This document shows positions 1 to 64,000 of a DNA stretch of 64,000 nt, piece after piece. The notes under the pieces are model-generated. The model was not told the origin of the DNA and did no database searches. It saw only the letters and a program-made list of their open reading frames with translations. The DNA is from Skermanella pratensis (GTDB taxonomy: Bacteria > Pseudomonadota > Alphaproteobacteria > Azospirillales > Azospirillaceae): NCBI RefSeq assembly GCF_008843145.1, contig NZ_CP030265.1, positions 3,712,501-3,776,500 on the forward strand. The letters are read 5' to 3'. The position numbers and the translations under genes were made by a program. Positions within the stretch are counted from its first letter, which is position 1. Each line of letters starts with the position of its first letter.

Positions 1-773
1 TAGGTTTCGATGAATTTGGCCTCGTTCCGGGTCAGCTCGCCGGAGATCACCGCCCAATGCCGCCCGGCCGACCGCTTGATGATCTGGCGGGCGAAGGTCC
101 GGCCGATCTCGCCGTCGAAGCGGCAGCCCAGGAACAGGAAATTGCGCCCCGCCCGCAGGTTCTGCACCACCGCCGGGATCGGCGACTGGATGTCGATCTC
201 GGTCAGGACCTCGACGTAATCGCTGTCCGAAATCAGGTAGTTGCCGGCCGGCGCGACCGCGCCCATCGGCTTGTAGAGCACCCGGTTCCAGCCGGCGGCG
301 GCGTCGCCGCTGGTCGGCTCGTTGTCGGGACCGAAGTAGCGGACCCATTCACCCAGGGATTGGGGATGGCTCATGCCCTGGATCTGGCCCCAGGACGGCG
401 AGCCGCCGAGCGCGCGCGCCATGGTGTCGTCGTACCAGGTGTCGACGATCAGCGGCAGCTCCGCGATGCCGGCGAGGTAGCGGTGGAGCGCCGTGGGCTC
501 CGGCCCCGTCTTGAACAGACCTGTCAGGATGGTTTCCAAGGTCCGGCGGTGCTTGTGGCTCTCGATGTACTGGCTGGCCGCGGTCAGGTGACGGCGGATG
601 CGGCCGGGCACGGCAGCCTTTGCGGTCAGCGCCGCGACCAGTTCCTCCGGCGAGCGGGGGATCGGGCAAGCGCCCTCGACCAGGTCGAACACACCGGCGC
701 CGAGATACGGGATCACCTGCCGGGCCTTCAGTCCGCCGGCGACTTCCGCCAGCAGGGTATGGGCTGTCGTCAT
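1..773 (-). CDS. SIR2-like domain protein, last gene of the nif operon (partial)
   Basis: The frame opens with ATG at 773 and runs without a stop off the left edge, giving 257 residues with the C-terminus missing. Near the N-terminus is a Gly-rich turn, IPYLGAGVFDLVEG (residues about 21-34), like the GAG motif that begins the NAD-binding fold of SIR2-like (SIR2_2) proteins. Later stretches (PLIVDTWYDDTMARAL, NFLFLGCRFDGEIGRTF) also fit this family. It follows the DegT-like gene by 13 bases on the same strand, so it is probably co-transcribed with nifB. SIR2-like domains are known as NAD hydrolases or deacylases and occur in phage-defence proteins; a role in nitrogen fixation is only inferred from position. 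The family call is moderate because the C-terminus is not visible. Confidence 0.7.
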   Translation of the reverse strand, partial: MTTAHTLLAEVAGGLKARQVIPYLGAGVFDLVEGACPIPRSPEELVAALTAKAAVPGRIRRHLTAASQYIESHKHRRTLETILTGLFKTGPEPTALHRYLAGIAELPLIVDTWYDDTMARALGGSPSWGQIQGMSHPQSLGEWVRYFGPDNEPTSGDAAAGWNRVLYKPMGAVAPAGNYLISDSDYVEVLTEIDIQSPIPAVVQNLRAGRNFLFLGCRFDGEIGRTFARQIIKRSAGRHWAVISGELTRNEAKFIET

Positions 774-786
774 GGTCTGGATTCCT

Positions 787-1980
787 TCAGTAGATGGCGG
801 CGCCGGCGCCGGAATTGACGGTGGCGTCCTTGAGCCGCTGCACGATGAACTCGACCTCGTCCTGGTCGAGCGCACCGTGGAACGGCACCGCGATCACGCG
901 GTCGGCAGTCTTCTCGGCGACCGGGCAGTCGCCGCGCCGGCCGCCCCGCTCGGCGTAGAACTGCTGGATGTGGAGCGGGACGCCGAACGACGCCGAGTCG
1001 ATCCCCTGGGTCAGCATGTCCTCGATCACCGCGTTGCGCAGGCTGACCGAGAAACGGGTGCCGAGATGGACCGCGTAGGCGTGGCAATGGACCACGGTCA
1101 CGCCCGGCGCATGGTAGGGCGGCTTGATCCCCTCGAAGCTCTGCATCGCCGCCTCGTAGTACCCGACGACGGCGCGGCGGCGCTCCAGGATCTCGTCGAT
1201 CCGCTTCAGCTGGACAAGGCCGAGGGCCGCGTTCAGGTTGCTGAGCTTGGACTGCCAGGGAAGGTTATGGCTGATCACGACCGACTTCAGGTGCTCCGGC
1301 TCGCGCTTGCGCAGATAGCGCAGGCGGGACGCCAGGTCGTCGTCGTCGGTCACGATCATGCCGCCCTCGCCGCACAGCAGCGGGCCGGGTTCGGAGAAGT
1401 CGAACACCGCGCAGTCGCCGAAGCTGCCGACGATCCGCCCGTGATAGGTCGAGCCGATCGCCTCGGTCGAATCCTCGATCAGGACGACCCCACGCTCGCT
1501 GGCCAGCGCCCGCAGCTCGTCCCAGGGAGCGGGGTGGCCGTTGGTGTTGCCGGCGATGATCGCCCTGGTGGCGGAGGTGATCCGCTCCGCCGCCTTGACC
1601 GGGTTCAGCGTATGCGACCAGTAGTCGATGTCGGAGAAGACCGGGTTGGCGCCGGCCAGCGCCACGGCATGGACGACCTGGTGCCAGCCATAGGGCGAGC
1701 ACAGGATGTCGTCGCCGGGACCGAAGCCGTAGGCCTTCAGCGCCAGCATCATGGCCATGGTGCCGCTGGTCACCGCGACCGCGTGGCGGCGGCCGACATA
1801 GGCGGCGAAAGCCTCCTCGAAGGCCTCGGTCAGGCGGCCGTCGTTAAGGCTGGCGGAAGTCAGGATGCGCTCGATCACCCGGGTCTCGGCGGCGCCGATA
1901 TCAGGCTGGGTCAGCGCGATATCGCCGGGAAGCTCGTCGTCGCTGTCCTCGGTCTCCTCCAGGCCGGGAGTATCGGTCAT
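787..1980 (-). CDS. DegT/DnrJ/EryC1/StrS-fold protein lacking the PLP lysine
   Basis: This 397-residue protein has the fold type I aminotransferase layout of the DegT family: the SGTMAMMLALKA segment near residue 72, IEDSTEAIGS at 168-177, and GEGGMIVTDD at 204-213. In active members the Schiff-base lysine sits five residues before the GEGG segment (FSFHPxKPLxxGEGG). Here the segment reads FDFSEPGPLLCGEGG, with Gly199 in the lysine position, so ordinary transamination looks impossible. It may be a binding or scaffold protein, or use another chemistry, as ColD-type dehydratases do with histidine. I start it at ATG 1980, which overlaps the preceding stop as ATGA; a start further upstream would run through that gene. 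Its place in the nif operon suggests a nitrogen-fixation accessory role, which is inference. Confidence 0.85.
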   Translation of the reverse strand: MTDTPGLEETEDSDDELPGDIALTQPDIGAAETRVIERILTSASLNDGRLTEAFEEAFAAYVGRRHAVAVTSGTMAMMLALKAYGFGPGDDILCSPYGWHQVVHAVALAGANPVFSDIDYWSHTLNPVKAAERITSATRAIIAGNTNGHPAPWDELRALASERGVVLIEDSTEAIGSTYHGRIVGSFGDCAVFDFSEPGPLLCGEGGMIVTDDDDLASRLRYLRKREPEHLKSVVISHNLPWQSKLSNLNAALGLVQLKRIDEILERRRAVVGYYEAAMQSFEGIKPPYHAPGVTVVHCHAYAVHLGTRFSVSLRNAVIEDMLTQGIDSASFGVPLHIQQFYAERGGRRGDCPVAEKTADRVIAVPFHGALDQDEVEFIVQRLKDATVNSGAGAAIY

Positions 1981-2258
1981 GCCGCTTCCTCGCGCTCGGC
2001 GATCACGATGCCGGTGGCCCGGGCCGGCTCCCGGGTCACCTTCCAGCAATGGTCGTGGCTGTCGACCAGATAGAGCAGGTAAGAGGGCTCTTCCCGGAAC
2101 GGCTCCTCCGACAGGTCGCTCTCAAGGCAACTGGTGATGGTAAGGCCCTGGAACTTCTGCTTGAGCGCCTTGACGATGGCGTCGCGTCGGGTCCCGGCGG
2201 CGTAGAGCTGGGAGGCCTGGGCGGCGATGGTCTCGATACCGGCGAGGGAGAGGGGCAT
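1977..2258 (-). CDS. Nif-associated small protein (DUF6129-like)
   Basis: A 93-residue soluble protein with no membrane segment. It begins MPLSLAGIETIAAQASQLYA and has a helical N-terminal half followed by a more beta-like second half around YLLYLVDSHDHCWKVTREP. Short proteins of this type recur beside nifT and nifS in diazotrophs and are named DUF6129 or putative nitrogen fixation protein; I recall the family rather than having searched it. The start is 4 bases after the nifT stop and the stop overlaps the next gene as ATGA, so translation is probably coupled. No biochemical role is known to me. Confidence 0.7.
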   Translation of the reverse strand: MPLSLAGIETIAAQASQLYAAGTRRDAIVKALKQKFQGLTITSCLESDLSEEPFREEPSYLLYLVDSHDHCWKVTREPARATGIVIAEREEAA

Positions 2259-2262
2259 GGGC

Positions 2263-2469
2263 TCAGCCCTCGAGCTTGCGGGCTTCGACGGTCAGCGGCA
2301 GGCGGGTGTCCTCCGGCAGGTCGGGCATCTCCAGGACCCAGCCGTTCTCCAGGGTGATCTTGCCGCCCCAGATCGCCGGCTTTTCCGACGACACGACGTT
2401 GGTCTCCAGATCCTTCTTGGCGACGTAGATCATGAACTGGCCGCCGGACTTGCGAAGCATCACTTTCAT
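2263..2469 (-). CDS. nifT: NifT/FixU family nitrogen fixation protein
   Basis: This 68-residue protein matches NifT/FixU in length and sequence: it opens MKVMLRKSGGQFMIYVAKKD, then has IWGGKITLENGWVLEMPDLP. The family is small, soluble and common in nif operons; deletion has little phenotype in several species and the biochemical role is unclear. I start it at the ATG at 2469 rather than an in-frame one ten codons upstream, because family members begin MKVMxR and a GGAGAG-like ribosome site lies just before it. It sits between nifS and the DUF6129-like gene and is almost certainly co-transcribed with both. Confidence 0.93.
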   Translation of the reverse strand: MKVMLRKSGGQFMIYVAKKDLETNVVSSEKPAIWGGKITLENGWVLEMPDLPEDTRLPLTVEARKLEG

Positions 2470-2520
2470 CGGAACTCTCCAGAAGTCATCAAATGTCAAC
2501 AGGACCCATGCCGGGCGCCG

Positions 2521-3666
2521 TCACGCCGCGAGGCGGGCGGCGATCGGCGGCAGGGCTTCCAGGACGGCGTCGATGTCCGACGCGCGGGTGTAGCGGCTGA
2601 GCGAGAAACGCAGGCTGGACGCCGCCAGGGCCGAACCGAGCCCCAGCGCCAGCAGGACATGGCTGGGATCCATGCCGCCGGCGGCGCAGGCGGCCCCCAT
2701 GCTGACCTGGATGCCCGCCTGATCGAGCTTCATCAGCAGGGCCTCCCCCTCCATGGGACGGCCGCTGCGGTCGATGAAGCTGATGTTGGACGTGTTGGGA
2801 ATGCGCGCCGCGTCGGCGCCGTTGACCCGGACGCCCGGCATCCGCGCCAGCACCCCGGCCTCCAGCCGGTCGCGGAGCGCCGCGACGGCGGCGCCGGACC
2901 GCCCCGCCAGCGCCTCGGCCGCGAGCCGGGCCGCTACACCAAGGCCGACGATCGCCGGCACGTTCTCGGTCCCGCCGCGCAGGTGCCGCTCCTGGTGGCC
3001 CATGATCACCGGCGACAAGGCGAAACCCTTGCGCACGAACAGCACGCCGACGCCCTTAGGCCCGTGCAGCTTGTGCCCGGAGAAGGTCAGCAGGTCGATC
3101 TTCAGCTCCCGCAGGTCGACCTCCAGCCGGCCGACCGCCTGGACCGCGTCGGTATGGAACGCGGCGCCGCGCGACCGGGCGATGTCGGCGGCCTCGGCCA
3201 CCGGCATCAGGACCCCGGTTTCGTTGTTGGCCCACATCACCGAGACCAGCGCCGTGTCGCTCGACACCACCGAAGCCAGTTCGTGCCGGCGAAGCCGGCC
3301 GGAGGCGTCCACCGGCAGGACGGTGACGTGGTAGCCCTGGCTGCGGAGGTCCTCGAACAGCATCAGGTTGGCCGGATGCTCGACCGCCGTGGTCACCACG
3401 TGGCGCCGGTCCGGCCGGGAGCGCAGCGTGCCGAGGATCGCCAGATGGTTGGCCTCGGTGGCGCTCGACGTGAACACGACCTCCGACGCTTTGGCGCCGA
3501 TCAGGCCGGCGACGGCGCTGCGGGCCTGGCCGACCGCCTGCTTGACCGCCATCGCCGGACCATGGGCGCTGGACGGGTTGGCGTAAAGCTCAGCCAGGTA
3601 GGGCAGCATGGCGGCCACGACCTCGGGAGCCGGCATGGTCGTGGCGTTGTTGTCCAGATAGATCAC
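2521..3666 (-). CDS. nifS: Cysteine desulfurase NifS
   Basis: A PLP enzyme that takes sulfur from cysteine to build nitrogenase Fe-S clusters. The 381 residues carry all NifS landmarks: YLDNNATTMPAPEV at the N-terminus, AVEHPAN (His97), the PLP lysine in FSGHKLHGPKG (Lys199), and the sulfur-accepting cysteine in GAACAAGGMDPSHVL (Cys327). I prefer the GTG start at 3666: it gives the usual short N-terminus and has GAGG about 7 bases upstream. An ATG at 3693 would add nine residues and is the alternative. The gene lies between nifZ and nifT, and no U-type scaffold gene is in view. Membership of the nif group rather than housekeeping IscS rests on this context. Confidence 0.95.
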   Translation of the reverse strand: MIYLDNNATTMPAPEVVAAMLPYLAELYANPSSAHGPAMAVKQAVGQARSAVAGLIGAKASEVVFTSSATEANHLAILGTLRSRPDRRHVVTTAVEHPANLMLFEDLRSQGYHVTVLPVDASGRLRRHELASVVSSDTALVSVMWANNETGVLMPVAEAADIARSRGAAFHTDAVQAVGRLEVDLRELKIDLLTFSGHKLHGPKGVGVLFVRKGFALSPVIMGHQERHLRGGTENVPAIVGLGVAARLAAEALAGRSGAAVAALRDRLEAGVLARMPGVRVNGADAARIPNTSNISFIDRSGRPMEGEALLMKLDQAGIQVSMGAACAAGGMDPSHVLLALGLGSALAASSLRFSLSRYTRASDIDAVLEALPPIAARLAA

Positions 3667-3708
3667 GGCGCACCTCGCATCAGTCGGTCCCATCGGCGGC
3701 GTCGGGGA

Positions 3709-4089
3709 TCAGTCCATCCGTCCGGGAACCATGGCGCGGGCCCCCAGGACCGGGGCGATCTCCTCCTCCAGGCAGCCGACCAGCTTGCCGCCGGGGAACT
3801 CGACCAGATAGACCGGCAGGTTGTTGGCTTCCGGAGCGTAGCCGACGCGGATGATCTCGCCGACCGTGTCCTTCACCACCAGCAGGCTTCCGGCCGGGCT
3901 GTCGGGATGGCTGCCGTCGTTCAGCAGGTCGGCCAACGCCTTGACGGCGATGCCCCACTCGTACTTGGGCTCGCGCGGCGGCGTGAAACCGGCATTGCCG
4001 CTCTCCGGCTCGGCGGCGAGGATGTCGGCGGCCAGGATGTCGGATGTGAGGTCCGGGCCGTTATCCTCAGGGGTCTTCTGATCGGTCAT
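3709..4089 (-). CDS. nifZ: NifZ family protein, second copy
   Basis: A 126-residue NifZ-type protein. NifZ helps convert the P-cluster precursor to the mature P-cluster in the MoFe protein. The first 40 residues are acidic, low-complexity and unlike other NifZ proteins; they include the near repeat DILAADILAAEP. The NifZ domain follows (residues about 43-115): LNDGSHPDSPAGSLLV, then GEIIRVG, then YLVEFPGGKLVGCLEEEI. It lies between the other nifZ and nifS. A CGGAG ribosome site precedes ATG 4089. The two copies are clearly different in sequence, so this is an old duplication, or a split of the two-domain NifZ seen in some diazotrophs. Confidence 0.88.
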   Translation of the reverse strand: MTDQKTPEDNGPDLTSDILAADILAAEPESGNAGFTPPREPKYEWGIAVKALADLLNDGSHPDSPAGSLLVVKDTVGEIIRVGYAPEANNLPVYLVEFPGGKLVGCLEEEIAPVLGARAMVPGRMD

Positions 4090-4140
4090 GGCTGCGCTCC
4101 GGGGAAGGGTTCGGGGGGCGTCGTTCGGTCCGCGCGGGGT

Positions 4141-4449
4141 TCAGCCGGCGCGGACGAAGTTCTGGGGAGCGTTGGCGAGGGCGTCGACCATCTCCAGTTC
4201 CTTCGCGCGCATGCCGATCACCCGGCGCTGCTCGTAAAAATCGACGCTGTAGATGTGATACATCTGAAGGTAGGAGCCGATGCTGATCACGTAGCCGACG
4301 GACCCGGCCGGGATCAGCACGTCGCCGACCGGCGCGCCGGGATACGTGCCGTCGTTTCGGACATTGGCGAGGCTGCGGACCTTCTGGCCGACCTCGTAGA
4401 CGGGCGGGCCTTCCAGTTCGTTGGCATCCTGCGGATTACGATTGGCCAT
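4141..4449 (-). CDS. nifZ: NifZ family protein, first copy
   Basis: This 102-residue protein is the more canonical NifZ of the pair. It has the hallmark RNDGTYPGAPVGDVLIPAG block followed by GSVGYVISIGSYLQM and YSVDFYEQRRVIGMRAKELE. NifZ acts in maturation of the nitrogenase MoFe protein P-cluster. I start it at ATG 4449 (MANRNPQ), where the family begins; a start 14 codons upstream is possible but adds residues unlike the family. It lies downstream of the LRV Fe-S gene and 51 bases before the second nifZ, in the same operon. Confidence 0.92.
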   Translation of the reverse strand: MANRNPQDANELEGPPVYEVGQKVRSLANVRNDGTYPGAPVGDVLIPAGSVGYVISIGSYLQMYHIYSVDFYEQRRVIGMRAKELEMVDALANAPQNFVRAG

Positions 4450-4497
4450 GGCGGAGGGCTCCGGCTTGGGGTGAAGCTGTCTGTTCGGCACGGAATG

Positions 4498-5268
4498 TCA
4501 TGGAATGTCATCCTGGAGCACCAGGCCTGCGCGACGGCGCCTCGCGATCTCGCGCACCTCGTCGACCGGATCTTCGGTCAGGGGGTCCAGGTACTCGTCC
4601 GCTATGCGGCTCGCGACGACGTAGCGGACGCACCAGTCGGAATCGTTGACCATGGCGGCGAGCTTGTCGGGACACAGCCGCTGGGCGACATGCAGGCGGA
4701 CGCGCTGGCTGTCGTCCCAGGCCATGCTGGCGAGCCATTCGAGTCCGATCCGCCGGGCGACCTCCAACCTCACCTCGGCGTCCTCGTCGCGCATCATGGC
4801 CGGCAGCATGCCTTCCGGGACGCGGCGGGCCACGCGCAGGCGGACCGAATAGTCCGGATCGCGCATCATCGGCGCCAGATCCCCCTCCTCCAGCCGGCTG
4901 GCGACGGAGATCCGCACCTCCCGGTCCGGGTCGCTCCGCATCTTGAGCAGCAGCCGGCGGGGCAGACGGCGGGCGACGCTGGCGCGCACCGTCTCGTCCA
5001 GGTCGTCCATCAGGCGCGGCACATGGAACAGCGGGGCGTGGCGCACCGCGATGGCGCGCACTTCGAAATAGGGGTGGTCCAGATGCTCGACCGCCAGATC
5101 CTCGTTCCACTGGAAGAATCTCTGGACGCGCTTGGCGTAGCGGTCATGGACGCAGGACTTGAGCGGCTGGCACCGGCCGTCCGCCTTGCGGTCCGCGAAA
5201 CGGCAGCCGGCGCAGTCGACCGGCCGCCCGAGCCAGTCAAGGGCCTCGTCCATGTCATGGAACGTCAT
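4498..5268 (-). CDS. 4Fe-4S leucine-rich repeat variant (LRV) protein
   Basis: A 256-residue protein with a four-cysteine N-terminal module, DCAGCRFADRKADGRC followed by C in LKSC (residues about 18-39), as in the LRV_FeS domain. About eight helical repeats of roughly 24 residues follow, recognisable by DPDxEVRxxVAxRL-type units (for example DPDREVRISVASRL and DSDWCVRYVVASRI). The prototype is the Azotobacter vinelandii LRV protein, an Fe-S protein of unknown function encoded with nif genes. The start overlaps the upstream TPR-like gene by ATGA, so the two are translationally coupled. A protein-interaction role in cofactor assembly is plausible but inferred. Confidence 0.9.
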   Translation of the reverse strand: MTFHDMDEALDWLGRPVDCAGCRFADRKADGRCQPLKSCVHDRYAKRVQRFFQWNEDLAVEHLDHPYFEVRAIAVRHAPLFHVPRLMDDLDETVRASVARRLPRRLLLKMRSDPDREVRISVASRLEEGDLAPMMRDPDYSVRLRVARRVPEGMLPAMMRDEDAEVRLEVARRIGLEWLASMAWDDSQRVRLHVAQRLCPDKLAAMVNDSDWCVRYVVASRIADEYLDPLTEDPVDEVREIARRRRAGLVLQDDIP

Positions 5269-5822
5269 GATTCGTCATCCTCGCGGTCGTGCTCGCGCCG
5301 GTCGAGGACCGCCAGGAGGGGCCGGGAACCGATCCGGTCCGCCGGATCCAGTTCGGCCACCTTCTCCAGCATCGCCCGCCCCTCCCCCTGCCGGTCGAGC
5401 CGGACATGCAGGTAGCCCAGCGCCTTGACCGTGAAGAGGTAGAACCGCGGCGCCAGTTCGAGCGCGTCGAAATCGGCATGGCGGCGCGTGACCTGCCGCC
5501 AGTCGGAATGGTTGAGGCCGATGCCGGCGCTCGCGTGGTCGAGCATCCGGTAGGCATAGGCCAGCGCCTCGGCCAGGCGCGCCTTGTAGAGGAAATACTT
5601 GTAGTGCCCCAGATCGACCGCCCGGTGCCCCGGCGCGATCGCCGCGGCCCGCGCCAGATGGGACTCAGCCACCGCATCGTCGCAGTAGTGGCGGCCCGCC
5701 AGATGAAGCTGCCGCTCCGCCTCCGCCGGCAGGTCGCCGCCATAGTAGCGGCGCGACAGCCAGGCATCGTCGTCCGGACCGGCCGTCATCAGATCCAAGG
5801 GCGCCGTGTCGGGCGGTGTCAC
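5265..5822 (-). CDS. TPR-like protein of the nif operon
   Basis: A 185-residue soluble, alpha-helical protein with tetratricopeptide character: HYCDDAVAESHLARAAAIAP (residues about 45-64) followed by a second helix pair around YKARLAEALAYAYRML and a third at LYLHVRLDRQGEGRAMLEKV-like positions. I start it at GTG 5822 because GGGAG lies 8 bases upstream; an internal ATG at 5789 has a weaker site. The stop overlaps the LRV gene start by ATGA. Proteins of this kind sit next to nifB in related bacteria, but I know of no function. It is separated from the ferredoxin gene by a strong hairpin. Confidence 0.75.
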   Translation of the reverse strand: MTPPDTAPLDLMTAGPDDDAWLSRRYYGGDLPAEAERQLHLAGRHYCDDAVAESHLARAAAIAPGHRAVDLGHYKYFLYKARLAEALAYAYRMLDHASAGIGLNHSDWRQVTRRHADFDALELAPRFYLFTVKALGYLHVRLDRQGEGRAMLEKVAELDPADRIGSRPLLAVLDRREHDREDDES

Positions 5823-5884
5823 TCGCGCGCTCCCGTCAACGCTGGGCGGAAAAGGGGATAGGCGTGGCGGAGGGTGCCGCGGTC

Positions 5885-5912
5885 GGGAAGACGCCTGGAC
5901 CGGCGTCTTCCC
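5885..5912. terminator. Perfect 11-bp stem-loop between ferredoxin and TPR-like genes
   Basis: GGGAAGACGCC (5885-5895) pairs exactly with GGCGTCTTCCC (5902-5912) across a 6-base loop. It falls in the 117-base gap after the ferredoxin stop. No T-run follows on either strand, so it is not a standard intrinsic terminator. It may be a leaky terminator or an mRNA-stabilising structure that sets the level of nifB-ferredoxin transcript above the downstream genes. Confidence 0.6.
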
Positions 5913-5939
5913 GTCTTCCCGAGCCTCCGGATGGAGGCG

Positions 5940-6131
5940 TCAGGCCGGCACGCAGCAGTCGGCCGGGCAGACGGCCGCGCACTGCGGAGCGTCGAAGCTG
6001 CCCTGGCACTCGGTGCACTTGGACGCGTCGATCACGTAGGTGCCCTTCTTGAAACTGATCGCCTCGTTCGGGCATTCGGCTTCGCAGGCGCCGCAGACGG
6101 TGCAATCGCTCGCTTTGATCTTGTAGGCCAT
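5940..6131 (-). CDS. 2[4Fe-4S] ferredoxin (FdxN/FrxA type)
   Basis: A 63-residue ferredoxin with two cluster motifs: [11 protein letters not shown] plus P (residues 10-21), and [18 protein letters not shown] (39-56). The second has a longer gap between its second and third cysteines (CxxC-x8-C-x3-C), a known feature of nif-linked bacterial ferredoxins. A terminal CC pair (59-60) adds two extra cysteines. Genes like this directly after nifB are called frxA or fdxN and are thought to supply electrons to NifB or nitrogenase. It starts at ATG 6131, 131 bases after nifB, on the same strand. Confidence 0.93.
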
Positions 6132-6262
6132 CGGTCTTCTCCTGTTGCATCCGGCCTCGCCGCCGGAGTTCCGCTCGCATTGTTCATTCTCTGTCCACCC
6201 GGCTTTCGCGCCAAGGTGGTCAATCAGCGCACCATGCGCCGCAAGGGGCCGGGCGGCCCCGG

Positions 6263-7807
6263 TCAGGCACGACGGGCGGTATAGGCGCCCTGGCGGATCA
6301 CCGCGTCGGCGCCGATCTTCTCGCGAACCGCACCCGTGCCGAGCCGCTCGGTATAGGCGGCGTAATAGGCCAGGGCCGATTCCTCGATGTATTCGAAGGC
6401 GAAGCGGTCCACCGGCTCGATGCCGGCCGCCTCCAGGGACTTGCTCGGGCAGCCGCCGATCTTGGCGACCAGCACGGCGACGCAGTCGTTGATCGCCTGG
6501 ATGATGGTCTCCAGCCCGTCCTCGTCGCCGGAACCGCCCTCGCAGTAGAGATCGACGCGCCGGTGGCCGACGAACTTGGCTCCCCTGGCATCGACCTCGT
6601 AGATCTGGAATTCCTTGGCGTGGCCGAAATGCTCGTTGATCCGCTCGCCGCCCTTGGTCGCCACCGCGATCAGGATCGGCTTCTCGCCGGCGATGTGGGC
6701 GACCTCGGCGATGGCTGCGGCCTTGGACTGGTGGCGCTGGGCGCGCTCGGCCTCCACATGCTCGCGGTAGGTCTCGCGCTTGGTGAAGCCGCCGCCGTCG
6801 ATGTCGATGTCCATCTGCATGACCTTCTCGGCGGTGAACTCCTCGCCCCGGTCCTCGCCCAGCAGGCCGACGGCGTCGGCGCGGCACTGGCGGCAGTGGC
6901 GCATCAGCTTCATGTCGCCTTCGCACTTGTCCTGCAGCGCCTTGAGTTCCTGGGCGGTCGGTCCGCGCTGGCCGGTGAGGCCGAAATGGGTGCCGTGCGC
7001 CGCGTCGGAGATCAGCGGCATGATGTTGTGCAGGAACGCGCCGCGGGCCTTGACCTCGCGGTTGACGTCCATCAGGTGCTCGTCGTTGATGCCGGGGATC
7101 ATCACCGAGTTGATCTTGGCGAGGATGCCGGCGTCGCGCAGCATCTCCAGCCCCAGCATCTGGCGCTCGTGGAGGATCTTGGACGCCTCGATCCCGGTCC
7201 AGCGCTTGTGGTCGTGGAAGATCCAGGGATAGATGTGCTGGCCGACCTCGGGATCGACCATGTTGATGGTGATCGTGACGTGGTCGATGTTCAGGTCCTT
7301 GATCCGGTCCACATAGTCCGGCAGCGCCAGACCGTTGGTGGACAGGCACAGCTTGATGTCCGGGGCCAACCTGGAGAGCTGCTCGAAGGTCTCGATCGTG
7401 TTCTTCGCGCCGGCCGCCAGGCTGTCGCCCGGCCCGGCGATGCCGACCACCGAGAGCTGCGGGATTTCGGCGGCGACGGCCAGGACCTTGCGGACGGCCT
7501 GCTCGGCGGTCAGCTTCTCGCTGACGACGCCGGGGCGGCTCTCGTTGGCGCAGTCGTACTTGCGATTGCAGTAGTTGCACTGGATGTTGCAGGCCGGAGC
7601 CACGGCGACATGCATGCGCGCATAGTAGTGGTGCGCCTCTTCGCTGTAGCAGGGATGGTTCTTGACCTTCTCCCAGACTTCCGGCGCCATGTCCGAAGGG
7701 CCGTCCGAGGAACCGCAACTGGATGTCGTGCAGCCCGAAGCGGCCGGTGCCGGCTGGGACTTCAACTCCCCCACGCCGAGGATGCTGTCCAACGAGATTA
7801 CATTCAT
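6263..7807 (-). CDS. nifB: NifB, radical SAM FeMo-cofactor precursor synthase
   Basis: NifB fuses two [4Fe-4S] units and inserts carbide to make NifB-co, the core of FeMo-co. The 514-residue protein has the radical SAM motif CNIQCNYC (Cys73, 77, 80), the flanking [14 protein letters not shown], and [10 protein letters not shown]. After the [16 protein letters not shown] segment comes a C-terminal NifX/NafY-like domain (from about 375) that starts [20 protein letters not shown]. This is the two-domain NifB usual in proteobacteria. I start it at ATG 7807 ([11 protein letters not shown]), preceded by AAGGGAAGG; an upstream in-frame ATG has no support. It is the first gene of the operon, and a sigma-54 promoter and NifA site lie upstream. 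Confidence 0.97.
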
Positions 7808-7862
7808 GGTCCAATCCTTCCCTTGCAGCCGAAGGGCGCCTAGACGCTCTGCAGGAGCAATG

Positions 7863-7878
7863 AGCAAGAACGGGGCCC
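7863..7878 (-). promoter_or_regulatory. Probable sigma-54 promoter of the nifB operon
   Basis: Read on the minus strand the site is GGGCCCCGTTCTTGCT. The invariant GG (7877-7876) and GC (7865-7864) are 10 bases apart, and the -12 box TTGCT is perfect against TTGCW. The -24 box matches 4 of 7 positions of TGGCACG. Transcription would begin near 7852, about 45 bases before the nifB ATG. Confidence 0.65.
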
Positions 7879-7917
7879 GTCGTGATGTCTTCAGGAAATC
7901 CCTTTTAAAACAGGGTT

Positions 7918-7933
7918 TTGCCCGATCGGGCAA
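7918..7933. promoter_or_regulatory. 16-bp perfect palindrome between NifA site and nifB promoter
   Basis: TTGCCCGATCGGGCAA is an exact inverted repeat about 40 bases upstream of the -24 element. Next to it is the AT-rich CCCTTTTAAAACAGGGTTTT stretch, where IHF would be expected to bend DNA in a NifA-activated promoter. It may be an operator for another regulator; no known consensus is recognised. Confidence 0.4.
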
Positions 7934-7986
7934 GACCCCGCAGTGTCATGTTGGCAACGCGACGCTCCGGCCCGCTGTCGGGATCA

Positions 7987-8002
7987 TGTCGGGTATCCGA
8001 CA
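7987..8002. promoter_or_regulatory. NifA upstream activator sequence
   Basis: TGTCGGGTATCCGACA fits TGT-N10-ACA exactly, and the palindrome extends one base on each side. It lies about 110 bases upstream of the -24 element of the nifB promoter, within the normal range for NifA enhancer sites. Confidence 0.8.
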
Positions 8003-8323
8003 TGGTTCGGGGACGTTTTCCGGCCATTGTCGTACCCGGCGGCGGTGCCGCCGGACTTTACGGGGCAGCCGGGAGCGGCAAGACAGCGCCGTGGGAATGG
8101 AAAGTTCAATTCCGATGGGGCGGAGAACGATCTCGACACCCCAAATGCAACGTGATACCCAAACCAATCGGGTGGCAGACTTACGGTATAGATACAGGCT
8201 ATAAGGGGTGTCTGTGGGATGCGATCATTCAGCCTTAGGGGTCGTTCCCATCAGAGAGGATTGCTGTATTTGCCATCTGGTCCGACGTTACCTGAAGATT
8301 TTTTTATACGGTTAGGATCGGCG
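8003..8323. other. Intergenic region upstream of the 8324 gene
   Basis: About 320 bases between the NifA site and the next plus-strand gene, with no convincing gene. The right part (8280-8340) is AT-rich, including TTTTTTTATA at 8300-8309, and probably holds the promoter of the 8324 gene. No sigma-54 match (GG-N10-GC) was found facing that gene. Confidence 0.5.
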
Positions 8324-8719
8324 ATGATAACGAATAATAATTGCCGAGCTGCATGTTGCGCCCTTCTGCTCGCTTTTCCGTCGGCCGCCAGCGCCTCCGA
8401 GAATCTGGCTCCCGACCGCCAGGAAAGTCTTCAGAAGGTCAACCTGTGCATCGACCTGTCGAAAAGTCTCGTTCCTCCCGGCGGCTCGCTGGTCTACTCG
8501 CACCCGTATCTGGAGCAGGACGAGGACAAGACGCTCGTGACCATCTATGTGAAATGGAGGAATGCGAGCCCCGTGGAAGCCGGTCCCGAGAAGCCTGCCG
8601 AACAGTTGTTCGTATCGCCGGAGACGCCTTACTACTGCATCTGGAACGGTGAAGAGCTTCTGATGCATGGCGATCTCAAGTCGCTGGAGGAGACCGTCCA
8701 GGCGGGCTCGATGACCTGA
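8324..8719 (+). CDS. Small secreted protein of unknown function
   Basis: A 131-residue protein with a Sec signal peptide: MITNNNCRAACCALLLAFPS followed by AASAS, with cleavage likely after ASA at about residue 24. The mature part has two isolated cysteines (NLCIDL and YYCIWN), which could form one disulfide. I start it at ATG 8324, with AGGA about 8 bases upstream; an open frame extends 35 codons further but would bury the signal peptide. I do not recognise the family. It stands alone on the plus strand, divergent from nifB. Confidence 0.7.
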   Translation: MITNNNCRAACCALLLAFPSAASASENLAPDRQESLQKVNLCIDLSKSLVPPGGSLVYSHPYLEQDEDKTLVTIYVKWRNASPVEAGPEKPAEQLFVSPETPYYCIWNGEELLMHGDLKSLEETVQAGSMT

Positions 8720-9255
8720 TTTCCTGCCGCCCGGCCTGGGGCCGCGCACGGTCCCCGCATCGTAATCATCGAGGGGTCCCTTCCCTTGCCGTCATGACCG
8801 GACTTGACCCGCGCGTGAAGAAGATAAGGGCGCCAAGCAGGTCGTGCAGAGCGAAGCGGCACCCGACCTGCATTCTTCCGATGAACAGGCGATCACTGTG
8901 CCGGACAGCCGTGGATCAGGTCCGGTCACGACTGAACAAGGAATACTTCTACTCTTAATTGATGTTCCGCTGAGGTAGTGCAATCACCGTACCCGGCAGC
9001 CGTGAGTAACGTCGGCACGGGGCCGGCGCTCGGACGGTTCACATACCGCATGGCCCCTCCACAAGAAGCGGGCGGGCGGATAATATGAGGAATTATTATT
9101 TCAGCCGAGTTACTTGCAATATTATTTTTCGTGACCAGATCTAGTTATCCGAAAACTGCGCTCGCCCTTCGTGGTCCCGAATCCGAAAAACAGGGGATTC
9201 GGTGCCGGGATCTGCAAGGCCGCTTCGTTCTCGCCGCCACATCAGGAGAATCGTC
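8720..9255. other. Intergenic region with degenerate repeats
   Basis: 536 bases without a credible gene. It holds the inverted repeat at 8791-8932 and a pair of related segments ending in CAGCCGTG (8891-8913 and 8982-9004). An AT-rich stretch at 9084-9145 (AATTATTATTTC, AATATTATTTTTCG) is the likely promoter for the small gene at 9256. Short open frames on the minus strand here are of the kind that such repeats produce. Confidence 0.5.
8791..8932. repeat. Imperfect 20-bp inverted repeat, intergenic element
   Basis: GTCATGACCGGACTTGACCC (8791-8810) and GGATCAGGTCCGGTCACGAC (8913-8932) are reverse complements at 17 of 20 positions, about 100 bases apart. The layout suggests a short mobile or REP-type intergenic element; no transposase is nearby. 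Confidence 0.5.
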
Positions 9256-9402
9256 ATGGCCAAGGGTCAGAAGAAGAGCAACCGCGAAGCTAAGAAACCG
9301 AAGAAGGAGAAGGCCGCTCCGGCGGTGAAATCCTCCATCATGCCGCCGACGGGCCGGCCGGTGCCGCCGAAGACGGCCTCCGCTGTGCGAATGCCGGCCT
9401 GA
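9256..9402 (+). CDS. Small lysine-rich protein
   Basis: A 48-residue basic protein that begins MAKGQKKSNREAKKPKKEKA and ends with a Pro-rich tail. A strong AGGAG lies 7 bases before the ATG. Near-identical short proteins beginning MAKGQKKSNRE are widespread in alphaproteobacteria; I recall them as conserved hypotheticals without known function. The N-terminal charge (many Lys, few acidic residues) suggests nucleic-acid or ribosome binding, which is inference. Confidence 0.75.
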   Translation: MAKGQKKSNREAKKPKKEKAAPAVKSSIMPPTGRPVPPKTASAVRMPA

Positions 9403-9522
9403 CCGCGATGCTGTTTACTTGACGTTCCCAGAGAACCTTCCAGGGAGGCGATCCACCTGACGGACCAGCAGACGGCTGTCCTGCCCCTCGGTTCCCCCGC
9501 GGCTTCGCCCCGGCTGCTGACC

Positions 9523-10383
9523 GTGCGCCACGTGACGACATACCGCTATGCCTGCCCGGTCAGGCTGGGCGATCACCAGATGATGTTCCGGCCGCGGGAG
9601 AGCCATGACCTCCGGCTGGTCAGGACACGGTTGAGCATCTCTCCGGAACCCCGAAGCCTTCGCTGGCTCCACGACGTCTTCGACAATTCGTTGGCGGTCG
9701 CGAGCTTCGACACCGAGACGGCGGAACTGGTCTTCGACAGCGAGGTGACGCTGGAGCATATCGAGGCGCCGCATCCCGATTACGCGCTCGCCGACGATGC
9801 GCAGGATTTCCCGTTCGCCTATTCGCGCGAGGAACGCCTCGACCTCGTCCGGGCGCTGGAGCGCCACCATCCGGCCGGCGAAGTGGACCGCTGGGCCGCC
9901 GGATTCCTACCTGCAGCCGGCAGGATCGGCACCATGGCGTTGCTTCGCAGGATCACCCTGGGAATCCGCGAACAGCTGACATACTCGCGCCGGTACGAGC
10001 GCGGCGTCCAGACGCCGGTCGAGACCCTGGCGAAGGGAACCGGCACCTGCCGCGACTATGCGTTCCTGATGATGGAAGGGGTGCGGGCCCTCGGCCTGGC
10101 AGCCCGCTTCGTCAGCGGTTACATCTTCGTGCCCGGCGCCGAGGCCGTCCCTGTCATCGGCGGCGGGGCGACCCATGCCTGGCTCCAGGTCTATCTGCCC
10201 GGGGCGGGATGGGTGGACTTCGATCCGACCAACAGCATCATCGGCAACCGCAACCTGATCCGCGTTGCCGTGGCCTGGGCGCCCGCGCAGGCGCTGCCGC
10301 TGTGGGGAACCTATACGGGAACGCGGTCCAGCTTCCTGGGAATGGACGTCAGCGTGAGCGTGCTGGACGAGGGTGCCGCCTGA
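9523..10383 (+). CDS. Transglutaminase-like protein with N-terminal beta domain
   Basis: A 286-residue cytoplasmic protein. The first 85 residues (RHVTTYRYACPVRLGDHQMM and following) match the bacterial transglutaminase N-terminal region. The catalytic core has Cys176 in GTGTCRDYAF, His218 in THAWLQVYLPG, and Asp233 in VDFDPTN, so the Cys-His-Asp triad is complete. Proteins of this family may be cysteine proteases or amidases; a substrate is unknown. GTG 9523 is the best in-frame ordinary start, but it has no ribosome site. A CTG at 9457 has AGGGAGG 8 bases upstream and would add 22 residues. A second transglutaminase-like gene follows about 100 bases later. Confidence 0.88.
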   Translation: MRHVTTYRYACPVRLGDHQMMFRPRESHDLRLVRTRLSISPEPRSLRWLHDVFDNSLAVASFDTETAELVFDSEVTLEHIEAPHPDYALADDAQDFPFAYSREERLDLVRALERHHPAGEVDRWAAGFLPAAGRIGTMALLRRITLGIREQLTYSRRYERGVQTPVETLAKGTGTCRDYAFLMMEGVRALGLAARFVSGYIFVPGAEAVPVIGGGATHAWLQVYLPGAGWVDFDPTNSIIGNRNLIRVAVAWAPAQALPLWGTYTGTRSSFLGMDVSVSVLDEGAA

Positions 10384-10486
10384 ACGCGCCGCCCGCCCTT
10401 GCCGTCCGCCGGCACCGACTGGCCCATGTCATGCAGGGGCAAAACCGCCACCGACATGCCCGGCATCAACACGAAGGAGCCCAACC

Positions 10487-11353
10487 ATGAAGATCAAGGT
10501 CGGATACGAGCTGGTCTACGAGTGTCCCCAGCCGACACCGATGCTCCTGATGCTCAACATCCATTACACCCGCGCCTCCGACATCGTGGTGCCCGACCAC
10601 CTCGTCACCGAACCGCCGGTGCCGATCACGGCCTATCGCGACGGGTTCGGAAACTGGTGCAGCCGGATCACGGCGCCCAAGGGCGTGACGCGGATCAGCA
10701 CGACGGCCGTGGTTCGCGACAGCGGCAAGCCCGACCTGGTCGTTCCGGAGGCCCGGCAGCACACGCTGGAGGAACTGCCGGAGGAGGCGCTGGTGTTCCT
10801 GCTGGCCAGCCGCTACTGCGAGACCGAGCTTCTCAGCGACGTCGCCTGGAAACTGTTCAGCGGGACCAAGCCCGGATGGGACCGGGTGCAGGCGATCTGC
10901 GACTTCGTCCACGAGCATATCAAGTTCGACTACATGCAGGCCCGGGCGACCCGGACGGCCTTCGAGGCCTATAACGAGGGCGTGGGCGTCTGCCGCGACT
11001 ATGCCCATCTCGCGATCACTTTCTGCCGCTGCATGAACATTCCGGCGCGTTATTGCACCGGCTACCTCGGCGACATCGGCGTGCCGCCGCCTTACGGCGT
11101 GATGGATTTCGCAGGCTGGTTCGAAGCCTATCTGGGCGGCCAGTGGTACACCTTCGACGCCCGCAACAACACGCCGCGCATCGGCAGGGTCCTGATCGCC
11201 CGCGGGCGGGATGCCGTCGACGTCGCCATCAGCACGACATTCGGCCCCAACACGCTGACCGGCTTCACCGTGTGGACCGACGAGATCACCTCTGACGGCA
11301 AGCCTGTTCCTTTGGCCAGTCCCCCTGGCCGGCACCTGGGAGAACAACAATGA
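10487..11353 (+). CDS. Transglutaminase-like protein, catalytic His apparently absent
   Basis: A 288-residue relative of the upstream gene. The N-terminal half differs, with MKIKVGYELVYECPQPTPML at the start. The core keeps Cys169 in GVGVCRDYAHL and Asp224 in WYTFDARNN. Where active members have H-A-W, this protein has A209-G210-W211 (MDFAGWFEAYLGG), so the catalytic histidine is missing. It may be inactive, or take the histidine from elsewhere, such as His174. The ATG at 10487 has GAAGGAG 7 bases upstream. The stop overlaps the next gene by ATGA. Pairs of these genes are common in Rhodospirillales. Confidence 0.85.
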   Translation: MKIKVGYELVYECPQPTPMLLMLNIHYTRASDIVVPDHLVTEPPVPITAYRDGFGNWCSRITAPKGVTRISTTAVVRDSGKPDLVVPEARQHTLEELPEEALVFLLASRYCETELLSDVAWKLFSGTKPGWDRVQAICDFVHEHIKFDYMQARATRTAFEAYNEGVGVCRDYAHLAITFCRCMNIPARYCTGYLGDIGVPPPYGVMDFAGWFEAYLGGQWYTFDARNNTPRIGRVLIARGRDAVDVAISTTFGPNTLTGFTVWTDEITSDGKPVPLASPPGRHLGEQQ

Positions 11354-11583
11354 CGAACCGCCGCAGCAACACGCCCGCACGGGTCATGTCCGAAGTCGGC
11401 CACCACAAGTACGAGGTCGGACAACTGGTCGACTTCACGCCGGCCGCATCGCCCCGCGAGAAATCAGTGGGCCGCTATGAGATCGTCCGCCACCTTCCGC
11501 CGGAAGGCGCCGACAACCAATACCGGGTCAAGAGCGTGCAGAACAGCCAGGAGCGGGTCGTTCGGGAGAGCCAGCTTGGCTGA
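11350..11583 (+). CDS. Conserved small protein, coupled to transglutaminase gene
   Basis: A 77-residue soluble protein whose start overlaps the stop of the transglutaminase-like gene (ATGA), so translation is coupled. It has a Tyr-Val-rich core: HHKYEVGQLVDFTP near residue 18, then GRYEIVRHLPPEG and QYRVKSVQNSQERVVRESQL. The pattern is that of a small SH3-like beta barrel (KYxVGQxVxF...YxIxRxLPxxGxxxQYRVKS). Similar short proteins in related genomes are unnamed. A second in-frame ATG at residue 13 is another possible start. Confidence 0.7.
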   Translation: MTNRRSNTPARVMSEVGHHKYEVGQLVDFTPAASPREKSVGRYEIVRHLPPEGADNQYRVKSVQNSQERVVRESQLG

Positions 11584-11740
11584 TTTGAAAAGGCACGACG
11601 TGGAAGCGCTCGCCCAGAAGCTTTACGAGGCGAGCGCTCCCGACGGGGTTCCGTGGGCTGAGCGCAGCCTCGTGGTGAGGGATCCCTGGTTGGCGACCGC
11701 ACGGAAAAGGCTGCTCCTGGACGGCCCGCCGGGCATCTGA
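11576..11740 (+). CDS. Possible 54-residue protein with TTG start
   Basis: An open frame overlaps the preceding gene by 8 bases. TTG at 11576 is preceded by GGGAGAG with 5-6 bases of spacing. The peptide begins LADLKRHDVEALAQKLYEAS and contains APDGVPWAERSLVVRDPWLA, a soluble, helical sequence with natural composition. It is in the frame with good codon bias up to its TGA at 11740. No family is recognised. It could belong to the same operon as the transglutaminase-like genes. The rare start codon keeps confidence modest. Confidence 0.5.
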   Translation: MADLKRHDVEALAQKLYEASAPDGVPWAERSLVVRDPWLATARKRLLLDGPPGI

Positions 11741-11761
11741 CCGGCAGGACTTCCGCCGGGA

Positions 11762-12094
11762 TCAGGTCTCGCCGGCGCCCGGCGGCTCCCCTTCCGCCGG
11801 AGGGTCGCCGGACAGGCGCCGGATGTCCTCCAGCGCACTCGCGATCAGTTGCTTGTGCCGCGGATCGTGACCTTCCGCGGTCCCGGCGAAGAGGGTGATG
11901 AGATACAGGGCCTTCTTCCCGGCCTCCTCCCACGTCGTCGAGGGACCGGCGCCCAATGCCTCTTCCAGTTCGTCCTGGTGGCGGCGAAGCGTCGCCCGGT
12001 CCTCCTCGACCTCGGCGGTGTGCCGCCGGTCTTCGGTGGCTTTCTGGGCAGCCATGCCTCTGTGGGAGTCGAGTTCGACGGGGTCCGTCGTCAT
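11762..12094 (-). CDS. Conserved hypothetical helical protein
   Basis: A 110-residue charged protein, MTTDPVELDSHRGMAAQKAT at the N-terminus, followed by a coiled-coil-like stretch (about 20-50, rich in Glu and Arg with LRRHQDELEEAL) and a second helical part with KKALYLITLFAGTAEGHDPR. I start it at ATG 12094, where AAAGGA lies 5-6 bases upstream. It is convergent with the small gene ending at 11740, and is read after the 12139-12405 gene on the same strand with a 44-base gap. Similar proteins occur in Azospirillum-type genomes without a known role. Confidence 0.7.
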   Translation of the reverse strand: MTTDPVELDSHRGMAAQKATEDRRHTAEVEEDRATLRRHQDELEEALGAGPSTTWEEAGKKALYLITLFAGTAEGHDPRHKQLIASALEDIRRLSGDPPAEGEPPGAGET

Positions 12095-12138
12095 GCCGAT
12101 CCTTTCAGGTATCAGGCGTTCTCGCGCCTCGGGGTGAA

Positions 12139-12405
12139 TCACCCTTTTCCCGCTTCGTCCCGTTGCCGGGCTTCTTCCAGTTCGACGGGATCGATCACGG
12201 CGACCTGGATCAGGTTCGCCTGGCCGGGCGGCGGGGGCAGGAACATCAGGGTCTCGGTCCGCCGATAGGCGGGGAAAGAGAGCCCTTCGATGAGTTCCTC
12301 ATGGGTCTCGACCTTATAGGTTCCCGCCGGCAAGGGTTCATCGAAGCCGCTCAGTCGGAACGGATTGTTGAAGGTGATGGTGCTGAGCACCGTGCGCTGA
12401 GTCAT
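12139..12405 (-). CDS. Conserved hypothetical protein
   Basis: An 88-residue soluble protein: MTQRTVLSTITFNNPFRLSG, then FDEPLPAGTYKVETHEELIE, YRRTETLMFLPPPPG and a C-terminal charged helix. The central PAGTYxVETxEE pattern is found in short conserved proteins of rhizobia and Azospirillum whose function is unknown to me. The start at ATG 12405 is favoured over a frame opening 39 codons upstream because the extra part is low in conserved-looking sequence and GGCGGACC precedes this ATG. It is likely in an operon with the 11762-12094 gene. Confidence 0.72.
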   Translation of the reverse strand: MTQRTVLSTITFNNPFRLSGFDEPLPAGTYKVETHEELIEGLSFPAYRRTETLMFLPPPPGQANLIQVAVIDPVELEEARQRDEAGKG

Positions 12406-13030
12406 GGTCCGCCTTTCGCAGCGCCAATCCCGGCATGCTCCGGATCGGAGCCGCATCGGGAGCGTCATCCCTCCATGACATGTGGGAACTGCCCGGGAGT
12501 TTTGCATCGAATCAATTGCCATCGGGAGCCGGCCGCCCCGCGCACCGTCCGGTCTGGAAGTTACCGTAAGCCATTTAGGTGTTAAGCACCTAGAGATGGT
12601 GGAAATCTGCTCACAGAAAATGCATTTTAGTCTTACGGATCGGATTTGGATTGCAAGTTAATCCAGAAGAGAAGCGTGTGCTATGAGAGAGAGTCCGGCG
12701 CTGGTCGATCCTGAGATTATCATTCTATAGAACATTGCTGGATTCATCAGGTGCATTCAGCATTGGGCATAAAAGAATGCTGCTGCACGTAGGTCGGGTA
12801 TAGCGAATCCGCACCCGACAAGCAGAAGTTCCGAGTTAAAGGTGAATTTAGAGAATCATTACCCGACAAGTGAAAGCATCGGTGTCGGGTGCCGCCTCGC
12901 TATACCCGACCTACGTTTTCAAAAAACAATTTTTTGGGCCGGAAGTGAACTGCTTCACATGAATACTCCGCAGACTGAGTGATCATTTTCTTCTGGGATA
13001 TGTCACGACGACTTCCTGAGGGGATACATC
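12406..13030. other. 625-base AT-richer intergenic region
   Basis: No credible gene. The stretch 12560-12790 is clearly more AT-rich than its surroundings, with runs such as GCATTTTAGTC and CATTGGGCATAAAAGAATGC. It is followed by the inverted-repeat element at 12788-12915, then by AAAAAACAATTTTTT (12921-12935), a short perfect palindrome just before the 13031 gene. The promoter of that gene presumably lies here. Confidence 0.55.
12788..12915. repeat. MITE/REP-like element with 33-bp terminal inverted repeats
   Basis: The left arm (12788-12820) begins CGTAGGTCGGGTATAGCG and ends GCACCCGACA; the right arm (12883-12915) is its reverse complement with about 4 mismatches, in the middle of the arm. 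Between them is another ACCCGACAAG copy (12861-12870), also seen at 12813-12822. No coding frame lies inside. The GTAGGTCGGGT...ACCCGACA form resembles widespread palindromic repeats moved by REP-associated transposases; none is encoded here. It sits 115 bases before the hemopexin/M15 gene cluster. Confidence 0.8.
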
Positions 13031-14341
13031 ATGCCAAGTCAGCTTACCGGATCGGTGGCATTGCCCAGCGATGAGTGCCTGCTGTTCTCGGACAATGTCT
13101 ACCATGTGCTTGACGCTGTCACCGGTATGGTCGGCGACGGGCCGCTGCCGGTCACGGACCGCTGTTCCGGGCTCTGGTCCATGGGGAAGGTCGTTCCCGT
13201 CTACTGGGGCTGCGGCAAAGTGTTCTTCTTCAACGGTCCGGAGTTCGTGCGCTTCGACCTGAACACGCAGCAGGTCGACTATCCCGAGCCGCGCATCGTC
13301 GCCCATGGCTGGCCGGGCTTGTGGCCGTCGGGGATCGATGCCGCCTTCAACGCCGGCAACGGCAAGATCTATTTCTTCAAGGGCGGCGCCTACATCCGAT
13401 ACGACATGGCGCTGGACCGCGCAGACCCGGGATACCCCCGCAGCATCGCCGGGAACTGGCCGGGCGTCTGGACGGACGGGGTGGACGCCGCGCTCTGCCC
13501 CGACGGGCTCACCGTCCTGTTCTTCAGGGGCACCGAGCACGTGATCTATGATCTCCTGAGCGACGCCGTCGTCGCCGGGCCGCTGCCCAACGACCGGCTG
13601 ATGATCGATCCCCTGCCCTCCGGCCTCATGCGGCCCGCCCGCGAACTGACGCCGGAACAGGCCAACGGCATCGTGGCGCACCTGGCGCAGCGTGGACAGC
13701 TGACGCTCAAGGAAGGCCAGAACCCGCTGAGGCTGGCCGATGACGGCCGGATCCTGTCCCCGACACCCCGGCAGCGGATCGCGCTGGCGCCGGCCGTGGT
13801 CGCGGGCGTGCGCTATGTCAACAAGCTGAACCGCGCCGCCGACGTCATCGACAATGTGGATCAGCGGATGGCCGTCGCGCTGTGGCGGCTCGCCCGCTGG
13901 GCCAACGCATCCGGCCCGGACGTCGATGTCATCACGCATCTGGGGATAGGCCATGGCGGACCGAACCTGGACGACTGCCACAATCTCGGACGCGCGATCG
14001 ACTTCGCCGGCATCGAGGGGTCGCTTTCCGGCCGGCCCTTCGCCCTGGACGTGCTGCGCGACTGGGGCGGCCGGCCGGAAAGCGACCCGGGCAGCTACCG
14101 CCTGAGCGAGGACGACGAACCCGCCTGGGAGCTTTTCAAGCGGGTCTATGCCTTCGGCACTTTCGAGTGCGAGTGCCGCGGCGCGGGCAAGGACCCCTGG
14201 CCGCCGACCGAGATCGGCGAAGGGGGCTATGTGATCTGCCCCGATTACCACGGCGCCGGCACACCCGACGAACTGCGCCTGCGCCGGCAGCACTCCGACC
14301 ACATCCACATGCAGATCGGCCCTACCCGCGGCGCCTGGTGA
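13031..14341 (+). CDS. Hemopexin-repeat protein with C-terminal M15-type peptidase
   Basis: A 436-residue protein in two parts. Residues about 14-195 form four hemopexin-type repeats, a full four-bladed propeller; clear units include GKVFFFNGPEFVRFD and GIDAAFNAGNGKIYFFKGG with YIRYD. Residues about 235-436 look like a zinc M15 peptidase (D-Ala-D-Ala carboxypeptidase fold): H-x6-D in CHNLGRAIDFAG and the final HxH in SDHIHMQIG. Such enzymes cut peptidoglycan stem peptides. No signal peptide or membrane segment is visible, so the route to the cell wall, if that is the target, is unknown. It is the first of five same-strand genes; GAGGGG lies about 9 bases upstream. The pairing of hemopexin with M15 is unusual. 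Confidence 0.85.
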   Translation: MPSQLTGSVALPSDECLLFSDNVYHVLDAVTGMVGDGPLPVTDRCSGLWSMGKVVPVYWGCGKVFFFNGPEFVRFDLNTQQVDYPEPRIVAHGWPGLWPSGIDAAFNAGNGKIYFFKGGAYIRYDMALDRADPGYPRSIAGNWPGVWTDGVDAALCPDGLTVLFFRGTEHVIYDLLSDAVVAGPLPNDRLMIDPLPSGLMRPARELTPEQANGIVAHLAQRGQLTLKEGQNPLRLADDGRILSPTPRQRIALAPAVVAGVRYVNKLNRAADVIDNVDQRMAVALWRLARWANASGPDVDVITHLGIGHGGPNLDDCHNLGRAIDFAGIEGSLSGRPFALDVLRDWGGRPESDPGSYRLSEDDEPAWELFKRVYAFGTFECECRGAGKDPWPPTEIGEGGYVICPDYHGAGTPDELRLRRQHSDHIHMQIGPTRGAW

Positions 14342-14376
14342 GGCGCTTTGGTCAACCCGCAGAAGGAAGCTTTGCA

Positions 14377-15837
14377 ATGGCCTATACCCTGAACGAGCTT
14401 GGCCGCACGCTGCGCGCCCAGCTTGCCGAGATCGTCACCGGCGGCGATGCCACGGCGGCGGCCGCCGCGGACAGCTTCATCACCTGGTGCACCCCCGGCA
14501 TGCCCATGGAGGAGTCGGACTTCGACTTCGCGGCGAAGGGGCTGGGCACCGGAGCCACCGCCGAGGAGGAGAAGCGGCTGCTGCAACAGGCCTATGTCTT
14601 CTCGACCCTGGTCGATTTCATACCCGACGTGTCGGGGCTGCTGTCGATCGACAAGCAGGTGGCGGTGTTCCGCACGTCGCAGGCCCGCCTGTCCCACATG
14701 TACGGCGAAATCCTGCGGCTGTCGAAGGTGGTCGACCAGGAGCTGTCGCCCGAGAACCTGGCCAAGCTGGAGCGGTGGCGCGGCAAGCTGAAGACGACAC
14801 GCAAGATCAAGGACTTCATCACCGACGAGGAAAAGGAGGTCACCGAGGATTCTCCGGCGGTGGCCGCCTACAACAAGTATTTCGCGGACTTCCTCGCCGC
14901 CCGCCTCGAATACAACAACAAGCGCATCCAGGCGGCGGTCGCCACCGGCGCCGAAGGCAAGGCGGCCGTGATGGATTGGTCGTCGAACCAGCCGCTCTAC
15001 CGCATGAAGGTCAGCCAGGCCGAAGGCAACTGGGCGGCCATGGGCTACCGGAACGAGGTGGAGCAGCTCTGGGCGGCGATCGGCCAGATGACGGCCCGCA
15101 GCATGAAGCTGTGGAAGCAGCGCCTGCTGGAATCCTTGGACGATTCGAAGGTCGCGGCCGTCGGCCCGGGCCAGACCTTCCTGTACGCGATGCCGATACC
15201 CGGCAACTTCGCGAACGCCAAGGGCTGGACGGAGTACAAGGTCTATTCGAACAGGCTCACTTCGGAGATGGAGCAGAAATCCAGGTCGTGGAGCGCCGGA
15301 GGGTCGGCCGGCTGGGGCCTCTGGCATGCCAGCGCCGGAGTGCAGAGCCAGAGCTCGCAGTATTCCAGCGAATTCTCGGTCTCCAACTTCGAACTGGGCT
15401 TCGAGCTGGCGCAGATCCCGATCACCCGGGCTTGGTTCTACCCCGAATTCTTCATGAACCGGGGCTGGACGCTGGACCGGGGCCGCGGGTGGAATTACGA
15501 CCAGTTCCCATCCGACGGCGCGAACCCGCCCAAGGGCAACTTCGTCGGCTATCCGACCTCGATCATCTTCGCGCGCAAGATCAACATCAAGTCGTCCGAG
15601 TTCGCCTCGGCCTACCGCGCGCATACCAGCAGCCTGTCCACCAGCGCCAGCGCCGGCTGGGGACCTTTCACGATGCGCGGCAACTATTCCTCCTCGGAGA
15701 GCGGCCGCAGCTACGAGAGCAACGCTTCGGGTGAGTCGATCACGGTACCGGGAATGCAGATCATCGGTTTCGTGAACCGGCTGGTGCCGAAGAGCCCGAA
15801 TCCGTTCCCCGACATTCCGGCCGAAGCTTTCGAGTAA
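14377..15837 (+). CDS. Unknown protein A of the hemopexin/M15 cluster
   Basis: A 486-residue protein of no family I recognise, without a signal peptide. The first 250 residues are mostly helical (QAEGNWAAMGYRNEVEQLW near 230). The rest is beta-rich, with Ser/Gly/Ala/Trp-rich segments (RSWSAGGSAGWGLWHASAG and LSTSASAGWGPFTMRGNYS), as in strand-forming amphipathic hairpins of pore-forming proteins. Between them is ITRAWFYPEFFMNRGW, then SDGANPPKGNFVGYP. The end, VPGMQIIGFVNRLVPKSPNP, has a partner in the next gene's protein. A ribosome site GAAGGAAG precedes ATG 14377. It follows the hemopexin/M15 gene by 35 bases. Confidence 0.8.
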   Translation: MAYTLNELGRTLRAQLAEIVTGGDATAAAAADSFITWCTPGMPMEESDFDFAAKGLGTGATAEEEKRLLQQAYVFSTLVDFIPDVSGLLSIDKQVAVFRTSQARLSHMYGEILRLSKVVDQELSPENLAKLERWRGKLKTTRKIKDFITDEEKEVTEDSPAVAAYNKYFADFLAARLEYNNKRIQAAVATGAEGKAAVMDWSSNQPLYRMKVSQAEGNWAAMGYRNEVEQLWAAIGQMTARSMKLWKQRLLESLDDSKVAAVGPGQTFLYAMPIPGNFANAKGWTEYKVYSNRLTSEMEQKSRSWSAGGSAGWGLWHASAGVQSQSSQYSSEFSVSNFELGFELAQIPITRAWFYPEFFMNRGWTLDRGRGWNYDQFPSDGANPPKGNFVGYPTSIIFARKINIKSSEFASAYRAHTSSLSTSASAGWGPFTMRGNYSSSESGRSYESNASGESITVPGMQIIGFVNRLVPKSPNPFPDIPAEAFE

Positions 15838-15883
15838 TACCGGCGGTATCCGGCAGAAGCATTCGTCATCCGAGGACACGATC

Positions 15884-17464
15884 ATGGACGCAGCGGTACA
15901 GCTTGCCCTGATGGAGAAACTGAAGGCCGTTCTGGCCGAGCCGGGGACCTTCATCTCCTTCCCCACCGTGCCGCTCTCGTTCACGAGCGACGGGCTGGCG
16001 TCGATCATCGACGGGGCGCAGACACCGGGGGAGCTTCAGATCCAGACGTCGTGGCTCGGTGCCGTCAACCAGGTACCGAGCGGCGAGATGCTGATGAGCC
16101 TGAGCGACCGCTACCTGTGGAAAGCGTTCGCCGATGTCGTCCACAGCCCCGTGAAGCTGGCGCAGGGCAACTTCTCGGCAGAGGACCAAGCGGCGCTGAC
16201 CGCGGCGGAGGCGACGCTCTATCGCGCCGACCCTGCCACCGGCCAGCGCATGCCGTCCGACAAGCTGAAGGCTTACGACCAGCATCGGGACGTCTGGTTC
16301 GGCTGGAACCAGACGCTCCGCAAGCGGGAGATCGAGGTCGCGGATTCGGCCGATCCGGAAGAGCGGAACTACTGGGACGAGGTCGAGCGGCCGACCTATC
16401 TCGGCAAGATCCGCGAGGCGGAGGATCTGTGGCGCGTCGCCGGTTTCCGCCAGGAGATCGATGCCGCCTACGGCATGGTCAAGGCGTTCGCGGCGCGCGG
16501 TCCCAGCCAGTCCTGGACCCAGTGGGGAAGCAGGCTGTCGCTCGACATCGATACCCAGAGCGACATCAACAGCGTGAAGTCGGTCCCCACCGGCTTCAGC
16601 CCGGTCGACTTCATGAATGCGGGCACCTGGCCGTCGTTCACGCTCGGCAACGGGGAGGTCGGGGCGCTGCTGGCGCGGGCACCCGCGGACCTGCTGCAAC
16701 GCTTCGCCGTGACGGGAGTGTCGCCGGACATCGTCAGCGTATCCTTCGAGTACACGTCGGTGACGATCCTGCGGGACTGGTTCGCGCCAGAGGTATTCCA
16801 GGCCCGCTTCTGGCGCTTCACCGATGAAGGACGGCTGCTGTCCGACGGCGCCACGCCGCCCCGGGGCGAGCTGCCGGGCTATATCGCCGCCGTGGTGTTC
16901 CTGCGGAACCTGGTCGTCGAACGCCGCGCCGGCAGCCAGCCGGAGCCGCCCCGGCCCGGCCTCGTCATCAGCCCGTTCATCGGGCTCCGCCAGGACCGGA
17001 TCGCCGTCGCGCCGGCCCCCGGCGGGGTCCGGCCGCCGCCCCGGACGGTGACGGTGCGGGATCATCGCGTGGGAACACCGATCCGGGCCGGCGGTGGAGT
17101 GCCGACGGTCCGGGCCGCCGCGATGCAGCCTGCCGTCGCCATGCGCCTCGCCGGCATCGCGGGCGCGGCGGAGGTCCGTCCCAGGGCCACGGCGGTCAGC
17201 GCGGAGCCGCGCGTCGCGGCGCTGAAGGCCCAGACCTTCAGCCGGCTCGACACGAAATACGCCGACATCGCCTCCGTCGAGCGGGAACTGGCGGTCCGGC
17301 GTCCAGGAATCCGGCCGCTGCCCTTTCCCCGGCCCGGGCAGCCGCCGCCGGCACAGGTCACCCGCCAGACCGCCTTCACGGACGGCGACATGGGGGTGCT
17401 GGCCTTCGTCTGCCGGTCCCTGCCCCGCTGCCCCGATCCCGATCCGGCGCTGGTGTGGACGTGA
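15884..17464 (+). CDS. Unknown protein B of the hemopexin/M15 cluster, related to A
   Basis: A 526-residue protein of no recognised family and no signal peptide. It shares with protein A a helical segment (YLGKIREAEDLWRVAGFRQE) and the module ILRDWFAPEVFQARFW, LLSDGATPPRGELPGY, then VVFLRN. The C-terminal part (about 350-490) is a Pro/Arg/Ala-rich, probably disordered linker, and the protein ends DMGVLAFVCRSLPRCPDPDP, matching the last 20 residues of protein A. The repeated Trp/Ser hairpins of A are missing. It lies 46 bases after A with CGAGGA upstream. A and B look like an ancient duplication, perhaps subunits of one complex; this is inference. Confidence 0.8.
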   Translation: MDAAVQLALMEKLKAVLAEPGTFISFPTVPLSFTSDGLASIIDGAQTPGELQIQTSWLGAVNQVPSGEMLMSLSDRYLWKAFADVVHSPVKLAQGNFSAEDQAALTAAEATLYRADPATGQRMPSDKLKAYDQHRDVWFGWNQTLRKREIEVADSADPEERNYWDEVERPTYLGKIREAEDLWRVAGFRQEIDAAYGMVKAFAARGPSQSWTQWGSRLSLDIDTQSDINSVKSVPTGFSPVDFMNAGTWPSFTLGNGEVGALLARAPADLLQRFAVTGVSPDIVSVSFEYTSVTILRDWFAPEVFQARFWRFTDEGRLLSDGATPPRGELPGYIAAVVFLRNLVVERRAGSQPEPPRPGLVISPFIGLRQDRIAVAPAPGGVRPPPRTVTVRDHRVGTPIRAGGGVPTVRAAAMQPAVAMRLAGIAGAAEVRPRATAVSAEPRVAALKAQTFSRLDTKYADIASVERELAVRRPGIRPLPFPRPGQPPPAQVTRQTAFTDGDMGVLAFVCRSLPRCPDPDPALVWT

Positions 17465-17535
17465 CGGCCGTCGCCGGCTGAAGAACCCGAAGAACCGCGC
17501 CGTTCAGCATTCCCATGAACCTGAGAGGTCGACCC

Positions 17536-18300
17536 ATGTCTTTCACCGAGCTTGTCAACGTTCCGGCCGGCATCAACCCAGACGTCAGCAGCGCCAAGCA
17601 GGCGACCATGCTGTCCCTGCTCGGCAACCCGCGGCAATCCTATGACCAGGAATGCCGGGAAGTGACGGATATCAGGCTGGCGTCCATGATCGTCTTCCGG
17701 CCGGTGGGCCGCCTGAGGGTCCGGGGACTCCGCCCGGCGGTCGACTCCCTGGAAAGGGTCCTTGCCGACATCCAACGGGAGGAGCCGGCAATCCATGCCG
17801 TGCTGGGCCATGTGGGCATGCTGTGCGCCCGCAATGTCCGGGGCTCCAATACCGCGATCAGCAACCATTCCTGGGGGACGGCCATCGACCTCACGCTGGA
17901 AGGAATCCTCGACCGGCGGGGTGACGACAGGGTGCAGGTCGGCCTGACGAGGATCGCGCCGATCTTCAATGGACACGGGTGGTTCTGGGGTGCCGGCTTC
18001 CGCACCGAGGACGCCATGCATTTCGAATGCGGCGACGAGCTCATCCGGCAATGGCACCGGGACGGATTGCTGCAGGGATTGGCTCCGGCCACTGTGCCGG
18101 ACCCGGTGCTGAGCCTGGGCGACCGTGGCCCCGAGGTGGTGGAGTTGCAGAGGAAGCTGAACGAATTCGGTGCCGGGCTGGTCGCGGACGGGATCTTCGG
18201 ACGCGGCACCCACGCCGCCGTCATGGCTTTCCAGGCACGGAACGGACTTTCCGCCGACGGTGTTGTAGGCCCAATGACGCGCAGGGCTCTGGGTCTTTGA
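17536..18300 (+). CDS. M15 D-Ala-D-Ala carboxypeptidase-like protein with peptidoglycan-binding domain
   Basis: This 254-residue protein has a zinc M15 peptidase domain: the H-x6-D motif in SNHSWGTAIDLTLEG and the downstream EDAMHFECGDEL motif with the last zinc histidine. Residues about 190-254 are a peptidoglycan-binding type 1 domain (LSLGDRGPEVVELQRKLNEF, then DGIFGRGTHAAVMAFQ and GPMTRRALGL). The target is expected to be peptidoglycan cross-links or stem peptides. I start it at ATG 17536, with GAGAGG 7 bases upstream, instead of an ATG 7 codons earlier. It lacks a signal peptide, as do the three genes before it. The stop overlaps the start of the next gene (TGATG). Confidence 0.87.
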   Translation: MSFTELVNVPAGINPDVSSAKQATMLSLLGNPRQSYDQECREVTDIRLASMIVFRPVGRLRVRGLRPAVDSLERVLADIQREEPAIHAVLGHVGMLCARNVRGSNTAISNHSWGTAIDLTLEGILDRRGDDRVQVGLTRIAPIFNGHGWFWGAGFRTEDAMHFECGDELIRQWHRDGLLQGLAPATVPDPVLSLGDRGPEVVELQRKLNEFGAGLVADGIFGRGTHAAVMAFQARNGLSADGVVGPMTRRALGL

Positions 18301-18863
18301 TGGCGATGCGGAAACTGCAAGGCAAGGCGGCCCGGGTGGCCGGGGCGGTGGGCATGATGCTCGCCGCCCTGCCCGCCGGGGCGCAGGTCAGCGACTACAC
18401 CTCCGTGGCGGAGGGCGGCTGCCGGCCGCCGCCGCCGGAGATGGGTGCCGTCTACCAGGCCCTCGACCTGGGGGTGGAACTGTGCGGAGCTCCGCCGGGC
18501 ATCGACCTGCTGCTCGTTTCGTCCGACCGCAGCTCATGGCTCGACATCGCGCGGGGCGACCGGATCTGGACGACCGAGGACGCCGTCGTCTATGACCGGC
18601 CGGTCGGCGATTTTCCGAATATAGGTGCGGAGAAGGTAGAATGGCGGCTCGCTCCCGGCAGCCAGCCCGGCGCGCTGATCTTCCGCGTCGCGGGTGAGGC
18701 GGAGGGCGCGCGACGCACCCTCCTGTTCGTCGCCAGGATCGAGTCGGACGCGGCTTGCCTGCTCGGGCGTGTCGCCACCAACGAGGAAGCCAGGGCCCTC
18801 GCCGACGGTCCGGGGACCTGCGACGAGGAAAACCAGCTGCCTCTCAGGCCGCGATTCCCGTAG
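18300..18863 (+). CDS. Secreted protein of unknown function, end of hemopexin/M15 cluster
   Basis: A 187-residue protein with a Sec signal peptide: Lys/Arg-rich start, hydrophobic AGAVGMMLAALPAGAQ, cleavage probably after AGAQ near residue 29. The mature protein has four cysteines (GGCRPP, ELCGAP, AACLLG, GTCDEE) that could form two disulfides. It contains a small beta-rich domain without recognisable motifs. The start ATG overlaps the stop of the M15 gene by two bases, so the two are coupled. As the only gene in the cluster with an export signal, it might act as an inhibitor or immunity-like partner for the M15 enzymes in the periplasm. That is speculation from position. Confidence 0.75.
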   Translation: MAMRKLQGKAARVAGAVGMMLAALPAGAQVSDYTSVAEGGCRPPPPEMGAVYQALDLGVELCGAPPGIDLLLVSSDRSSWLDIARGDRIWTTEDAVVYDRPVGDFPNIGAEKVEWRLAPGSQPGALIFRVAGEAEGARRTLLFVARIESDAACLLGRVATNEEARALADGPGTCDEENQLPLRPRFP

Positions 18864-18874
18864 GATCGGGAGGT

Positions 18875-19939
18875 TTACCGGCGCGGAACCGGGATACGGG
18901 CCGCGCCGCCGTCCTCGACGCCCGTGAGCGTCTTCATGAACTCGACAAGGTCCGTGCGGCCCTGCTCGTCGAGTTCCAGCGGAACCATCGCCGGGGACCG
19001 GCTCGGGCGGGCGATGCCCCCCTTCTCGTAATGGACGACCACATCGTAAAGAGTCGACGACGAGCCGTTGTGCATGAAGGGCGGGCGGACCGCCACCGAC
19101 CGGAGCGTCGGGGTCTTGAAGGCGTACTGCATCATCCCGTCCGCCTTGTCCTGCCGTCCGCGGCCAAGATCGGTGGTCGTGGTGCCGATATCGTGAAAGG
19201 CATCGTCCGTGAAGCGCCAGCCGCCGTGGCATGCGGAGCAACCGGCCGCGGTGTTGAACAGCAGAAAGCCGCGCTTGGCGGAGTCGGAGATGGCGGTCTC
19301 GTCGCCCTCCACCCAGCGGTCGAAGGGAGCGACGCCCGGCTCGATCGTCCGCTCGTAGGCGGCGATCGCCGTCACGATGGCATCGATATCGATGGAGGAA
19401 CCCGGCAGGGCCGCGCCGAAGGCGGAGACATAGTCGGGCACGGCGCGGACCCGTTCCTCGATGACCGCGACCTCCACCGGCGTGTCGGTCTCGCGCATCG
19501 ACATCGATCCCGTCGCGATGGACGACTTGGCCTGCGCTTCGAGGGTGGCGCTCTTGCCGTCCCATCCCACCGGCGCGCCGTCGGCATGTCCGAGACCGAC
19601 CAGGGGCTGGGACTTGCGGGAAGTCGGCTTGCCTGAATCGTTGAGGCTGCGCGGGTCGGTCGCGGCCCAGGCGGCATCGGGGAAATGGCAGCTTCCGCAC
19701 GAGGTCTTGCCGGAGGCGGACAGCCTGGTATCCCAGAACAGGCGCCCGCCGAGATCGACGAGAGCCTGGTTCGCGACCGCGAGCGCGGCCGGGCGTCGAT
19801 AGGCCTCCTTCAGCGCATCGAGTTCCTCGCCATGATCCGCCCGGCCCTGGGCCAGGACGGGCGGCGTTCCCAAGCCCTGGACAAGGGCGATCATCGCGGC
19901 GCCGAACCCGACCGCGAAAAGTGTCTTAGTGATGCGCAT
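18875..19939 (-). CDS. Di-haem cytochrome c peroxidase (CCP/MauG family)
   Basis: A 354-residue periplasmic protein with a signal peptide ending near ...PPVLAQG (about residue 32). Two haem c motifs are present: CGSCH at 81-85 and CSACH in AAGCSACHGGWRF, and the haem-ligand region GMMQYAFKTPTLRSVA with PPFMHNGSSSTLYDVV near the C-terminus. The family reduces H2O2 with electrons from cytochrome c, or, in MauG-like members, oxidises protein residues. It is convergent with the secreted gene at 18863 (11 bases apart) and divergent from the histidine phosphatase gene. Nothing next to it suggests a specific partner. Confidence 0.92.
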   Translation of the reverse strand: MRITKTLFAVGFGAAMIALVQGLGTPPVLAQGRADHGEELDALKEAYRRPAALAVANQALVDLGGRLFWDTRLSASGKTSCGSCHFPDAAWAATDPRSLNDSGKPTSRKSQPLVGLGHADGAPVGWDGKSATLEAQAKSSIATGSMSMRETDTPVEVAVIEERVRAVPDYVSAFGAALPGSSIDIDAIVTAIAAYERTIEPGVAPFDRWVEGDETAISDSAKRGFLLFNTAAGCSACHGGWRFTDDAFHDIGTTTTDLGRGRQDKADGMMQYAFKTPTLRSVAVRPPFMHNGSSSTLYDVVVHYEKGGIARPSRSPAMVPLELDEQGRTDLVEFMKTLTGVEDGGAARIPVPRR

Positions 19940-20158
19940 AAAAATGCCTTTGCTTAAACCCGCCGGTCAGCGCGAAGAAACTTTCAACCTTGACCGGCGT
20001 TCATCTCTCGTCCCGCAATACAATATGTGGCAGACCAACTGTACAAGTATGACTTTGTTACTATAGATCAAAATTCTTAAATAAAACTCTATTAACTGAT
20101 GTTTAATCTCTTCAGATAAACATCCGTGAAGACACAAAAAGTCAACGGAGTTTTCAAA
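19940..20158. promoter_or_regulatory. AT-rich divergent promoter region
   Basis: The 219 bases between the peroxidase and the histidine phosphatase gene are far more AT-rich than the rest of the window (for example TATAGATCAAAATTCTTAAA at 20061-20080). Both divergent promoters should lie here. No clear regulator site was recognised. Confidence 0.5.
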
Positions 20159-20782
20159 ATGTGCGTAAAATATGCTAAAATTTCGATGATGGCGATGACC
20201 GTTGTCGGCGGAATGCTTATGACTTCGATGAGCGCCCAAGCCGAGGAGCTGAAGGGCGACGCCTTGTTCTCGGCCCTCAAGAACGGCGGCTACGTCATCT
20301 ACATCCGCCATGCGCTTTCGGACACGTCGCAGAACGACGCCGACCCGATCGACGTGGCGAACTGCCAGACCCAGCGCAACCTGTCGGCTGCCGGCAAGGA
20401 CCAGGCCCGTGCCATCGGAAAGGCCATGCAGGAGCGCGGCATCGCGGTCGACGCGGTGATGACCAGCGCCTATTGCCGCGCCAAGGAGACCGGGACGCTG
20501 GCGTTCGGCGACATCCAGACCTCCGACGCGCTGTTCTACAGCCTCGGACTGTCCAAGGATGACGCCGCCAAGGCCGCCGACCAGCTCAAGAAGATCATCG
20601 GCACCGCCCCGCCGGCCGGCAAGAACACCGTCCTGGTCGGCCACACGTCCAACATCAAGGAAGTCGCCGGCGTCTGGCCGAAGACCGAAGGCGGCGCCTT
20701 CGTCATGGAGCCGAAAGGCGCCGGAAACTTCGCGGTCGTCGGCTCTTTCTCCGCCGAAGATCTTATCAAGACCGCCAACTGA
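20159..20782 (+). CDS. Secreted histidine phosphatase family protein
   Basis: A 207-residue protein with a Sec signal peptide ([20 protein letters not shown], then QAEE; cleavage near residue 29). The mature domain has the phosphoglycerate-mutase-like catalytic start [11 protein letters not shown] with the nucleophile His, the second arginine in AYCRAKETG, and the second His in VLVGHTSNI. It also has [17 protein letters not shown], typical of the family. The RHA in place of RHG occurs in some members. Substrate unknown; these periplasmic forms are probably phosphatases. ATG 20159 has ACGGAG about 10 bases upstream; a GTG 11 codons earlier is possible but lies before a less natural signal sequence. 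Confidence 0.88.
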
Positions 20783-20876
20783 AGTCGTGGCCGGCGCGGA
20801 GGCGATCTGCCGGCGCCTCCGCGCGGCTGCTGGTTCGCGAAAGCCGGATACCGTCATCGACGAGGTCGCCATCACT

Positions 20877-22571
20877 ATGAGATTCGCTCCGCTCACGCTC
20901 CGCGCCCGCCTGATGGGTTTGCCGGCGATCGCCCTGGTGGTGCTCGTCGTCCTGGCCGGCGGCGCCATTTACATGTCGCATACCGAAGGCGAGGCGATCG
21001 CCGGTATCAAGACCCGCGAAATCGCCCGCAACGAGGCCGTCACAAGGTTCCTTGCCGACCTCTCGCGGACCCAGCGCATGCTTTCCGAGATCCTGGGGAC
21101 GGGCGAGGGAGCGGACGCCGAGCGGATCTTCGAGCAAGGGCGGGCCGCCATGGACACGGTCCGCGCGCTGACGGACAGCTTCGCCCAGCAGGGCGCGCTC
21201 TTCGCCGGCGATCCCGAGATAGCCTCGGTTCATGCCGACGCCGCCAAGGAGGCCGCCTCCTACCGGAGCGCCGTCGTCTCCGCCCTCCAGCTCGCCACCG
21301 CCGACCCCGAGCTGGCCGCTCCGCAGCTCCAGCGGGCCACCCGCTCCTATGTTAAGCTGGTCGAGCAGATGGGACGCGCGCTCGACCTGACCGGATTCGG
21401 CCTGTCGGGGGAACTCAACAAGCTCGGCGACGGCTCGGAGCGGATGGCCACCGTCCTGGCGGGAATCACCGTGCTGTCCATCCTCGTGCTGATGCTGGCG
21501 AGCTGGGTGATCTACCGGAACATAGCCGGCAGCCTGCATGCGGTGACGGGCGTGATGGGCAAGCTGGCCCGCAACGACCTTCAGGTCGAGGTAAGCGGCC
21601 AGGAGCGGTCGGACGAGATCGGCGCGATGATGCGGGCGGTCCAGGTCTTCAAGGACACCATGATCCGCACCCGCGAGATGGAGCGGGAGTCGCGGGAAGC
21701 CGAGGTGCGGGTCGCGGCCGAGCGCAAGGCGGCGATGCTCCATCTCGCCGACGCCTTCGAGGCGAGCGTCAAGGGCATCGTCGAGACGGTAGCCTCCGCC
21801 GCGACCGAGATGCAGAGCACCGCGTCGGTGATGACCCACACCGCGGACACCACCAGCCAGCAGGCGACGGCGGTGGCCGCCGCGTCGGAGCAGGCGTCCG
21901 CCAACGTCCAGACCGTGGCCGCCGCGACCGAGGAGCTGTCCTCCTCCATCGCCGAGATCGGCCGGCAGATCAACGGTTCCAGCCAAGTCGCCAACCTGGC
22001 GGTGACCGAGGCGAGCCGCACCAACGAGACCATGAAGGTGCTGGTCCAGGCGGCCGAGCAGATCGGCCAGGTGGTCGAGCTGATCAACACCATCGCCGGC
22101 CAGACCAACCTGCTGGCGCTGAACGCCACGATCGAGGCGGCGCGCGCCGGGGAGGCCGGCAAGGGCTTCGCGGTGGTGGCTTCGGAGGTCAAGTCGCTGG
22201 CGACCCAGACCGCCCGGGCGACCGAGGAGATCAAGTCGAAGGTCAGCGAGATCCAGGGCGCCACCAACGGAGCCCAGCTTGCGATCGACGGCATCGGCAG
22301 GATCATCGGGCAGATGAACGAGATCACCACGACCATCGCCGCCGCGATCGAGGAACAGGGCGCCGCCACGCGCGACATCTCCTCCAACGTCAGTCAGGCG
22401 GCGCGGGGCACCGAGGAGGTCTCGTCCAACATCACCGGCGTGACCCAGGCCGCCGGAGAGACCGGAGCCGCGGCATCCCAGGTGCTCGGTGCCTCCGAGG
22501 GCCTGGCGCGAGAGGCGGAGAACCTGCGCGGCGAGGTCGCAAGCTTCATCGCGAACATCCGGGCCGCCTGA
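20877..22571 (+). CDS. Methyl-accepting chemotaxis protein
   Basis: A 564-residue transmembrane chemoreceptor. TM1 is at about 15-33 and TM2 at about 191-212, enclosing a helical periplasmic sensor of about 155 residues. A HAMP domain follows (213-265), then a cytoplasmic signalling domain with the highly conserved tip [20 protein letters not shown] and [20 protein letters not shown]. The sensor is a helical-bundle type with no recognised ligand site. The ATG at 20877 has GAGG about 12 bases upstream, a long spacing. It follows the histidine phosphatase by 94 bases and overlaps the convergent gldA-like gene by 26 bases at its 3' end. Confidence 0.95.
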
Positions 22572-23646
22572 CGGCCGCCCGGCCGTCCAGGGCGCGCATG
22601 GCCCGGACCAGGTCCTCCGCGGCGAGAGCGCGTTCGAAGTTGCGGGCGTGCGGGGCCTGGAGGGTCAGCTCGGCGATGACGGCATAGTCGTCCTCGGTCG
22701 GAACGGCGAGTCCCAGGTCGGCAAGCCCGCAGGGGAGGCCGAGCGCGCGGTAGAAGGCCAGATGGTCATCCATGAAGGGCGGATCACGTCCTTCGAGCAG
22801 GAATTGGACCAGCAAGGCGTAGGCGACCTGAAGGCCGTGCAGCGCCCCGGCCAAGGCCGGCACGGCGGACAGGCCGCGGGTCATGGAATGGACGATGGAC
22901 AGCCCGCCATTCTCGAACGCGAGGCCGCTCCACAGGACGGTCGCCTCCACCACGCGCTCCACCGCCTCGTCGGTTTCCCTCCGGTCCACCGCCGCGAGCG
23001 CCGCGGCCGCGTGGTCGCGCAGGCAGCGGTAGCAGGCATCGCCGAGGACAAGGCCCGCTTGCGACGGACGGCTTCCGTAGATGTTCCGCCCGCCGCTACG
23101 GGCGCATTGCGCCGCCTCGAAGGACTTGACCAGCGCATCCCCGATGCCGGCGAGGAAAAGGATGCGGGGCGCCCGGACGATGACAGCGGTATCCACCAGC
23201 ACCAGCGCGGGATTGCGCGGCAGCTTGTCGACGCGGAGCAGGCGGTGGTCCTCGTCGTAGAGCACATAGACGTGGCTGGTCGGCGCATCGTTCGAGGCGA
23301 TCGTCGGCAGGCTCGCCACCTCGGCCCCGAGCCGGGCCGCCAAGCCCTTGCCGGCGTCGATGCATTTTCCGCCGCCGGCCGCGATGACCACGTCCGGGCG
23401 TCGGCCGCCGAGCGCGCCGAAGAGCCGGTCGATCTCCCCGGGCGTGATCTCGCCCCCGAAAGCCAGCTTGCCGAGGGCGACGCCCGCGGCATCGCAGCTC
23501 GCGGCCACCCGCCCGCCGACGATCCCGTCGACCACGTCGTCGGCGACGAGCACCGCGCTCTTGCCGAGCCGGCCGATCTCCTCCCCGATCCTGTCGAGCG
23601 TTCCCGGACCCTGGATGTAACGGCCGGGAGAGCCGAAGATGATCAT
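22546..23646 (-). CDS. Glycerol dehydrogenase-like iron/zinc alcohol dehydrogenase
   Basis: A 366-residue enzyme of the GldA group: NAD-dependent oxidation of a polyol, or reduction of a ketone. It has the NAD motif [19 protein letters not shown] and the metal-site regions [18 protein letters not shown] and [13 protein letters not shown]. Typical length is 360-370. I start it at ATG 23646 ([15 protein letters not shown]), with AAGGA 6 bases upstream. The N-terminus and GSPxRYIQGPG match GldA. It is divergent from the LysR gene (116-base gap) and may be its target. It could feed the neighbouring sugar-acid pathways. Confidence 0.9.
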
Positions 23647-23762
23647 GCCTGTCCTTCCATCCGCCAGCGCGCGACCCCGCCGGGCCGCCGTCAGGGACCA
23701 AACTATCAACGGTACGGCGAAACCGATAAGCTCATTCCGGGTAAACCGGGGGTGGGTCACGA

Positions 23763-24665
23763 ATGATTCCGATGCGCGCCATCAGCATGTTTCACGCGAC
23801 CGTCAAGGCGGGCAGCATATCGAGCGCGGCGCAGGAACTCGGCGTCACGCCGTCGGCGATCAGCCAGCAGATCCATTCCCTGGAACTGTTCCTCGGGACG
23901 TCCCTGATGGTCAAGGTCGGGCGCCAGGTCAAGCTGACCGAGGCCGGCGAACGCTATTTCGAGATGATCTCCAACGGCGTCGACCAGATCGCCGAGGCGA
24001 CGCACCGGCTGCGCGGCCATCGGGCGGCGACGGTGCTGACGGTCCGCGCGGCACCGACCCTCTCGACCAAGTGGCTGCTTCCCCGGCTCGGCTCGTTCAT
24101 CGGGAAGCATCCCCAGATCGATGTCCGGATCGACGGAACCAACGAGCCCACGAACTTCGACCGGGAGGACGTCGACGTGGACCTCCGCCACGGCGAGGGC
24201 CGCTGGCCCGGGCTTTTCGTCGAGGGGCTGGCGGAGGAGCGTTTCTTCCCCGTCTGCTCGCCGAGCATCGCGGCGGCCGGAAGCCTGCAGCCGGCGGATT
24301 TCTTCCGGCATCGCCTGATCCACTCGGTCAAATCAGCGGTCCAGTGGAATCACTGGTTCGCGACGGTCGGCATTTCCCCGGAGCAGCGCTGGCAGCGGGT
24401 CCTGTTCGACCGTTCGCACATGGTGGTGGATGCGGCGGCCGGCGGTCTCGGCATCGCGCTCGAGAGCAACATGATGATGTGGCACGAGCTGCGCGACGGG
24501 CGACTGGTTTGCCCCGTGCCCAATCCGCCGCCGATCACGGCGGTCACGCAGTGGATCGTCTGTCCCCCGGATCGACTGCGCCTGTCCAAGGTCCGCTCCT
24601 TCATCGAGTGGCTCCGGGCGGAGCGTGACGCATGGCTGGCCGAGGTCGCCGCGGCCGGTTCCTGA
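23763..24665 (+). CDS. LysR-type transcriptional regulator (GcvA-like)
   Basis: A 300-residue LysR regulator. The N-terminal winged helix-turn-helix is clear: MFHATVKAGSISSAAQELGV followed by TPSAISQQIHSLE (residues about 9-41). The C-terminal effector domain contains a GcvA-like DVDVDLRHGEGRWPGL segment. It is divergent from the gldA-like gene and also upstream of the SAF oxidoreductase/TRAP operon, so either could be its target. The 116-base gap to the divergent gene is a normal place for a LysR site, but I do not see a clear T-N11-A dyad of high quality. Effector unknown. Confidence 0.92.
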   Translation: MIPMRAISMFHATVKAGSISSAAQELGVTPSAISQQIHSLELFLGTSLMVKVGRQVKLTEAGERYFEMISNGVDQIAEATHRLRGHRAATVLTVRAAPTLSTKWLLPRLGSFIGKHPQIDVRIDGTNEPTNFDREDVDVDLRHGEGRWPGLFVEGLAEERFFPVCSPSIAAAGSLQPADFFRHRLIHSVKSAVQWNHWFATVGISPEQRWQRVLFDRSHMVVDAAAGGLGIALESNMMMWHELRDGRLVCPVPNPPPITAVTQWIVCPPDRLRLSKVRSFIEWLRAERDAWLAEVAAAGS

Positions 24666-25022
24666 CCCCGGCTCCCATCGTTTAGCTGACCTAACAAACG
24701 GTCCTGGACATCTAAATTGTGGTGCCGCCGCAGACCCGCGTAGCATGGTCGGCAAGAAATGAGGTCCCGCAGAGGCCCTCCCGCAAAACAATACGACCCG
24801 CCAGCGCGGGACCGGTGAGGAAACGAGACAGAAACCATGCAGAACCCGGAAGCCCGGGAACCGTCTTGACGGGCGCGCCGTCCGCGCGCCGCCGGTTCCC
24901 CCAGCCACCCCTGACCGTCCCGGTTCCAAATCCGGGTAGCCGCCGGCCGCGTCGCCCGCAGGCGGCATGAGGAGACGCGTCTCCTCCCGGCCCCCTCAAT
25001 CAGCATTCTGGAAGGATTCAAG
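24666..25022. other. 357-base intergenic region upstream of the first TRAP operon
   Basis: No gene is seen. An AT-richer stretch (24680-24720) may hold a promoter. The region ends with the palindrome at 24969-24986 and a good ribosome site (GGAAGG at 25010-25015) before the 25023 gene. Confidence 0.5.
24969..24986. promoter_or_regulatory. 18-bp perfect palindrome, candidate operator
   Basis: GAGGAGACGCGTCTCCTC is an exact inverted repeat 36 bases upstream of the SAF oxidoreductase start. Its position fits an operator over or just after the promoter, read by an unidentified dimeric regulator; the LysR gene is the nearest candidate. It could also form a hairpin in the leader mRNA. Confidence 0.55.
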
Positions 25023-26381
25023 ATGAACCTCGCGTCCAAGCTTCTCGAACGGGCCTCGGCTACCGGGCCGGTCCGGGTCGGCATCATCGGAGCCGGCAAG
25101 TTCGGTTCGATGGTGCTTTCCCAGGCCCAGAAGATCGAAGGGTTCCATGTGGTCGGCGTCGTCGATCTCGACGTCGCCAAGGCGCGGGAGTCGATGAAGC
25201 GGGTCGGCTGGCCGCAGGAGCGCTGCAGCGCCGCGAGCATGGGCGAGGCGATCCGAAAAGGAACCACCTGCGTGACCGACGACGTCGCCGTCCTGATGGG
25301 ATGCGAAGAGGTCGAGTGCATCATTGAGGCAACCGGACACCCGATCGCCGGCGTTCGCCACGCCATGGCGGCGATCGACCACGGCAAGCACATCGTCATG
25401 GTCAACGTCGAGGCCGACGTGCTCTGCGGGCCGCTGCTCGCCGAACGCGCCAGGGCCAGGGGGCTGGTCTATTCCATGGCCTACGGGGACCAGCCGGCGC
25501 TGATCTGCGAACTGGTCGACTGGGTCCATGCCTGCGGGTTCGAACTGACGAGCGCCGGCAAGGGCATGAACTTCGAGCCGCGCTACCGCTACTCGACGCC
25601 CGACACGGTCTGGAGCTTCTTCGGGTGGACGGAAGAAGAGGTGGCGAAGGGCGACTTCAATCCAAAGATGTACAATTCCTTCACCGACGGCACCAAGGCG
25701 GCGATCGAGATGGCGGCCGTCGCGAACGGCACCGGCCTCGACTGCCCCGACGACGGCCTCGCCTTCCCTCCCGCCGGTCTCCACGACCTGGCGCGCGTCT
25801 TCCGCCCGGCATCGGACGGCGGACGCCTGGCCCGCAGCGGCCTCGTTGACATCGCCGCGAGCCAGGAGCCGGACGGCAGGGAGGTCATGAACAACATCCG
25901 CTACGGCGTCTTCGTGACGTTCAAGGCGCACAACGAATACTCCCGCGCCTGCTTCAAGCAGTACGGGCTGCTGACCGATCCGTCCGGCTGGTACGCCTCG
26001 ATGTGGCGGCCCTTCCACATCATCGGCCTGGAAACCTCCGTCAGCGTCCTGTCCGCCGTCCTGCGCGGCGAGGCGACAGGCTCGTCCAAGGAGTTCCGCG
26101 GCGACGCCGTGGCGACCGCCAAGCGCGACCTGAAAGCCGGCGAAATGCTCGACGGCGAGGGCGGGTATGCGGTGTGGGCGAATGCCATTCCGGCCACGCG
26201 CAGCCTTGAGGCATCGGCGCTCCCGATCGGCCTCGCCCACAATGTCAAGCTGAAGCGGCCGGTGGCGCAGGATACCATCGTCAGCTTCGATGACGTGGAG
26301 TTGGTCAGCGACCTGGATGTGGTCGATCTCCGCCGGACCATGGAACGGCAGTTCGGCAAGACAAAGAGCGAGGCGGCATAG
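25023..26381 (+). CDS. NAD(P)-binding oxidoreductase with C-terminal SAF domain (COG4091 type)
   Basis: A 452-residue protein. The N-terminal Rossmann domain begins VRVGIIGAGKFGSMVLSQAQ (residues 17-36), then VVGVVDLDVAKAR, as in homoserine-dehydrogenase-like enzymes. Residues about 130-350 are the catalytic region, and a SAF domain follows (LKAGEMLDGEGGYAVW and on, 370-440). The layout matches predicted homoserine dehydrogenase with SAF domain, COG4091, which often sits beside TRAP transporters and probably oxidises a sugar acid or hydroxy acid; the exact reaction is not known to me. It opens an operon with a TRAP transporter (58-base gap to the binding protein). Confidence 0.85.
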   Translation: MNLASKLLERASATGPVRVGIIGAGKFGSMVLSQAQKIEGFHVVGVVDLDVAKARESMKRVGWPQERCSAASMGEAIRKGTTCVTDDVAVLMGCEEVECIIEATGHPIAGVRHAMAAIDHGKHIVMVNVEADVLCGPLLAERARARGLVYSMAYGDQPALICELVDWVHACGFELTSAGKGMNFEPRYRYSTPDTVWSFFGWTEEEVAKGDFNPKMYNSFTDGTKAAIEMAAVANGTGLDCPDDGLAFPPAGLHDLARVFRPASDGGRLARSGLVDIAASQEPDGREVMNNIRYGVFVTFKAHNEYSRACFKQYGLLTDPSGWYASMWRPFHIIGLETSVSVLSAVLRGEATGSSKEFRGDAVATAKRDLKAGEMLDGEGGYAVWANAIPATRSLEASALPIGLAHNVKLKRPVAQDTIVSFDDVELVSDLDVVDLRRTMERQFGKTKSEAA

Positions 26382-26439
26382 GTTTCCACGAACGCGCAAA
26401 CCCAGGCCAAAAAGCCGGGCCAAAACAGGGAGGAAAGCA

Positions 26440-27465
26440 ATGGACAAGTCAGCTGAAGGATTTAACCGCCGGTCGGTTCTGGCGTTCGGCGCCGCAGCCG
26501 CGGCGCTCACGGTGATCCGGCCGGGTTCCGCCCGCGCGGCGGCCACGATCAGGCTGGCTGTCGCGGACCCCGCCGGCTCGTCGGTTGGCAAGGCCGCGGC
26601 GCGGTTCGCGGAGCTGGTCCGGGACGCGACCGGCGGTGCCGTGCAGATCATGGTCTTTCCCGACGGCGTCCTGTTCGGCAACGACCAGAACGCGGCCGTG
26701 AACCAGCTCGGCAGCGGCGCGCTCGACGGGCTGATCCTGGCAAGCAGCGTCTACGCCTCGTTCGAGCCGCGCATGAACGCGGTCAGCCTGCCCTACCTGT
26801 TCTCCGACTACGACCAGCTCAGGAGCTATCTCGCCGGCGCGCCCGGACAGGAACTGCTCGGTTCGCTCGACCGCTTCAAGGTCGTCGGCCTCGGCATGAT
26901 GCTGCGGACCTTCCGTAACACGACGACGCGGGACCGGGCGATCACCCGGGTGGAGGACTTCCAGGGTCTCAAGGTGCGCGTTCCGAACAACCAGCTCTTC
27001 GTCCGGCTGTTCAGGGCGCTCAACGCCAACCCGACGCCTATGGCCTTCTCGGAGGTCTACACCGCGCTCCAGCTGGGCGCGATCGACGGCCAGGAGAATC
27101 CCGTCGAAGTGCCGCTCAACAACCGGTTCTACGAGGTCCAGAAGCACCTGAACCTGACCCGGCACGTGGCGGACTCCTACCTGCTCGGGCTCAGCCGCCC
27201 CGCGTGGCAGCGCATTCCGGAAAACCAGCGGGAGAACGTGCGCGCCGCCGCGGCGAAGATGGCCGAGGAGCACGATGAGAACGAGATCCGGCAGGAGGCT
27301 TCGATCATCGCCGCGCTCCGCGAGAAGGGCATGACGGTGAACGAGCTTGGAGCCGGAGAACCCCAGAAGCTCCAGCAGATCGCGGCCGGCCTCTATCCCG
27401 AGTTCTCCGACAGCATCGGGAAGGAGTTCCTGGACAAGAGCCTTGCCTTCGTGGGCAAGTCGTGA
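26440..27465 (+). CDS. TRAP transporter substrate-binding protein (DctP), system 1
   Basis: A 341-residue periplasmic binding protein. A twin-arginine-like signal (NRRSVLAFGAAAAALTV) ends near SARAAA, residue about 31. The body has DctP landmarks: FPDGVLFGND, NPTPMAFSEVYTALQLGAID and GQENP, with the conserved arginine in GLKVRVPNN that usually binds the substrate carboxylate. The substrate is probably a carboxylic acid that the upstream SAF oxidoreductase handles. GGGAGGAAAGC precedes ATG 26440. The 3' end overlaps the DctQ gene by GTGA. Confidence 0.93.
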   Translation: MDKSAEGFNRRSVLAFGAAAAALTVIRPGSARAAATIRLAVADPAGSSVGKAAARFAELVRDATGGAVQIMVFPDGVLFGNDQNAAVNQLGSGALDGLILASSVYASFEPRMNAVSLPYLFSDYDQLRSYLAGAPGQELLGSLDRFKVVGLGMMLRTFRNTTTRDRAITRVEDFQGLKVRVPNNQLFVRLFRALNANPTPMAFSEVYTALQLGAIDGQENPVEVPLNNRFYEVQKHLNLTRHVADSYLLGLSRPAWQRIPENQRENVRAAAAKMAEEHDENEIRQEASIIAALREKGMTVNELGAGEPQKLQQIAAGLYPEFSDSIGKEFLDKSLAFVGKS

Positions 27466-28010
27466 CCAGCGTCGGTTATCGGCAGATGCGGCGGCAACGG
27501 GCGAACCTCGACCACCTGATCTGGCGAGCGGTCGACGCCTTGCTCTTCGTGATCGTGCTGGGCCTGGTGGTCACGGTCTCGTGCCAGGCGTTGAGCCGCC
27601 TGACCGGCGCTTCCGCCCCGTGGACCGAGGAGCTGTCGCGTTTCCTGTTCATCTGGACGGCATTCCTCGGCATGGCGACGGGTTTCCGGCGAGGGGAGCA
27701 CCCCAGCATCACCTTCCTGATCGACGCCCTGCCGGGTTGGGCCCGGACGGTCTCGCATTGCCTGACCGCCGTCTCGACCACCGTCCTGTTCGCCATCATA
27801 GGCTGGAACGCCGTCGGGCTGCTGACGCAGCAGATGGATTTCGGCGAGACGTCCCCCGTGCTCGGCATCGGCATGTGGATCGCGACGGTGCCGCTGATCC
27901 TGGGGTCGGTCCTCGCCATAGCGGGCTGCCTGACCGAGGTCCTCGGCAAGACCGAGGCCCGGCACGGCGGAACCGACGCCACCAGCCTCGACCGGGAGAG
28001 CGGTCCATGA
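27462..28010 (+). CDS. TRAP transporter small membrane subunit (DctQ), system 1
   Basis: A 182-residue membrane protein with four predicted transmembrane helices, the standard DctQ topology. The conserved family stretch PWTEELSRFLFIWTAFLGMA begins at about residue 53, followed by RRGEHPSITFLIDALP. It starts at GTG 27462, overlapping the DctP stop, and overlaps the DctM start by ATGA, so the three subunits are translationally coupled. It has no transport activity alone. Confidence 0.93.
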   Translation: MTSVGYRQMRRQRANLDHLIWRAVDALLFVIVLGLVVTVSCQALSRLTGASAPWTEELSRFLFIWTAFLGMATGFRRGEHPSITFLIDALPGWARTVSHCLTAVSTTVLFAIIGWNAVGLLTQQMDFGETSPVLGIGMWIATVPLILGSVLAIAGCLTEVLGKTEARHGGTDATSLDRESGP

Positions 28011-29278
28011 GCCTCATCCTGCTGACGATCTTCCTCGGGCTTGCGTTTCTCGGCGTGCCGCTGGCCGTGGCGCTCGGCCTCGGTGCGGCGGCCACGCTCT
28101 GGTACCACGACCTGCCGCTCTCCATGGTGACGCAGTCGATGGCGACCTCGATCAACTCCTTCCTGCTGATCGCGGTGCCCCTGTTCGTCCTGGCCGGCCA
28201 CATCATGGAACGGGGCGGCCTTTCGGAGCGCATCTTCAGCGCCGCCGAGGCCTGCGTCGGGCGCTTCAGGGGCGGTCTCGGCCATGTCAACATCCTGTCC
28301 AGCTTCGTCTTCGGGGGGATCTCGGGCTCGTCGGTGGCCGACATCGCCAGCATCGGGCGAATCACCATCGGCGCGATGACGGCCCGGAACTATCCCCGCC
28401 CCTACTCCGCCGCCCTGACCCTGATCACCTCGACGCTCGCGACACTGGTGCCGCCGAGCATCCTCATGATCGTCGCGGCCGCGGCGGCGGGACAGTCCGT
28501 CGGGCAGGCGCTGGCGGGGGGCCTCGGGCCCGGCATCCTGCTGGTCGTGGCGCTGCTCGTCTACAACGCCGTGGTATCGAAGGCGAAGGGCTACGGGACG
28601 CTGCTCCCGTTCGACCCCTGGGCCAACCTGAAGGCCATCGCGCGGGCCCTGCCCTCCCTTGGCGCGCCGGTCATCATCCTGACCGCGATGTTCACCGGGA
28701 TCGTCACCCCGACCGAAGCGGCCGCCCTGGCGGTGCTCTATACGCTGGGCGTCGGATTCCTGGTACACCGCGAGATCGCCCTGGCCGACCTGCCGGAACT
28801 GCTCATCGGCGCCGGCCGGACCGCGGGGACGGTTCTCCTGATCCTGATGGTCGCCAGCACGGCCACATACGTCTTCACCATCGACATGCTGCCGTCCAAG
28901 GCGTCGTCGTCGATCATGGCGCTGACCACCGACCCGAGGCTGGTGCTCCTGCTGATGGGCCTGATCTTCCTGGCCGTCGGCATGCTGATGGACATCGTGG
29001 CGGCGGCCCTGATGCTGATTCCGATCCTGATGCCGGCCGCCATCCAAGTTGGTGTCGATCCGCTGCACTTCATCGTCTTCATGGTCGCGGCCCTCGCGAT
29101 GGGGCTGGCGACTCCGCCGGTGGGGACCTGCCTGTTCGCCACGGCCCAGGTTTCCGGAGTTCCCATCGAACGCCTCGCCCTGGCTGCGGCGCCCTTCTAC
29201 CTGGTCAACATCGTCGTCCTGACGCTGATCGCCTTCGTGCCGCAGGTGGTGCTGTGGCCGGCGCAGTTTCTCACATAA
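28007..29278 (+). CDS. TRAP transporter large membrane subunit (DctM), system 1
   Basis: A 423-residue integral membrane protein of about 11-12 helices, the usual DctM size. Conserved features include FVFGGISGSSVADIASIG (the first helical hairpin) and VTPTEAAALAVLYTL, and GLATPPVGTCLF in the second half. It carries the ion-coupled uptake step, using Na+ in known members. It starts with ATG 28007, overlapping DctQ, and ends the operon; a 126-base gap follows before the EamA gene. Confidence 0.95.
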   Translation: MSLILLTIFLGLAFLGVPLAVALGLGAAATLWYHDLPLSMVTQSMATSINSFLLIAVPLFVLAGHIMERGGLSERIFSAAEACVGRFRGGLGHVNILSSFVFGGISGSSVADIASIGRITIGAMTARNYPRPYSAALTLITSTLATLVPPSILMIVAAAAAGQSVGQALAGGLGPGILLVVALLVYNAVVSKAKGYGTLLPFDPWANLKAIARALPSLGAPVIILTAMFTGIVTPTEAAALAVLYTLGVGFLVHREIALADLPELLIGAGRTAGTVLLILMVASTATYVFTIDMLPSKASSSIMALTTDPRLVLLLMGLIFLAVGMLMDIVAAALMLIPILMPAAIQVGVDPLHFIVFMVAALAMGLATPPVGTCLFATAQVSGVPIERLALAAAPFYLVNIVVLTLIAFVPQVVLWPAQFLT

Positions 29279-29404
29279 GAACGATCCGGGGAGCCCGGCG
29301 GCGCGTCCGCCGCGACGCATGGCTGGGTTCTCCGGTCTCGCCCAGGAGCATCGGCATCGGCTATCGAGAAGGCGATACTCCGTTGCTCAAGGAATGATGC
29401 CGCC

Positions 29405-30298
29405 GTGCCTTCCAAAAACCGCCTCTTCGACCAGGTGTGGCTTCTGCTGATGCTGCCGCCGCTGTTCTGGGCCAGCAACGCCATCGTGGGCCGGGCCGTG
29501 GCCGGCACGGTGCCGCCGGTAGGCCTGGCGTTCTGGCGGTGGACGCTGGGTGCGCTGCTGATCCTCCCCTTCGCGTGGCGGCACCTGAGGGCCGACTCCG
29601 ATGTGCTGAAACGGCACTGGGCGGTGGTATGCGCGCTGGCCCTGCTGGGCATCGCCGTCTTCAACACCCTGGTCTATCTCGGCCTGAACACCACGTCGGT
29701 GCTGAACGCGGTCATGATCCAGACGGGTATTCCGCCGCTGATCGTGCTGATGAGCTTCCTGATGTTCCGGGACCGCGTTTCCGCCCTGCAAGGGGCGGGT
29801 ATCGCGCTGTCGCTCGCGGGGGCGCTGACGCTGATCTCCAAGGGCGACCCCGGCGCGCTGATCCGGCTGGACCTCAATCCCGGCGATCTCTGGATCTTCG
29901 TGGCGGTGATCTGCTATGCGGGCTACACGGCCCTGCTGAGGCGGCGCCCGGCGGTCCATGCGTTCAGCTTCCTGTTCGCGACCTTCGCGGCCGGCGCCGC
30001 CATGATCCTGCCCTTCTACGTGGGGGAGACACTCGGCGGCCAGCCGTACGAGGTGACGGCGCTGGCGGTCGGGGCCACCGTCTACGTGGCGCTGTTCCCG
30101 TCGATCCTGGCCTATCTCTGCTTCAACCGCCTGGTGGCGGTGGCGGGACCGAACCGCGCCGGGATGTGCATCCATCTGGTGCCGGTTTTCGGAACGGTGC
30201 TGGCGATCCTGTTCCTGGGGGAAACGCTCCATGTCTTCCATGTCGCGGGCATCGCGCTGATCGCGGTCGGGATCGTGCTGGCGACGCGCCGCCGATGA
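29405..30298 (+). CDS. EamA/DMT family transporter
   Basis: A 297-residue drug/metabolite transporter family protein with ten predicted helices in two EamA repeats (about 10-145 and 160-295). The first repeat starts PPLFWASNAIVGRAVAG and the second includes GPNRAGMCIHLVPVFGT. Members export metabolites or amino acids; the substrate cannot be told. The start is GTG 29405, with AAGGAA about 12 bases upstream. It is on the plus strand between two TRAP operons with spaces on both sides, so it may be transcribed alone. Confidence 0.9.
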   Translation: MPSKNRLFDQVWLLLMLPPLFWASNAIVGRAVAGTVPPVGLAFWRWTLGALLILPFAWRHLRADSDVLKRHWAVVCALALLGIAVFNTLVYLGLNTTSVLNAVMIQTGIPPLIVLMSFLMFRDRVSALQGAGIALSLAGALTLISKGDPGALIRLDLNPGDLWIFVAVICYAGYTALLRRRPAVHAFSFLFATFAAGAAMILPFYVGETLGGQPYEVTALAVGATVYVALFPSILAYLCFNRLVAVAGPNRAGMCIHLVPVFGTVLAILFLGETLHVFHVAGIALIAVGIVLATRRR

Positions 30299-30483
30299 AA
30301 CGGCCGTCAAACCAGGAAATTCCCACGTCATACCAAAGCAATACTGCCCTTCATGGTACCCGGCATCGACGGAAGAGTTTCCCACGAAACATAGACGACG
30401 CATAAGGACAGTTCCTACAATCTCCCGCAGGAATCATGACGCCGCGCGGGACCCAGGCGGACAACCATCAGGATCGAATCACG

Positions 30484-31044
30484 ATGACCCAGTCTCCGAA
30501 CCATTCGGCCCCAGGCCAACCGGCCGTTTCCCCCATCAACGAAAGATGGGCTCCCTACCGGCACCCGCAGCCGGTGGATTCCCCGCCCGAGCTGGTGATC
30601 CCCAATGCGATCCCCACCGACGAGCGCATCTGGGTTCCGGTCGAGGAGAATGTCTGGTTCCGGCCCCTGCTGCTCGCCGCGTCGCGCGGCTACTGGATGA
30701 ACCTGCTGCGCGTCAGGAAGGCCGGCGTGCTGTCCCGCCATCGCCATCCCCAGCCCGTGCACGCCTTCGTCCTCAAGGGCGAGTGGCGCTATCTGGAGCA
30801 TGACTGGGTCGCGACCGAGGGCTCCTATGCCTATGAGGCGCCGGGCGAAACCCACACGCTGGTGGTCGACCCCCACGTGGAGGAAATGATCACCCTGTTC
30901 CAGGTCAACGGCGCCATGATCTATGTGGACCCGGACGGCAAGACGCTGGGCTACGACGACGTGTTCACCCGCATCGAGAAGTGCCGGGCCTATTATTCCA
31001 CCAACGGTCTGGGAGCCGACTATATCGACCAGTTCATCCGTTAG
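30484..31044 (+). CDS. Cupin protein of the 2,4'-dihydroxyacetophenone dioxygenase type
   Basis: A 186-residue single-domain cupin. The metal motif has SRHRHPQPVHAFVLKGEW (His residues about 80-87, with a later H in PGETHTLVVDPH). The order ENVWFRPL, GYWMNLLRVRKAGV, WRYLEHDWVATEGSYAYEAP matches proteins annotated as 2,4'-dihydroxyacetophenone dioxygenase family, an iron enzyme cleaving a C-C bond next to a keto group. In a sugar-acid operon the true substrate is probably aliphatic. I start at ATG 30484 with AGGA upstream. It leads the second TRAP operon. Confidence 0.83.
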   Translation: MTQSPNHSAPGQPAVSPINERWAPYRHPQPVDSPPELVIPNAIPTDERIWVPVEENVWFRPLLLAASRGYWMNLLRVRKAGVLSRHRHPQPVHAFVLKGEWRYLEHDWVATEGSYAYEAPGETHTLVVDPHVEEMITLFQVNGAMIYVDPDGKTLGYDDVFTRIEKCRAYYSTNGLGADYIDQFIR

Positions 31045-32226
<1,182 letters not shown>

Positions 32227-32343
32227 TCGGCACGACCGACCTGAGCCCGCAGGGCCTCGAAGACGTCCCGGCCCCTGGCCGGGGCGGCGAGCGATTCCAT
32301 CGCCAGCAGCACAGTTCCCATCCATCCAGCCGGTACCAGCACC

Positions 32344-33477
32344 ATGTCGATGATCTCCTACCTGACGACAATCCGTTTCGAATTCGGCGCCATCAACGGC
32401 ATCCAGCAGGACCTGACCGATCTCGGGATCCGCAAGCCCCTGATCATCGCCGACGAGGGGGTGGTGAAAGCCGGACTCGTCGGCAGGATCACCGCCCTGT
32501 TGGAAGGCGGCGGCGGACTGCCCGTTTTCACCGGCACGCCGACGAACCCGACCCAGGAAGCGGTCGAGGCGGCGCTGTCGATGTATCGCGAGCAGGGCTG
32601 CGACGGCCTGATCGCGGTGGGCGGCGGCTCCCCGATCGACCTTGCCAAGGGCGTTGCCCTGCTGGCTTCCCATGACGGTCCGCTCGAACACTATGCCGCC
32701 ATCCTCGGCGGCATTCCCCGGATCACCTCGGCCGTCGTGCCGGTCATCGCGGTCCCCACGACGGCCGGCACCGGAAGCGAGGTCGGCCGGGCTTCGCTGA
32801 TCACGCTGAAGGACGGCCGCAAGCTCGGCTTCATCTCCCCGCACCTGATCCCGAAACGGGCGGTCTGCGACCCCGAGCTGACGCTCGGCCTGCCGGCCTG
32901 GCTGACCGCCGCGACCGGCATGGATGCCGTCACCCACTGCGTAGAGACCTATCTCAGCCCCCGCGACAACCCTCCCGCGGAGGCGATCGCCCTGGACGGG
33001 CTGAAGCGGGCGGTCGACAATATCGAGAAGGCCACCGCCGACGGCTCCGACCGCGACGCGCGGTACCAGATGATGATGGCGGCCCTGGAAGGCGGCCTCA
33101 CCTTCCAGAAGGGCCTCGGCGCGGTCCATGCCCTGTCGCATCCCCTGGGAGGGCTCAAGGAAATCTCCCTCCACCACGGCACCCTCAACGCGGTGATCCT
33201 GCCGGCCACCCTGCGGTTCAACCAAAGCAGCGCCGAGGCGAAGTACGCGGCCATCCGCTCCACCCTCGGCCTGGCGCCCGACGCCGATCTGGCCGACTAC
33301 TTCGCCCAGCTCAGCGGCCGGCTCGGCCTGCCGAAGACTTTGAGTGAGATGGGCGTTTCCACCGCCATCGTGCCGGGGATCGCGCGGGCAGCCGTCGAGG
33401 ATCATTCCCACGCGACCAATGCCCGCCCCGCGACGGTCGAGGACTACGAGCGGATGCTGACCGAGGCGATCGGCTGA
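32344..33477 (+). CDS. Iron-containing alcohol dehydrogenase
   Basis: A 377-residue group III metal-dependent alcohol dehydrogenase. It has the NAD site GLIAVGGGSPIDLAKGVAL (about 92-110), PTTAGTGSEVG, and the metal-binding region with AVTHCVETYLSP and GAVHALSHPLGGL. Close members include 4-hydroxybutyrate and lactaldehyde dehydrogenases; the real substrate is unknown. The first residues, MSMISYLTTIRFEFGAI, suit the family. It lies between two TRAP binding protein genes on the plus strand. GCAC-rich leader; no clear ribosome site upstream. Confidence 0.92.
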   Translation: MSMISYLTTIRFEFGAINGIQQDLTDLGIRKPLIIADEGVVKAGLVGRITALLEGGGGLPVFTGTPTNPTQEAVEAALSMYREQGCDGLIAVGGGSPIDLAKGVALLASHDGPLEHYAAILGGIPRITSAVVPVIAVPTTAGTGSEVGRASLITLKDGRKLGFISPHLIPKRAVCDPELTLGLPAWLTAATGMDAVTHCVETYLSPRDNPPAEAIALDGLKRAVDNIEKATADGSDRDARYQMMMAALEGGLTFQKGLGAVHALSHPLGGLKEISLHHGTLNAVILPATLRFNQSSAEAKYAAIRSTLGLAPDADLADYFAQLSGRLGLPKTLSEMGVSTAIVPGIARAAVEDHSHATNARPATVEDYERMLTEAIG

Positions 33478-33530
33478 AGCCCGGCGGCGCTCCACCGGCT
33501 CCCCCATTCTCTCGCGGACAGGAGAACGTG

Positions 33531-34538
33531 ATGTCGACTTCCCAGCACGATGCCCGGGCCGACCGGCTCTGGGTCCCCCTGCTCACCCAGTACCGGCGGC
33601 AGGGCGGCGCGGTCGAGATAGATCCGGACCGTACCGCCGCGCATCTCTCGTTCATCCGGCCCTGGGTCGGCCAGTTCCTTCTAGCCGGCTCCACCGGGGA
33701 CGGCTGGGAGATGAGCCTGGAGCAGCTTCTGGTGCTCGTCCGTCTCACCAGCCGGCGCGATCTCTTCGAGGGCAGCCGGTTCCTCGTCGGAGCACTTCGG
33801 CCGACCACCGAGGGCGTCGTCGAATGGGCGCGGGCAATCGAGAGCACGCTGGACGAGATGAGGACCACCGCCGGCGAGTTCCGCGGCCTGGCGGTCTGCC
33901 CGCCGGTCGATGCCAACGCCAGCCAGTCGGACATCGTCACTCACTACGAGCGGGTCCTCGCGGAAACCCGCAGCGACATCGCGGTCTATCAGTTGCCGCA
34001 GGTCACCCACTGCTCGATCGAGCCGGACACCATGCGTTCGCTCGTGGGAAACCCGCGGATCACCATGTTCAAGGACACCAGCGGAAGCGACGCGGTGGCC
34101 CTGTCGGGGTTCACCGGACCCTTGATGGTGCGGGGAGCGGAAGGCGGTTATGTCGATAATCTGAAGCCGTCCGGACTTTACGACGGATGGCTGCTGAGCA
34201 CCGGCAACGCCTTCGGGTCCCAGCTGCGCCGGATGATCGACCTGCTGGACGCCGGGCGGCAGGAGGAGGCCAAGGCGGTCTCCCGCGTGCTGACGGTCGT
34301 GGTGAACGAAATGTTCCAGGCGGCGGGGAAGCTGCCCTTCGGCAATCCCTTCTCCAATGCGAACCGGGCGGTGGACCATCTCTGGGCCCATGGCGCGGGG
34401 TGGGCCGACGCACCGGCTCCGCTGACCATCTCCGGCAACGAGATCCCGAGGGAGCTGCTTGAAGCCGCGTCGGACATCGTGGGCCGCTTCCCCACCCTGC
34501 CGGAACGGGGGTATCTGGGCCGCGGCAGCGATCGCTGA
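33531..34538 (+). CDS. DapA-family (dihydrodipicolinate synthase-like) lyase
   Basis: A 335-residue class I aldolase/dehydratase of the DapA superfamily. The barrel begins WVPLLTQYRRQGG and has FLLAGSTGDGWEMSLEQ (where DapA has GTTGE) and the Schiff-base lysine in ITMFKDTSGSDAV (about Lys 183). The YQLPQ motif stands where DapA has its catalytic Tyr. Such enzymes cleave or dehydrate keto sugar acids. I start at ATG 33531 with AGGAG 6 bases upstream; GTG 33528 is just before it. It may make the aldehyde for the preceding alcohol dehydrogenase. Substrate unknown. Confidence 0.85.
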   Translation: MSTSQHDARADRLWVPLLTQYRRQGGAVEIDPDRTAAHLSFIRPWVGQFLLAGSTGDGWEMSLEQLLVLVRLTSRRDLFEGSRFLVGALRPTTEGVVEWARAIESTLDEMRTTAGEFRGLAVCPPVDANASQSDIVTHYERVLAETRSDIAVYQLPQVTHCSIEPDTMRSLVGNPRITMFKDTSGSDAVALSGFTGPLMVRGAEGGYVDNLKPSGLYDGWLLSTGNAFGSQLRRMIDLLDAGRQEEAKAVSRVLTVVVNEMFQAAGKLPFGNPFSNANRAVDHLWAHGAGWADAPAPLTISGNEIPRELLEAASDIVGRFPTLPERGYLGRGSDR

Positions 34539-34606
34539 CGCCGACGAGGGATATCCCGGCTCCGGTCAAGACAGCCAGAAACAAACAACAAAGAGGAAAC
34601 AGTCCC

Positions 34607-35710
34607 ATGATGAAACGTCGCGACATGCTGGTCGGCGGCCTGGCGGGCGCTTCCGCCGCCGCCGCGGTAGTGGCAGGCGGTCCCGGTGCCGCGCAGGCGC
34701 AGAGCACCGAGATCAACTGGCGCATGACGTCGAGCTATCCCTCCTCGCTCGACGCCGTCTATGGCGCAGGCGATATCTTCATCAAAGTCCTCGGCGAGAT
34801 CTCCCAGGGGCGCATGCGGATACAGCACTTCGCCGCCGGGGAGATCGTCGGCGGGTTCCAGGCGCTCGACGCCGTCCAGAACGGAACCGTGGAATGCTGC
34901 GACACGGCGCCCTTCTACTATGTCGGCAAGGACCCCTCCTTCGCGTTCGGCGCTTCCGTGCCGTTCGGTCTCAGCACGCGCCAGCAGAACGCCTGGTTCT
35001 TCCAGGCCGGCGGGCTGGAGCTGCTGAACGAACTGTTCAACCAGTACAATGTCGTCGGCATCCCGATCGGCAACACCAATGCCCAGATGGCCGGCTGGTT
35101 CCGCAAGGAGATCAAGTCGGTGGACGACCTGAAGGGCCTGAAGATGCGGATCGGCGGCTTGGCCGGGCAGGTCATCGCCAAGCTGGGCGCGGTGCCGCAG
35201 CAGATCCCGGCGGGCGACATCTATCCGGCCCTCGAACGCGGGACGATCGATGCCGCCGAATGGGTCGGCCCCTATGACGACGAACGGCTCGGCTTCGCCA
35301 AGGTGGCGCCCTATTACTACTATCCGGGTTGGTGGGAAGGCGCCTCCGCCATCTTCCTGTTCATCAACAAGGACAGGTGGGAGGCGCTCTCGCCGCTCGA
35401 TCATGCCCTGATCACCGCGGCGGCGCATCAGGCCAACACGCTGACCATCGCCAAGTACGACCAGGTCAATCCGGGCGCCATCCGCCGCCTCGTCGCCGGA
35501 GGCGCGCAGCTGAGGGCATTCCCGCCCGAGGTGATGGAAGCCTGCCTGAAAGCCGCAAACGAAATGTTCGCCGAGATCAGCGCGCAGAACCCACTGTTCA
35601 AACGCCTCCATGAACATATGACGGCGTTCCGCAACGAGCAGTATCTCTGGCAGCAGATCGCGGAATACAGCTACGAGACGTTCATGATCCGGGCGCGCGG
35701 CCGCGGCTGA
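34607..35710 (+). CDS. TRAP transporter substrate-binding protein, system 2, second copy
   Basis: A 367-residue paralogue of the binding protein at 31138, with the same core segments: [40 protein letters not shown] and PYYYYPGWWEG. The signal (MMKRRDMLVGGLAGASAAAA) ends near AQAQS. It stands just before the membrane genes, in the usual P-Q-M order. Differences lie in the substrate pocket region (IGNTNAQMAGWF against [13 protein letters not shown]), so it may bind a related acid. GAGGAAAC lies upstream of ATG 34607. Confidence 0.93.
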   Translation: MMKRRDMLVGGLAGASAAAAVVAGGPGAAQAQSTEINWRMTSSYPSSLDAVYGAGDIFIKVLGEISQGRMRIQHFAAGEIVGGFQALDAVQNGTVECCDTAPFYYVGKDPSFAFGASVPFGLSTRQQNAWFFQAGGLELLNELFNQYNVVGIPIGNTNAQMAGWFRKEIKSVDDLKGLKMRIGGLAGQVIAKLGAVPQQIPAGDIYPALERGTIDAAEWVGPYDDERLGFAKVAPYYYYPGWWEGASAIFLFINKDRWEALSPLDHALITAAAHQANTLTIAKYDQVNPGAIRRLVAGGAQLRAFPPEVMEACLKAANEMFAEISAQNPLFKRLHEHMTAFRNEQYLWQQIAEYSYETFMIRARGRG

Positions 35711-35753
35711 CCGATCGTTTCTCGGAGCTGGACAAAGTCTCGGGAGGAAACCT

Positions 35754-36407
35754 GTGCAAGCATTGTTGGGCGTCAGCCGCACCATCGACACCGTAAATAC
35801 ATGGGTCGGGCGCATAGCCGCCTGGGCGATCGTGGTCGCCGTCCTGGTCTCCGCGATCAACGCCATCGTCCGCAAGGTCCTGGGCACCTCGTCGAACGCC
35901 TGGCTCGAACTCCAATGGTACCTGTTCGGTGCGGTCTTCATGCTGTGCGCGGCCTGGACGTTCATCGCGAACGAGCACATCCGCATCGACATCGTCGCGA
36001 ACAGGTTTCCCCGGCGGGTCCGAAACTGGATCGAGGTGATCGGCCACATCTTTTTTCTCGGCGGCTTCTGCGCCGTCCTGATCTACACGTCGATCCCCTT
36101 CTTCCTGGGCTCCTATGCCTCGGGCGAGGTCTCGACCAACGCGGGAGGCCTGATCATCTGGCCCGCGAAGCTCCTGATCCTGGTCGGCTTCGTCCTGCTC
36201 GCCCTCCAGGGGGTCAGCGAACTGATCAAGCGCATCGCGATCATGCGCGGCCTTATTCCGGAGACCGGGATGGGTGGACACCAGGACATGGTGGAGAGCG
36301 AGGTCGAGCGCCTGCTCTCCATCCAGAAGGATGGCCCCGGTGAAGGGCTGGGAACCGGAAAGCCTGAAACCAGCGCAGCGCCGCAAGCTTCCAGGAACCA
36401 TCCATGA
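35754..36407 (+). CDS. TRAP transporter small membrane subunit (DctQ), system 2
   Basis: A 217-residue four-helix protein, the longer DctQ type seen with TakP-like systems. It has a C-terminal soluble tail of about 45 residues that is Gly- and Glu-rich. The conserved region is WLELQWYLFGAVFMLCAAWT followed by NEHIRIDIVANRFPRR. It starts at GTG 35754, with GGGAGGAAACC upstream. The stop overlaps the start of the DctM gene by ATGA, as in the other TRAP systems here. Confidence 0.92.
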   Translation: MQALLGVSRTIDTVNTWVGRIAAWAIVVAVLVSAINAIVRKVLGTSSNAWLELQWYLFGAVFMLCAAWTFIANEHIRIDIVANRFPRRVRNWIEVIGHIFFLGGFCAVLIYTSIPFFLGSYASGEVSTNAGGLIIWPAKLLILVGFVLLALQGVSELIKRIAIMRGLIPETGMGGHQDMVESEVERLLSIQKDGPGEGLGTGKPETSAAPQASRNHP

Positions 36408-38290
36408 TCGAATTCATCGCGCAGAACATGGCGCCCATCATGTTCGCGGCGCTCGTCCTCTTCCTCCTTCTGGGCTACCCCGTGGCCTTCGCGCTCGCCG
36501 CGAACGGCCTGCTGTTCTTCGTCATCGCGGTCGAGCTGGCGCCTTTCTCCAACGGGGAAATCACGCTGTCCTGGCCGCTCCTCCAGGCCATGCCGGAACG
36601 CGTGTTCCAGACCATGGCCAACGAGACGCTCCTGGCGATCCCGTTCTTCACCTTCATGGGCCTCATCCTGGAACGCTCCGGGATGGCCGAGGATCTGCTC
36701 GACACGATCGGCCAGCTCTTCGGAACAATACGCGGCGGCCTGGCCTTCGCGGTCGTCTTCGTGGGGGCCCTGCTGGCCGCGACCACCGGCGTCGTGGCGG
36801 CGTCGGTGATCTCGATGGGCCTGATCTCGCTGCCCATCATGATGCGCTACGGTTATGACAGCCGGCTTGCGACCGGCGTCATCGCGGCTTCGGGAACCCT
36901 GGCCCAGATCATCCCGCCGTCCCTGGTCCTGATCGTGATGGCCGACCAGCTCGGCCGCTCGGTCGGCGACATGTACGAGGGGGCCTTCCTTCCGGGCCTG
37001 GTGCTCACGGGCCTCTATATCGGCTACGTCTTCCTCATCACGCTGCTGAAGCCCCGGTCGGCTCCGGGGCTGCCGCTGGACGCGATCGGCTACCACGAGC
37101 CCAACAAATCGCGCGGGACTTGGCAGCTCGGCCTCCTCGCGGTCTTTTCCGGCCTGGTCGGATACTATGTGATGCTCCAGACGGGCCTCGCCGGCGGTGC
37201 CGACTTCGTCATCCTGCTGATCTCCGTCGCGGTCGTCGTGGCGCTGGCCTGCGCCGTGCTGAACCGGCTGTTCGGCGCGGAGCGGGTGCCGGCCACGGCG
37301 ATCTTGACGGCGGCGCTGGCGGCGGGCTGGTGGTACGCCAGCCAGACCGGCGACCTTGCATGGACGGTCGCCGCCGAAATGGCGGTCGCGGCGGCGGGCT
37401 ACGCGCTGCTGGTCGGCATCGTCGAGCGGACGACGGGACTGCGCCTGATGTCGAGGATCGCAGAGCAGGTCACCTTCGTCATGGTACCGCCGCTTCTCCT
37501 GATCTTCCTCGTCCTCGGCACCATCTTCATCGGCGTGGCGACACCGACCGAGGGTGGCGCCATGGGCGCGCTGGGTGCCGTGATCCTGGCGGGGGTCAAG
37601 CGTATCCTGGACCGCAACCCGGACCGTCTCAACCCCTCCATCATCCGGCAGGCTACCGAATCCACCGCCAAGCTTTCGGCTTTCGTGCTGTTCATCCTGC
37701 TCGGCGCCCGCGTGTTCTCGCTCACCTTCTACGGCGTGAACGGCCATGTCTGGGTCGAACATCTGCTGACTTCGCTGCCGGGAGGCCAGACCGGCTTCCT
37801 GATCGTGGTCAACGTCATGGTGTTCCTGCTGGCATTCTTCCTGGACTTCTTCGAACTGGCGTTCATCGTCATCCCCCTGCTGGCACCGGCCGCCGACAAG
37901 CTGGGGATCGACCTGATCTGGTTCGGCGTGATCCTGGGCGTCAACATGCAGACCAGCTTCATGCACCCGCCCTTCGGGTTCGCGCTGTTCTATCTCCGGT
38001 CCGTGGCGCCAAAGGTGTCCTACATCGACCGGGTCACCAAGAAGAGGATGGAGCCGATCGCGACCAGCCAGATCTACTGGGGCGCCGTGCCGTTCGTGAT
38101 CATCCAGTGCATCATGGTCGGGATACTGATCCTGTTCCCGGATCTGGTGATGCACTACAAGGCGTCGGAGACGCAGCTGGACCCGACGGAAGTGCAGCGC
38201 CAGTTCGACAACCTCCAGCTCCCCGGCATGGGTGACGGCGACATGCCCGGCCTGCCGCCCCTGGACCTCGAACCGCCCAAGATCGAGTGA
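36404..38290 (+). CDS. TRAP transporter large membrane subunit (DctM), long form, system 2
   Basis: A 628-residue membrane protein, about 200 residues longer than the ordinary DctM of system 1 (423). The extra length is an insert in the middle (about residues 225-345), with several added helices around GLVGYYVMLQTGLAGGADFV, as in long DctM proteins of TakP-like and mannitol/chloroaromatic transporters. Typical DctM elements remain: VGALLAATTGVVAASVISMG, IPPSLVLIVMADQLGR, and GVATPTEGGAMGALGAVIL. A C-terminal tail ends in Pro-rich GLPPLDLEPPK. It is coupled to DctQ; a kinase gene follows 65 bases later. Confidence 0.93.
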   Translation: MIEFIAQNMAPIMFAALVLFLLLGYPVAFALAANGLLFFVIAVELAPFSNGEITLSWPLLQAMPERVFQTMANETLLAIPFFTFMGLILERSGMAEDLLDTIGQLFGTIRGGLAFAVVFVGALLAATTGVVAASVISMGLISLPIMMRYGYDSRLATGVIAASGTLAQIIPPSLVLIVMADQLGRSVGDMYEGAFLPGLVLTGLYIGYVFLITLLKPRSAPGLPLDAIGYHEPNKSRGTWQLGLLAVFSGLVGYYVMLQTGLAGGADFVILLISVAVVVALACAVLNRLFGAERVPATAILTAALAAGWWYASQTGDLAWTVAAEMAVAAAGYALLVGIVERTTGLRLMSRIAEQVTFVMVPPLLLIFLVLGTIFIGVATPTEGGAMGALGAVILAGVKRILDRNPDRLNPSIIRQATESTAKLSAFVLFILLGARVFSLTFYGVNGHVWVEHLLTSLPGGQTGFLIVVNVMVFLLAFFLDFFELAFIVIPLLAPAADKLGIDLIWFGVILGVNMQTSFMHPPFGFALFYLRSVAPKVSYIDRVTKKRMEPIATSQIYWGAVPFVIIQCIMVGILILFPDLVMHYKASETQLDPTEVQRQFDNLQLPGMGDGDMPGLPPLDLEPPKIE

Positions 38291-38355
38291 TGGGGCGACG
38301 AGGCGATAAAGCGTCGGTCGGGTGATCACCTCGGAGCAGCGCTGTTCTTCAACGT

Positions 38356-39686
38356 ATGGGAAAAGCACCGAACCAGATCGAAAGTCTTCCACCGGTGTCG
38401 TCCGATGGCTCTTCTCGCGAAGGTCCGGCGACGGCCCGGTGGCTGATCGTCGCCGACGACCTGACGGGTGCCGCGGACTGCGCGATCGGCTTCGCCCGGC
38501 AGGGCTTGGCGTCGGTCGTGGGGTGGGGCCGCACGGAGGAGAGGATCGGGAATTTCCCCGTCTTCTCTTACGACGCCAACAGCCGCGGCCTGTCCGCGGC
38601 CGAGGCGGCGGCGGTCCACCGCGCGGCACTCGCCCGTTTCCTCGACGGGGACAGCATTCTTTTCAAGAAGATCGATTCAACGCTTCGCGGCCAGCCCGCC
38701 GCCGAGATCGCCGCGGCGATGGAAGCCGTGCGCGGCCGCGGGGGCTCGGCTTTCGGGATCTTCGCGCCGGCCTTTCCCGCGACCGGCAGGACCACCGAGG
38801 GCGGTCGCGTCCAGGTCGACGGCAGGCCGCTTGAGGAGGCCGAGGTTTGGCGGCGCGACCACAGCTATCCCAACGCCGATCTGGTGGAGATCCTGGCGAC
38901 GGCGGGAGTGGCGGGCGAGAAAGTTCCGCTCTCCACGGTCAGGGGCGGGACGGACACGCTTCGAACGGCCTTCGCCGATCTCGCTGCGGGGGAGACGTGG
39001 TCGCCGTCTGCGACGCCAATACCCGGGAGGACCTGGACCGCATCGCCGAGGCGGGCTTGGCGGCCGGGACGGCGGTGTTCTTCATCGGGAGCGCGGGGCT
39101 TGCCCAGGCGCTCGCCGCCGCCGCTCCCGGCGAGCGTTCCGATCCGGTATCCCTGGCTGCGGCCGACGGCGGAGCGCTGGTGGTGGTCGGCTCGCTGGCC
39201 GGCGCGTCGCGGGCGGCGGCGCGCAGCCTTGCGGAACTGCCGGGCGTGCGTTACGTCCCCGCCGGACCGGCCATCCTGCTGGACGCGGGTGCAGCCGACG
39301 GCCGCGCCGCCCTTGGGCGGGCGGTGATGGAGGGCCTCGACGCCGGCGAGGATGTCCTAGTCGAAATCCTCATGGGCGGAGAGCCGGACCTGCGCATCGG
39401 TCCCGGGCTGGTCTCCGGGCTTGCAGACGCGCTGTACCCGGCAGCATCCCATATGAGCGCCTTCGCCGCGACGGGAGGCGAGACGGCCGCGGCGCTCCTC
39501 TCGCGGTTCGGAGTGGGCGGCATCCGGCTGGCCGACGAAATAGAACCCGGAGTGTCCCTGGGACTGACGCTCGGGGACTTGGCGGTTCCGGTCGTCACCA
39601 AGGCAGGCGCGTTCGGCGACCAGGGCAGCCTGGTGCGGATCGTGCGGCGTCTGCGTTCCATAAGACAGAAGGGAGAACTGGCATGA
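38356..39686 (+). pseudogene. DUF1537 four-carbon acid sugar kinase, interrupted by a frameshift
   Basis: Two overlapping frames together make one OtnK/DtnK-type kinase of about 443 residues. The first carries WLIVADDLTGAADCAIGFAR and LFKKIDSTLRGQPAAEIAAA, typical N-terminal DUF1537. Near the GGGGG run at 38988-38992 the homology passes to another frame: the first frame goes on as nonsense, and the second carries DVVAVCDANTREDLDRIAEA, then MSAFAATGGETAAALLSRFG and the C-terminal TKAGAFGDQGSLVRIV. Adding one G to the run restores a single frame (LAAGGDVVAV). This may be a real mutation or a sequencing error in a homopolymer. Members phosphorylate four-carbon sugar acids (threonate, erythronate). 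Stop overlaps the next gene by ATGA. Confidence 0.85.
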
Positions 39687-40684
39687 ACCGTCCGACCATA
39701 GCGATCACCATGGGCGACGCCTCGGGCATCGGTCCGGAAGTGATCATGAAGGCGCTTTCGCAGCCCGCGGTCCGGGACATGTGCAATCCGCTGGTCGTCG
39801 GCGACGCGGAGCGCCTTCGGACGGCCGGCCGGATCGTCGGCTCCCCGCTGCGGGTCGAGAGCCTGGACGATGCGGCGCGAGCCCGTTTCGAGCCCGGCAC
39901 CGTCAACTGCGTGGACCTGAAGCTGATCCCCAAGGATCATCCCTTCGGGCAGGTCTCGGCGATCTCCGGCGAGGGGTCGTTCCGCTACATCGAGCGCGCG
40001 GTGCGGATCGTCGAGGCCGGCGAGGCCGACGCGATCTGCACGGCACCGCTCAGCAAGGAGGCGCTCCACGCCGCCGGGCACAAGTATCCGGGCCATACCG
40101 AGTTGCTGGCGATGCTGACCGGGACGCCCGAGGTCTCCATGATGCTGGTCTCGCCCAAGCTCCGCGTCATCCACGTGACGACGCATATCGGCCTGATCGA
40201 CGCCATCGAGCGCATCGAGCCCGGCTTGGTGGAACGCACGATCGCCCGCGGCCACGACACCCTGGTCAAGGCCGGGATCGCCTCCCCGAAGATCGGCGTC
40301 TGCGCGATCAACCCCCATGCCGGCGAGAACGGGCTGTTCGGCCGCGGCGAGGAGGCCGCCAAGATCACTCCGGCGATCGAGGCCTGCAAGGCGAAGGGCT
40401 GGGACGTCACGGGGCCGCTGCCGGCGGACACGCTGTTCTTCCTGGCCGGGCGCGGCGACTACGACATGGTCGTGGCGATGTACCACGACCAGGGCCACGG
40501 CCCGATCAAGGTGCTCGGCCTGGAAGCGGGCGTGAACATCACGGTCGGCCTGCCGGTGATCCGCACGTCGGTGGACCATGGCACCGCGTTCGACATCGCC
40601 GGCAAGGGGATCGCCGACGAGCGCAGCCTGATCGAGGCGCTGCGGCAGGCGGCCGAACTGGCTCCTAAGCGGGTCGCAGCCTGA
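39683..40684 (+). CDS. pdxA2: PdxA2-type 4-phospho-threonate/erythronate dehydrogenase
   Basis: A 333-residue protein of the PdxA family: ITMGDASGIGPEVIMKAL at the N-terminus, metal ligands HVTTHIGLIDAIERI, AINPHAGENGLFGRGE and MYHDQGHGPIKVLG. Paired with a DUF1537 kinase it fits the D-threonate pathway, in which the kinase makes 4-phospho-D-threonate and PdxA2 oxidatively decarboxylates it to dihydroxyacetone phosphate. The alternative, vitamin B6 synthesis, is less likely from context. GGGAG precedes ATG 39683, and the start overlaps the kinase stop. It ends the second TRAP operon. Confidence 0.9.
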   Translation: MNRPTIAITMGDASGIGPEVIMKALSQPAVRDMCNPLVVGDAERLRTAGRIVGSPLRVESLDDAARARFEPGTVNCVDLKLIPKDHPFGQVSAISGEGSFRYIERAVRIVEAGEADAICTAPLSKEALHAAGHKYPGHTELLAMLTGTPEVSMMLVSPKLRVIHVTTHIGLIDAIERIEPGLVERTIARGHDTLVKAGIASPKIGVCAINPHAGENGLFGRGEEAAKITPAIEACKAKGWDVTGPLPADTLFFLAGRGDYDMVVAMYHDQGHGPIKVLGLEAGVNITVGLPVIRTSVDHGTAFDIAGKGIADERSLIEALRQAAELAPKRVAA

Positions 40685-40704
40685 GGCTGGGGAGAGCGGT
40701 CCCG

Positions 40705-41217
40705 CTACGGCCGCCGCCAAATGCCGCACAGGGGACCGTTCCGGCCGGCAACCGGGTCCGTGTCGGGGAAGCCCAGCCCGGCCATCTTCTCCGCCTCCGC
40801 GTCGGTCGGCGCCTCCCGGCTGATGTCCCAGTCCTGGCCGGGCGGGTAGGCGCCGACCACCAGGAAGTCCGCGCTGGCGTCCAGCCGGCAGTGGCCGGTG
40901 CCCGCGGGGAGGACGGCCACGTCCCCGGCCGTCACCGCGACCTCCTGCCCTTCCGGGCCGCCGAGCATCAACCTCGCCGAGCCGGCGGCGAACCCGAGCA
41001 CCTCGTGCGCCGCGGGATGGTAATGGTGATAAGAGAAGACGCCGTTCCGCCACTGCGCCGGCCAGCCGTTGCGCCCGAACAGGGCCTCGAAGCCTGCCGC
41101 CGTTTCTTCGGCGGAGTTGCCCGTGATCACGCCCCGATAAAGCAGCACGGGGAGCGCCGGGTTGTTCGGCACCCAGCCGTTCCGGGCGAGCAGCAGGGTT
41201 TCAGGTCGCACGGGCAT
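40705..41217 (-). CDS. Cupin domain protein
   Basis: A 170-residue single-domain cupin. The metal motif [15 protein letters not shown] (about 65-80) is followed by [18 protein letters not shown] with the late histidine. The sequence [20 protein letters not shown] at the start occurs in unnamed cupins of rhizobia and Azospirillum, so function is unknown. I start at ATG 41217, preceded by GGGGACGGAAG; a start 36 codons upstream adds unlikely sequence. It is convergent with pdxA2 (20 bases) and divergent from the GarD/UxaA gene. Confidence 0.8.
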
Positions 41218-41393
41218 GACTTCCGTCCCCTCGAAGTTCGTTGCGCCAGATTTTGATAACACCGTCGCGCCGGTTTCGGTCACCGGCGCCGGATGGAAAG
41301 ATTGATTTTTGGATGCAAAGTCCATATTTTACCGGCACACCAGATTTCAAACGGGGCGCACGGCCCCGCGCACAGTCAGAGGAAGCGCCCGCG

Positions 41394-42923
41394 ATGGTTC
41401 AGGTTTCTCCCGTCATCCATTTGAATCCGCTCGACAATGTCGCGGTCGCACGGGTGAAGCTCACGCCCGGGACCGTGCTCGACGGGTTCGGGGTCACGGT
41501 CACCGACGCGGTGCCGCAGGGGCACAAGGTGGCCGTGGCGGGCATCGCCGAGGGGGAGCCGGTGCGCAAATACGGCCAGATCATCGGCGTCGCCAGTTCA
41601 GCGATCCCGCCGGGGCAGCACGTCCACACGCAGAACCTGGAGATGCGCGACGTCGAGCAGCACCATGATTTCGGCGTGGACGCACGGGAACCCGACTATA
41701 TCCCCGAGGACCGGCGGGCGCGCTTCATGGGTTACCGGCGGGCGACCGGCAAGGTCGGGACGCGGAACTACATCGCCGTCATTTCCTCGGTGAACTGCTC
41801 GGCCACGGTGTCGAAGGCCGTCGCGGACCATTTCAACCGGATGGGCGGGCTGGAAGGGCGGCGCAACATCGACGGCGTCGTGGCCCTGACACACGGCGGC
41901 GGCTGCGCGATGAACACCCAGGCGGAGGGATACCGCTACCTGACCCGCACCATCTGGGGATACGCGACCCACGCGAATTTCGGCGGCGTCGTCATGATCG
42001 GCCTGGGCTGCGAGACCAACCAGATCTCGCTGATCAAGGAAATGTACGGCATGACGGAGTCGCCGAACTTCCGGACCATGAACATCCAGGGGGTCGGCGG
42101 CACCCGCAAGACCATCGCCAACGCGATCGACGTGATCGGCGGCATGCTGGACGACGTGGATTCGGCACGCCGCACCTCCGAGCCGGTGTCGGAGCTTACC
42201 CTGGCGCTGGAATGCGGCGGCTCCGACGGCTATTCCGGGATCTCCGCCAACCCGGCCCTGGGGCACGCCTCCGACCTGCTGATCCGGCATGGCGGCACGA
42301 CGATCCTCAGCGAGACGCCGGAGATCTACGGCGCCGAGCATCTGCTGACCCGCCGCGCCGCGTCGCCGGAAGTGGCGCGCAAGCTGCTGGAGCGGATAGA
42401 GTGGTGGCGCGACTACGCCGAGCGCAACAAGGCCGAACTGAACAACAACCCGTCCTACGGCAACAAGGCCGGCGGGCTCACCACGATCCTGGAGAAGTCT
42501 CTGGGCGCGGTCGCCAAGGGCGGCGGCTCGCGGCTCAACGCGGTGTACGAATATGCCGAGCCGGTCAAGGAGAAGGGGTTCGTCTTCATGGATTCGCCGG
42601 GCTACGACCCGGTCGCCGTGACCGGCCAGGTCGCCAGCGGCGCCAACATGATCTGCTTCACCACCGGCCGAGGCTCCACGTCGGGCTTCAAGCCGACGCC
42701 GTCGATCAAGCTGGCGACCAACAACACCATGTACGAGCACATGGCCGAGGACATGGACATCAACTGCGGCGGGATCGTCACCGGAGACGAGACCATCGAG
42801 CAGTCCGGGCAGAGGATCTTCGACAAGATCGTCGCCGTCGCGTCGGGCGAGCGGACGAAGAGCGAAGAGTACGACTACGGCAACAACGAGTTCGTGCCCT
42901 GGCAGGTCGGCGCGGTCATGTAA
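41394..42923 (+). CDS. GarD/UxaA family sugar-acid dehydratase with N-terminal SAF domain
   Basis: A 509-residue protein of the altronate/galactarate dehydratase family (COG2721). Residues 1-95 are the SAF domain, and the rest the dehydratase domain with LTHGGGCAMNTQAEG, IGLGCETNQISLIKEMYG and LECGGSDGYSGISANPALG, whose cysteines bind iron in this group. It dehydrates a sugar acid to a 2-keto-3-deoxy product. Activity on galactarate, altronate or a related acid cannot be told. The ATG at 41394 has AGAGGAAG about 9 bases upstream. It lies next to a GntR regulator on the opposite strand, with the third TRAP operon beyond it; the product could feed the dehydratase at 49566. Confidence 0.9.
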   Translation: MVQVSPVIHLNPLDNVAVARVKLTPGTVLDGFGVTVTDAVPQGHKVAVAGIAEGEPVRKYGQIIGVASSAIPPGQHVHTQNLEMRDVEQHHDFGVDAREPDYIPEDRRARFMGYRRATGKVGTRNYIAVISSVNCSATVSKAVADHFNRMGGLEGRRNIDGVVALTHGGGCAMNTQAEGYRYLTRTIWGYATHANFGGVVMIGLGCETNQISLIKEMYGMTESPNFRTMNIQGVGGTRKTIANAIDVIGGMLDDVDSARRTSEPVSELTLALECGGSDGYSGISANPALGHASDLLIRHGGTTILSETPEIYGAEHLLTRRAASPEVARKLLERIEWWRDYAERNKAELNNNPSYGNKAGGLTTILEKSLGAVAKGGGSRLNAVYEYAEPVKEKGFVFMDSPGYDPVAVTGQVASGANMICFTTGRGSTSGFKPTPSIKLATNNTMYEHMAEDMDINCGGIVTGDETIEQSGQRIFDKIVAVASGERTKSEEYDYGNNEFVPWQVGAVM

Positions 42924-42941
42924 GACACCGCCCCTGGGCGG

Positions 42942-43991
42942 TCACGCGGTGAGCGCGGCCTCCCGGACGGCGGCTTCCTTGATGTAGGGGAGATCGAGCG
43001 GCACGCCCATCGACCGGGAGTGCCGGACCCGGTCCAGCACCTTCAGCCGCGCCTTGTCCAGGTGCGCCCTGGCTTCGCGTGCGACCGCCTCCCCGTCCCG
43101 CCGCATCATGGCATCGAAGATCCGCTGGTGCTCATGGAAGAAGGGCTCCTCGTGGGGAAGCGCTATCTCGCGGCCCAGCAGGTGCTTGCCGAAGATCAGG
43201 ATGCAGCGCGTGCGCTTCAGCGCCTCCACCAGTTCCGGATTGGGGCAATGGCCGAGGCAGCGGACGTGCAGGTCCAGTTCCAGGTCGTCGAGTTCATCGG
43301 CGGGCAGGTTCGGGTAGCGCGGCATGGCCTCGGCCAACCGGCGGCCGACCCGCTCCAACTCGCTCATGGGAATGACCCCGGCGGCCTTGGACAAGGCTAT
43401 GGGCTCCAGGTGCTCGCGCAATTCGTACAGGCAATTGACCCGGTGCTCGTCCAGGGGGACGCTGTACCAGCGCGACCGCTCGTCCTTGACGACGAGGCCG
43501 TTGACCTGGGCCAGCATCAGCACGTCGTGCATCACCGTGCGGCTGACGCCGTAATGGTTGGCCAGTTCGTTCTCGTTGATGCGGAAACGCCCATGGAGCG
43601 AACACCGTATCAGCTGGCTTTCCACCGGATCGTGGATGCTCTCCAGCGCCCGCTCCTTCAGGCCGGCCGCCTCCTGGTCCTCCAGCCCCAGCGCCCTGGC
43701 GCTGATCGGGGTCCGGATCACGGTGCCCTGGTCGCTTCCGACGATGTAGCCCCGCCCCTCGAACCGGCTGATCATGCCGTCGGCGTGCAATTGCGCGAAG
43801 GCCCGCTTGATCGGGCCGCGGCTCGATCCGACAAGGTTCGCCACATGGGTTTCAAGCAGCAATTGGCCTTTGGGAAGCAATCCGCAAAGGATCGCCTCCT
43901 GAAGCAGCGCCGTGATCTTCGTGGTCAGGCGGCTGTCCTGTTGCTGGGTCTTCGCAGTCGTCATCTTTCCCGTGCAGACTTTCAAAGCCAT
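42942..43991 (-). CDS. GntR-family regulator with two winged-helix regions and FCD-like domain
   Basis: A 349-residue regulator, much longer than the usual 230-240 residues. It has a GntR winged helix-turn-helix near residues 20-80 (TTKITALLQEAILCGLLPKG, then HVANLVGSSRGPIKRAFAQL), a second winged-helix-like unit near 125-180 (NENELANHYGVSRTVMHDVL), and a C-terminal FCD-like helical ligand domain with REHLEPIALSKAAG. Tandem HTH GntR proteins are uncommon. The start could be ATG 43991 or ATG 43964, neither with a good ribosome site. It is divergent from the third TRAP operon, whose promoter region has matching inverted repeats, so it is the likely regulator. Confidence 0.88.
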   Translation of the reverse strand: MALKVCTGKMTTAKTQQQDSRLTTKITALLQEAILCGLLPKGQLLLETHVANLVGSSRGPIKRAFAQLHADGMISRFEGRGYIVGSDQGTVIRTPISARALGLEDQEAAGLKERALESIHDPVESQLIRCSLHGRFRINENELANHYGVSRTVMHDVLMLAQVNGLVVKDERSRWYSVPLDEHRVNCLYELREHLEPIALSKAAGVIPMSELERVGRRLAEAMPRYPNLPADELDDLELDLHVRCLGHCPNPELVEALKRTRCILIFGKHLLGREIALPHEEPFFHEHQRIFDAMMRRDGEAVAREARAHLDKARLKVLDRVRHSRSMGVPLDLPYIKEAAVREAALTA

Positions 43992-44428
43992 GGTTGCGAC
44001 GGCCGGACGCGGACACGGCACAGATCAATATGGCGCGGCGCCGAGCTCTTGCCATCGCCTGGCGCCCGGAGGGCCTTCTTGCCGCACCCGGAGGTGCCCC
44101 GTATTGGCCGCCGGCGGAATCGGCCGTCCTCAGAAATGGCTATTGTCGGCAAAAGCCATTGATGCTAAGCATCACACAGAGCGGTCGTCGATGACAAGCA
44201 AATTGGGGGAGAGATAGCGGGGCTTCGTAGCCAAGACGATGCCCATATGCAATAGCGTCATCGGACAACCGCACCGATGCGAAATGAAAACTCACCTGAG
44301 AACTGAACTTGCGATCACGGCGACAAGAGGCCGTCGGATTCGCACGACACGATTATTTTGCGTTCCACCCTGAGTCGTGCCTTCCGAAAGGCATGCTCGA
44401 CTTCGGGAAGCGGAACTTGGGGAGGCAA
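43992..44428. other. 437-base region between GntR regulator and third TRAP operon
   Basis: No gene is seen. It holds the inverted repeats at 44135-44173 and AT-rich pieces (44270-44300 and 44345-44365). Both divergent promoters must lie here. A good GGGGAGG ribosome site at 44419-44425 precedes the DctQ gene. Confidence 0.5.
44135..44173. promoter_or_regulatory. Two adjacent inverted repeats, candidate GntR operators
   Basis: AATGGCT (44135-44141) pairs with AGCCATT (44154-44160) across 12 bases, and directly after it lies the perfect palindrome GATGCTAAGCATC (44161-44173). Adjacent dyads between a GntR gene and a divergent transporter operon are a typical arrangement for operator sites of that regulator. 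Confidence 0.5.
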
Positions 44429-44983
44429 ATGTCAAGAATAGCTGATGCCTATTTCGGCCTCATAAAAATCCTGATCGCGATCTGCCTCGTCGTCATGGTC
44501 GTCCTGGTATTCGGCAACGTGGTCCTGCGATACGGGTTCAACAGCGGCATCACGGAGTCGGAGGAACTGTCCCGGCTGCTGTTCGTCTGGCTGACCTTCC
44601 TCGGCGCGATCCTGGCGCTCCGCGACCACGGGCATCTGGGCATGGACATGCTGGTCAACCGGCTGCCGAAGGCCGGCAAGCTGGCGTGCTTCGTCGCCAG
44701 CCACCTGATCATGCTCTACGTCACCTGGCTGCTGCTCGCGGGAAGCTGGGAACAGACGATCATCAACATCGACGTCGCGGCCCCCTCCACCGGCCTGTCC
44801 ATGGGCCTGTTCTACGGCGTCGGCATCCTGTTCGGCGTGTCGGCGCTGGCGATCCTGCTCGTCAATCTCGCTCGCGCCCTGACCGGCCGCACGAGCGAGC
44901 GGGACCTCGTCACCGTCACCGAGTCCGAGGGGGAAGTCGAACTGGCGGGCCTCCGGAACGACCGCAGGAGCCCCCTCCCATGA
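44429..44983 (+). CDS. TRAP transporter small membrane subunit (DctQ), system 3
   Basis: A 184-residue four-helix DctQ protein. It has GITESEELSRLLFVWLTFLG and RDHGHLGMDMLVNRLPKAG. The start at ATG 44429 is preceded by GGGGAGGCAA; the frame runs open for another 40 codons upstream without conserved sequence. The stop overlaps the DctM start by ATGA. In this system the order is Q, M, P, with the binding protein gene after the membrane genes, the reverse of systems 1 and 2. Confidence 0.93.
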   Translation: MSRIADAYFGLIKILIAICLVVMVVLVFGNVVLRYGFNSGITESEELSRLLFVWLTFLGAILALRDHGHLGMDMLVNRLPKAGKLACFVASHLIMLYVTWLLLAGSWEQTIINIDVAAPSTGLSMGLFYGVGILFGVSALAILLVNLARALTGRTSERDLVTVTESEGEVELAGLRNDRRSPLP

Positions 44984-46260
44984 CCATCGCCATCTTCCTG
45001 GGCTCGCTGCTGGGCGCCATGGCCATCGGCACCCCGATCGCCTTCGCGCTGCTGCTGTGCGGCGTGATGCTGATGTTCCACCTCGACCTGTACGACGCCC
45101 AGATCGTGGCGCAGAACGTGATCAACGGCGCCGACAGCTTTCCGCTGATGGCCGTCCCGTTCTTCATGCTGGCCGGCGAGATCATGAACGCCGGCGGCCT
45201 GTCGCGCCGCATCGTGACCATCGCCATGGCGCTGCTCGGCCATGTCAGGGGCGGTCTCGGCTATGTCGCGATCCTGGCGTCCTGCATCATGGCCAGCCTG
45301 TCCGGCTCCGCGGTCGCCGACGCCGCGGCCCTGGGCGCGCTGCTGGTGCCGATGATGGTGCGGGCCGGCCACGACAGGGCGCGTTCGGCCGGCTTGATCG
45401 CCTCCGGCGGCATCATCGCCCCGATCATCCCACCCAGCATCGGCTTCATCATCTTCGGCGTCGCCGCCAACGTCTCCATCACCAAGCTGTTCCTGGCCGG
45501 CATCGTGCCGGGCCTGCTCCTGGGCCTCGGCCTGGTGTTCACCTGGTGGCTGGTCGCGCGCAACGAGAACGTCGAGCCGCCGCCGCGCGCCTCCCGCCGG
45601 GAGCTCGCCCATGCCATCCTCGACGGCTTCTGGGCCCTGCTGCTGCCGGTGATCATCATCGTCGGCCTGAAGATGGGCGTCTTCACGCCGACCGAGGCGG
45701 CGGTCGTGGCGGCGGTCTACTCGCTGTTCGTGGCGACTGTGATCTACCGCGAACTGAAGCCGTCGCACCTGTTCGAACTGTTCGTGAACTCGGCCAAGAC
45801 CACCTCGGTGGTGATGTTCCTGGTCGCTGCGGCCATGGTGTCGGCCTGGATGATCACGGTCGCCGACCTGCCGGGCCAGGTGACCGAGTTGCTGGCGCCC
45901 TTCATGGACAACCAGACGCTCCTGATGATCGCGATCATGCTGCTGGTGGTGATCGTCGGCACGGCCATGGACATGACGCCGACGATCCTGATCCTGACGC
46001 CGGTGCTGATGCCGGTGATCAAGGAAGCCGGCATCGATCCGATCTATTTCGGCGTGCTGTTCATCATCAACAACGCGATCGGCCTGATCACGCCACCGGT
46101 CGGCGTCGTGCTGAACGTCGTGGCCGGCGTGTCCAAGATCAGCATGGACGAACTGATCAGGGGGGTGTGGCCCTTCATGATCACCCACCTGATCGTGCTG
46201 GCCCTGCTCATCCTGTTCCCCATCCTCGTCACGGGGCCGGCAAGCTGGTTCTACGGCTGA
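44980..46260 (+). CDS. TRAP transporter large membrane subunit (DctM), system 3
   Basis: A 426-residue membrane protein of ordinary DctM size with about 11-12 helices. Conserved stretches are ASLSGSAVADAAALGALLVP, IPPSIGFIIFGVAANVSITK, and NNAIGLITPPVGVVLNVVAG. It performs ion-coupled uptake of a carboxylate with the DctQ and DctP subunits next to it. The C-terminal ends GPASWFYG. A binding protein gene follows 50 bases after the stop. Confidence 0.95.
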   Translation: MTIAIFLGSLLGAMAIGTPIAFALLLCGVMLMFHLDLYDAQIVAQNVINGADSFPLMAVPFFMLAGEIMNAGGLSRRIVTIAMALLGHVRGGLGYVAILASCIMASLSGSAVADAAALGALLVPMMVRAGHDRARSAGLIASGGIIAPIIPPSIGFIIFGVAANVSITKLFLAGIVPGLLLGLGLVFTWWLVARNENVEPPPRASRRELAHAILDGFWALLLPVIIIVGLKMGVFTPTEAAVVAAVYSLFVATVIYRELKPSHLFELFVNSAKTTSVVMFLVAAAMVSAWMITVADLPGQVTELLAPFMDNQTLLMIAIMLLVVIVGTAMDMTPTILILTPVLMPVIKEAGIDPIYFGVLFIINNAIGLITPPVGVVLNVVAGVSKISMDELIRGVWPFMITHLIVLALLILFPILVTGPASWFYG

Positions 46261-46310
46261 CCCCCTGACCGCCCCGCTTCCATCCAATTCAAGACAAGAG
46301 GAAACGTCCG

Positions 46311-47332
46311 ATGAAACATTCCCTGAAGACCGTGCTGGCCGGCATCGCCCTGGCCGGCGCCCTGTTCACGGCCGGCGCCGCCGCGGCGCAGGACATCCAG
46401 TCGCGCAACTTCAAGGTCGCCTTCGTCCAGAACAACGACCACCCGCACGGGATCGGCGTGAAGAAGTTCGGCGAGCTGCTGGAGGAGAAGAGCGGCGGCA
46501 AGATGAAGGCGAGGGGCTTCGGCGGCGGCCAGCTCGGCGGCGACGCGCAGGTGATCTCCTCCCTCCAGGGCGGCGTGCTGGACATGACGCTGGTCAGCCC
46601 CGGCCTGCTCACCGGCCTGGTCAAGGAATTCTCGGTCTTCGACCTGCCGTTCTTCTTCAACGACTACCGCGAGGTCGACGCCGTGATGGACGGCCCGGTC
46701 GGCACCCGCCTGCTGGGATGCTGCCGGAGAAGGGACTGATCGGCCTCGGCTACTGGGACCACGGCTTCCGCAATCTCAGCACCGCGAAGCGCCCGATCAA
46801 CAAGATGGAGGATATCGAGGGGCTGAAGGTCCGCGTGATCCAGATCCCGATCTTCATCGACACCTTCGCGGCGCTGGGCGCCAACCCGGTTCCCCTGCCC
46901 TTCCCGGAGCTCTACACCGCGCTGGAGACCGGGACCGTGGACGGCCAGGAGAACCCGTTCGCCTCGATCGAGACCAGCAAGTTCTACGAGGTGCAGAAGC
47001 ACGCGGCGACCACCAGCCACGTCTATAACCCGCTGGTCGCCATCTTCAGCAAGCGCGTCTGGGACAAGCTGTCGGAGGACGAGCGCCGCATCGTCCAGGA
47101 GGCGGCCACGGAAGCCGGCCTCTTCGAACGCCAGGTCTCGCGCGAGGCCAACCAGAAGTCGATGCAGACCCTGCGTGACCAGGGCATGCAGATCACCGAA
47201 CTGCCGGCGTCCGAGATCGACCGCATGCGCCAGAAAGTCAAGCCGGTGACGGACAAGTACGTCCAGAGCATCGGCCCGGAGCTTGTCCAGGAGATGCAGG
47301 CCGAGGTCCAGAAGGTGCGCGACGGCAAGTAA
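46311..47332 (+). pseudogene. TRAP transporter substrate-binding protein, system 3, with frameshift
   Basis: The frame from ATG 46311 carries a Sec signal (TVLAGIALAGALFTAGAAAA, then QD) and the DctP N-terminal half up to DAVMDGPVGTRLLG, then turns to nonsense and stops at 46739. The rest, from LPEKGLIGLGYWDHGFRNL to the end (VQKVRDGK at 47332), is in another frame starting near 46718. The break is at the GGG of 46715-46717; one extra base would join the halves into a normal DctP of about 340 residues (RLLG-x-LPEKG). The second half has GLKVRVIQIP and ELYTALETGTVDGQENP. Either the transporter is inactive or the sequence has an error. The neighbouring genes are intact. Confidence 0.85.
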
Positions 47333-47354
47333 CGGCCGACGTTCGGAGACTAGG

Positions 47355-48632
47355 ATGAAAAGGCGGCTTTACCAGGGAACCGACTTCCGGCGCGCGCAGA
47401 ATATCGACGAGCTGCGCGCCGTCGCCCGCAGGCGCGTTCCCAACTTCTGCTTCGAGTATGTCGAGGGCGGATCGGACGACGAGGTAACCCTGCGGCGCAA
47501 CCGCTCGGTCTTCGAGGAGATCGCCTTCGTGCCGCGGACCCTGGTGGACGTCTCGGCCCGGGGCCAGGCGGTCGACCTGTTCGGCAAGCCGTCGGCGGCG
47601 CCCTTCATGATCGGTCCGACGGGCTTCAGCGGCCTGCTCGCCAAGGAAGGCGACCTGGCGCTCGCCCGCGCCGCCGCCGCGGCCGGCATCCCCTTCATCC
47701 TCAGCAACGCCTCGACCATGCGGCTGGAGGAGGTGACGGAACGGGCCGGCGGGCGCGTGTGGATGCAGCTCTACCTGTACCGGACGCGCGCCTTCGCGGC
47801 CAAGCTGGTGGAGCGGGCCAAGGCGGCCGGCCTGGAAGCGCTGGTGGTCACCACGGACAGCGCGATCTTCGGCAACCGCGAATGGGACCGGCGCAACTAT
47901 GCCCGGCCCCTGAAGCTGAACCTGCGCAACACCCTCGACGTGGCGCTCCATCCGCGCTGGATCCTCGACGTGCTGGTGCCGAACGGCGTGCCGCGCTTCG
48001 CCAACCTGGGCGACCTGCTGCCGCCCGGACAGGACAGCGTGCGCGGGGCGGCCACCGCCATCGCCAAGGAGCTGGACCCGTCGCTCAACTGGACGGACAT
48101 ACGGTGGCTGCGCGACCTGTGGCCGGGCAAGCTGATCGTCAAGGGCGTCATGACGGTCGAGGACGCCGCCCTGGCGGCGGAGTGCGGGGCCGACGGCATC
48201 GTGCTGTCCAACCATGGCGGCCGGCAGCTGGACGGGGCCGTCTCGACCATGGAGGTCCTGCCGGAGGTGGCGTCCGAGGTGGGCGGCCGGCTGGCGGTGA
48301 TGCTGGACGGCGGCTTCCGCCGGGGTTCCGACATCGTCAAGGCGCGGGCGCTGGGAGCTGACGCCGTGCTGCTCGGCCGCGCCACGACATACGGCCTCGC
48401 TGCCGGCGGCGAGGCGGGGGTCGCCCACGCGATCGACATCCTGAAGACCGAGGTGGACCGGGTGGTCGGCCTGCTCGGCTGCGCCGACCTGTCGCAACTC
48501 GACACCAGCTTCCTGCGCTGGCCGGGCCGTCCGATACCGCCGGCCCGGAACGTCGAGCCCAGGCGCGGCATCCCGACCCCGGTCGCGGGGCAGGCAACGA
48601 ATTCCAATCAGAAGAGGGAGGCCCAGATATGA
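47355..48632 (+). CDS. FMN-dependent alpha-hydroxy acid dehydrogenase (lactate/mandelate type)
   Basis: A 425-residue flavoprotein of the LldD/mandelate dehydrogenase family. It has PNFCFEYVEGGSDDEVTLRR at the N-terminus, the FMN-binding GPTGFSGLLAKEGDLALARA and the catalytic GIVLSNHGGRQLDG (base His), then DGGFRRGSDIVKARALGADA near the C-terminus, with FMN phosphate-binding. It oxidises a 2-hydroxy acid to a 2-keto acid using flavin and the membrane chain or oxygen. It follows the frameshifted binding protein by 23 bases. A substrate such as lactate, mandelate or a sugar-derived hydroxy acid cannot be decided. Confidence 0.9.
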   Translation: MKRRLYQGTDFRRAQNIDELRAVARRRVPNFCFEYVEGGSDDEVTLRRNRSVFEEIAFVPRTLVDVSARGQAVDLFGKPSAAPFMIGPTGFSGLLAKEGDLALARAAAAAGIPFILSNASTMRLEEVTERAGGRVWMQLYLYRTRAFAAKLVERAKAAGLEALVVTTDSAIFGNREWDRRNYARPLKLNLRNTLDVALHPRWILDVLVPNGVPRFANLGDLLPPGQDSVRGAATAIAKELDPSLNWTDIRWLRDLWPGKLIVKGVMTVEDAALAAECGADGIVLSNHGGRQLDGAVSTMEVLPEVASEVGGRLAVMLDGGFRRGSDIVKARALGADAVLLGRATTYGLAAGGEAGVAHAIDILKTEVDRVVGLLGCADLSQLDTSFLRWPGRPIPPARNVEPRRGIPTPVAGQATNSNQKREAQI

Positions 48633-49534
48633 GCAAGACAACACGGGTCGGCTTCATCGGTCTCGGGCTGATGGGCACGGGGATCGCGCGGAACATCCTG
48701 CGCAAGGGTTTCCCCGTCACCGTCCTGGCCCACCGCAACCGCCAGCCCCTGGAAGAGCTGCTGGCCGAAGGCGCCGCCGAGGCGGCGAGTGCCGCCGAAC
48801 TGGCGCGCAATTCGGACGTGGTGATCGTCTGCGTCACCGGGACGCCCCAGGTCCGCGACGTCCTGTTCCGGGAAGGCGGCCTGCTGGAAGGCGTGCACGC
48901 CGGCCTGACCGTGATCGACAGCAGCACGGGCGATCCCGAGTTCGCCGCCGAGGCCGAGGCGGCCGTCACGGCGCGCGGCGGCCGATTCATGGATGCTCCC
49001 GTCAACCGGACGCCCAAGGAGGCGGCGGAAGGCCGGCTCAACGTGCTGGCCGGCGGCGATGCCGCGACGCTGGAGGACGTGCGCCCGGTGCTCGAAACCT
49101 ATTCCGAGACCATCCACCATGTCGGGCCGCTGGGATCGGGATATCGCGCGAAGCTGATCCACAACTTCATCGCCCAGGGCACCGCCGTCCTGCTCGCCGA
49201 GGCGTTCTGCACCGCCGCCAAGGTCGGGCTGGACCTGGAGGCGTTCGCAGATCTCTGCCGGCTCAGCGGCGCGCACAGCCGCACCTTCGACCGGATCGTT
49301 CCCTTCGTCCTGGAAGGCGACGATTCCGGACAGAAGTTCACCCTGCGGAACGCCGTGAAGGACATGCGGTCCTATACCCGCCTGGCCGAGTCCGCGCCCG
49401 CCACGGCCTTTGCGGCGCAGGCCGTCCACCAGACCTACGTTCTTGCCACCAACCTGGGGCATGGCGACAAATATGTGCCTCATCTGTTCGATGTACTTGG
49501 GCAGATGAACGGAGTGACCGTCCGGGCCCGTTGA
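48629..49534 (+). CDS. 3-hydroxyisobutyrate/tartronate-semialdehyde reductase-like dehydrogenase
   Basis: A 301-residue beta-hydroxyacid dehydrogenase of the 6PGDH type. Motifs in order: GFIGLGLMGTGIARNILRKG (NAD(P)), VIDSSTGDPEFAAEAEAAV, FMDAPVNRTPKEAAEGRLNV, and LGSGYRAKLIHNFIAQGTAV, where Lys is catalytic. Related enzymes reduce tartronate semialdehyde or oxidise threonate (LtnD). The ATGA overlap with the preceding gene indicates coupled expression. It is likely to act on an intermediate of the same pathway as the flavoprotein. The exact substrate is unknown. Confidence 0.88.
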   Translation: MSKTTRVGFIGLGLMGTGIARNILRKGFPVTVLAHRNRQPLEELLAEGAAEAASAAELARNSDVVIVCVTGTPQVRDVLFREGGLLEGVHAGLTVIDSSTGDPEFAAEAEAAVTARGGRFMDAPVNRTPKEAAEGRLNVLAGGDAATLEDVRPVLETYSETIHHVGPLGSGYRAKLIHNFIAQGTAVLLAEAFCTAAKVGLDLEAFADLCRLSGAHSRTFDRIVPFVLEGDDSGQKFTLRNAVKDMRSYTRLAESAPATAFAAQAVHQTYVLATNLGHGDKYVPHLFDVLGQMNGVTVRAR

Positions 49535-49565
49535 GGGCCGGACCCATCGACAAGGACCCGCAATC

Positions 49566-50495
49566 ATGACAGCACAAGGACAGCCGCGCTTCCGAGGCGT
49601 TTTTCCGGTGGCGCCGACGGTGTTCACGGACTCGGGCGACCTGGACCTGGACGGCCAGCGCCGGTGCATCGACTTCATGATCGACGCCGGCTCCCACGGC
49701 ATCTGCATCCTGGCCAACTTCTCCGAGCAGTTCGTGCTGACCGATGCGGAGCGGGAGCGTGTCCAGGACGCCGTCCTAGAGCATGTCGCCGGCCGCGTGC
49801 CGATCATCGTGACGACGACCCATTTCGGCACGTCCATCTGCGCCGAGCGCAGCCGGCGCGCCCAGGAGGCGGGAGCGGCCATGGTCATGATCATGCCGCC
49901 CTACCATGGCGCCACGTTTCGGGTGCCGGAGGAATCGATCTTCCAATTCTACCAGCGCGTGTCCGAAGCGATCGACATCCCGATCATGGTCCAGGACGCG
50001 CCGGTGGCCGGAACACCGCTTTCCGCGGCATTTCTCGCCCGGATGGCTCGCGAAATCGAAAACGTTTCCTATTTCAAGGTCGAGGTCCCGCAGGCCGCCG
50101 CCAAGCTCCGCACCCTGATCGAGCTGGGCGGCGACGCGATCGAGGGGCCTTGGGACGGCGAGGAGGCGATCACGCTGCTCGCCGATCTCGATGCGGGTGC
50201 GACCGGCGCCATGACGGGCGGGGGCTATCCGGACGGCATCCGGCAGATCATGGATCCGTACGAAGCCGGACGCCGCGAGGAAGCGGTCGAAGCCTATGGC
50301 CGCTGGCTGCCGCTGATCAACTACGAGAACCGCCAGGCCGGCCTGATCGCGGCCAAGGTTCTCATGAAGGAAGGCGGCGTCATCAAGTCCGAAGCGGTCC
50401 GCCACCCGCTTCAGCCGTTGCACCCGAAAACCCGCGCCGGGCTGATCGAAACCGCCCGGCGTCTCGATCCGCTCGTCCTCCGCTGGGCACGCTGA
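49566..50495 (+). CDS. L-2-keto-3-deoxyarabonate dehydratase-like protein (DapA family)
   Basis: A 309-residue DapA-superfamily protein. It has GVFPVAPTVFTDSGDLDLDG, ILANFSEQFVLTDAERERV in place of the DapA GTTGE region, PPYHGATFRVPEESIFQFYQ, the Schiff-base lysine in YFKVEVPQA (about Lys 172), and EGPWDGEEAITLLADL. These strongly recall L-KDA dehydratase of the Azospirillum L-arabinose pathway, which forms 2-oxoglutarate semialdehyde from L-2-keto-3-deoxyarabonate. With the aldehyde dehydrogenase next to it, the expected end product is 2-oxoglutarate. No L-arabinose or arabonate dehydratase gene is nearby, so the upstream acid could be another one. Confidence 0.85.
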   Translation: MTAQGQPRFRGVFPVAPTVFTDSGDLDLDGQRRCIDFMIDAGSHGICILANFSEQFVLTDAERERVQDAVLEHVAGRVPIIVTTTHFGTSICAERSRRAQEAGAAMVMIMPPYHGATFRVPEESIFQFYQRVSEAIDIPIMVQDAPVAGTPLSAAFLARMAREIENVSYFKVEVPQAAAKLRTLIELGGDAIEGPWDGEEAITLLADLDAGATGAMTGGGYPDGIRQIMDPYEAGRREEAVEAYGRWLPLINYENRQAGLIAAKVLMKEGGVIKSEAVRHPLQPLHPKTRAGLIETARRLDPLVLRWAR

Positions 50496-50541
50496 GGACG
50501 GACGGGGTCCCGAGAAACGGTTCCAGAGGAGTTAGTCGAAC

Positions 50542-52122
50542 ATGAAGATCACCGGTGACATGCTGATCGGCGCCAAGTCCGTGCGCGGTCGCGAAACCAC
50601 GTTCTATGCGGTGAACCCCAGCAGCGGGGAGAAGATGGAGCCGGCCTTCGGCGGCGGCGGCGAAGCCGAGGTCCGCCAGGCCTGCGAGTTGGCCTGGGCC
50701 GCCTTCGACACCTATCGGGAAACCGGCCTGGAAGCCCGCGCGACCTTCCTGGAGACCGTGGCCCAGAAGATCATGGACCTGGGTGACGAACTGGTCGAGC
50801 GGGCCTCCGCCGAAAGCGGCCTGCCGCGCGGCCGGATCGAAGGCGAACGCGGCCGCACCGTCGGCCAGCTCCGCCTGTTCGCCGGGGTCGTCCGCGAGGG
50901 CGGCTGGATCGAGGCCCGGATCGACCCCGCCCTGCCCGAGCGCAAGCCCCTGCCGCGCCCCGACCAGCGCCAGCGCCACATCCCGCTCGGCCCGGTCGCC
51001 GTCTTCGGGGCCAGCAACTTCCCGCTCGCCTTCTCGGTCGCGGGCGGAGACACCGCCTCGGCGCTGGCCGCGGGCTGCCCGGTGATCGTCAAGGCCCACT
51101 CGGCCCATCCCGGCACGTCGGAACTGGTCGGCCGGGCCGTCCAGGCGGCGGTCGCGGAGTGCGGGCTGCCGGAAGGCGTCTTCTCCATGGTGTTCGGCGC
51201 CGGCAACTCGGTCGGCACCGCCTTGGTCTCGGATTGGCGGATCAAGGCCGTGGGCTTCACCGGATCGCGCCGGGGCGGCATGGCCCTGGTGAGCGTCGCG
51301 GCGGCGCGCCGCGAGCCGATCCCGGTCTATGCCGAGATGAGCAGCATCAACCCGGTGTTCCTGATGCCGGCGGCGCTGTCATCGCGTGCCGAGGCGCTGG
51401 GCAAGGGCTATGTCGCCTCGCTCAACCTGGGCGCCGGCCAGTTCTGCACCAACCCCGGCATCGTGCTGGCGCTGGATGGCCCGGACCTCGACCGTTTCCT
51501 GGAAACGGCCAAGGCGGAAGTGGGCAACAGCGCAGCCTCGACCATGCTGACGCCCGGCATCTTCGCCGCCTATGACGAGGGCGTGCGGAAGCTTTCGGGC
51601 AATTCGAAGGTTCGCCCGCTGGCCCGCGGCCAGGCCTGCGCCGGCCCGAACCAGTGCCAGACCGCCGTGTTCGAGACCGACGCCGCCAGCTTCCTGTCCG
51701 AGACGGACCTTCAGGAAGAGGTGTTCGGCGCCTCCTCCCTGGTGATCCGCTGCCCGGACATGGAGGCGGTGCGCACCGTCGCGGAGCATCTGGAAGGCCA
51801 GCTGACCGCCACGGTCCAGGCCGACGAGGGCGATCTCGACGCCGCCCGGACGCTGCTGCCGGTCCTGGAGCGCAAGGCGGGCCGCGTGCTGTTCAACGGC
51901 TGGCCGACCGGCGTGGACGTCAGCCACGCCATGGTCCATGGCGGCCCCTTCCCGTCCACTGCGGACGGCCGCAGCACCTCGGTCGGGACGCTGGCGATCC
52001 GGCGCTTCCTGCGCCCGGTCTGCTACCAGGACGTTCCGGCCGGCCTGCTGCCGGAAGCTTTGAAGGACGGCAACCCGCTGAACCTGTGGCGCCGCGTCGA
52101 CGGCGAGATGGCCCGCGACTGA
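50542..52122 (+). CDS. 2-oxoglutarate semialdehyde dehydrogenase-like aldehyde dehydrogenase
   Basis: A 526-residue NAD(P)-dependent aldehyde dehydrogenase, longer than the 480-500 residues of most ALDHs, as in the 2-oxoglutarate semialdehyde dehydrogenase type of about 525 residues. It has [20 protein letters not shown] (cofactor), [12 protein letters not shown], the catalytic Glu in [10 protein letters not shown] and nucleophile Cys in [14 protein letters not shown]. It would oxidise 2-oxoglutarate semialdehyde from the preceding dehydratase to 2-oxoglutarate, entering the TCA cycle. The gap to the dehydratase is 46 bases with GAGGAG upstream of ATG 50542. A terminator follows 30 bases after the stop. 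Confidence 0.9.
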
Positions 52123-52152
52123 GGCTGCTATTCGGCCTGGCGCATGACGCAG

Positions 52153-52187
52153 GGGGAGGTGCCGGTCGGCACCTCCCCTTCTCTTTT
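52153..52187. terminator. Rho-independent terminator, 11-bp GC stem
   Basis: GGGGAGGTGCC (52153-52163) pairs exactly with GGCACCTCCCC (52168-52178) around GGTC, followed by TTCTCTTTT. It ends the third catabolic operon on the plus strand and lies right at the 3' end of the convergent binding-protein gene, so it may work for both. Confidence 0.85.
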
Positions 52188-53221
52188 CATCCGGCCTTCG
52201 GGACCGCGTCGTAGAAGCTGTAGTCGAACAGTTCGTCCAGGTTGACCGGCTTCACCTGGGTGCCCAGGGTCTGCTGGAAGTCCTGGAGCACGGCCGTGGC
52301 TTCACGGATGACATGGGGGTCGGCGACCAGGTTGGTGCTGGGGGACCGCAGCGCCTTGTCGATGATCCGCGGTTCCACCAGCCCCTTGCCGACGAAGGCG
52401 GTGACGTGGTCGGCCGCCCGGTCCTGCCGGGTTCGGGCGAAGTCGGTCGCGCGGACGTGAAGTTCGACCAGCGTCGCGACGGCGTCCCGGTGGGCGGAGA
52501 TGACGGTCTCGCGCACCGCCAGCACGGCGCCCGGCTGGCGCGGCAGCATGGCGCTCGCCTGGGCGACGATGCGGGCCGTCGGGTCGCGTTCCTGCACGAT
52601 CGTCAGGATCGGCTCCAGTATCGAGGCGCCCTCGACCGCACCGGCGAGCAGGGCCTGCTGCACCTGGTCCTCGCCGACGCCGACGATCTCGACATGCCCG
52701 GGATCGGCCTGGGCGACGCGGTTCAGGTAATATCGCAGAACCGTGTCCGGCACCGACCCCGTCGGCAGCGTGGCGATCTTGGCCGGGCGCCCCGCCCGCT
52801 CGTAGAAATCCTTGAATCCCTCCGCAGCCGAGGGCGCCGCCGCCATCATTTCCGCGAAGGGGCCGCGGCCGATCAGCGCCACCTGATCGATGATGTTCGA
52901 CGCGAGCACCTTGATGTCGATGCCCCGCGAGCGGGCGACCATGGCGGGCCCGATCCCGACATAGGCCACGTCCAGGCTGCCGGACGCCAGGGCTTGGACC
53001 ATGGCGGGACCCGACGAGAACTGGGTCAGTTCCAGCTTGAGGCCCGCCTTTCCGGTCCAGCCCTCCCCTTCCATCACGAAGAGCTGGGTCATGGGAATGA
53101 TGGGGATGTAGCCCACCCTCAACGTCACCGGTGCCGACATGGCGGCGACGGGCAGCAGGGACGCCGCGGCTGCGATGCCTGTGAGGTGGACGAACCGGCG
53201 GCGGGACAAGGCGATCGACAT
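52187..53221 (-). CDS. ABC transporter substrate-binding protein (NitT/TauT-like), orphan
   Basis: A 344-residue periplasmic protein with a Tat-like signal (SRRRFVHLTGIAAAASLLPV, then AAMSAP). The mature part has the NitT/TauT/SsuA-type pattern: LRVGYIPIIPMTQLFVMEGE, SGPAMVQALASGSLDVAYVG and IGPAMVARSRGIDIKVLAS, AGAVEGASILEPILTIV. The class binds sulfonates, nitrate, aromatic acids or thiamine precursors. No permease or ATPase gene is adjacent. It starts at ATG 53221 (GGAAGGTT-like leader is distant); it is divergent from the TAXI protein gene. Confidence 0.88.
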   Translation of the reverse strand: MSIALSRRRFVHLTGIAAAASLLPVAAMSAPVTLRVGYIPIIPMTQLFVMEGEGWTGKAGLKLELTQFSSGPAMVQALASGSLDVAYVGIGPAMVARSRGIDIKVLASNIIDQVALIGRGPFAEMMAAAPSAAEGFKDFYERAGRPAKIATLPTGSVPDTVLRYYLNRVAQADPGHVEIVGVGEDQVQQALLAGAVEGASILEPILTIVQERDPTARIVAQASAMLPRQPGAVLAVRETVISAHRDAVATLVELHVRATDFARTRQDRAADHVTAFVGKGLVEPRIIDKALRSPSTNLVADPHVIREATAVLQDFQQTLGTQVKPVNLDELFDYSFYDAVPKAG

Positions 53222-53439
53222 GGGCGGGCGCTCCGGAAGGTTATGCTTTTCTCCGACCTTAGCATTCCGGGGCCACGGAATCGTGGGGCATCCCTGGTAC
53301 CGACCCTGGCCGATCGTCAGAGGTGCCACGATGCACCCCTCCCTATCCTGCCCTATCGATCATAATCGGAATTGCCTTTCCCTTATGCGGGGACGGCTGC
53401 TCTCCTGGGGCAGTCTCCCCCGATACGGACACCGTCCTG

Positions 53440-54492
53440 ATGCTGAATACCGGTAAATCCCTACTGATCGCGGCCAGATTTGCCGTTGCCGTCGCGACCG
53501 GCATGCTCGTCCCGCAGGAAGCCATGGCGCAGCAGCCGCGGGAAACCCCCGGGACGGCGGCGGCCCCCCTCCGCAAGGGAGGGCAGTCCCCGGCGGAGCG
53601 GATCAACGCCTGGACCGTCGGCCTGGCCGGCGGGCAGCTGGAAGGGGCGCCGCTCCGTCTGGCGTCGGAGATCGCGCGCATCGTGGACGATGGCGACAAT
53701 GCCCATGTCCTGCCGATCGTCACGCGGGGCCCGACCGAGAACGTGAACTCCCTCCTCTATCTCCGGGGGGTGGACATGGCCATCATCAACACGGATGTGA
53801 TCGAGGAATACAAGGCCCAGGTGCCGAACATCCAGCAGCAGATCACCTACGTGCTGAACCTGTTTCCCTCGGAACTGCATGTGTTCGTGCGGCCGGAAAT
53901 CCAGTCGCTCGACGACCTCAAGGGCAAGAAGGTCAACTTCAACACCCTCGGCACCGCGGCAGCCTATTCGGGACCGCTGATATTCACGCGGCTGGGCCTC
54001 GACGTCGACAAGACGTTCATTCCCCACCCGGTGGCGCTGGAGCAGATGCGCAACGGCACCGGCGACATGGCCGCGGTCGTTTTCATCACCTCCAAGCCGG
54101 TCGATGCCTTCCTCAAGGGCCGATGGGAGCCGGGATTCAAGTTCATGCCGGTCGAGTACGACAGGAAATTCGAGGATTACTATCTTCCGTCGCGGCTGGA
54201 GCCGTCCGACTATCCGAGCCTGATCCCCGAAGGCAGCCAGATCACGACCATAGCCGTCCCGACCTTCCTGGCCGCCTACAACTGGCCGCGAAGCTCCGAC
54301 CGCTATCGGCGGATGGCCCGCTTCGTCGACCACCTGTTCAGCCGCATGCCGACCCTTCAGGGTCCGGGGTTCGATCCGAAGTGGAAGAACGTCAACCTTG
54401 CGTCCAGGGTGCCCGGGCTGGAGCGCTACCGCGCAGCGCAGGAATGGCTGGACAAGTCCGGACCGGCCCAGGAAAGCAGCCTGCCGCGATGA
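53440..54492 (+). CDS. TAXI-family TRAP substrate-binding protein
   Basis: A 350-residue TAXI (TRAP-associated extracytoplasmic) protein. The signal peptide is LLIAARFAVAVATGMLVPQE, cleaved near MAQQ. The mature part has GGQLEGAPLRLASEIARIVD, VLPIVTRGPTENVNSLLYLR and GVDMAIINTDVIEEY, the usual TAXI order, then LHVFVRPEIQSLDDLKGKKV. It is an orphan: no fused DctQM gene is in the window. The following secreted gene overlaps by ATGA and a trypsin-like gene is next, so it may be part of a sensor or stress module rather than transport. No good ribosome site is seen before ATG 53440. Confidence 0.88.
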   Translation: MLNTGKSLLIAARFAVAVATGMLVPQEAMAQQPRETPGTAAAPLRKGGQSPAERINAWTVGLAGGQLEGAPLRLASEIARIVDDGDNAHVLPIVTRGPTENVNSLLYLRGVDMAIINTDVIEEYKAQVPNIQQQITYVLNLFPSELHVFVRPEIQSLDDLKGKKVNFNTLGTAAAYSGPLIFTRLGLDVDKTFIPHPVALEQMRNGTGDMAAVVFITSKPVDAFLKGRWEPGFKFMPVEYDRKFEDYYLPSRLEPSDYPSLIPEGSQITTIAVPTFLAAYNWPRSSDRYRRMARFVDHLFSRMPTLQGPGFDPKWKNVNLASRVPGLERYRAAQEWLDKSGPAQESSLPR

Positions 54493-55118
54493 CGACCCCG
54501 CCTGCCGACAGAAAATTCCCGCGGTCCGCCGGTCCGGATCGACGGAAGAGATTGGGGCATTGCATCCTGGCGGCGGCCTTGCTGCTGTCCGCCATCGGGC
54601 CGGCATCGGCGCAGACCGCCGCCGATACCCCCCGGACGGGGGCCGCCGACTGGGTCATCAGCGAAACCGCCTCCCCCGTGGACTACAGCCGGCAGGTCAG
54701 CGCCACCCTGCTTTCCGCGGAATCCTCCGGAGGGCGCGAGATGTCTTTCGCCATGCATTGCAGGCAGGGGAAGACCGAGCTGCTGCTCGGAGTCCCCGAT
54801 TTCGCACGCTATCCCGCGGGCACCGCCCTGGTGCTGGAATTCCTGGCGCTGAACCAGGAGGCGGTCCGGGACCAAACGGTGGAGCGCCGCTGGGTCCAGC
54901 ATCGCGGCCAGGAGCGGCGATGGAACGAACTGGGCGGAACCACGGACGTGTCGCTGCGCGGCGAAGCCGTCACATTCCTCAAGCAGCTGCCGGACGGAGG
55001 CCGGCTGTTCGTGCGGGCGAAGGACAGGCAGGGCATCCTGCATGAAGCCGAATTCGATCTCGCGGGGTTCGGTGCCGTCCGCGAAAAATTCGCCGCCGCC
55101 TGCGGCTGGCCCGCCTGA
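54489..55118 (+). CDS. Secreted protein of unknown function, coupled to TAXI gene
   Basis: A 209-residue protein with a basic leader and a signal peptide (LGHCILAAALLLSAIGPASA, then Q). The mature protein starts with ADWVISETASPVDYSRQVSA and contains MSFAMHCRQGKTELLLGVPD, a beta-rich layout like that of VasI-type or related short exported proteins in which W-x-C-x-G-T patterns recur. It has two mature cysteines (HCRQ, AACGWP), perhaps one disulfide. The overlap with the TAXI gene by ATGA shows coupled translation. A cap-like role on the TAXI or trypsin-like protein is guesswork. Confidence 0.75.
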   Translation: MTTPPADRKFPRSAGPDRRKRLGHCILAAALLLSAIGPASAQTAADTPRTGAADWVISETASPVDYSRQVSATLLSAESSGGREMSFAMHCRQGKTELLLGVPDFARYPAGTALVLEFLALNQEAVRDQTVERRWVQHRGQERRWNELGGTTDVSLRGEAVTFLKQLPDGGRLFVRAKDRQGILHEAEFDLAGFGAVREKFAAACGWPA

Positions 55119-55209
55119 TTGTCCCTTCTCCCTGTTCGAAGGACCGACCGGACCTTATCTACCGGTGTGGACCACGTTCATACAGGGTTCTCTCGAAGGA
55201 GGCTTTCCG

Positions 55210-56190
55210 ATGCCATCATCCGATGACTGGCAGATCCCCCCCGAATTCCAGCCGGATCCCGGTGCGGTAGCCTTTGATTTGGATCGCGTCCTGTCATCGG
55301 TGGTGTCCCTGCGGGCAAGTGTTCCCGCCGATGCCTTCACCGCCGAAACCTTGGGGACGCAGCGGGCGGGCCAGGGTGCCGTGATCCGCGAGGACGGCCT
55401 GGTGCTGACCATCGGCTACCTGATCGCCGAGGCCGAGGAGATATGGCTCACGACCAATGGCGGCCGCGCCGTCAAGGGACATGTCCTTGCCTACGACTAC
55501 GACAGCGGTTTCGGCATCGTCCAGGCGCTGTCGCCGCTGGGCGTGCCGGCTCTGTCCCTGGGGAACTCCCGCCTTGCGACGGTCGGCGAGCATGTGGTGG
55601 TCGGCGGGGCCGGCGGCCGGGTTCACTCCCTGGAGGCGCGGGTGGCGGCGCGGCAGGAGTTCGCCGGTTACTGGGAATACCTGCTCGACGACGCCATCTT
55701 CACGGTACCCGCGCACCCGAACTGGGGCGGCACGGCGCTTCTCGGAGCGCAGGGCGAACTGCTCGGCATCGGGTCTCTCCAGTTGCAGTCCCGTGACCCC
55801 GGCGGGCGCCTCGTTCCGCTCAACATGAGCGTGCCGATCGACCTGCTGAAGCCGATCTTGGACGATCTTCTGAGGCTCGGCCGCTCCAGCGGACCCTCCC
55901 GGCCCTGGCTCGGGCTCTACGCCACCGAGGACGAGCGCGACCGCGTCGTCCTGGCCGGACTGGCGGGCGACGGCCCGGCGCGGCGGGCGGAGCTTCGCGC
56001 CGGCGACATCATGTGCGCCATCGCGGGCAAGCCGATCCAGTCGCTCGCCGGGTTCTACCGGTCCCTGTGGTCGCTCGGCCCCGCGGGAATCGACGTGCCT
56101 CTCACCGTGGAGCGCGAAGGCGACGTGTTCGATCTCCGCGTCGGCTCCGCCGACCGCAGCCGCTTCCTGAAGCCCAATCGGCTGCATTGA
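55210..56190 (+). CDS. HtrA/trypsin-fold protein without catalytic triad, with PDZ domain
   Basis: A 326-residue protein aligned with HtrA-type proteases. In the catalytic positions TNNHV becomes TIGYL (His to Tyr70), DPxSDIA becomes DYDSGFG (Asp to Gly100), and GNSGG becomes PNWGG (Ser to Trp172), so all three catalytic residues are missing. The C-terminal PDZ-like region (about 225-315) has ARRAELRAGDIMCAIAGKPI. It should bind peptides, not cut them. There is no signal peptide, so it is probably cytoplasmic. AAGGAGG precedes ATG 55210. It follows the secreted gene by 91 bases on the same strand. Confidence 0.87.
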   Translation: MPSSDDWQIPPEFQPDPGAVAFDLDRVLSSVVSLRASVPADAFTAETLGTQRAGQGAVIREDGLVLTIGYLIAEAEEIWLTTNGGRAVKGHVLAYDYDSGFGIVQALSPLGVPALSLGNSRLATVGEHVVVGGAGGRVHSLEARVAARQEFAGYWEYLLDDAIFTVPAHPNWGGTALLGAQGELLGIGSLQLQSRDPGGRLVPLNMSVPIDLLKPILDDLLRLGRSSGPSRPWLGLYATEDERDRVVLAGLAGDGPARRAELRAGDIMCAIAGKPIQSLAGFYRSLWSLGPAGIDVPLTVEREGDVFDLRVGSADRSRFLKPNRLH

Positions 56191-56272
56191 CGGGGGCGAT
56201 GACGGAAAGGCGGCGTAACGGCCGGCCGGTTCAGGTGTTCACATCATACGACTACCCGGATCGGAGCCGCCC

Positions 56273-57028
56273 GTGCGCGTCGCGCTGTTCATCACCTGCT
56301 ACAATGACACCCTGTTCCCGCAGACCGGCATCGCCACCGTCCGCCTGCTGGAGCGGCTGGGCCATACCGTCGAGTTCCCGGAGGATCAGACCTGCTGCGG
56401 TCAGATGCACTCCAACACGGGCTATGGCGACGAGGCCATCCCGCTGATCAGGCGTTTCGTCAAGTCGTTCCGGGATGCCGAGGTGATCGTCTCGCCCTCG
56501 TCGTCCTGCGTTTCGAACATCCGCACCGCCTGGCTCCGCACCCTGGCCGACACCGGCGACGAGGCTTTGAAGCGCGATGTGGCCGAGCTGGTGCCGCGGG
56601 TGTTCGAGCTGTCGCAGTTCCTGGTCGAGCGGCTCGGGATCGACGACGTCGGGGCCTATTATCCCCGCCGCGTCACCTACCACCCGACCTGCAACTCGCT
56701 GCGCGCCCTGAAAGTCGGGGAAGCGCCGATGAGGCTGCTCGCCAAGGTGCGCGGCCTCGACCTCGTGGAGCTGCCGGACGCGCTGGAATGCTGCGGCTTC
56801 GGCGGCACCTTCGCGGTCAAGAACGAGGACACCTCGGTCGCCATGCTGTCGGACAAGATGCGGTCGGTGCTGGGCACCCGGGCGGAGATCTGCACCGCCC
56901 TGGACAGTTCGTGCCTGATGCATATCGGCGGCGGGCTGCACCGGCTGCGCAGCGGCGTGCGGACCGTCCATCTGGCGGAAATCCTGGCTTCAACGGAAAA
57001 GGACTTCATCCATGGCGAGCGCCGCTGA
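56273..57028 (+). CDS. lutA: Lactate utilization protein LutA (CCG-domain Fe-S protein)
   Basis: A 251-residue LutA/LldE protein. It has two cysteine-rich CCG motifs: DQTCCGQMHSNTGYGDEA and ECCGFGGTFAVKNEDTS, and conserved ALDSSCLMHIGGGL. It forms, with LutB and LutC, an L-lactate dehydrogenase complex feeding the quinone pool. The start is GTG 56273 with GGAG about 7 bases upstream. It overlaps lutB by 17 bases, so the operon is lutA-lutB-lutC on the plus strand. A lactate permease gene is not visible. Confidence 0.95.
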   Translation: MRVALFITCYNDTLFPQTGIATVRLLERLGHTVEFPEDQTCCGQMHSNTGYGDEAIPLIRRFVKSFRDAEVIVSPSSSCVSNIRTAWLRTLADTGDEALKRDVAELVPRVFELSQFLVERLGIDDVGAYYPRRVTYHPTCNSLRALKVGEAPMRLLAKVRGLDLVELPDALECCGFGGTFAVKNEDTSVAMLSDKMRSVLGTRAEICTALDSSCLMHIGGGLHRLRSGVRTVHLAEILASTEKDFIHGERR

Positions 57029-58412
57029 GCCGCACACCTTCCCGCAGCTGGCGAAGCGCGCGGTCGCCGACACCCAGCTCCGGCGCAACATCGGCAACGC
57101 CACCCAGACGATCCGCACCAAGCGCGCCGCCGTGGTCGCCGAAGTGCAGGACTGGGAGGAGCTGCGCGAGGCCGGCCGCTCCCTGAAGGAGCACACGCTG
57201 CGCAACCTGGACCGTTACCTGGTCCAGCTGGAGGAGGCGGTGACCAAGGCCGGCGGGCAGGTCCACTGGGCGCGCGACGGTGCCGAGGCCACGCGCATCG
57301 TCACCGAGATCGCCAACCGCCACTCCGTCAAGGAGGTGATCAAGGTCAAGTCGATCACGACCGAGGAGATCAAGCTGAACGAGGCGCTGGAGGCGGCCGG
57401 CATCCGGCCGTTCGAGACCGACCTTGCCGAGCTGATCATCCAGCTGGGCGACGACGTCTCCTCCCATATCCTGGTGCCCGCGATCCACCGCAACCGGGCG
57501 GAAATCCGCGAACTGTTCATGCGGAAACTGGGACTGGCCGAGCTGTCGGACCGCCCGTCCGACCTGACCGCCGCGGCGCGCACATATCTGCGCGAGAAGT
57601 TCCTGACCGTGCCCATGGCGGTCAGCGGAGCCAATTTCGGCATCTGCGACACGGGCACGATCTGCGTCGTGGAGTCGGAGGGGAACGGGCGCATGTGCCT
57701 GACGCTGCCCAAGGTCCTGGTCAGCGTGATGGGGATCGAGAAGCTGGTCCCGACCTGGGAGGACATGGAAGTCTTCCTCCAGCTCCTGCCGCGCTCCTCC
57801 ACCGGCGAGCGGATGAACCCCTACAACTCGCTGTGGACCGGTGTCACGCCGGGGGATGGCCCGCAGGAATTCCACCTCGTGCTGCTCGACAACCGCCGCA
57901 CCGACGTGCTGGCCGACAGGACCGGGCGGCAGACGCTCAACTGCATCCGGTGCAGCGCGTGCCTGAACGTCTGCCCCGTCTATGCCCGGACGGGCGGCCA
58001 TGCCTATCATTCCGAGTACCAGGGGCCGATCGGCGCGATCCTGACGCCCCAGCTCCACGGGATGGACGAGGCGGCCTCGCTCCCCTTCGCCTCGACGCTG
58101 TGCGGCGCCTGCTACGAGGTCTGCCCGGTCAAGATCAACATCCCCGAGGTGCTGGTGCATCTGCGCACCCGCGCGGTCGCCCGAAGCGGATTCAACATGG
58201 AGAAGCTGGCCATGGGGGCCGCGATCCGGATGTTCGACAATCCCGGCCTGCTGGAGACGGCGCAGAAGATCGCGCGGGTGGCGCAGCGGCCGTTCGTCAG
58301 CGACGGCTACATCACGGGCGGGCTGGGTCCGGTGCGCCAGTGGACCAGGGCCCGCGACCTGCCCGCCATCCCCGGCCAGAGTTTCCGCGACTGGTGGAGG
58401 ACACGCCGGTGA
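57012..58412 (+). CDS. lutB: Lactate utilization protein LutB (Fe-S)
   Basis: A 466-residue LutB/LldF protein, the iron-sulfur electron transfer subunit. It has the N-terminal LUD-like domain (ITTEEIKLNEALEAAGIRPF, FGICDTGTICVVESEGNGRM), then two 4Fe-4S motifs: NCIRCSACLNVCPVYARTGG and TLCGACYEVCPVKINIPEVL. The C-terminal region, GLGPVRQWTRARDLPAIPGQ, is typical. It overlaps lutA by 17 bases and lutC by GTGA. The residue length (about 470) is normal. Confidence 0.96.
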   Translation: MASAAEPHTFPQLAKRAVADTQLRRNIGNATQTIRTKRAAVVAEVQDWEELREAGRSLKEHTLRNLDRYLVQLEEAVTKAGGQVHWARDGAEATRIVTEIANRHSVKEVIKVKSITTEEIKLNEALEAAGIRPFETDLAELIIQLGDDVSSHILVPAIHRNRAEIRELFMRKLGLAELSDRPSDLTAAARTYLREKFLTVPMAVSGANFGICDTGTICVVESEGNGRMCLTLPKVLVSVMGIEKLVPTWEDMEVFLQLLPRSSTGERMNPYNSLWTGVTPGDGPQEFHLVLLDNRRTDVLADRTGRQTLNCIRCSACLNVCPVYARTGGHAYHSEYQGPIGAILTPQLHGMDEAASLPFASTLCGACYEVCPVKINIPEVLVHLRTRAVARSGFNMEKLAMGAAIRMFDNPGLLETAQKIARVAQRPFVSDGYITGGLGPVRQWTRARDLPAIPGQSFRDWWRTRR

Positions 58413-59023
58413 GCGCCGCGCGCGAGGAGATCCTGGGCCGCATCAGGGGAGCCCTGGCCGGCGATCCCGCCGGGGAGGTCGCGGTCGCCCGCGGCTACCG
58501 GAAGACCTCCGACCTGTCGGGCGCCGCCCTGGCCGACCGCTTCGCCGAGCGGGCCGAGGCCTACAAGGCGACCGTGCGGCGGGTCGATGCCGCCGGGGCA
58601 ACGGAGGCGATCCGGCGGCTTCAGGGGCGTTTCGTCGTGCCGTCCGATCTGGCGGAGTCCTGGCTGCCGGCCGATTTCGTGCGGGATGATGGAAACCTGA
58701 GCCACCGCGAGCTGGACGCCGTCGTCGGCGTGGTCACCGGCTGTGCCATCGCCATCGCCGAGACAGGGACCATCGTGCTGGATGCCGGGGCGGAACAGGG
58801 GCGCCGGGCGATCACCCTGCTGCCCGATTTCCATGTCTGCATCGTTCCGGTCGAACGGATCGTCGGGTCGGTGCCCGAAGCCATCGGGGCGCTGCGCGGC
58901 TCCCTGCCCCGCCCCTTGACCTTCATGTCGGGACCGTCGGCGACCTCGGACATCGAACTGAACCGGGTCGAAGGCGTCCACGGTCCGCGCCGGCTGGAGA
59001 TCCTGATCGTCGGAGAAGCCTGA
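58409..59023 (+). CDS. lutC: Lactate utilization protein LutC
   Basis: A 204-residue LUD-domain protein, third part of the lactate oxidation complex. It has FVVPSDLAESWLPADF, VTGCAIAIAETGTIVLDAG and RRAITLLPDFHVCIVPVERI, then MSGPSATSDIELNRVEGVHG, which is a conserved end for LutC. The start is GTG 58409, overlapping the lutB stop. It ends the operon; convergent with the cyclase gene 57 bases on. Confidence 0.95.
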   Translation: MSAAREEILGRIRGALAGDPAGEVAVARGYRKTSDLSGAALADRFAERAEAYKATVRRVDAAGATEAIRRLQGRFVVPSDLAESWLPADFVRDDGNLSHRELDAVVGVVTGCAIAIAETGTIVLDAGAEQGRRAITLLPDFHVCIVPVERIVGSVPEAIGALRGSLPRPLTFMSGPSATSDIELNRVEGVHGPRRLEILIVGEA

Positions 59024-59080
59024 CGGTCCGGCACGCCGGTTCTGATGAGTCGGTTGTCGGCCGGAGCCGGGCTGACGGGG

Positions 59081-60538
59081 TCAGCTACCTGTTGTCTGGC
59101 GCCGCTCGCCTCCCGCCACCCGGAAGACCGGCATCTCCAGGTTGACGCCCTTCAACTGGGCCATTCGGCGTTCGACGGCGAAGGGTTCCAGCAGTTCCCC
59201 GACGCCGGGATAGTCATGGACGTCCCCGGTCAGGTAAATCTCCTCTGCCTGGGCAAGGCTCTGCACCCGCGCCGCGATGTTCACCGCCTGGCCGAAGTAA
59301 TCGAGCTGGTTGTTCGACGTGACCGCGATCGACGCCCCCTTGTGCAGCCCGATCTTGAGGATCAGCGGCCGGTCGATATGGTCGCGGTTGAACCTGTCCA
59401 TCTCGTCGAGCATGGCGACCGCGGCGCTGACCGCATCGCGCGGGTTCAGGAAGGCCGCCATGACGGCATCGCCGATGGTCTTGATCACGGTGCCGCCGTT
59501 GGCGACGGACACGTCCTGAATCCGGTCGAAATGCTGCTGCACCAGGGAAAAGGCGCTGAGGTCGCCGATCCTGTCGTACAGGGCCGTGGAACTCTTCAGG
59601 TCGGTGAACAGCAGGGTTATGTCCTTGACGCCGATCCCCTCTGTCGCCCGGATCAGTTCGGACCTGAACAGGGTGCGGAAGGTCTGCGTGGTCAGCAGCC
59701 GCTTGCCGGTGAGGAACGGCCTGAACCGGATATCCGGGTGGGAAAATCCCGGCGAAGTCAGGGTAAGGCCGAACAGGCGGCGCCGAGCCGAGGCGTTCCG
59801 GATCTCCAGCACGATCCTGCCGGGAGCTATCCGGCCCGATGCCGGCGCGCACGATCTGTCCTGATAGTTCAGGGTGAGCGGTCGCGGCGCGGGCGGCGCG
59901 TCCTTGGCGACGGTGAATTCGAAGCCGTCGTCGGCATCGAAGTCCCACCCCAGCAGGGTTCCCTCCTGCACGTCGATCTCGATCCGCTCGACCGCGTGCG
60001 GCGGTATGAAACGAACCTCCGGGGTCGCATCGGCGAAGTGGGCGATCCAGGGTTCCCCGTCCGGCGTCACGCCGTCGAGCGTGACGCGGCATTCGAAGCA
60101 GTAATCCCGTGCCGGCAGGCGGTCCGGATCATGGAACCTGATCCGGCGGACATTGGCGCAGACCGTGAAGGTGACGGTGATGTAGTCGTCCAGGACAGCT
60201 TCGTAATCGGTACGGCACAGGGCGCAGCGATAGTGTTTTTCGAGCGTGCGCAGGCTGCCGAAGCTCTCGACGATGCAGGCGCACATCGGGCAGACCAGGA
60301 GCCAGTCCATCTCGAACAGGCCGAGCGAGGACGCGTGAAGGAACAGGTCGATGGCTTCCCGCTCGGCGATGCCCCGTTCGGCGCCGAACGCCAGCGGGTT
60401 GATCCGGTAGAGGTCCCGGTCGTCCGCCGTCCGCAGGAATCCTTCGAGCTTCGACATGACCCGCGGGCTCCAGGCCCGCACCGTTTCAAGCGTTGCGAGG
60501 CGCTTGTCCAGTTCCGCCTCGTCGATCCCCGTCTTCAT
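59081..60538 (-). CDS. Adenylate/guanylate cyclase with DUF5939-like N-terminus
   Basis: A 485-residue class III nucleotide cyclase. The catalytic domain (about 295-470) has the metal-binding LLFTDLKSSTALYDRIGDLS, GGTVIKTIGDAVMAAFLNP and YFGQAVNIAARVQSLA. Before it come a DUF5939-like region, including a zinc ribbon-like unit (CPMCACIVESF then RCALC, about residues 82-108), and a beta domain. It presumably makes cAMP. There is no receiver or membrane segment, so the signal is cytoplasmic. I start it at ATG 60538 (GGGGGGAAACA upstream). It is convergent with lutC. Confidence 0.92.
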   Translation of the reverse strand: MKTGIDEAELDKRLATLETVRAWSPRVMSKLEGFLRTADDRDLYRINPLAFGAERGIAEREAIDLFLHASSLGLFEMDWLLVCPMCACIVESFGSLRTLEKHYRCALCRTDYEAVLDDYITVTFTVCANVRRIRFHDPDRLPARDYCFECRVTLDGVTPDGEPWIAHFADATPEVRFIPPHAVERIEIDVQEGTLLGWDFDADDGFEFTVAKDAPPAPRPLTLNYQDRSCAPASGRIAPGRIVLEIRNASARRRLFGLTLTSPGFSHPDIRFRPFLTGKRLLTTQTFRTLFRSELIRATEGIGVKDITLLFTDLKSSTALYDRIGDLSAFSLVQQHFDRIQDVSVANGGTVIKTIGDAVMAAFLNPRDAVSAAVAMLDEMDRFNRDHIDRPLILKIGLHKGASIAVTSNNQLDYFGQAVNIAARVQSLAQAEEIYLTGDVHDYPGVGELLEPFAVERRMAQLKGVNLEMPVFRVAGGERRQTTGS

Positions 60539-60690
60539 TGTTTCCCCCCTCGTTCGAACGATCGCCACCGAGGACTCTCTGCTTCCGCAAAGAACAAAAC
60601 ATGAACTTCATTCTACAGCACTGGTCCCGATGCACCAGTGCTCATTAGGGGCGGTGACCGGATCGGCTACCCCGGGATCGCGGATCATGA

Positions 60691-61224
60691 TCAGGTGCCG
60701 GCCGGCGGCGCCTCCTTCATTCTCTGCTTCGCCTGGCGGTACTGTTCCTTGAACGCCGCCTTCAGGGCCTGCTTGCTTATCCGGCCGTCCTGCTTGAAAT
60801 AGGCCTCGGCCGTGTGGCCCACCGCATAGGTCACGGCCCCGCACAGAACCGCGTCCGCCGCCATGGCCGGGATCGTCCCCAGGCCGGTGAGCTTGAGGGC
60901 GTCGTTGACGAACTTGCCGCCCGCGAGCAGCAGGCCGGTCGAAAGCCCCATTCCCCTCAGGATCTGAAACAGCAATCCCTTGGCCTTGGCCTTGTCCCAC
61001 AGATGGCCGTAGGCCCGGCCGATGAACACGATCATCGTCATGTTGATCATCACGAGGGCGACCCAGGAGACGGCGGGCCATGCCCCCCAGAAGGCGGCCT
61101 GCGCGGTCGCGTGGTTGATGATCGCCGCGGCCCGTTCCTCCGGGGTCCGGGTATCGTCGTCGGCTTCCTCGAAGCTCTTGTCGATCTCCTCCGCCTTGGG
61201 TTCGGGCAGTTTCTCCGCGGCCAT
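60691..61224 (-). CDS. DUF697-like membrane protein
   Basis: A 177-residue protein: an acidic N-terminal tail, then about four hydrophobic segments with AAAIINHATAQAAFWGAWPA near residue 32, MIVFIGRAYGHLWDKAKAKG and GLSTGLLLAGGKFVNDALK. The pattern (IINxxA..AAxxG..P..) matches DUF697, membrane-linked domains related to those in GTPase-associated proteins. The start ATG 61224 overlaps the preceding gene stop (TGATG), with GAGGGAG upstream. A basic C-terminal tail, KQALKAAFKEQYRQAKQRMK, follows. Function unknown. Confidence 0.8.
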   Translation of the reverse strand: MAAEKLPEPKAEEIDKSFEEADDDTRTPEERAAAIINHATAQAAFWGAWPAVSWVALVMINMTMIVFIGRAYGHLWDKAKAKGLLFQILRGMGLSTGLLLAGGKFVNDALKLTGLGTIPAMAADAVLCGAVTYAVGHTAEAYFKQDGRISKQALKAAFKEQYRQAKQRMKEAPPAGT

Positions 61225-61514
61225 CACGCTCCCTCGGCTCCCGTGGAGGCCGGTTTGCGGCCGCCTGTCTCGTCGGCCACCTCGCTGATCGCCTCGGCCA
61301 GGGTTTCGAGCACGTCGGCGAGCTGGCCGGGCGGCAGTTCCTCGGCCTCCACCCCGGCGGCCTCCAGCATGCGGACCACTTCGTCGGGGTCGAGGTTACG
61401 GGTCAGAATCTCGAGGTGATCGCCGTCGAGCGATGCCAAGGCATCGCTCACGGCATCGCCGGCAACGCCGAAATGGCCTCGCAGGGTTTCGACCAATTGG
61501 TCGACATCGATCAT
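61224..61514 (-). CDS. Acidic hypothetical protein upstream of the DUF697 gene
   Basis: A 96-residue acidic, helical protein. It begins MIDVDQLVETLRGHFGVAGD, then ALASLDGDHLEILTRNLDPD, and ends with an AISEVADETGGRKPAST tail. It has no cysteine and no membrane segment. The start at ATG 61514 is chosen because AGGAG stands 6 bases before it; an ATG two codons earlier overlaps that ribosome site. Its stop overlaps the DUF697-like gene, so the two form one unit. No family recognised. Confidence 0.72.
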   Translation of the reverse strand: MIDVDQLVETLRGHFGVAGDAVSDALASLDGDHLEILTRNLDPDEVVRMLEAAGVEAEELPPGQLADVLETLAEAISEVADETGGRKPASTGAEGA

Positions 61515-61651
61515 CGCCATCTCCTGCTCATGGTCGGCTGGCCACCCCGGCGCTCCCGAGAAAGGAATTAGGGGCTGTACCAAAGTCGGTTGAAACAACA
61601 TCAGGTTCGACATGTTGGCATGAGGAGAAATCGCAGATTATCCGGTGACCC

Positions 61652-61978
61652 ATGACGGACCTTTTGCAGCCCGCCACGGCGGATGCCCCCTTCGATTGGA
61701 ATTTCCCGGTTCGGCCGGGTTGGGGTAGCGGGACGGACACGCCTTCCCGTCCCGCGGATGACGGATATGCGCGATGCTGGCAGGCGGTCCTGGCGGATCT
61801 GCTGGACCAGGCGCTGACGGTGGACACCTTCATCGAGACGGCCCGGCAGGCGTTCGGCGAGGACTGTACCGTGGTCGCGCCCGGCGAAGGCATCTCGATG
61901 CAGCAATTCGTGCCGCCCCGGCGGATCATCATCACGAACATGGCGAATGACATGGTCACGGGAGCCGCCTGCTATTAG
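61652..61978 (+). CDS. Hypothetical protein
   Basis: A 108-residue soluble protein. It begins MTDLLQPATADAPFDWNFPV and has a helical middle part (LADLLDQALTVDTFIETARQ), then ISMQQFVPPRRIIITNMAND and the C-terminal MVTGAACY. It contains three cysteines, one in the last residues. ACCC ATG has no strong ribosome site. It is convergent with the wrbA gene, 18 bases from its end. I do not recognise the family. Codon use is normal for the window, so it is probably a real gene. Confidence 0.65.
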   Translation: MTDLLQPATADAPFDWNFPVRPGWGSGTDTPSRPADDGYARCWQAVLADLLDQALTVDTFIETARQAFGEDCTVVAPGEGISMQQFVPPRRIIITNMANDMVTGAACY

Positions 61979-61996
61979 CCGGCTGCCGGCCAAAGA

Positions 61997-62677
61997 TCAG
62001 GGCTGGCCGGCGGTCCCGCCGACCTCGTTCGCCGGGGTGTGCATGTCCGGGGCCACGGGACCGCCCTCGGCCGCCGTGCCGGAAAGCCTGGCGGCGATCT
62101 CGGCGACGTGCCGGCCCTGGAAGCGGGCTCCATCCAGCTCGTTCCGGCTGGGCTGACGCGACCCGTCGCCGCCGGCCAGGGTGCTGGCGCCATAGGGCGT
62201 TCCGCCGCTGACCTCGTCCAGCCGCGTCTGTCCGGGGAAGCTGTAGGGCAGTCCCACGATGATCATGCCGTGGTGCATCAGGTTGGTGATGATCGAGAAC
62301 AGGGTGGTTTCCTGCCCGCCATGCTGGGAGGCGGTGCTGGTGAAGGCGCTGCCGACCTTGCCGACCAGCGCCCCCTTGACCCACAGGCCGCCGGTCTGGT
62401 CCCAGAAGTTCGCCATCTGGGACGTGATGCGGCCATAGCGGGTGGGCGTGCCGACGATGATGGCGTCGTATGCGCCGAGCTCGTCCGGGCTGGCAATGGG
62501 CGCTGCCTGGTCCAGCTTCATGTGGGCGGCGCGGGCGACGTCCTCGGGAACGAGTTCCGGCACCCGCTTGACGGCGACCTCCGTGCCCGGCACCGACCGG
62601 GCTCCCTCGGCAATGGCGTTCGCCATCTGCTCGACATGACCATAGCTCGAATAATACAGCACCAGCACTTTCGGCAT
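61997..62677 (-). CDS. wrbA: NAD(P)H:quinone oxidoreductase WrbA
   Basis: A 226-residue flavodoxin-fold quinone reductase. It has [20 protein letters not shown] (FMN phosphate loop), [38 protein letters not shown] and [20 protein letters not shown], all WrbA hallmarks. It reduces quinones by two electrons with NAD(P)H and protects against oxidative stress. Family length is 198-200; here about 26 extra C-terminal residues are present, from [20 protein letters not shown] on. It starts at ATG 62677. The gene stands alone on the minus strand. Confidence 0.95.
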
Positions 62678-62915
62678 CGACCAACACCCTCTCGAAGACA
62701 GCGGAACATGTCCGGCGCCGATCGGGGGCGACGCCGGCCTGCCGTGACAACCGCCGCTGTTTCTCTTTGTTCCTGATCGGGCACCGGGATGAAGGCGCCC
62801 CGAAAGGCCGACCTGCCGTCGAGACCATGCCGGACGCGGGTTGTTGAGAAGAACGAGCCTCGCGGGATCTCCTTGGCAGGAACCGATGGGGGAGGAAGCG
62901 ATGGGGGAGGAAACG

Positions 62916-63152
62916 ATGGAACGCAGGTTTGTCTGGCCGGCTGTCTGCTGCGTTGGTCTTGCCCTTGCAGCGATCGGATTGTTCTGGGTCTTCGGCGATC
63001 ATGCGGGGGTAAGCCTGACCGCCGGCTGGGCGGCGGCACTTGCCGTCGCCGCCACGATGGCGCTCGGCATCGGTCTGATGGCGGTCATCTTCTATGGCCG
63101 GCGAAGCCGGCGCGACCAGGCGGTGGACCGGGGGAACCATAGGGACGACTGA
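62916..63152 (+). CDS. Small membrane protein with two transmembrane helices
   Basis: A 78-residue protein: a short basic start ([10 protein letters not shown]), TM1 of about [17 protein letters not shown] (10-26), then TM2 of about [20 protein letters not shown] (38-57), and a charged tail [18 protein letters not shown]. The start ATG 62916 has GGGGGAGG with 5 bases spacing; in-frame ATGs upstream also exist (62886, 62901), the second within another GGAGG repeat. No known family. It is convergent with the small gene at 63191. Confidence 0.68.
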
Positions 63153-63170
63153 CCCGCCTCCGGGCGGGTC
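63151..63170. terminator. 8-bp stem-loop between convergent genes
   Basis: GACCCGCC (63151-63158) pairs with GGCGGGTC (63163-63170) around TCCG, starting at the end of the 62916 gene. ACGAC (63144-63148) and GTCGT can extend the stem with mismatches. No T-run follows; placement between convergent genes suggests a two-way terminator. Confidence 0.5.
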
Positions 63171-63190
63171 CGATCGTCGTCACGTGACCG

Positions 63191-63388
63191 TCAGTAGCGC
63201 CCCGGCGTGCCGCTGCCTCCTCCCATCTGATCTCCGCTCCCGCCATCTTGCCGGGTAGCGCCATAGGCCTTGATCTCGGCGTCGAGCTCCATGCGGCGGC
63301 GCCCCTGCGGGGAATCGTCCGGCGCGTCGCGAAGCTGCTGGAACTCCTGCATGGCCTTCTCGAACTCTTCGGTACTGCTGATCGGCAT
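63191..63388 (-). CDS. Small conserved hypothetical protein
   Basis: A 65-residue protein. MPISSTEEFEKAMQEFQQLR at the N-terminus is a helix; DAPDDSPQGRRRMELDAEIK and a Gly-rich, disordered tail follow (GSGDQMGGGSGTPGRY). A GGAGCGAG ribosome site precedes ATG 63388. Such short EF-E-FxxLRD proteins appear in related bacteria without known role. It lies between the phytanoyl-CoA dioxygenase-like gene and the 62916 gene, read in the same direction as the former. Confidence 0.68.
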   Translation of the reverse strand: MPISSTEEFEKAMQEFQQLRDAPDDSPQGRRRMELDAEIKAYGATRQDGGSGDQMGGGSGTPGRY

Positions 63389-63455
63389 GTCTCGCTCCGG
63401 TTTCGGGTGTCCCTAGCCTCAACAGATATGGTGACGAAACGGCGAGACGATTTTT

Positions 63456-64000
63456 TCAGCCACTCACATAATGCGGCTCCGGGCGGCGGTGCAGATCCTC
63501 GTAATGGACGAGGACAGGCTCGCCGAGCGGGACCGGCCGGCCGTCGCGCCAAGTCCATTCGCCACGGTCGCAGTCCGCCGCACGGACATAGCCGTTGATG
63601 TAGAGCCGCCGGTCATGGCTGGACCGGTTGGCGGCCGACCCGTGGATCATGTACGGGTGCCACAGGCCGACGTCGCCCGGCTCCATCGCGAAATCGACCA
63701 GCTTGGCGGGGTCGAGGCCGTATCGCTCCAGCGCCTCCTCCGCGATGCCGGACCCCAGGATGCTCGCCCGCGGCATCAGGTCCAGGTCGCCGAGCAGGTG
63801 GCTGCCGGGATAAAGGCGCATGGCCCCGCTCTCGGCGGTATGCGGGTCCACGGCGAGGCCGGTCTGCACATAGGACCCTGACAGGTTCCGGTAAGCCTCG
63901 CGCGGGCGGCGGAACCGGCTGTCCTGGTGGAAGGCGTAATCGCCGCCGGCCGCCCCGGGCGGTTTCCAATGCAGTTGGTTGATGATCTGCTTGAGATCGC
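63456..64000 (-). CDS. Phytanoyl-CoA dioxygenase family protein (partial)
   Basis: The C-terminal 180 or so residues of a non-haem Fe(II)/2-oxoglutarate oxygenase; the start lies beyond the right edge. The iron motif HxD is in YAFHQDSRFRRPREAYR, and the distal His with the 2-oxoglutarate-binding Arg is in MIHGSAANRSSHDRRLYING. The SGAMRLYPGSHLLGDLD segment between them fits the PhyH family. Family members hydroxylate an alkyl or alcohol side chain; the substrate is unknown. It reads toward the small gene at 63388. Confidence 0.9.
   Translation of the reverse strand, partial: DLKQIINQLHWKPPGAAGGDYAFHQDSRFRRPREAYRNLSGSYVQTGLAVDPHTAESGAMRLYPGSHLLGDLDLMPRASILGSGIAEEALERYGLDPAKLVDFAMEPGDVGLWHPYMIHGSAANRSSHDRRLYINGYVRAADCDRGEWTWRDGRPVPLGEPVLVHYEDLHRRPEPHYVSG

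Follow-up and report, generated by a model that had tools for sequence, protein, structure and literature searches.

A five-gene cassette of Skermanella pratensis combining two paralogous proteins of no recognised family with wall-type enzymes: a candidate pore-forming system

Skermanella pratensis carries a conserved cassette of five genes. Two of its products, A and B, are related to each other but to no recognised family, and they stand beside wall-type enzymes. Protein A contains two segments whose four arms are matched in length and lengthen together, and in other genomes the place beside A/B is filled by changing hydrolases or proteases. We read A as a two-hairpin pore former, B as a non-inserting partner and the enzymes as attacking the wall. 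The case for this reading as a whole appears to us evenly balanced. The original prediction had spoken of a toxin or lysis system in which A and B form a complex or pore, and its core intuition holds better than its details.

Results

Layout and conservation of the cassette

The window, a stretch of 64 kb (G000:C1:3712501-3776500), belongs to a host genome of 5.87 Mb that was assembled as one contig and is 99.83% complete. Five open reading frames on the + strand make up the cluster as it had been predicted (Table 1); position 17515 is an alternative possible start of gene 4, and the ATG of gene 5 overlaps the gene 4 stop. Inspection by eye revealed no signal peptide in the products of genes 1 to 4, and the N-terminus of the gene 5 product was read in the same manner as a Sec signal peptide; this protein is probably exported. 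No promoters were found for the cassette, terminators were no more numerous than in shuffled sequence and Rfam gave no match at gathering scores. The whole window is free of tRNAs and therefore offers no tRNA integration site.

Table 1. Coordinates, within the window, of the five genes and of the two candidate hairpin segments of protein A
Feature	Position	Strand	Description
Gene 1	13031..14341	+	N-terminal hemopexin propeller (about residues 1-185) and C-terminal domain with zinc-peptidase-like motif
Gene 2, protein A (486 aa)	14377..15837	+	Candidate pore former
Candidate hairpin 1 of A including anchors, W284 to R351	15226..15429	+	Arms of 30 and 37 residues
Candidate hairpin 2 of A including anchors, R400 to Q461	15574..15759	+	Arms of 31 and 30 residues
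Gene 3, protein B (526 aa)	15884..17464	+	Paralogue of A, lacking its hairpin segments
Gene 4	17536..18300	+	M15 peptidase and PG_binding_1 by profile, endolysin type
Gene 5	18300..18863	+	Small protein, N-terminus read by eye as a signal peptide; immunity candidate

All five genes, gene 5 among them, recur in collinear order in two congeneric species (G001 and G002), so that their predicted co-occurrence outside this genome was indeed found. Nei-Gojobori dN/dS values, computed with our own script over the three species, revealed purifying selection on each of them, with ratios of 0.03-0.06 for A, 0.11-0.15 for gene 1, 0.15-0.26 for gene 4, 0.21-0.35 for B and 0.27-0.39 for gene 5. Collinearity in two further species together with purifying selection shows that the cluster is not a chance assembly. 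Protein A is its constrained core and gene 5 the fastest evolving of the five. Relatives of gene 5, which was sought in the genus and in plasmids, were not detected among the latter.

Proteins A and B

The profiles of A and B aligned over 346 columns (hhalign 99.85%, E 8e-31), which at the level of sequence marks the two proteins as paralogues. Neither reached significance against Pfam, NCBIfam, PHROGs, PADLOC or the PDB sequences. The prediction of a related pair of no recognised family is thus borne out, and no housekeeping or other known family was recovered by profile. Weak Pfam matches occurred among 14 A members, with Porin_4 in three (best 3.9e-4) and Fil_haemagg_2 in three (best 6.7e-4); Gly/Ser-rich strands or repeats could be their source. 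B compared with bpMoxR reached 0.17, far short of the cut-off. A LysM domain ends the B relatives of three loci (L014, L017, L097) and a LysM piece lies 3' of B in L032; it was recognised by PF01476 in L014 and by our own model in the others.

The first hairpin segment of A has no counterpart in B, and the second is replaced there by a variable Pro-rich stretch. A and B are thus not equivalent. Among the matches listed for open-licence PMC articles, preprints not included, we found no description of a hemopexin-hydrolase operon with an A/B-type pair.

Length-matched arms in protein A

The Trp/Ser/Gly-rich segments to which the original prediction had drawn attention are real and conserved, and A contains two of them, rich in Gly, Ser and aromatic residues. 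Their arms were measured in 30 A-like proteins between the anchors W284-G314-R351 and R400-F431-Q461, using a profile alignment with 11 proteins as rows, in which L060 was included and from which L019 and L105 stood outside. All four arms could be measured in 27 of the 30; in L102, L103 and L107 hairpin 1 was not measurable and may be absent. Of these 27 proteins, which diverge to identities of about 20%, 23 have the same lengths of 30/37/31/30 residues, and the arms of the remote L034 protein measure 29/39/31/30. In the remaining three proteins all four arms were longer together, with 46/48/41/44 in L060, 43/48/45/44 in L105 and 84/91/87/78 in the archaeal L019, where each arm exceeds the usual set by 48-56 residues. 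The commonest length was kept by the arms in 23-27 of the 30 proteins and by six control segments of A in 9-19 of them.

The archaeal protein was measured at 699 residues, one fewer than its open frame encodes. Outside the arms it has 359 residues, compared with 358 in the A of the window, and 212 of its 213 extra residues fall within the arms. Its gene contains tandem repeats with a period of 24 nucleotides (8 residues), and by eye there is one repeat array per arm, arranged around kept apolar tips.

The two length-matched segments are a measured property of A. Since two stretches and four arms move together in length, the simplest cause would be that they are paired strands of one barrel; two beta-hairpins of such a barrel would give the pattern observed, and we infer hairpin and barrel from the arm lengths. 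The likeness of A to pore formers that had been noted earlier gains support from this matching, still at the level of sequence. In direct tests of apolar/polar alternation, 127 and 61 of 2000 shuffles reached the observed value for the two hairpins, compared with 1159 and 1028 for the controls. With another scale the hairpins were not top-ranked for alternation, and these alternation and amphipathic-moment statistics are only suggestive.

Matched arms by themselves signify pairing, not membrane insertion. They might also be strands of a stalk, belonging to a non-pore A/B that holds wall enzymes at the surface as part of a remodelling system or scaffold of the envelope. Against this speaks the retention of aromatic, apolar hairpin tips even where the arms consist of long hydrophilic repeats. 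Of the spore- or encapsulation-type structure that had also been offered as an alternative, these general analyses gave no indication.

The enzymes of the window cassette

Gene 4 was predicted to be an M15 enzyme with a peptidoglycan-binding domain, and both profiles match it (PF13539, 2.1e-12; PF01471, 9.9e-18), as does a PHROG endolysin (4.9e-20). It contains HSWGTAID, which fits the M15 motif HxxGxAxD. The hemopexin part of gene 1 was likewise confirmed (PF00045, 2.6e-19); of the four blades envisaged, two repeats pass individually in the window protein, and three or four do so in its relatives. In the PDB, gene 1 matches vitronectin best (4.2e-18), a curiosity only, as hemopexins resemble one another anyway; PMC8526713 describes vitronectin as a chaperone by which attack-complex precursors are captured.

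In its C-terminal half, gene 1 has the motif DCHxxGRAxD ... HxxHIHMQIG. The motif is kept in L039, where the Asp is absent, L044 and L060; two of these proteins are encoded on Streptomyces plasmids and one adjoins the A/B pair of L060. This half of the protein gave no Pfam or PHROG match and PDB matches at chance level only, and its profile did not resemble that of gene 4. The M15 label that it had received thus comes from the motif, with the M15 profile giving no match, and of the two M15 peptidases originally proposed, gene 4 is established by profile but the gene 1 domain is not.

Signal-less wall enzymes beside an exported protector are the layout of contractile-injection effector/immunity pairs. 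Here too such enzymes adjoin an apparently exported candidate protector, so that the cassette might be cargo of a type VI secretion system or an extracellular contractile injection system (eCIS), with gene 5 encoding the immunity protein. Hemopexin domains occur in eCIS loci, as a passage of PMC8213781 records, and the carrier G001 has a T6SS sheath. In carriers G000 and G002, however, no PF05943 or PF04984 sheath was found (G000 is one contig, and replicons may be missing from it), and 11 of 16 carrier genomes are without a PF04984 sheath. We consider this explanation very improbable. For this strain T6SS or eCIS cargo is unsupported, the sheaths being absent from its one-contig assembly.

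Enzyme neighbours of A/B in other genomes

The neighbourhood of A/B was surveyed in 38 loci (37 fetched and the window), many of them close relatives and not independent. A hydrolase or protease neighbour was present in 24 of the 38 and a hemopexin domain in 15, so that the expected co-occurrence of A/B with wall hydrolases was recovered. The identity of the enzyme changes from locus to locus, the types being M15, glucosaminidase, lysozyme-like, amidase-like, subtilase, trypsin and caspase. M15 as the enzyme of the system therefore applies to three loci (the window, L037 and L038), but elsewhere the slot rotates and in some relatives holds a protease, not a wall enzyme.

Hemopexin is combined with glucosaminidase in seven Streptomyces loci, five by Pfam and two (L009, L010) by our own model, and in L106 with a weak Amidase_2 match (1e-3, below the cut-off), for which PHROG gave an endolysin at 1.1e-8. 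A lysozyme-like domain was read from the sequence in L014, L016, L017 and L097; it had no Pfam or PDB match, and a weak PHROG endolysin match in L016 (2.7e-4) was the only such support among the four. L016 has a GH25 gene as well, and in L017 PG_binding_1 lies on the same protein as the lysozyme-like domain. PG_binding_1 also accompanies a subtilase in L015 and a caspase in L063, L098 and L100, and a trypsin, barely past the cut-off, was found in L033. L060 has an M15-like domain as in the C-terminus of gene 1, L102 a weak GH46 match below the cut-off, L105 a beta-lactamase-family enzyme and L101 a phage-tail lysozyme with partial PG_binding_1, on the opposite strand and 1.3 kb off. No hydrolase or wall-binding neighbour was seen in 12 of the 38 (L012, L013, L019, L020, L025, L034, L061, L062, L099, L103, L104, L107); within this group, L012 starts directly at the pair and L099 stops there, and the scan covered part of the neighbours.

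All matches of our own models, namely 15 of 15 for hemopexin, 10 of 10 for PG_binding_1 and 4 of 4 for LysM, lay less than 3 kb from A/B, a zone holding 41% of the flanking bases; as some of the scored sequences are contained in the models and near relatives recur among the loci, this proximity counts as supporting evidence but not as a p-value. The presence of hemopexin, LysM, PG_binding_1 and OmpA domains (the last as an OmpA-family gene in L024) near A/B would also suit a scaffold that keeps enzymes at the surface, as would the S-layer gene that adjoins B in the archaeal L019.

Distribution and transfer

Among 59 genomes searched as relatives, the host included, A was found in three, all within the genus; it was not found in two others of the same genus (G003, G004) or in the 54 outside it. 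A scan of genome contigs gave 15 A loci at 44-53% identity, in Streptomyces, Nocardioides, Kribbella, a Frankiaceae MAG, Roseateles and a Methanosarcinales MAG. In surveys whose counts each include the carrier used as centre, A was present in 2 of 398 genomes of its own phylum, 3 of 396 of the phylum of a Streptomyces carrier and 7 of 200 of that carrier's family (some partial), 11 of 293 of the order of a Nocardioides carrier, 4 of 300 of the order of the Roseateles carrier and 1 of 294 of the archaeal phylum. The relatives are sparse and yet span Alphaproteobacteria, Burkholderiales, Actinomycetota and one archaeon.

Plasmids yielded two remote A relatives (Acuticoccus, Rhizobium) and no B relative. 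In the tree the Rhizobium plasmid copy pairs with G677, from actinomycete groups, with support of 100/99 and a long-branch warning near the join; this pairing argues for transfer between phyla. Searches of 50,697 phage records and of IMG/VR gave no relative of A, and B had none among the phage records. Such a sparse and transferable distribution is unlike that of a housekeeping surface system, and taken with the apolar tips it leaves the scaffold explanation, in our judgement, quite improbable.

Discussion

Returning to the pore reading, the hairpins of A would form a membrane barrel, with which B, the hairpin-less paralogue, may assemble as a cap, regulator or adaptor. The cassette hydrolases, apparently signal-less like phage endolysins, would then gain access to the wall through or beside the breach and cleave it, and the protease that occupies the slot in some relatives might serve to activate the pore instead. 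Domains of the hemopexin, PG_binding_1 and LysM types could have been reused as docking or wall-binding modules, and the probably exported gene 5 protein would protect the wall of the producer. The most likely target would be the envelope of a competitor, with lysis of the producer itself as the main rival. Several points stand against this reading: the sequence of A matches no known pore former, the alternation statistics of the hairpins are only suggestive, three A-like proteins may be without hairpin 1, a hydrolase or wall-binding neighbour was not seen in 12 of the 38 loci, and proteases as partners do not suit simple cutting of the wall.

In the self-lysis alternative, a form of programmed or abortive death, A would open the cell's own inner membrane in the manner of a holin or gasdermin and endolysin-type enzymes would cut its own wall, releasing contents or stopping phage. 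This is favoured by signal-less enzymes of endolysin type, represented by gene 4 in the window where genes 1 to 4 have no visible signal peptide, and by the caspase, trypsin and subtilase partners of relatives, which recall the caspase-like and trypsin-like proteases described for bacterial gasdermin loci in part of PMC9079055. Outward attack is favoured by the probable export of the gene 5 protein, by the N-terminus of the remote A of L034, read by eye as a signal peptide, and by the long archaeal arms next to an S-layer gene; four arms of that length would seem unneeded for reaching the cell's own membrane from inside. PADLOC, moreover, recognised no defence family among the five window proteins. 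Of the two, outward attack appears somewhat likelier, and we regard self-lysis as unlikely.

Among known systems, the MACPF/CDC proteins, and above all the membrane attack complex of complement together with lysozyme, come close in having two matched-length segments between conserved stretches that are candidate membrane hairpins, paralogous subunits and a wall enzyme to which the pore could be of use. The fold of this family is a bent four-stranded sheet with clusters of transmembrane hairpins (TMHs). According to the part of PMC5483515 that treats them, pore-forming MACPFs have two TMHs of equal length and the motif Y/F-G-T/S-H-x7-G-G. The segments of A agree in length (30/37 and 31/30, with joint lengthening), and that they are TMHs is what we infer; the motif was found in none of the 30 A proteins with a pattern allowing x5-8. 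A also differs from MACPF/CDC in being without Pfam or PDB similarity and in having wall enzymes and proteases beside A/B. As a working analogue complement comes closest: its poly-C9 barrel is described, in a passage of PMC4742998, as wide enough for lysozyme.

Bacterial gasdermins, which a neighbouring protease activates by cleavage, resemble the cassette in that the locus is small and mobile and includes a candidate for the pore former; in some relatives of the cassette a gene for a caspase, trypsin or subtilase is present too. They differ in that none of the 14 A members matched a gasdermin in Pfam at E up to 5, or any Pfam pore family, in the size of A (486 aa), in the wall enzymes of the window and most loci and in the hairpin-less paralogue B. 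Phage holin-endolysin cassettes are alike in their signal-less endolysin-type enzyme with M15 and PG_binding_1; A and B, in contrast, are large and soluble-looking, and the phage searches described above returned no relative of either. Photopexins and other bacterial hemopexin-repeat proteins also fuse hemopexin repeats to another domain, which in the photopexins is of PA-IIL lectin type, as stated in a portion of PMC2422844, whereas the partners of gene 1 type are wall-type enzymes next to A/B.

In summary, the cassette may be a prokaryotic counterpart of complement plus lysozyme, previously undescribed: a mobile beta-barrel pore of two paralogues with an exchangeable hydrolase or protease slot, docking through hemopexin or PG-binding domains and a barrel height tuned to the envelope, much taller in the archaeon with the adjoining S-layer gene. 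We put this forward tentatively, as a proposal that we would sooner doubt than affirm. If true, it would add a candidate family of large pores, bacterial and archaeal, to which present libraries are blind, and would provide signal-less wall enzymes with a route that needs no injection machine. It would also constitute a natural experiment on barrel length, the same protein occurring with arms of 30 and of 80-90 residues. The A/B pair could finally serve as a handle for finding unknown hydrolases in the neighbouring slot.

Sequence flanking the cassette

In two other species of the genus (G001 and G002), alignment of the DNA to the window showed that the sequence past gene 5, the small candidate immunity protein, resumes at window position 22579. 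Since their DNA runs from gene 5 directly to this position, the intervening stretch, whose gene labels are our own readings, is missing from both species at that site. On the 5' side, the alignment to G001 DNA is interrupted at an inverted repeat upstream of gene 1, the 16-nt core of which occurs twice in the whole window, once in each arm, and nowhere else. From its sequence, this repeat looks like a REP/MITE-type element.

Features flanking the cassette and at related loci
Feature	Location	Description
Inverted repeat	window 12787-12916	upstream of gene 1; two 34-nt arms, 91% complementary, 62 nt apart
Stretch 3' of gene 5	window 18850-22579	cytochrome-peroxidase-like, phosphatase-like and chemoreceptor-like genes
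Archaeal A/B locus	L019 5463-9171	A and B on opposite strands; B, then S-layer protein gene
Phage MW202482.1 protein	L046 3995-4543	directly after portal gene; annotated D-alanyl-D-alanine carboxypeptidase

Relatives of the cassette proteins at other loci

The phage protein shares 43% identity with the M15 part of gene 4 and has no PG-binding domain. Hemopexin-repeat proteins were found without an annotated A/B pair nearby in L040-L043 and L045, from Streptomyces and Nostoc plasmids, and in L044. Some of this set lie near BTAD regulators or S8 peptidases, or are annotated as an M35 peptidase; in L044, the C-terminal domain of gene 1 is present and adjoins BTAD and S8 genes. The S-layer protein gene of the archaeal locus matched PF07752 (1.7e-60).

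In all three of the loci L098, L099 and L100, we read a response-regulator-like gene immediately 5' of A, the candidate pore former, hinting that A expression may be under signal control there. Finally, some Streptomyces copies of A are disrupted by an in-frame stop or a frame change (L010, L020; L010 and L047 are one record). Judged from these disrupted copies, the cassette is under decay in some Streptomyces strains.
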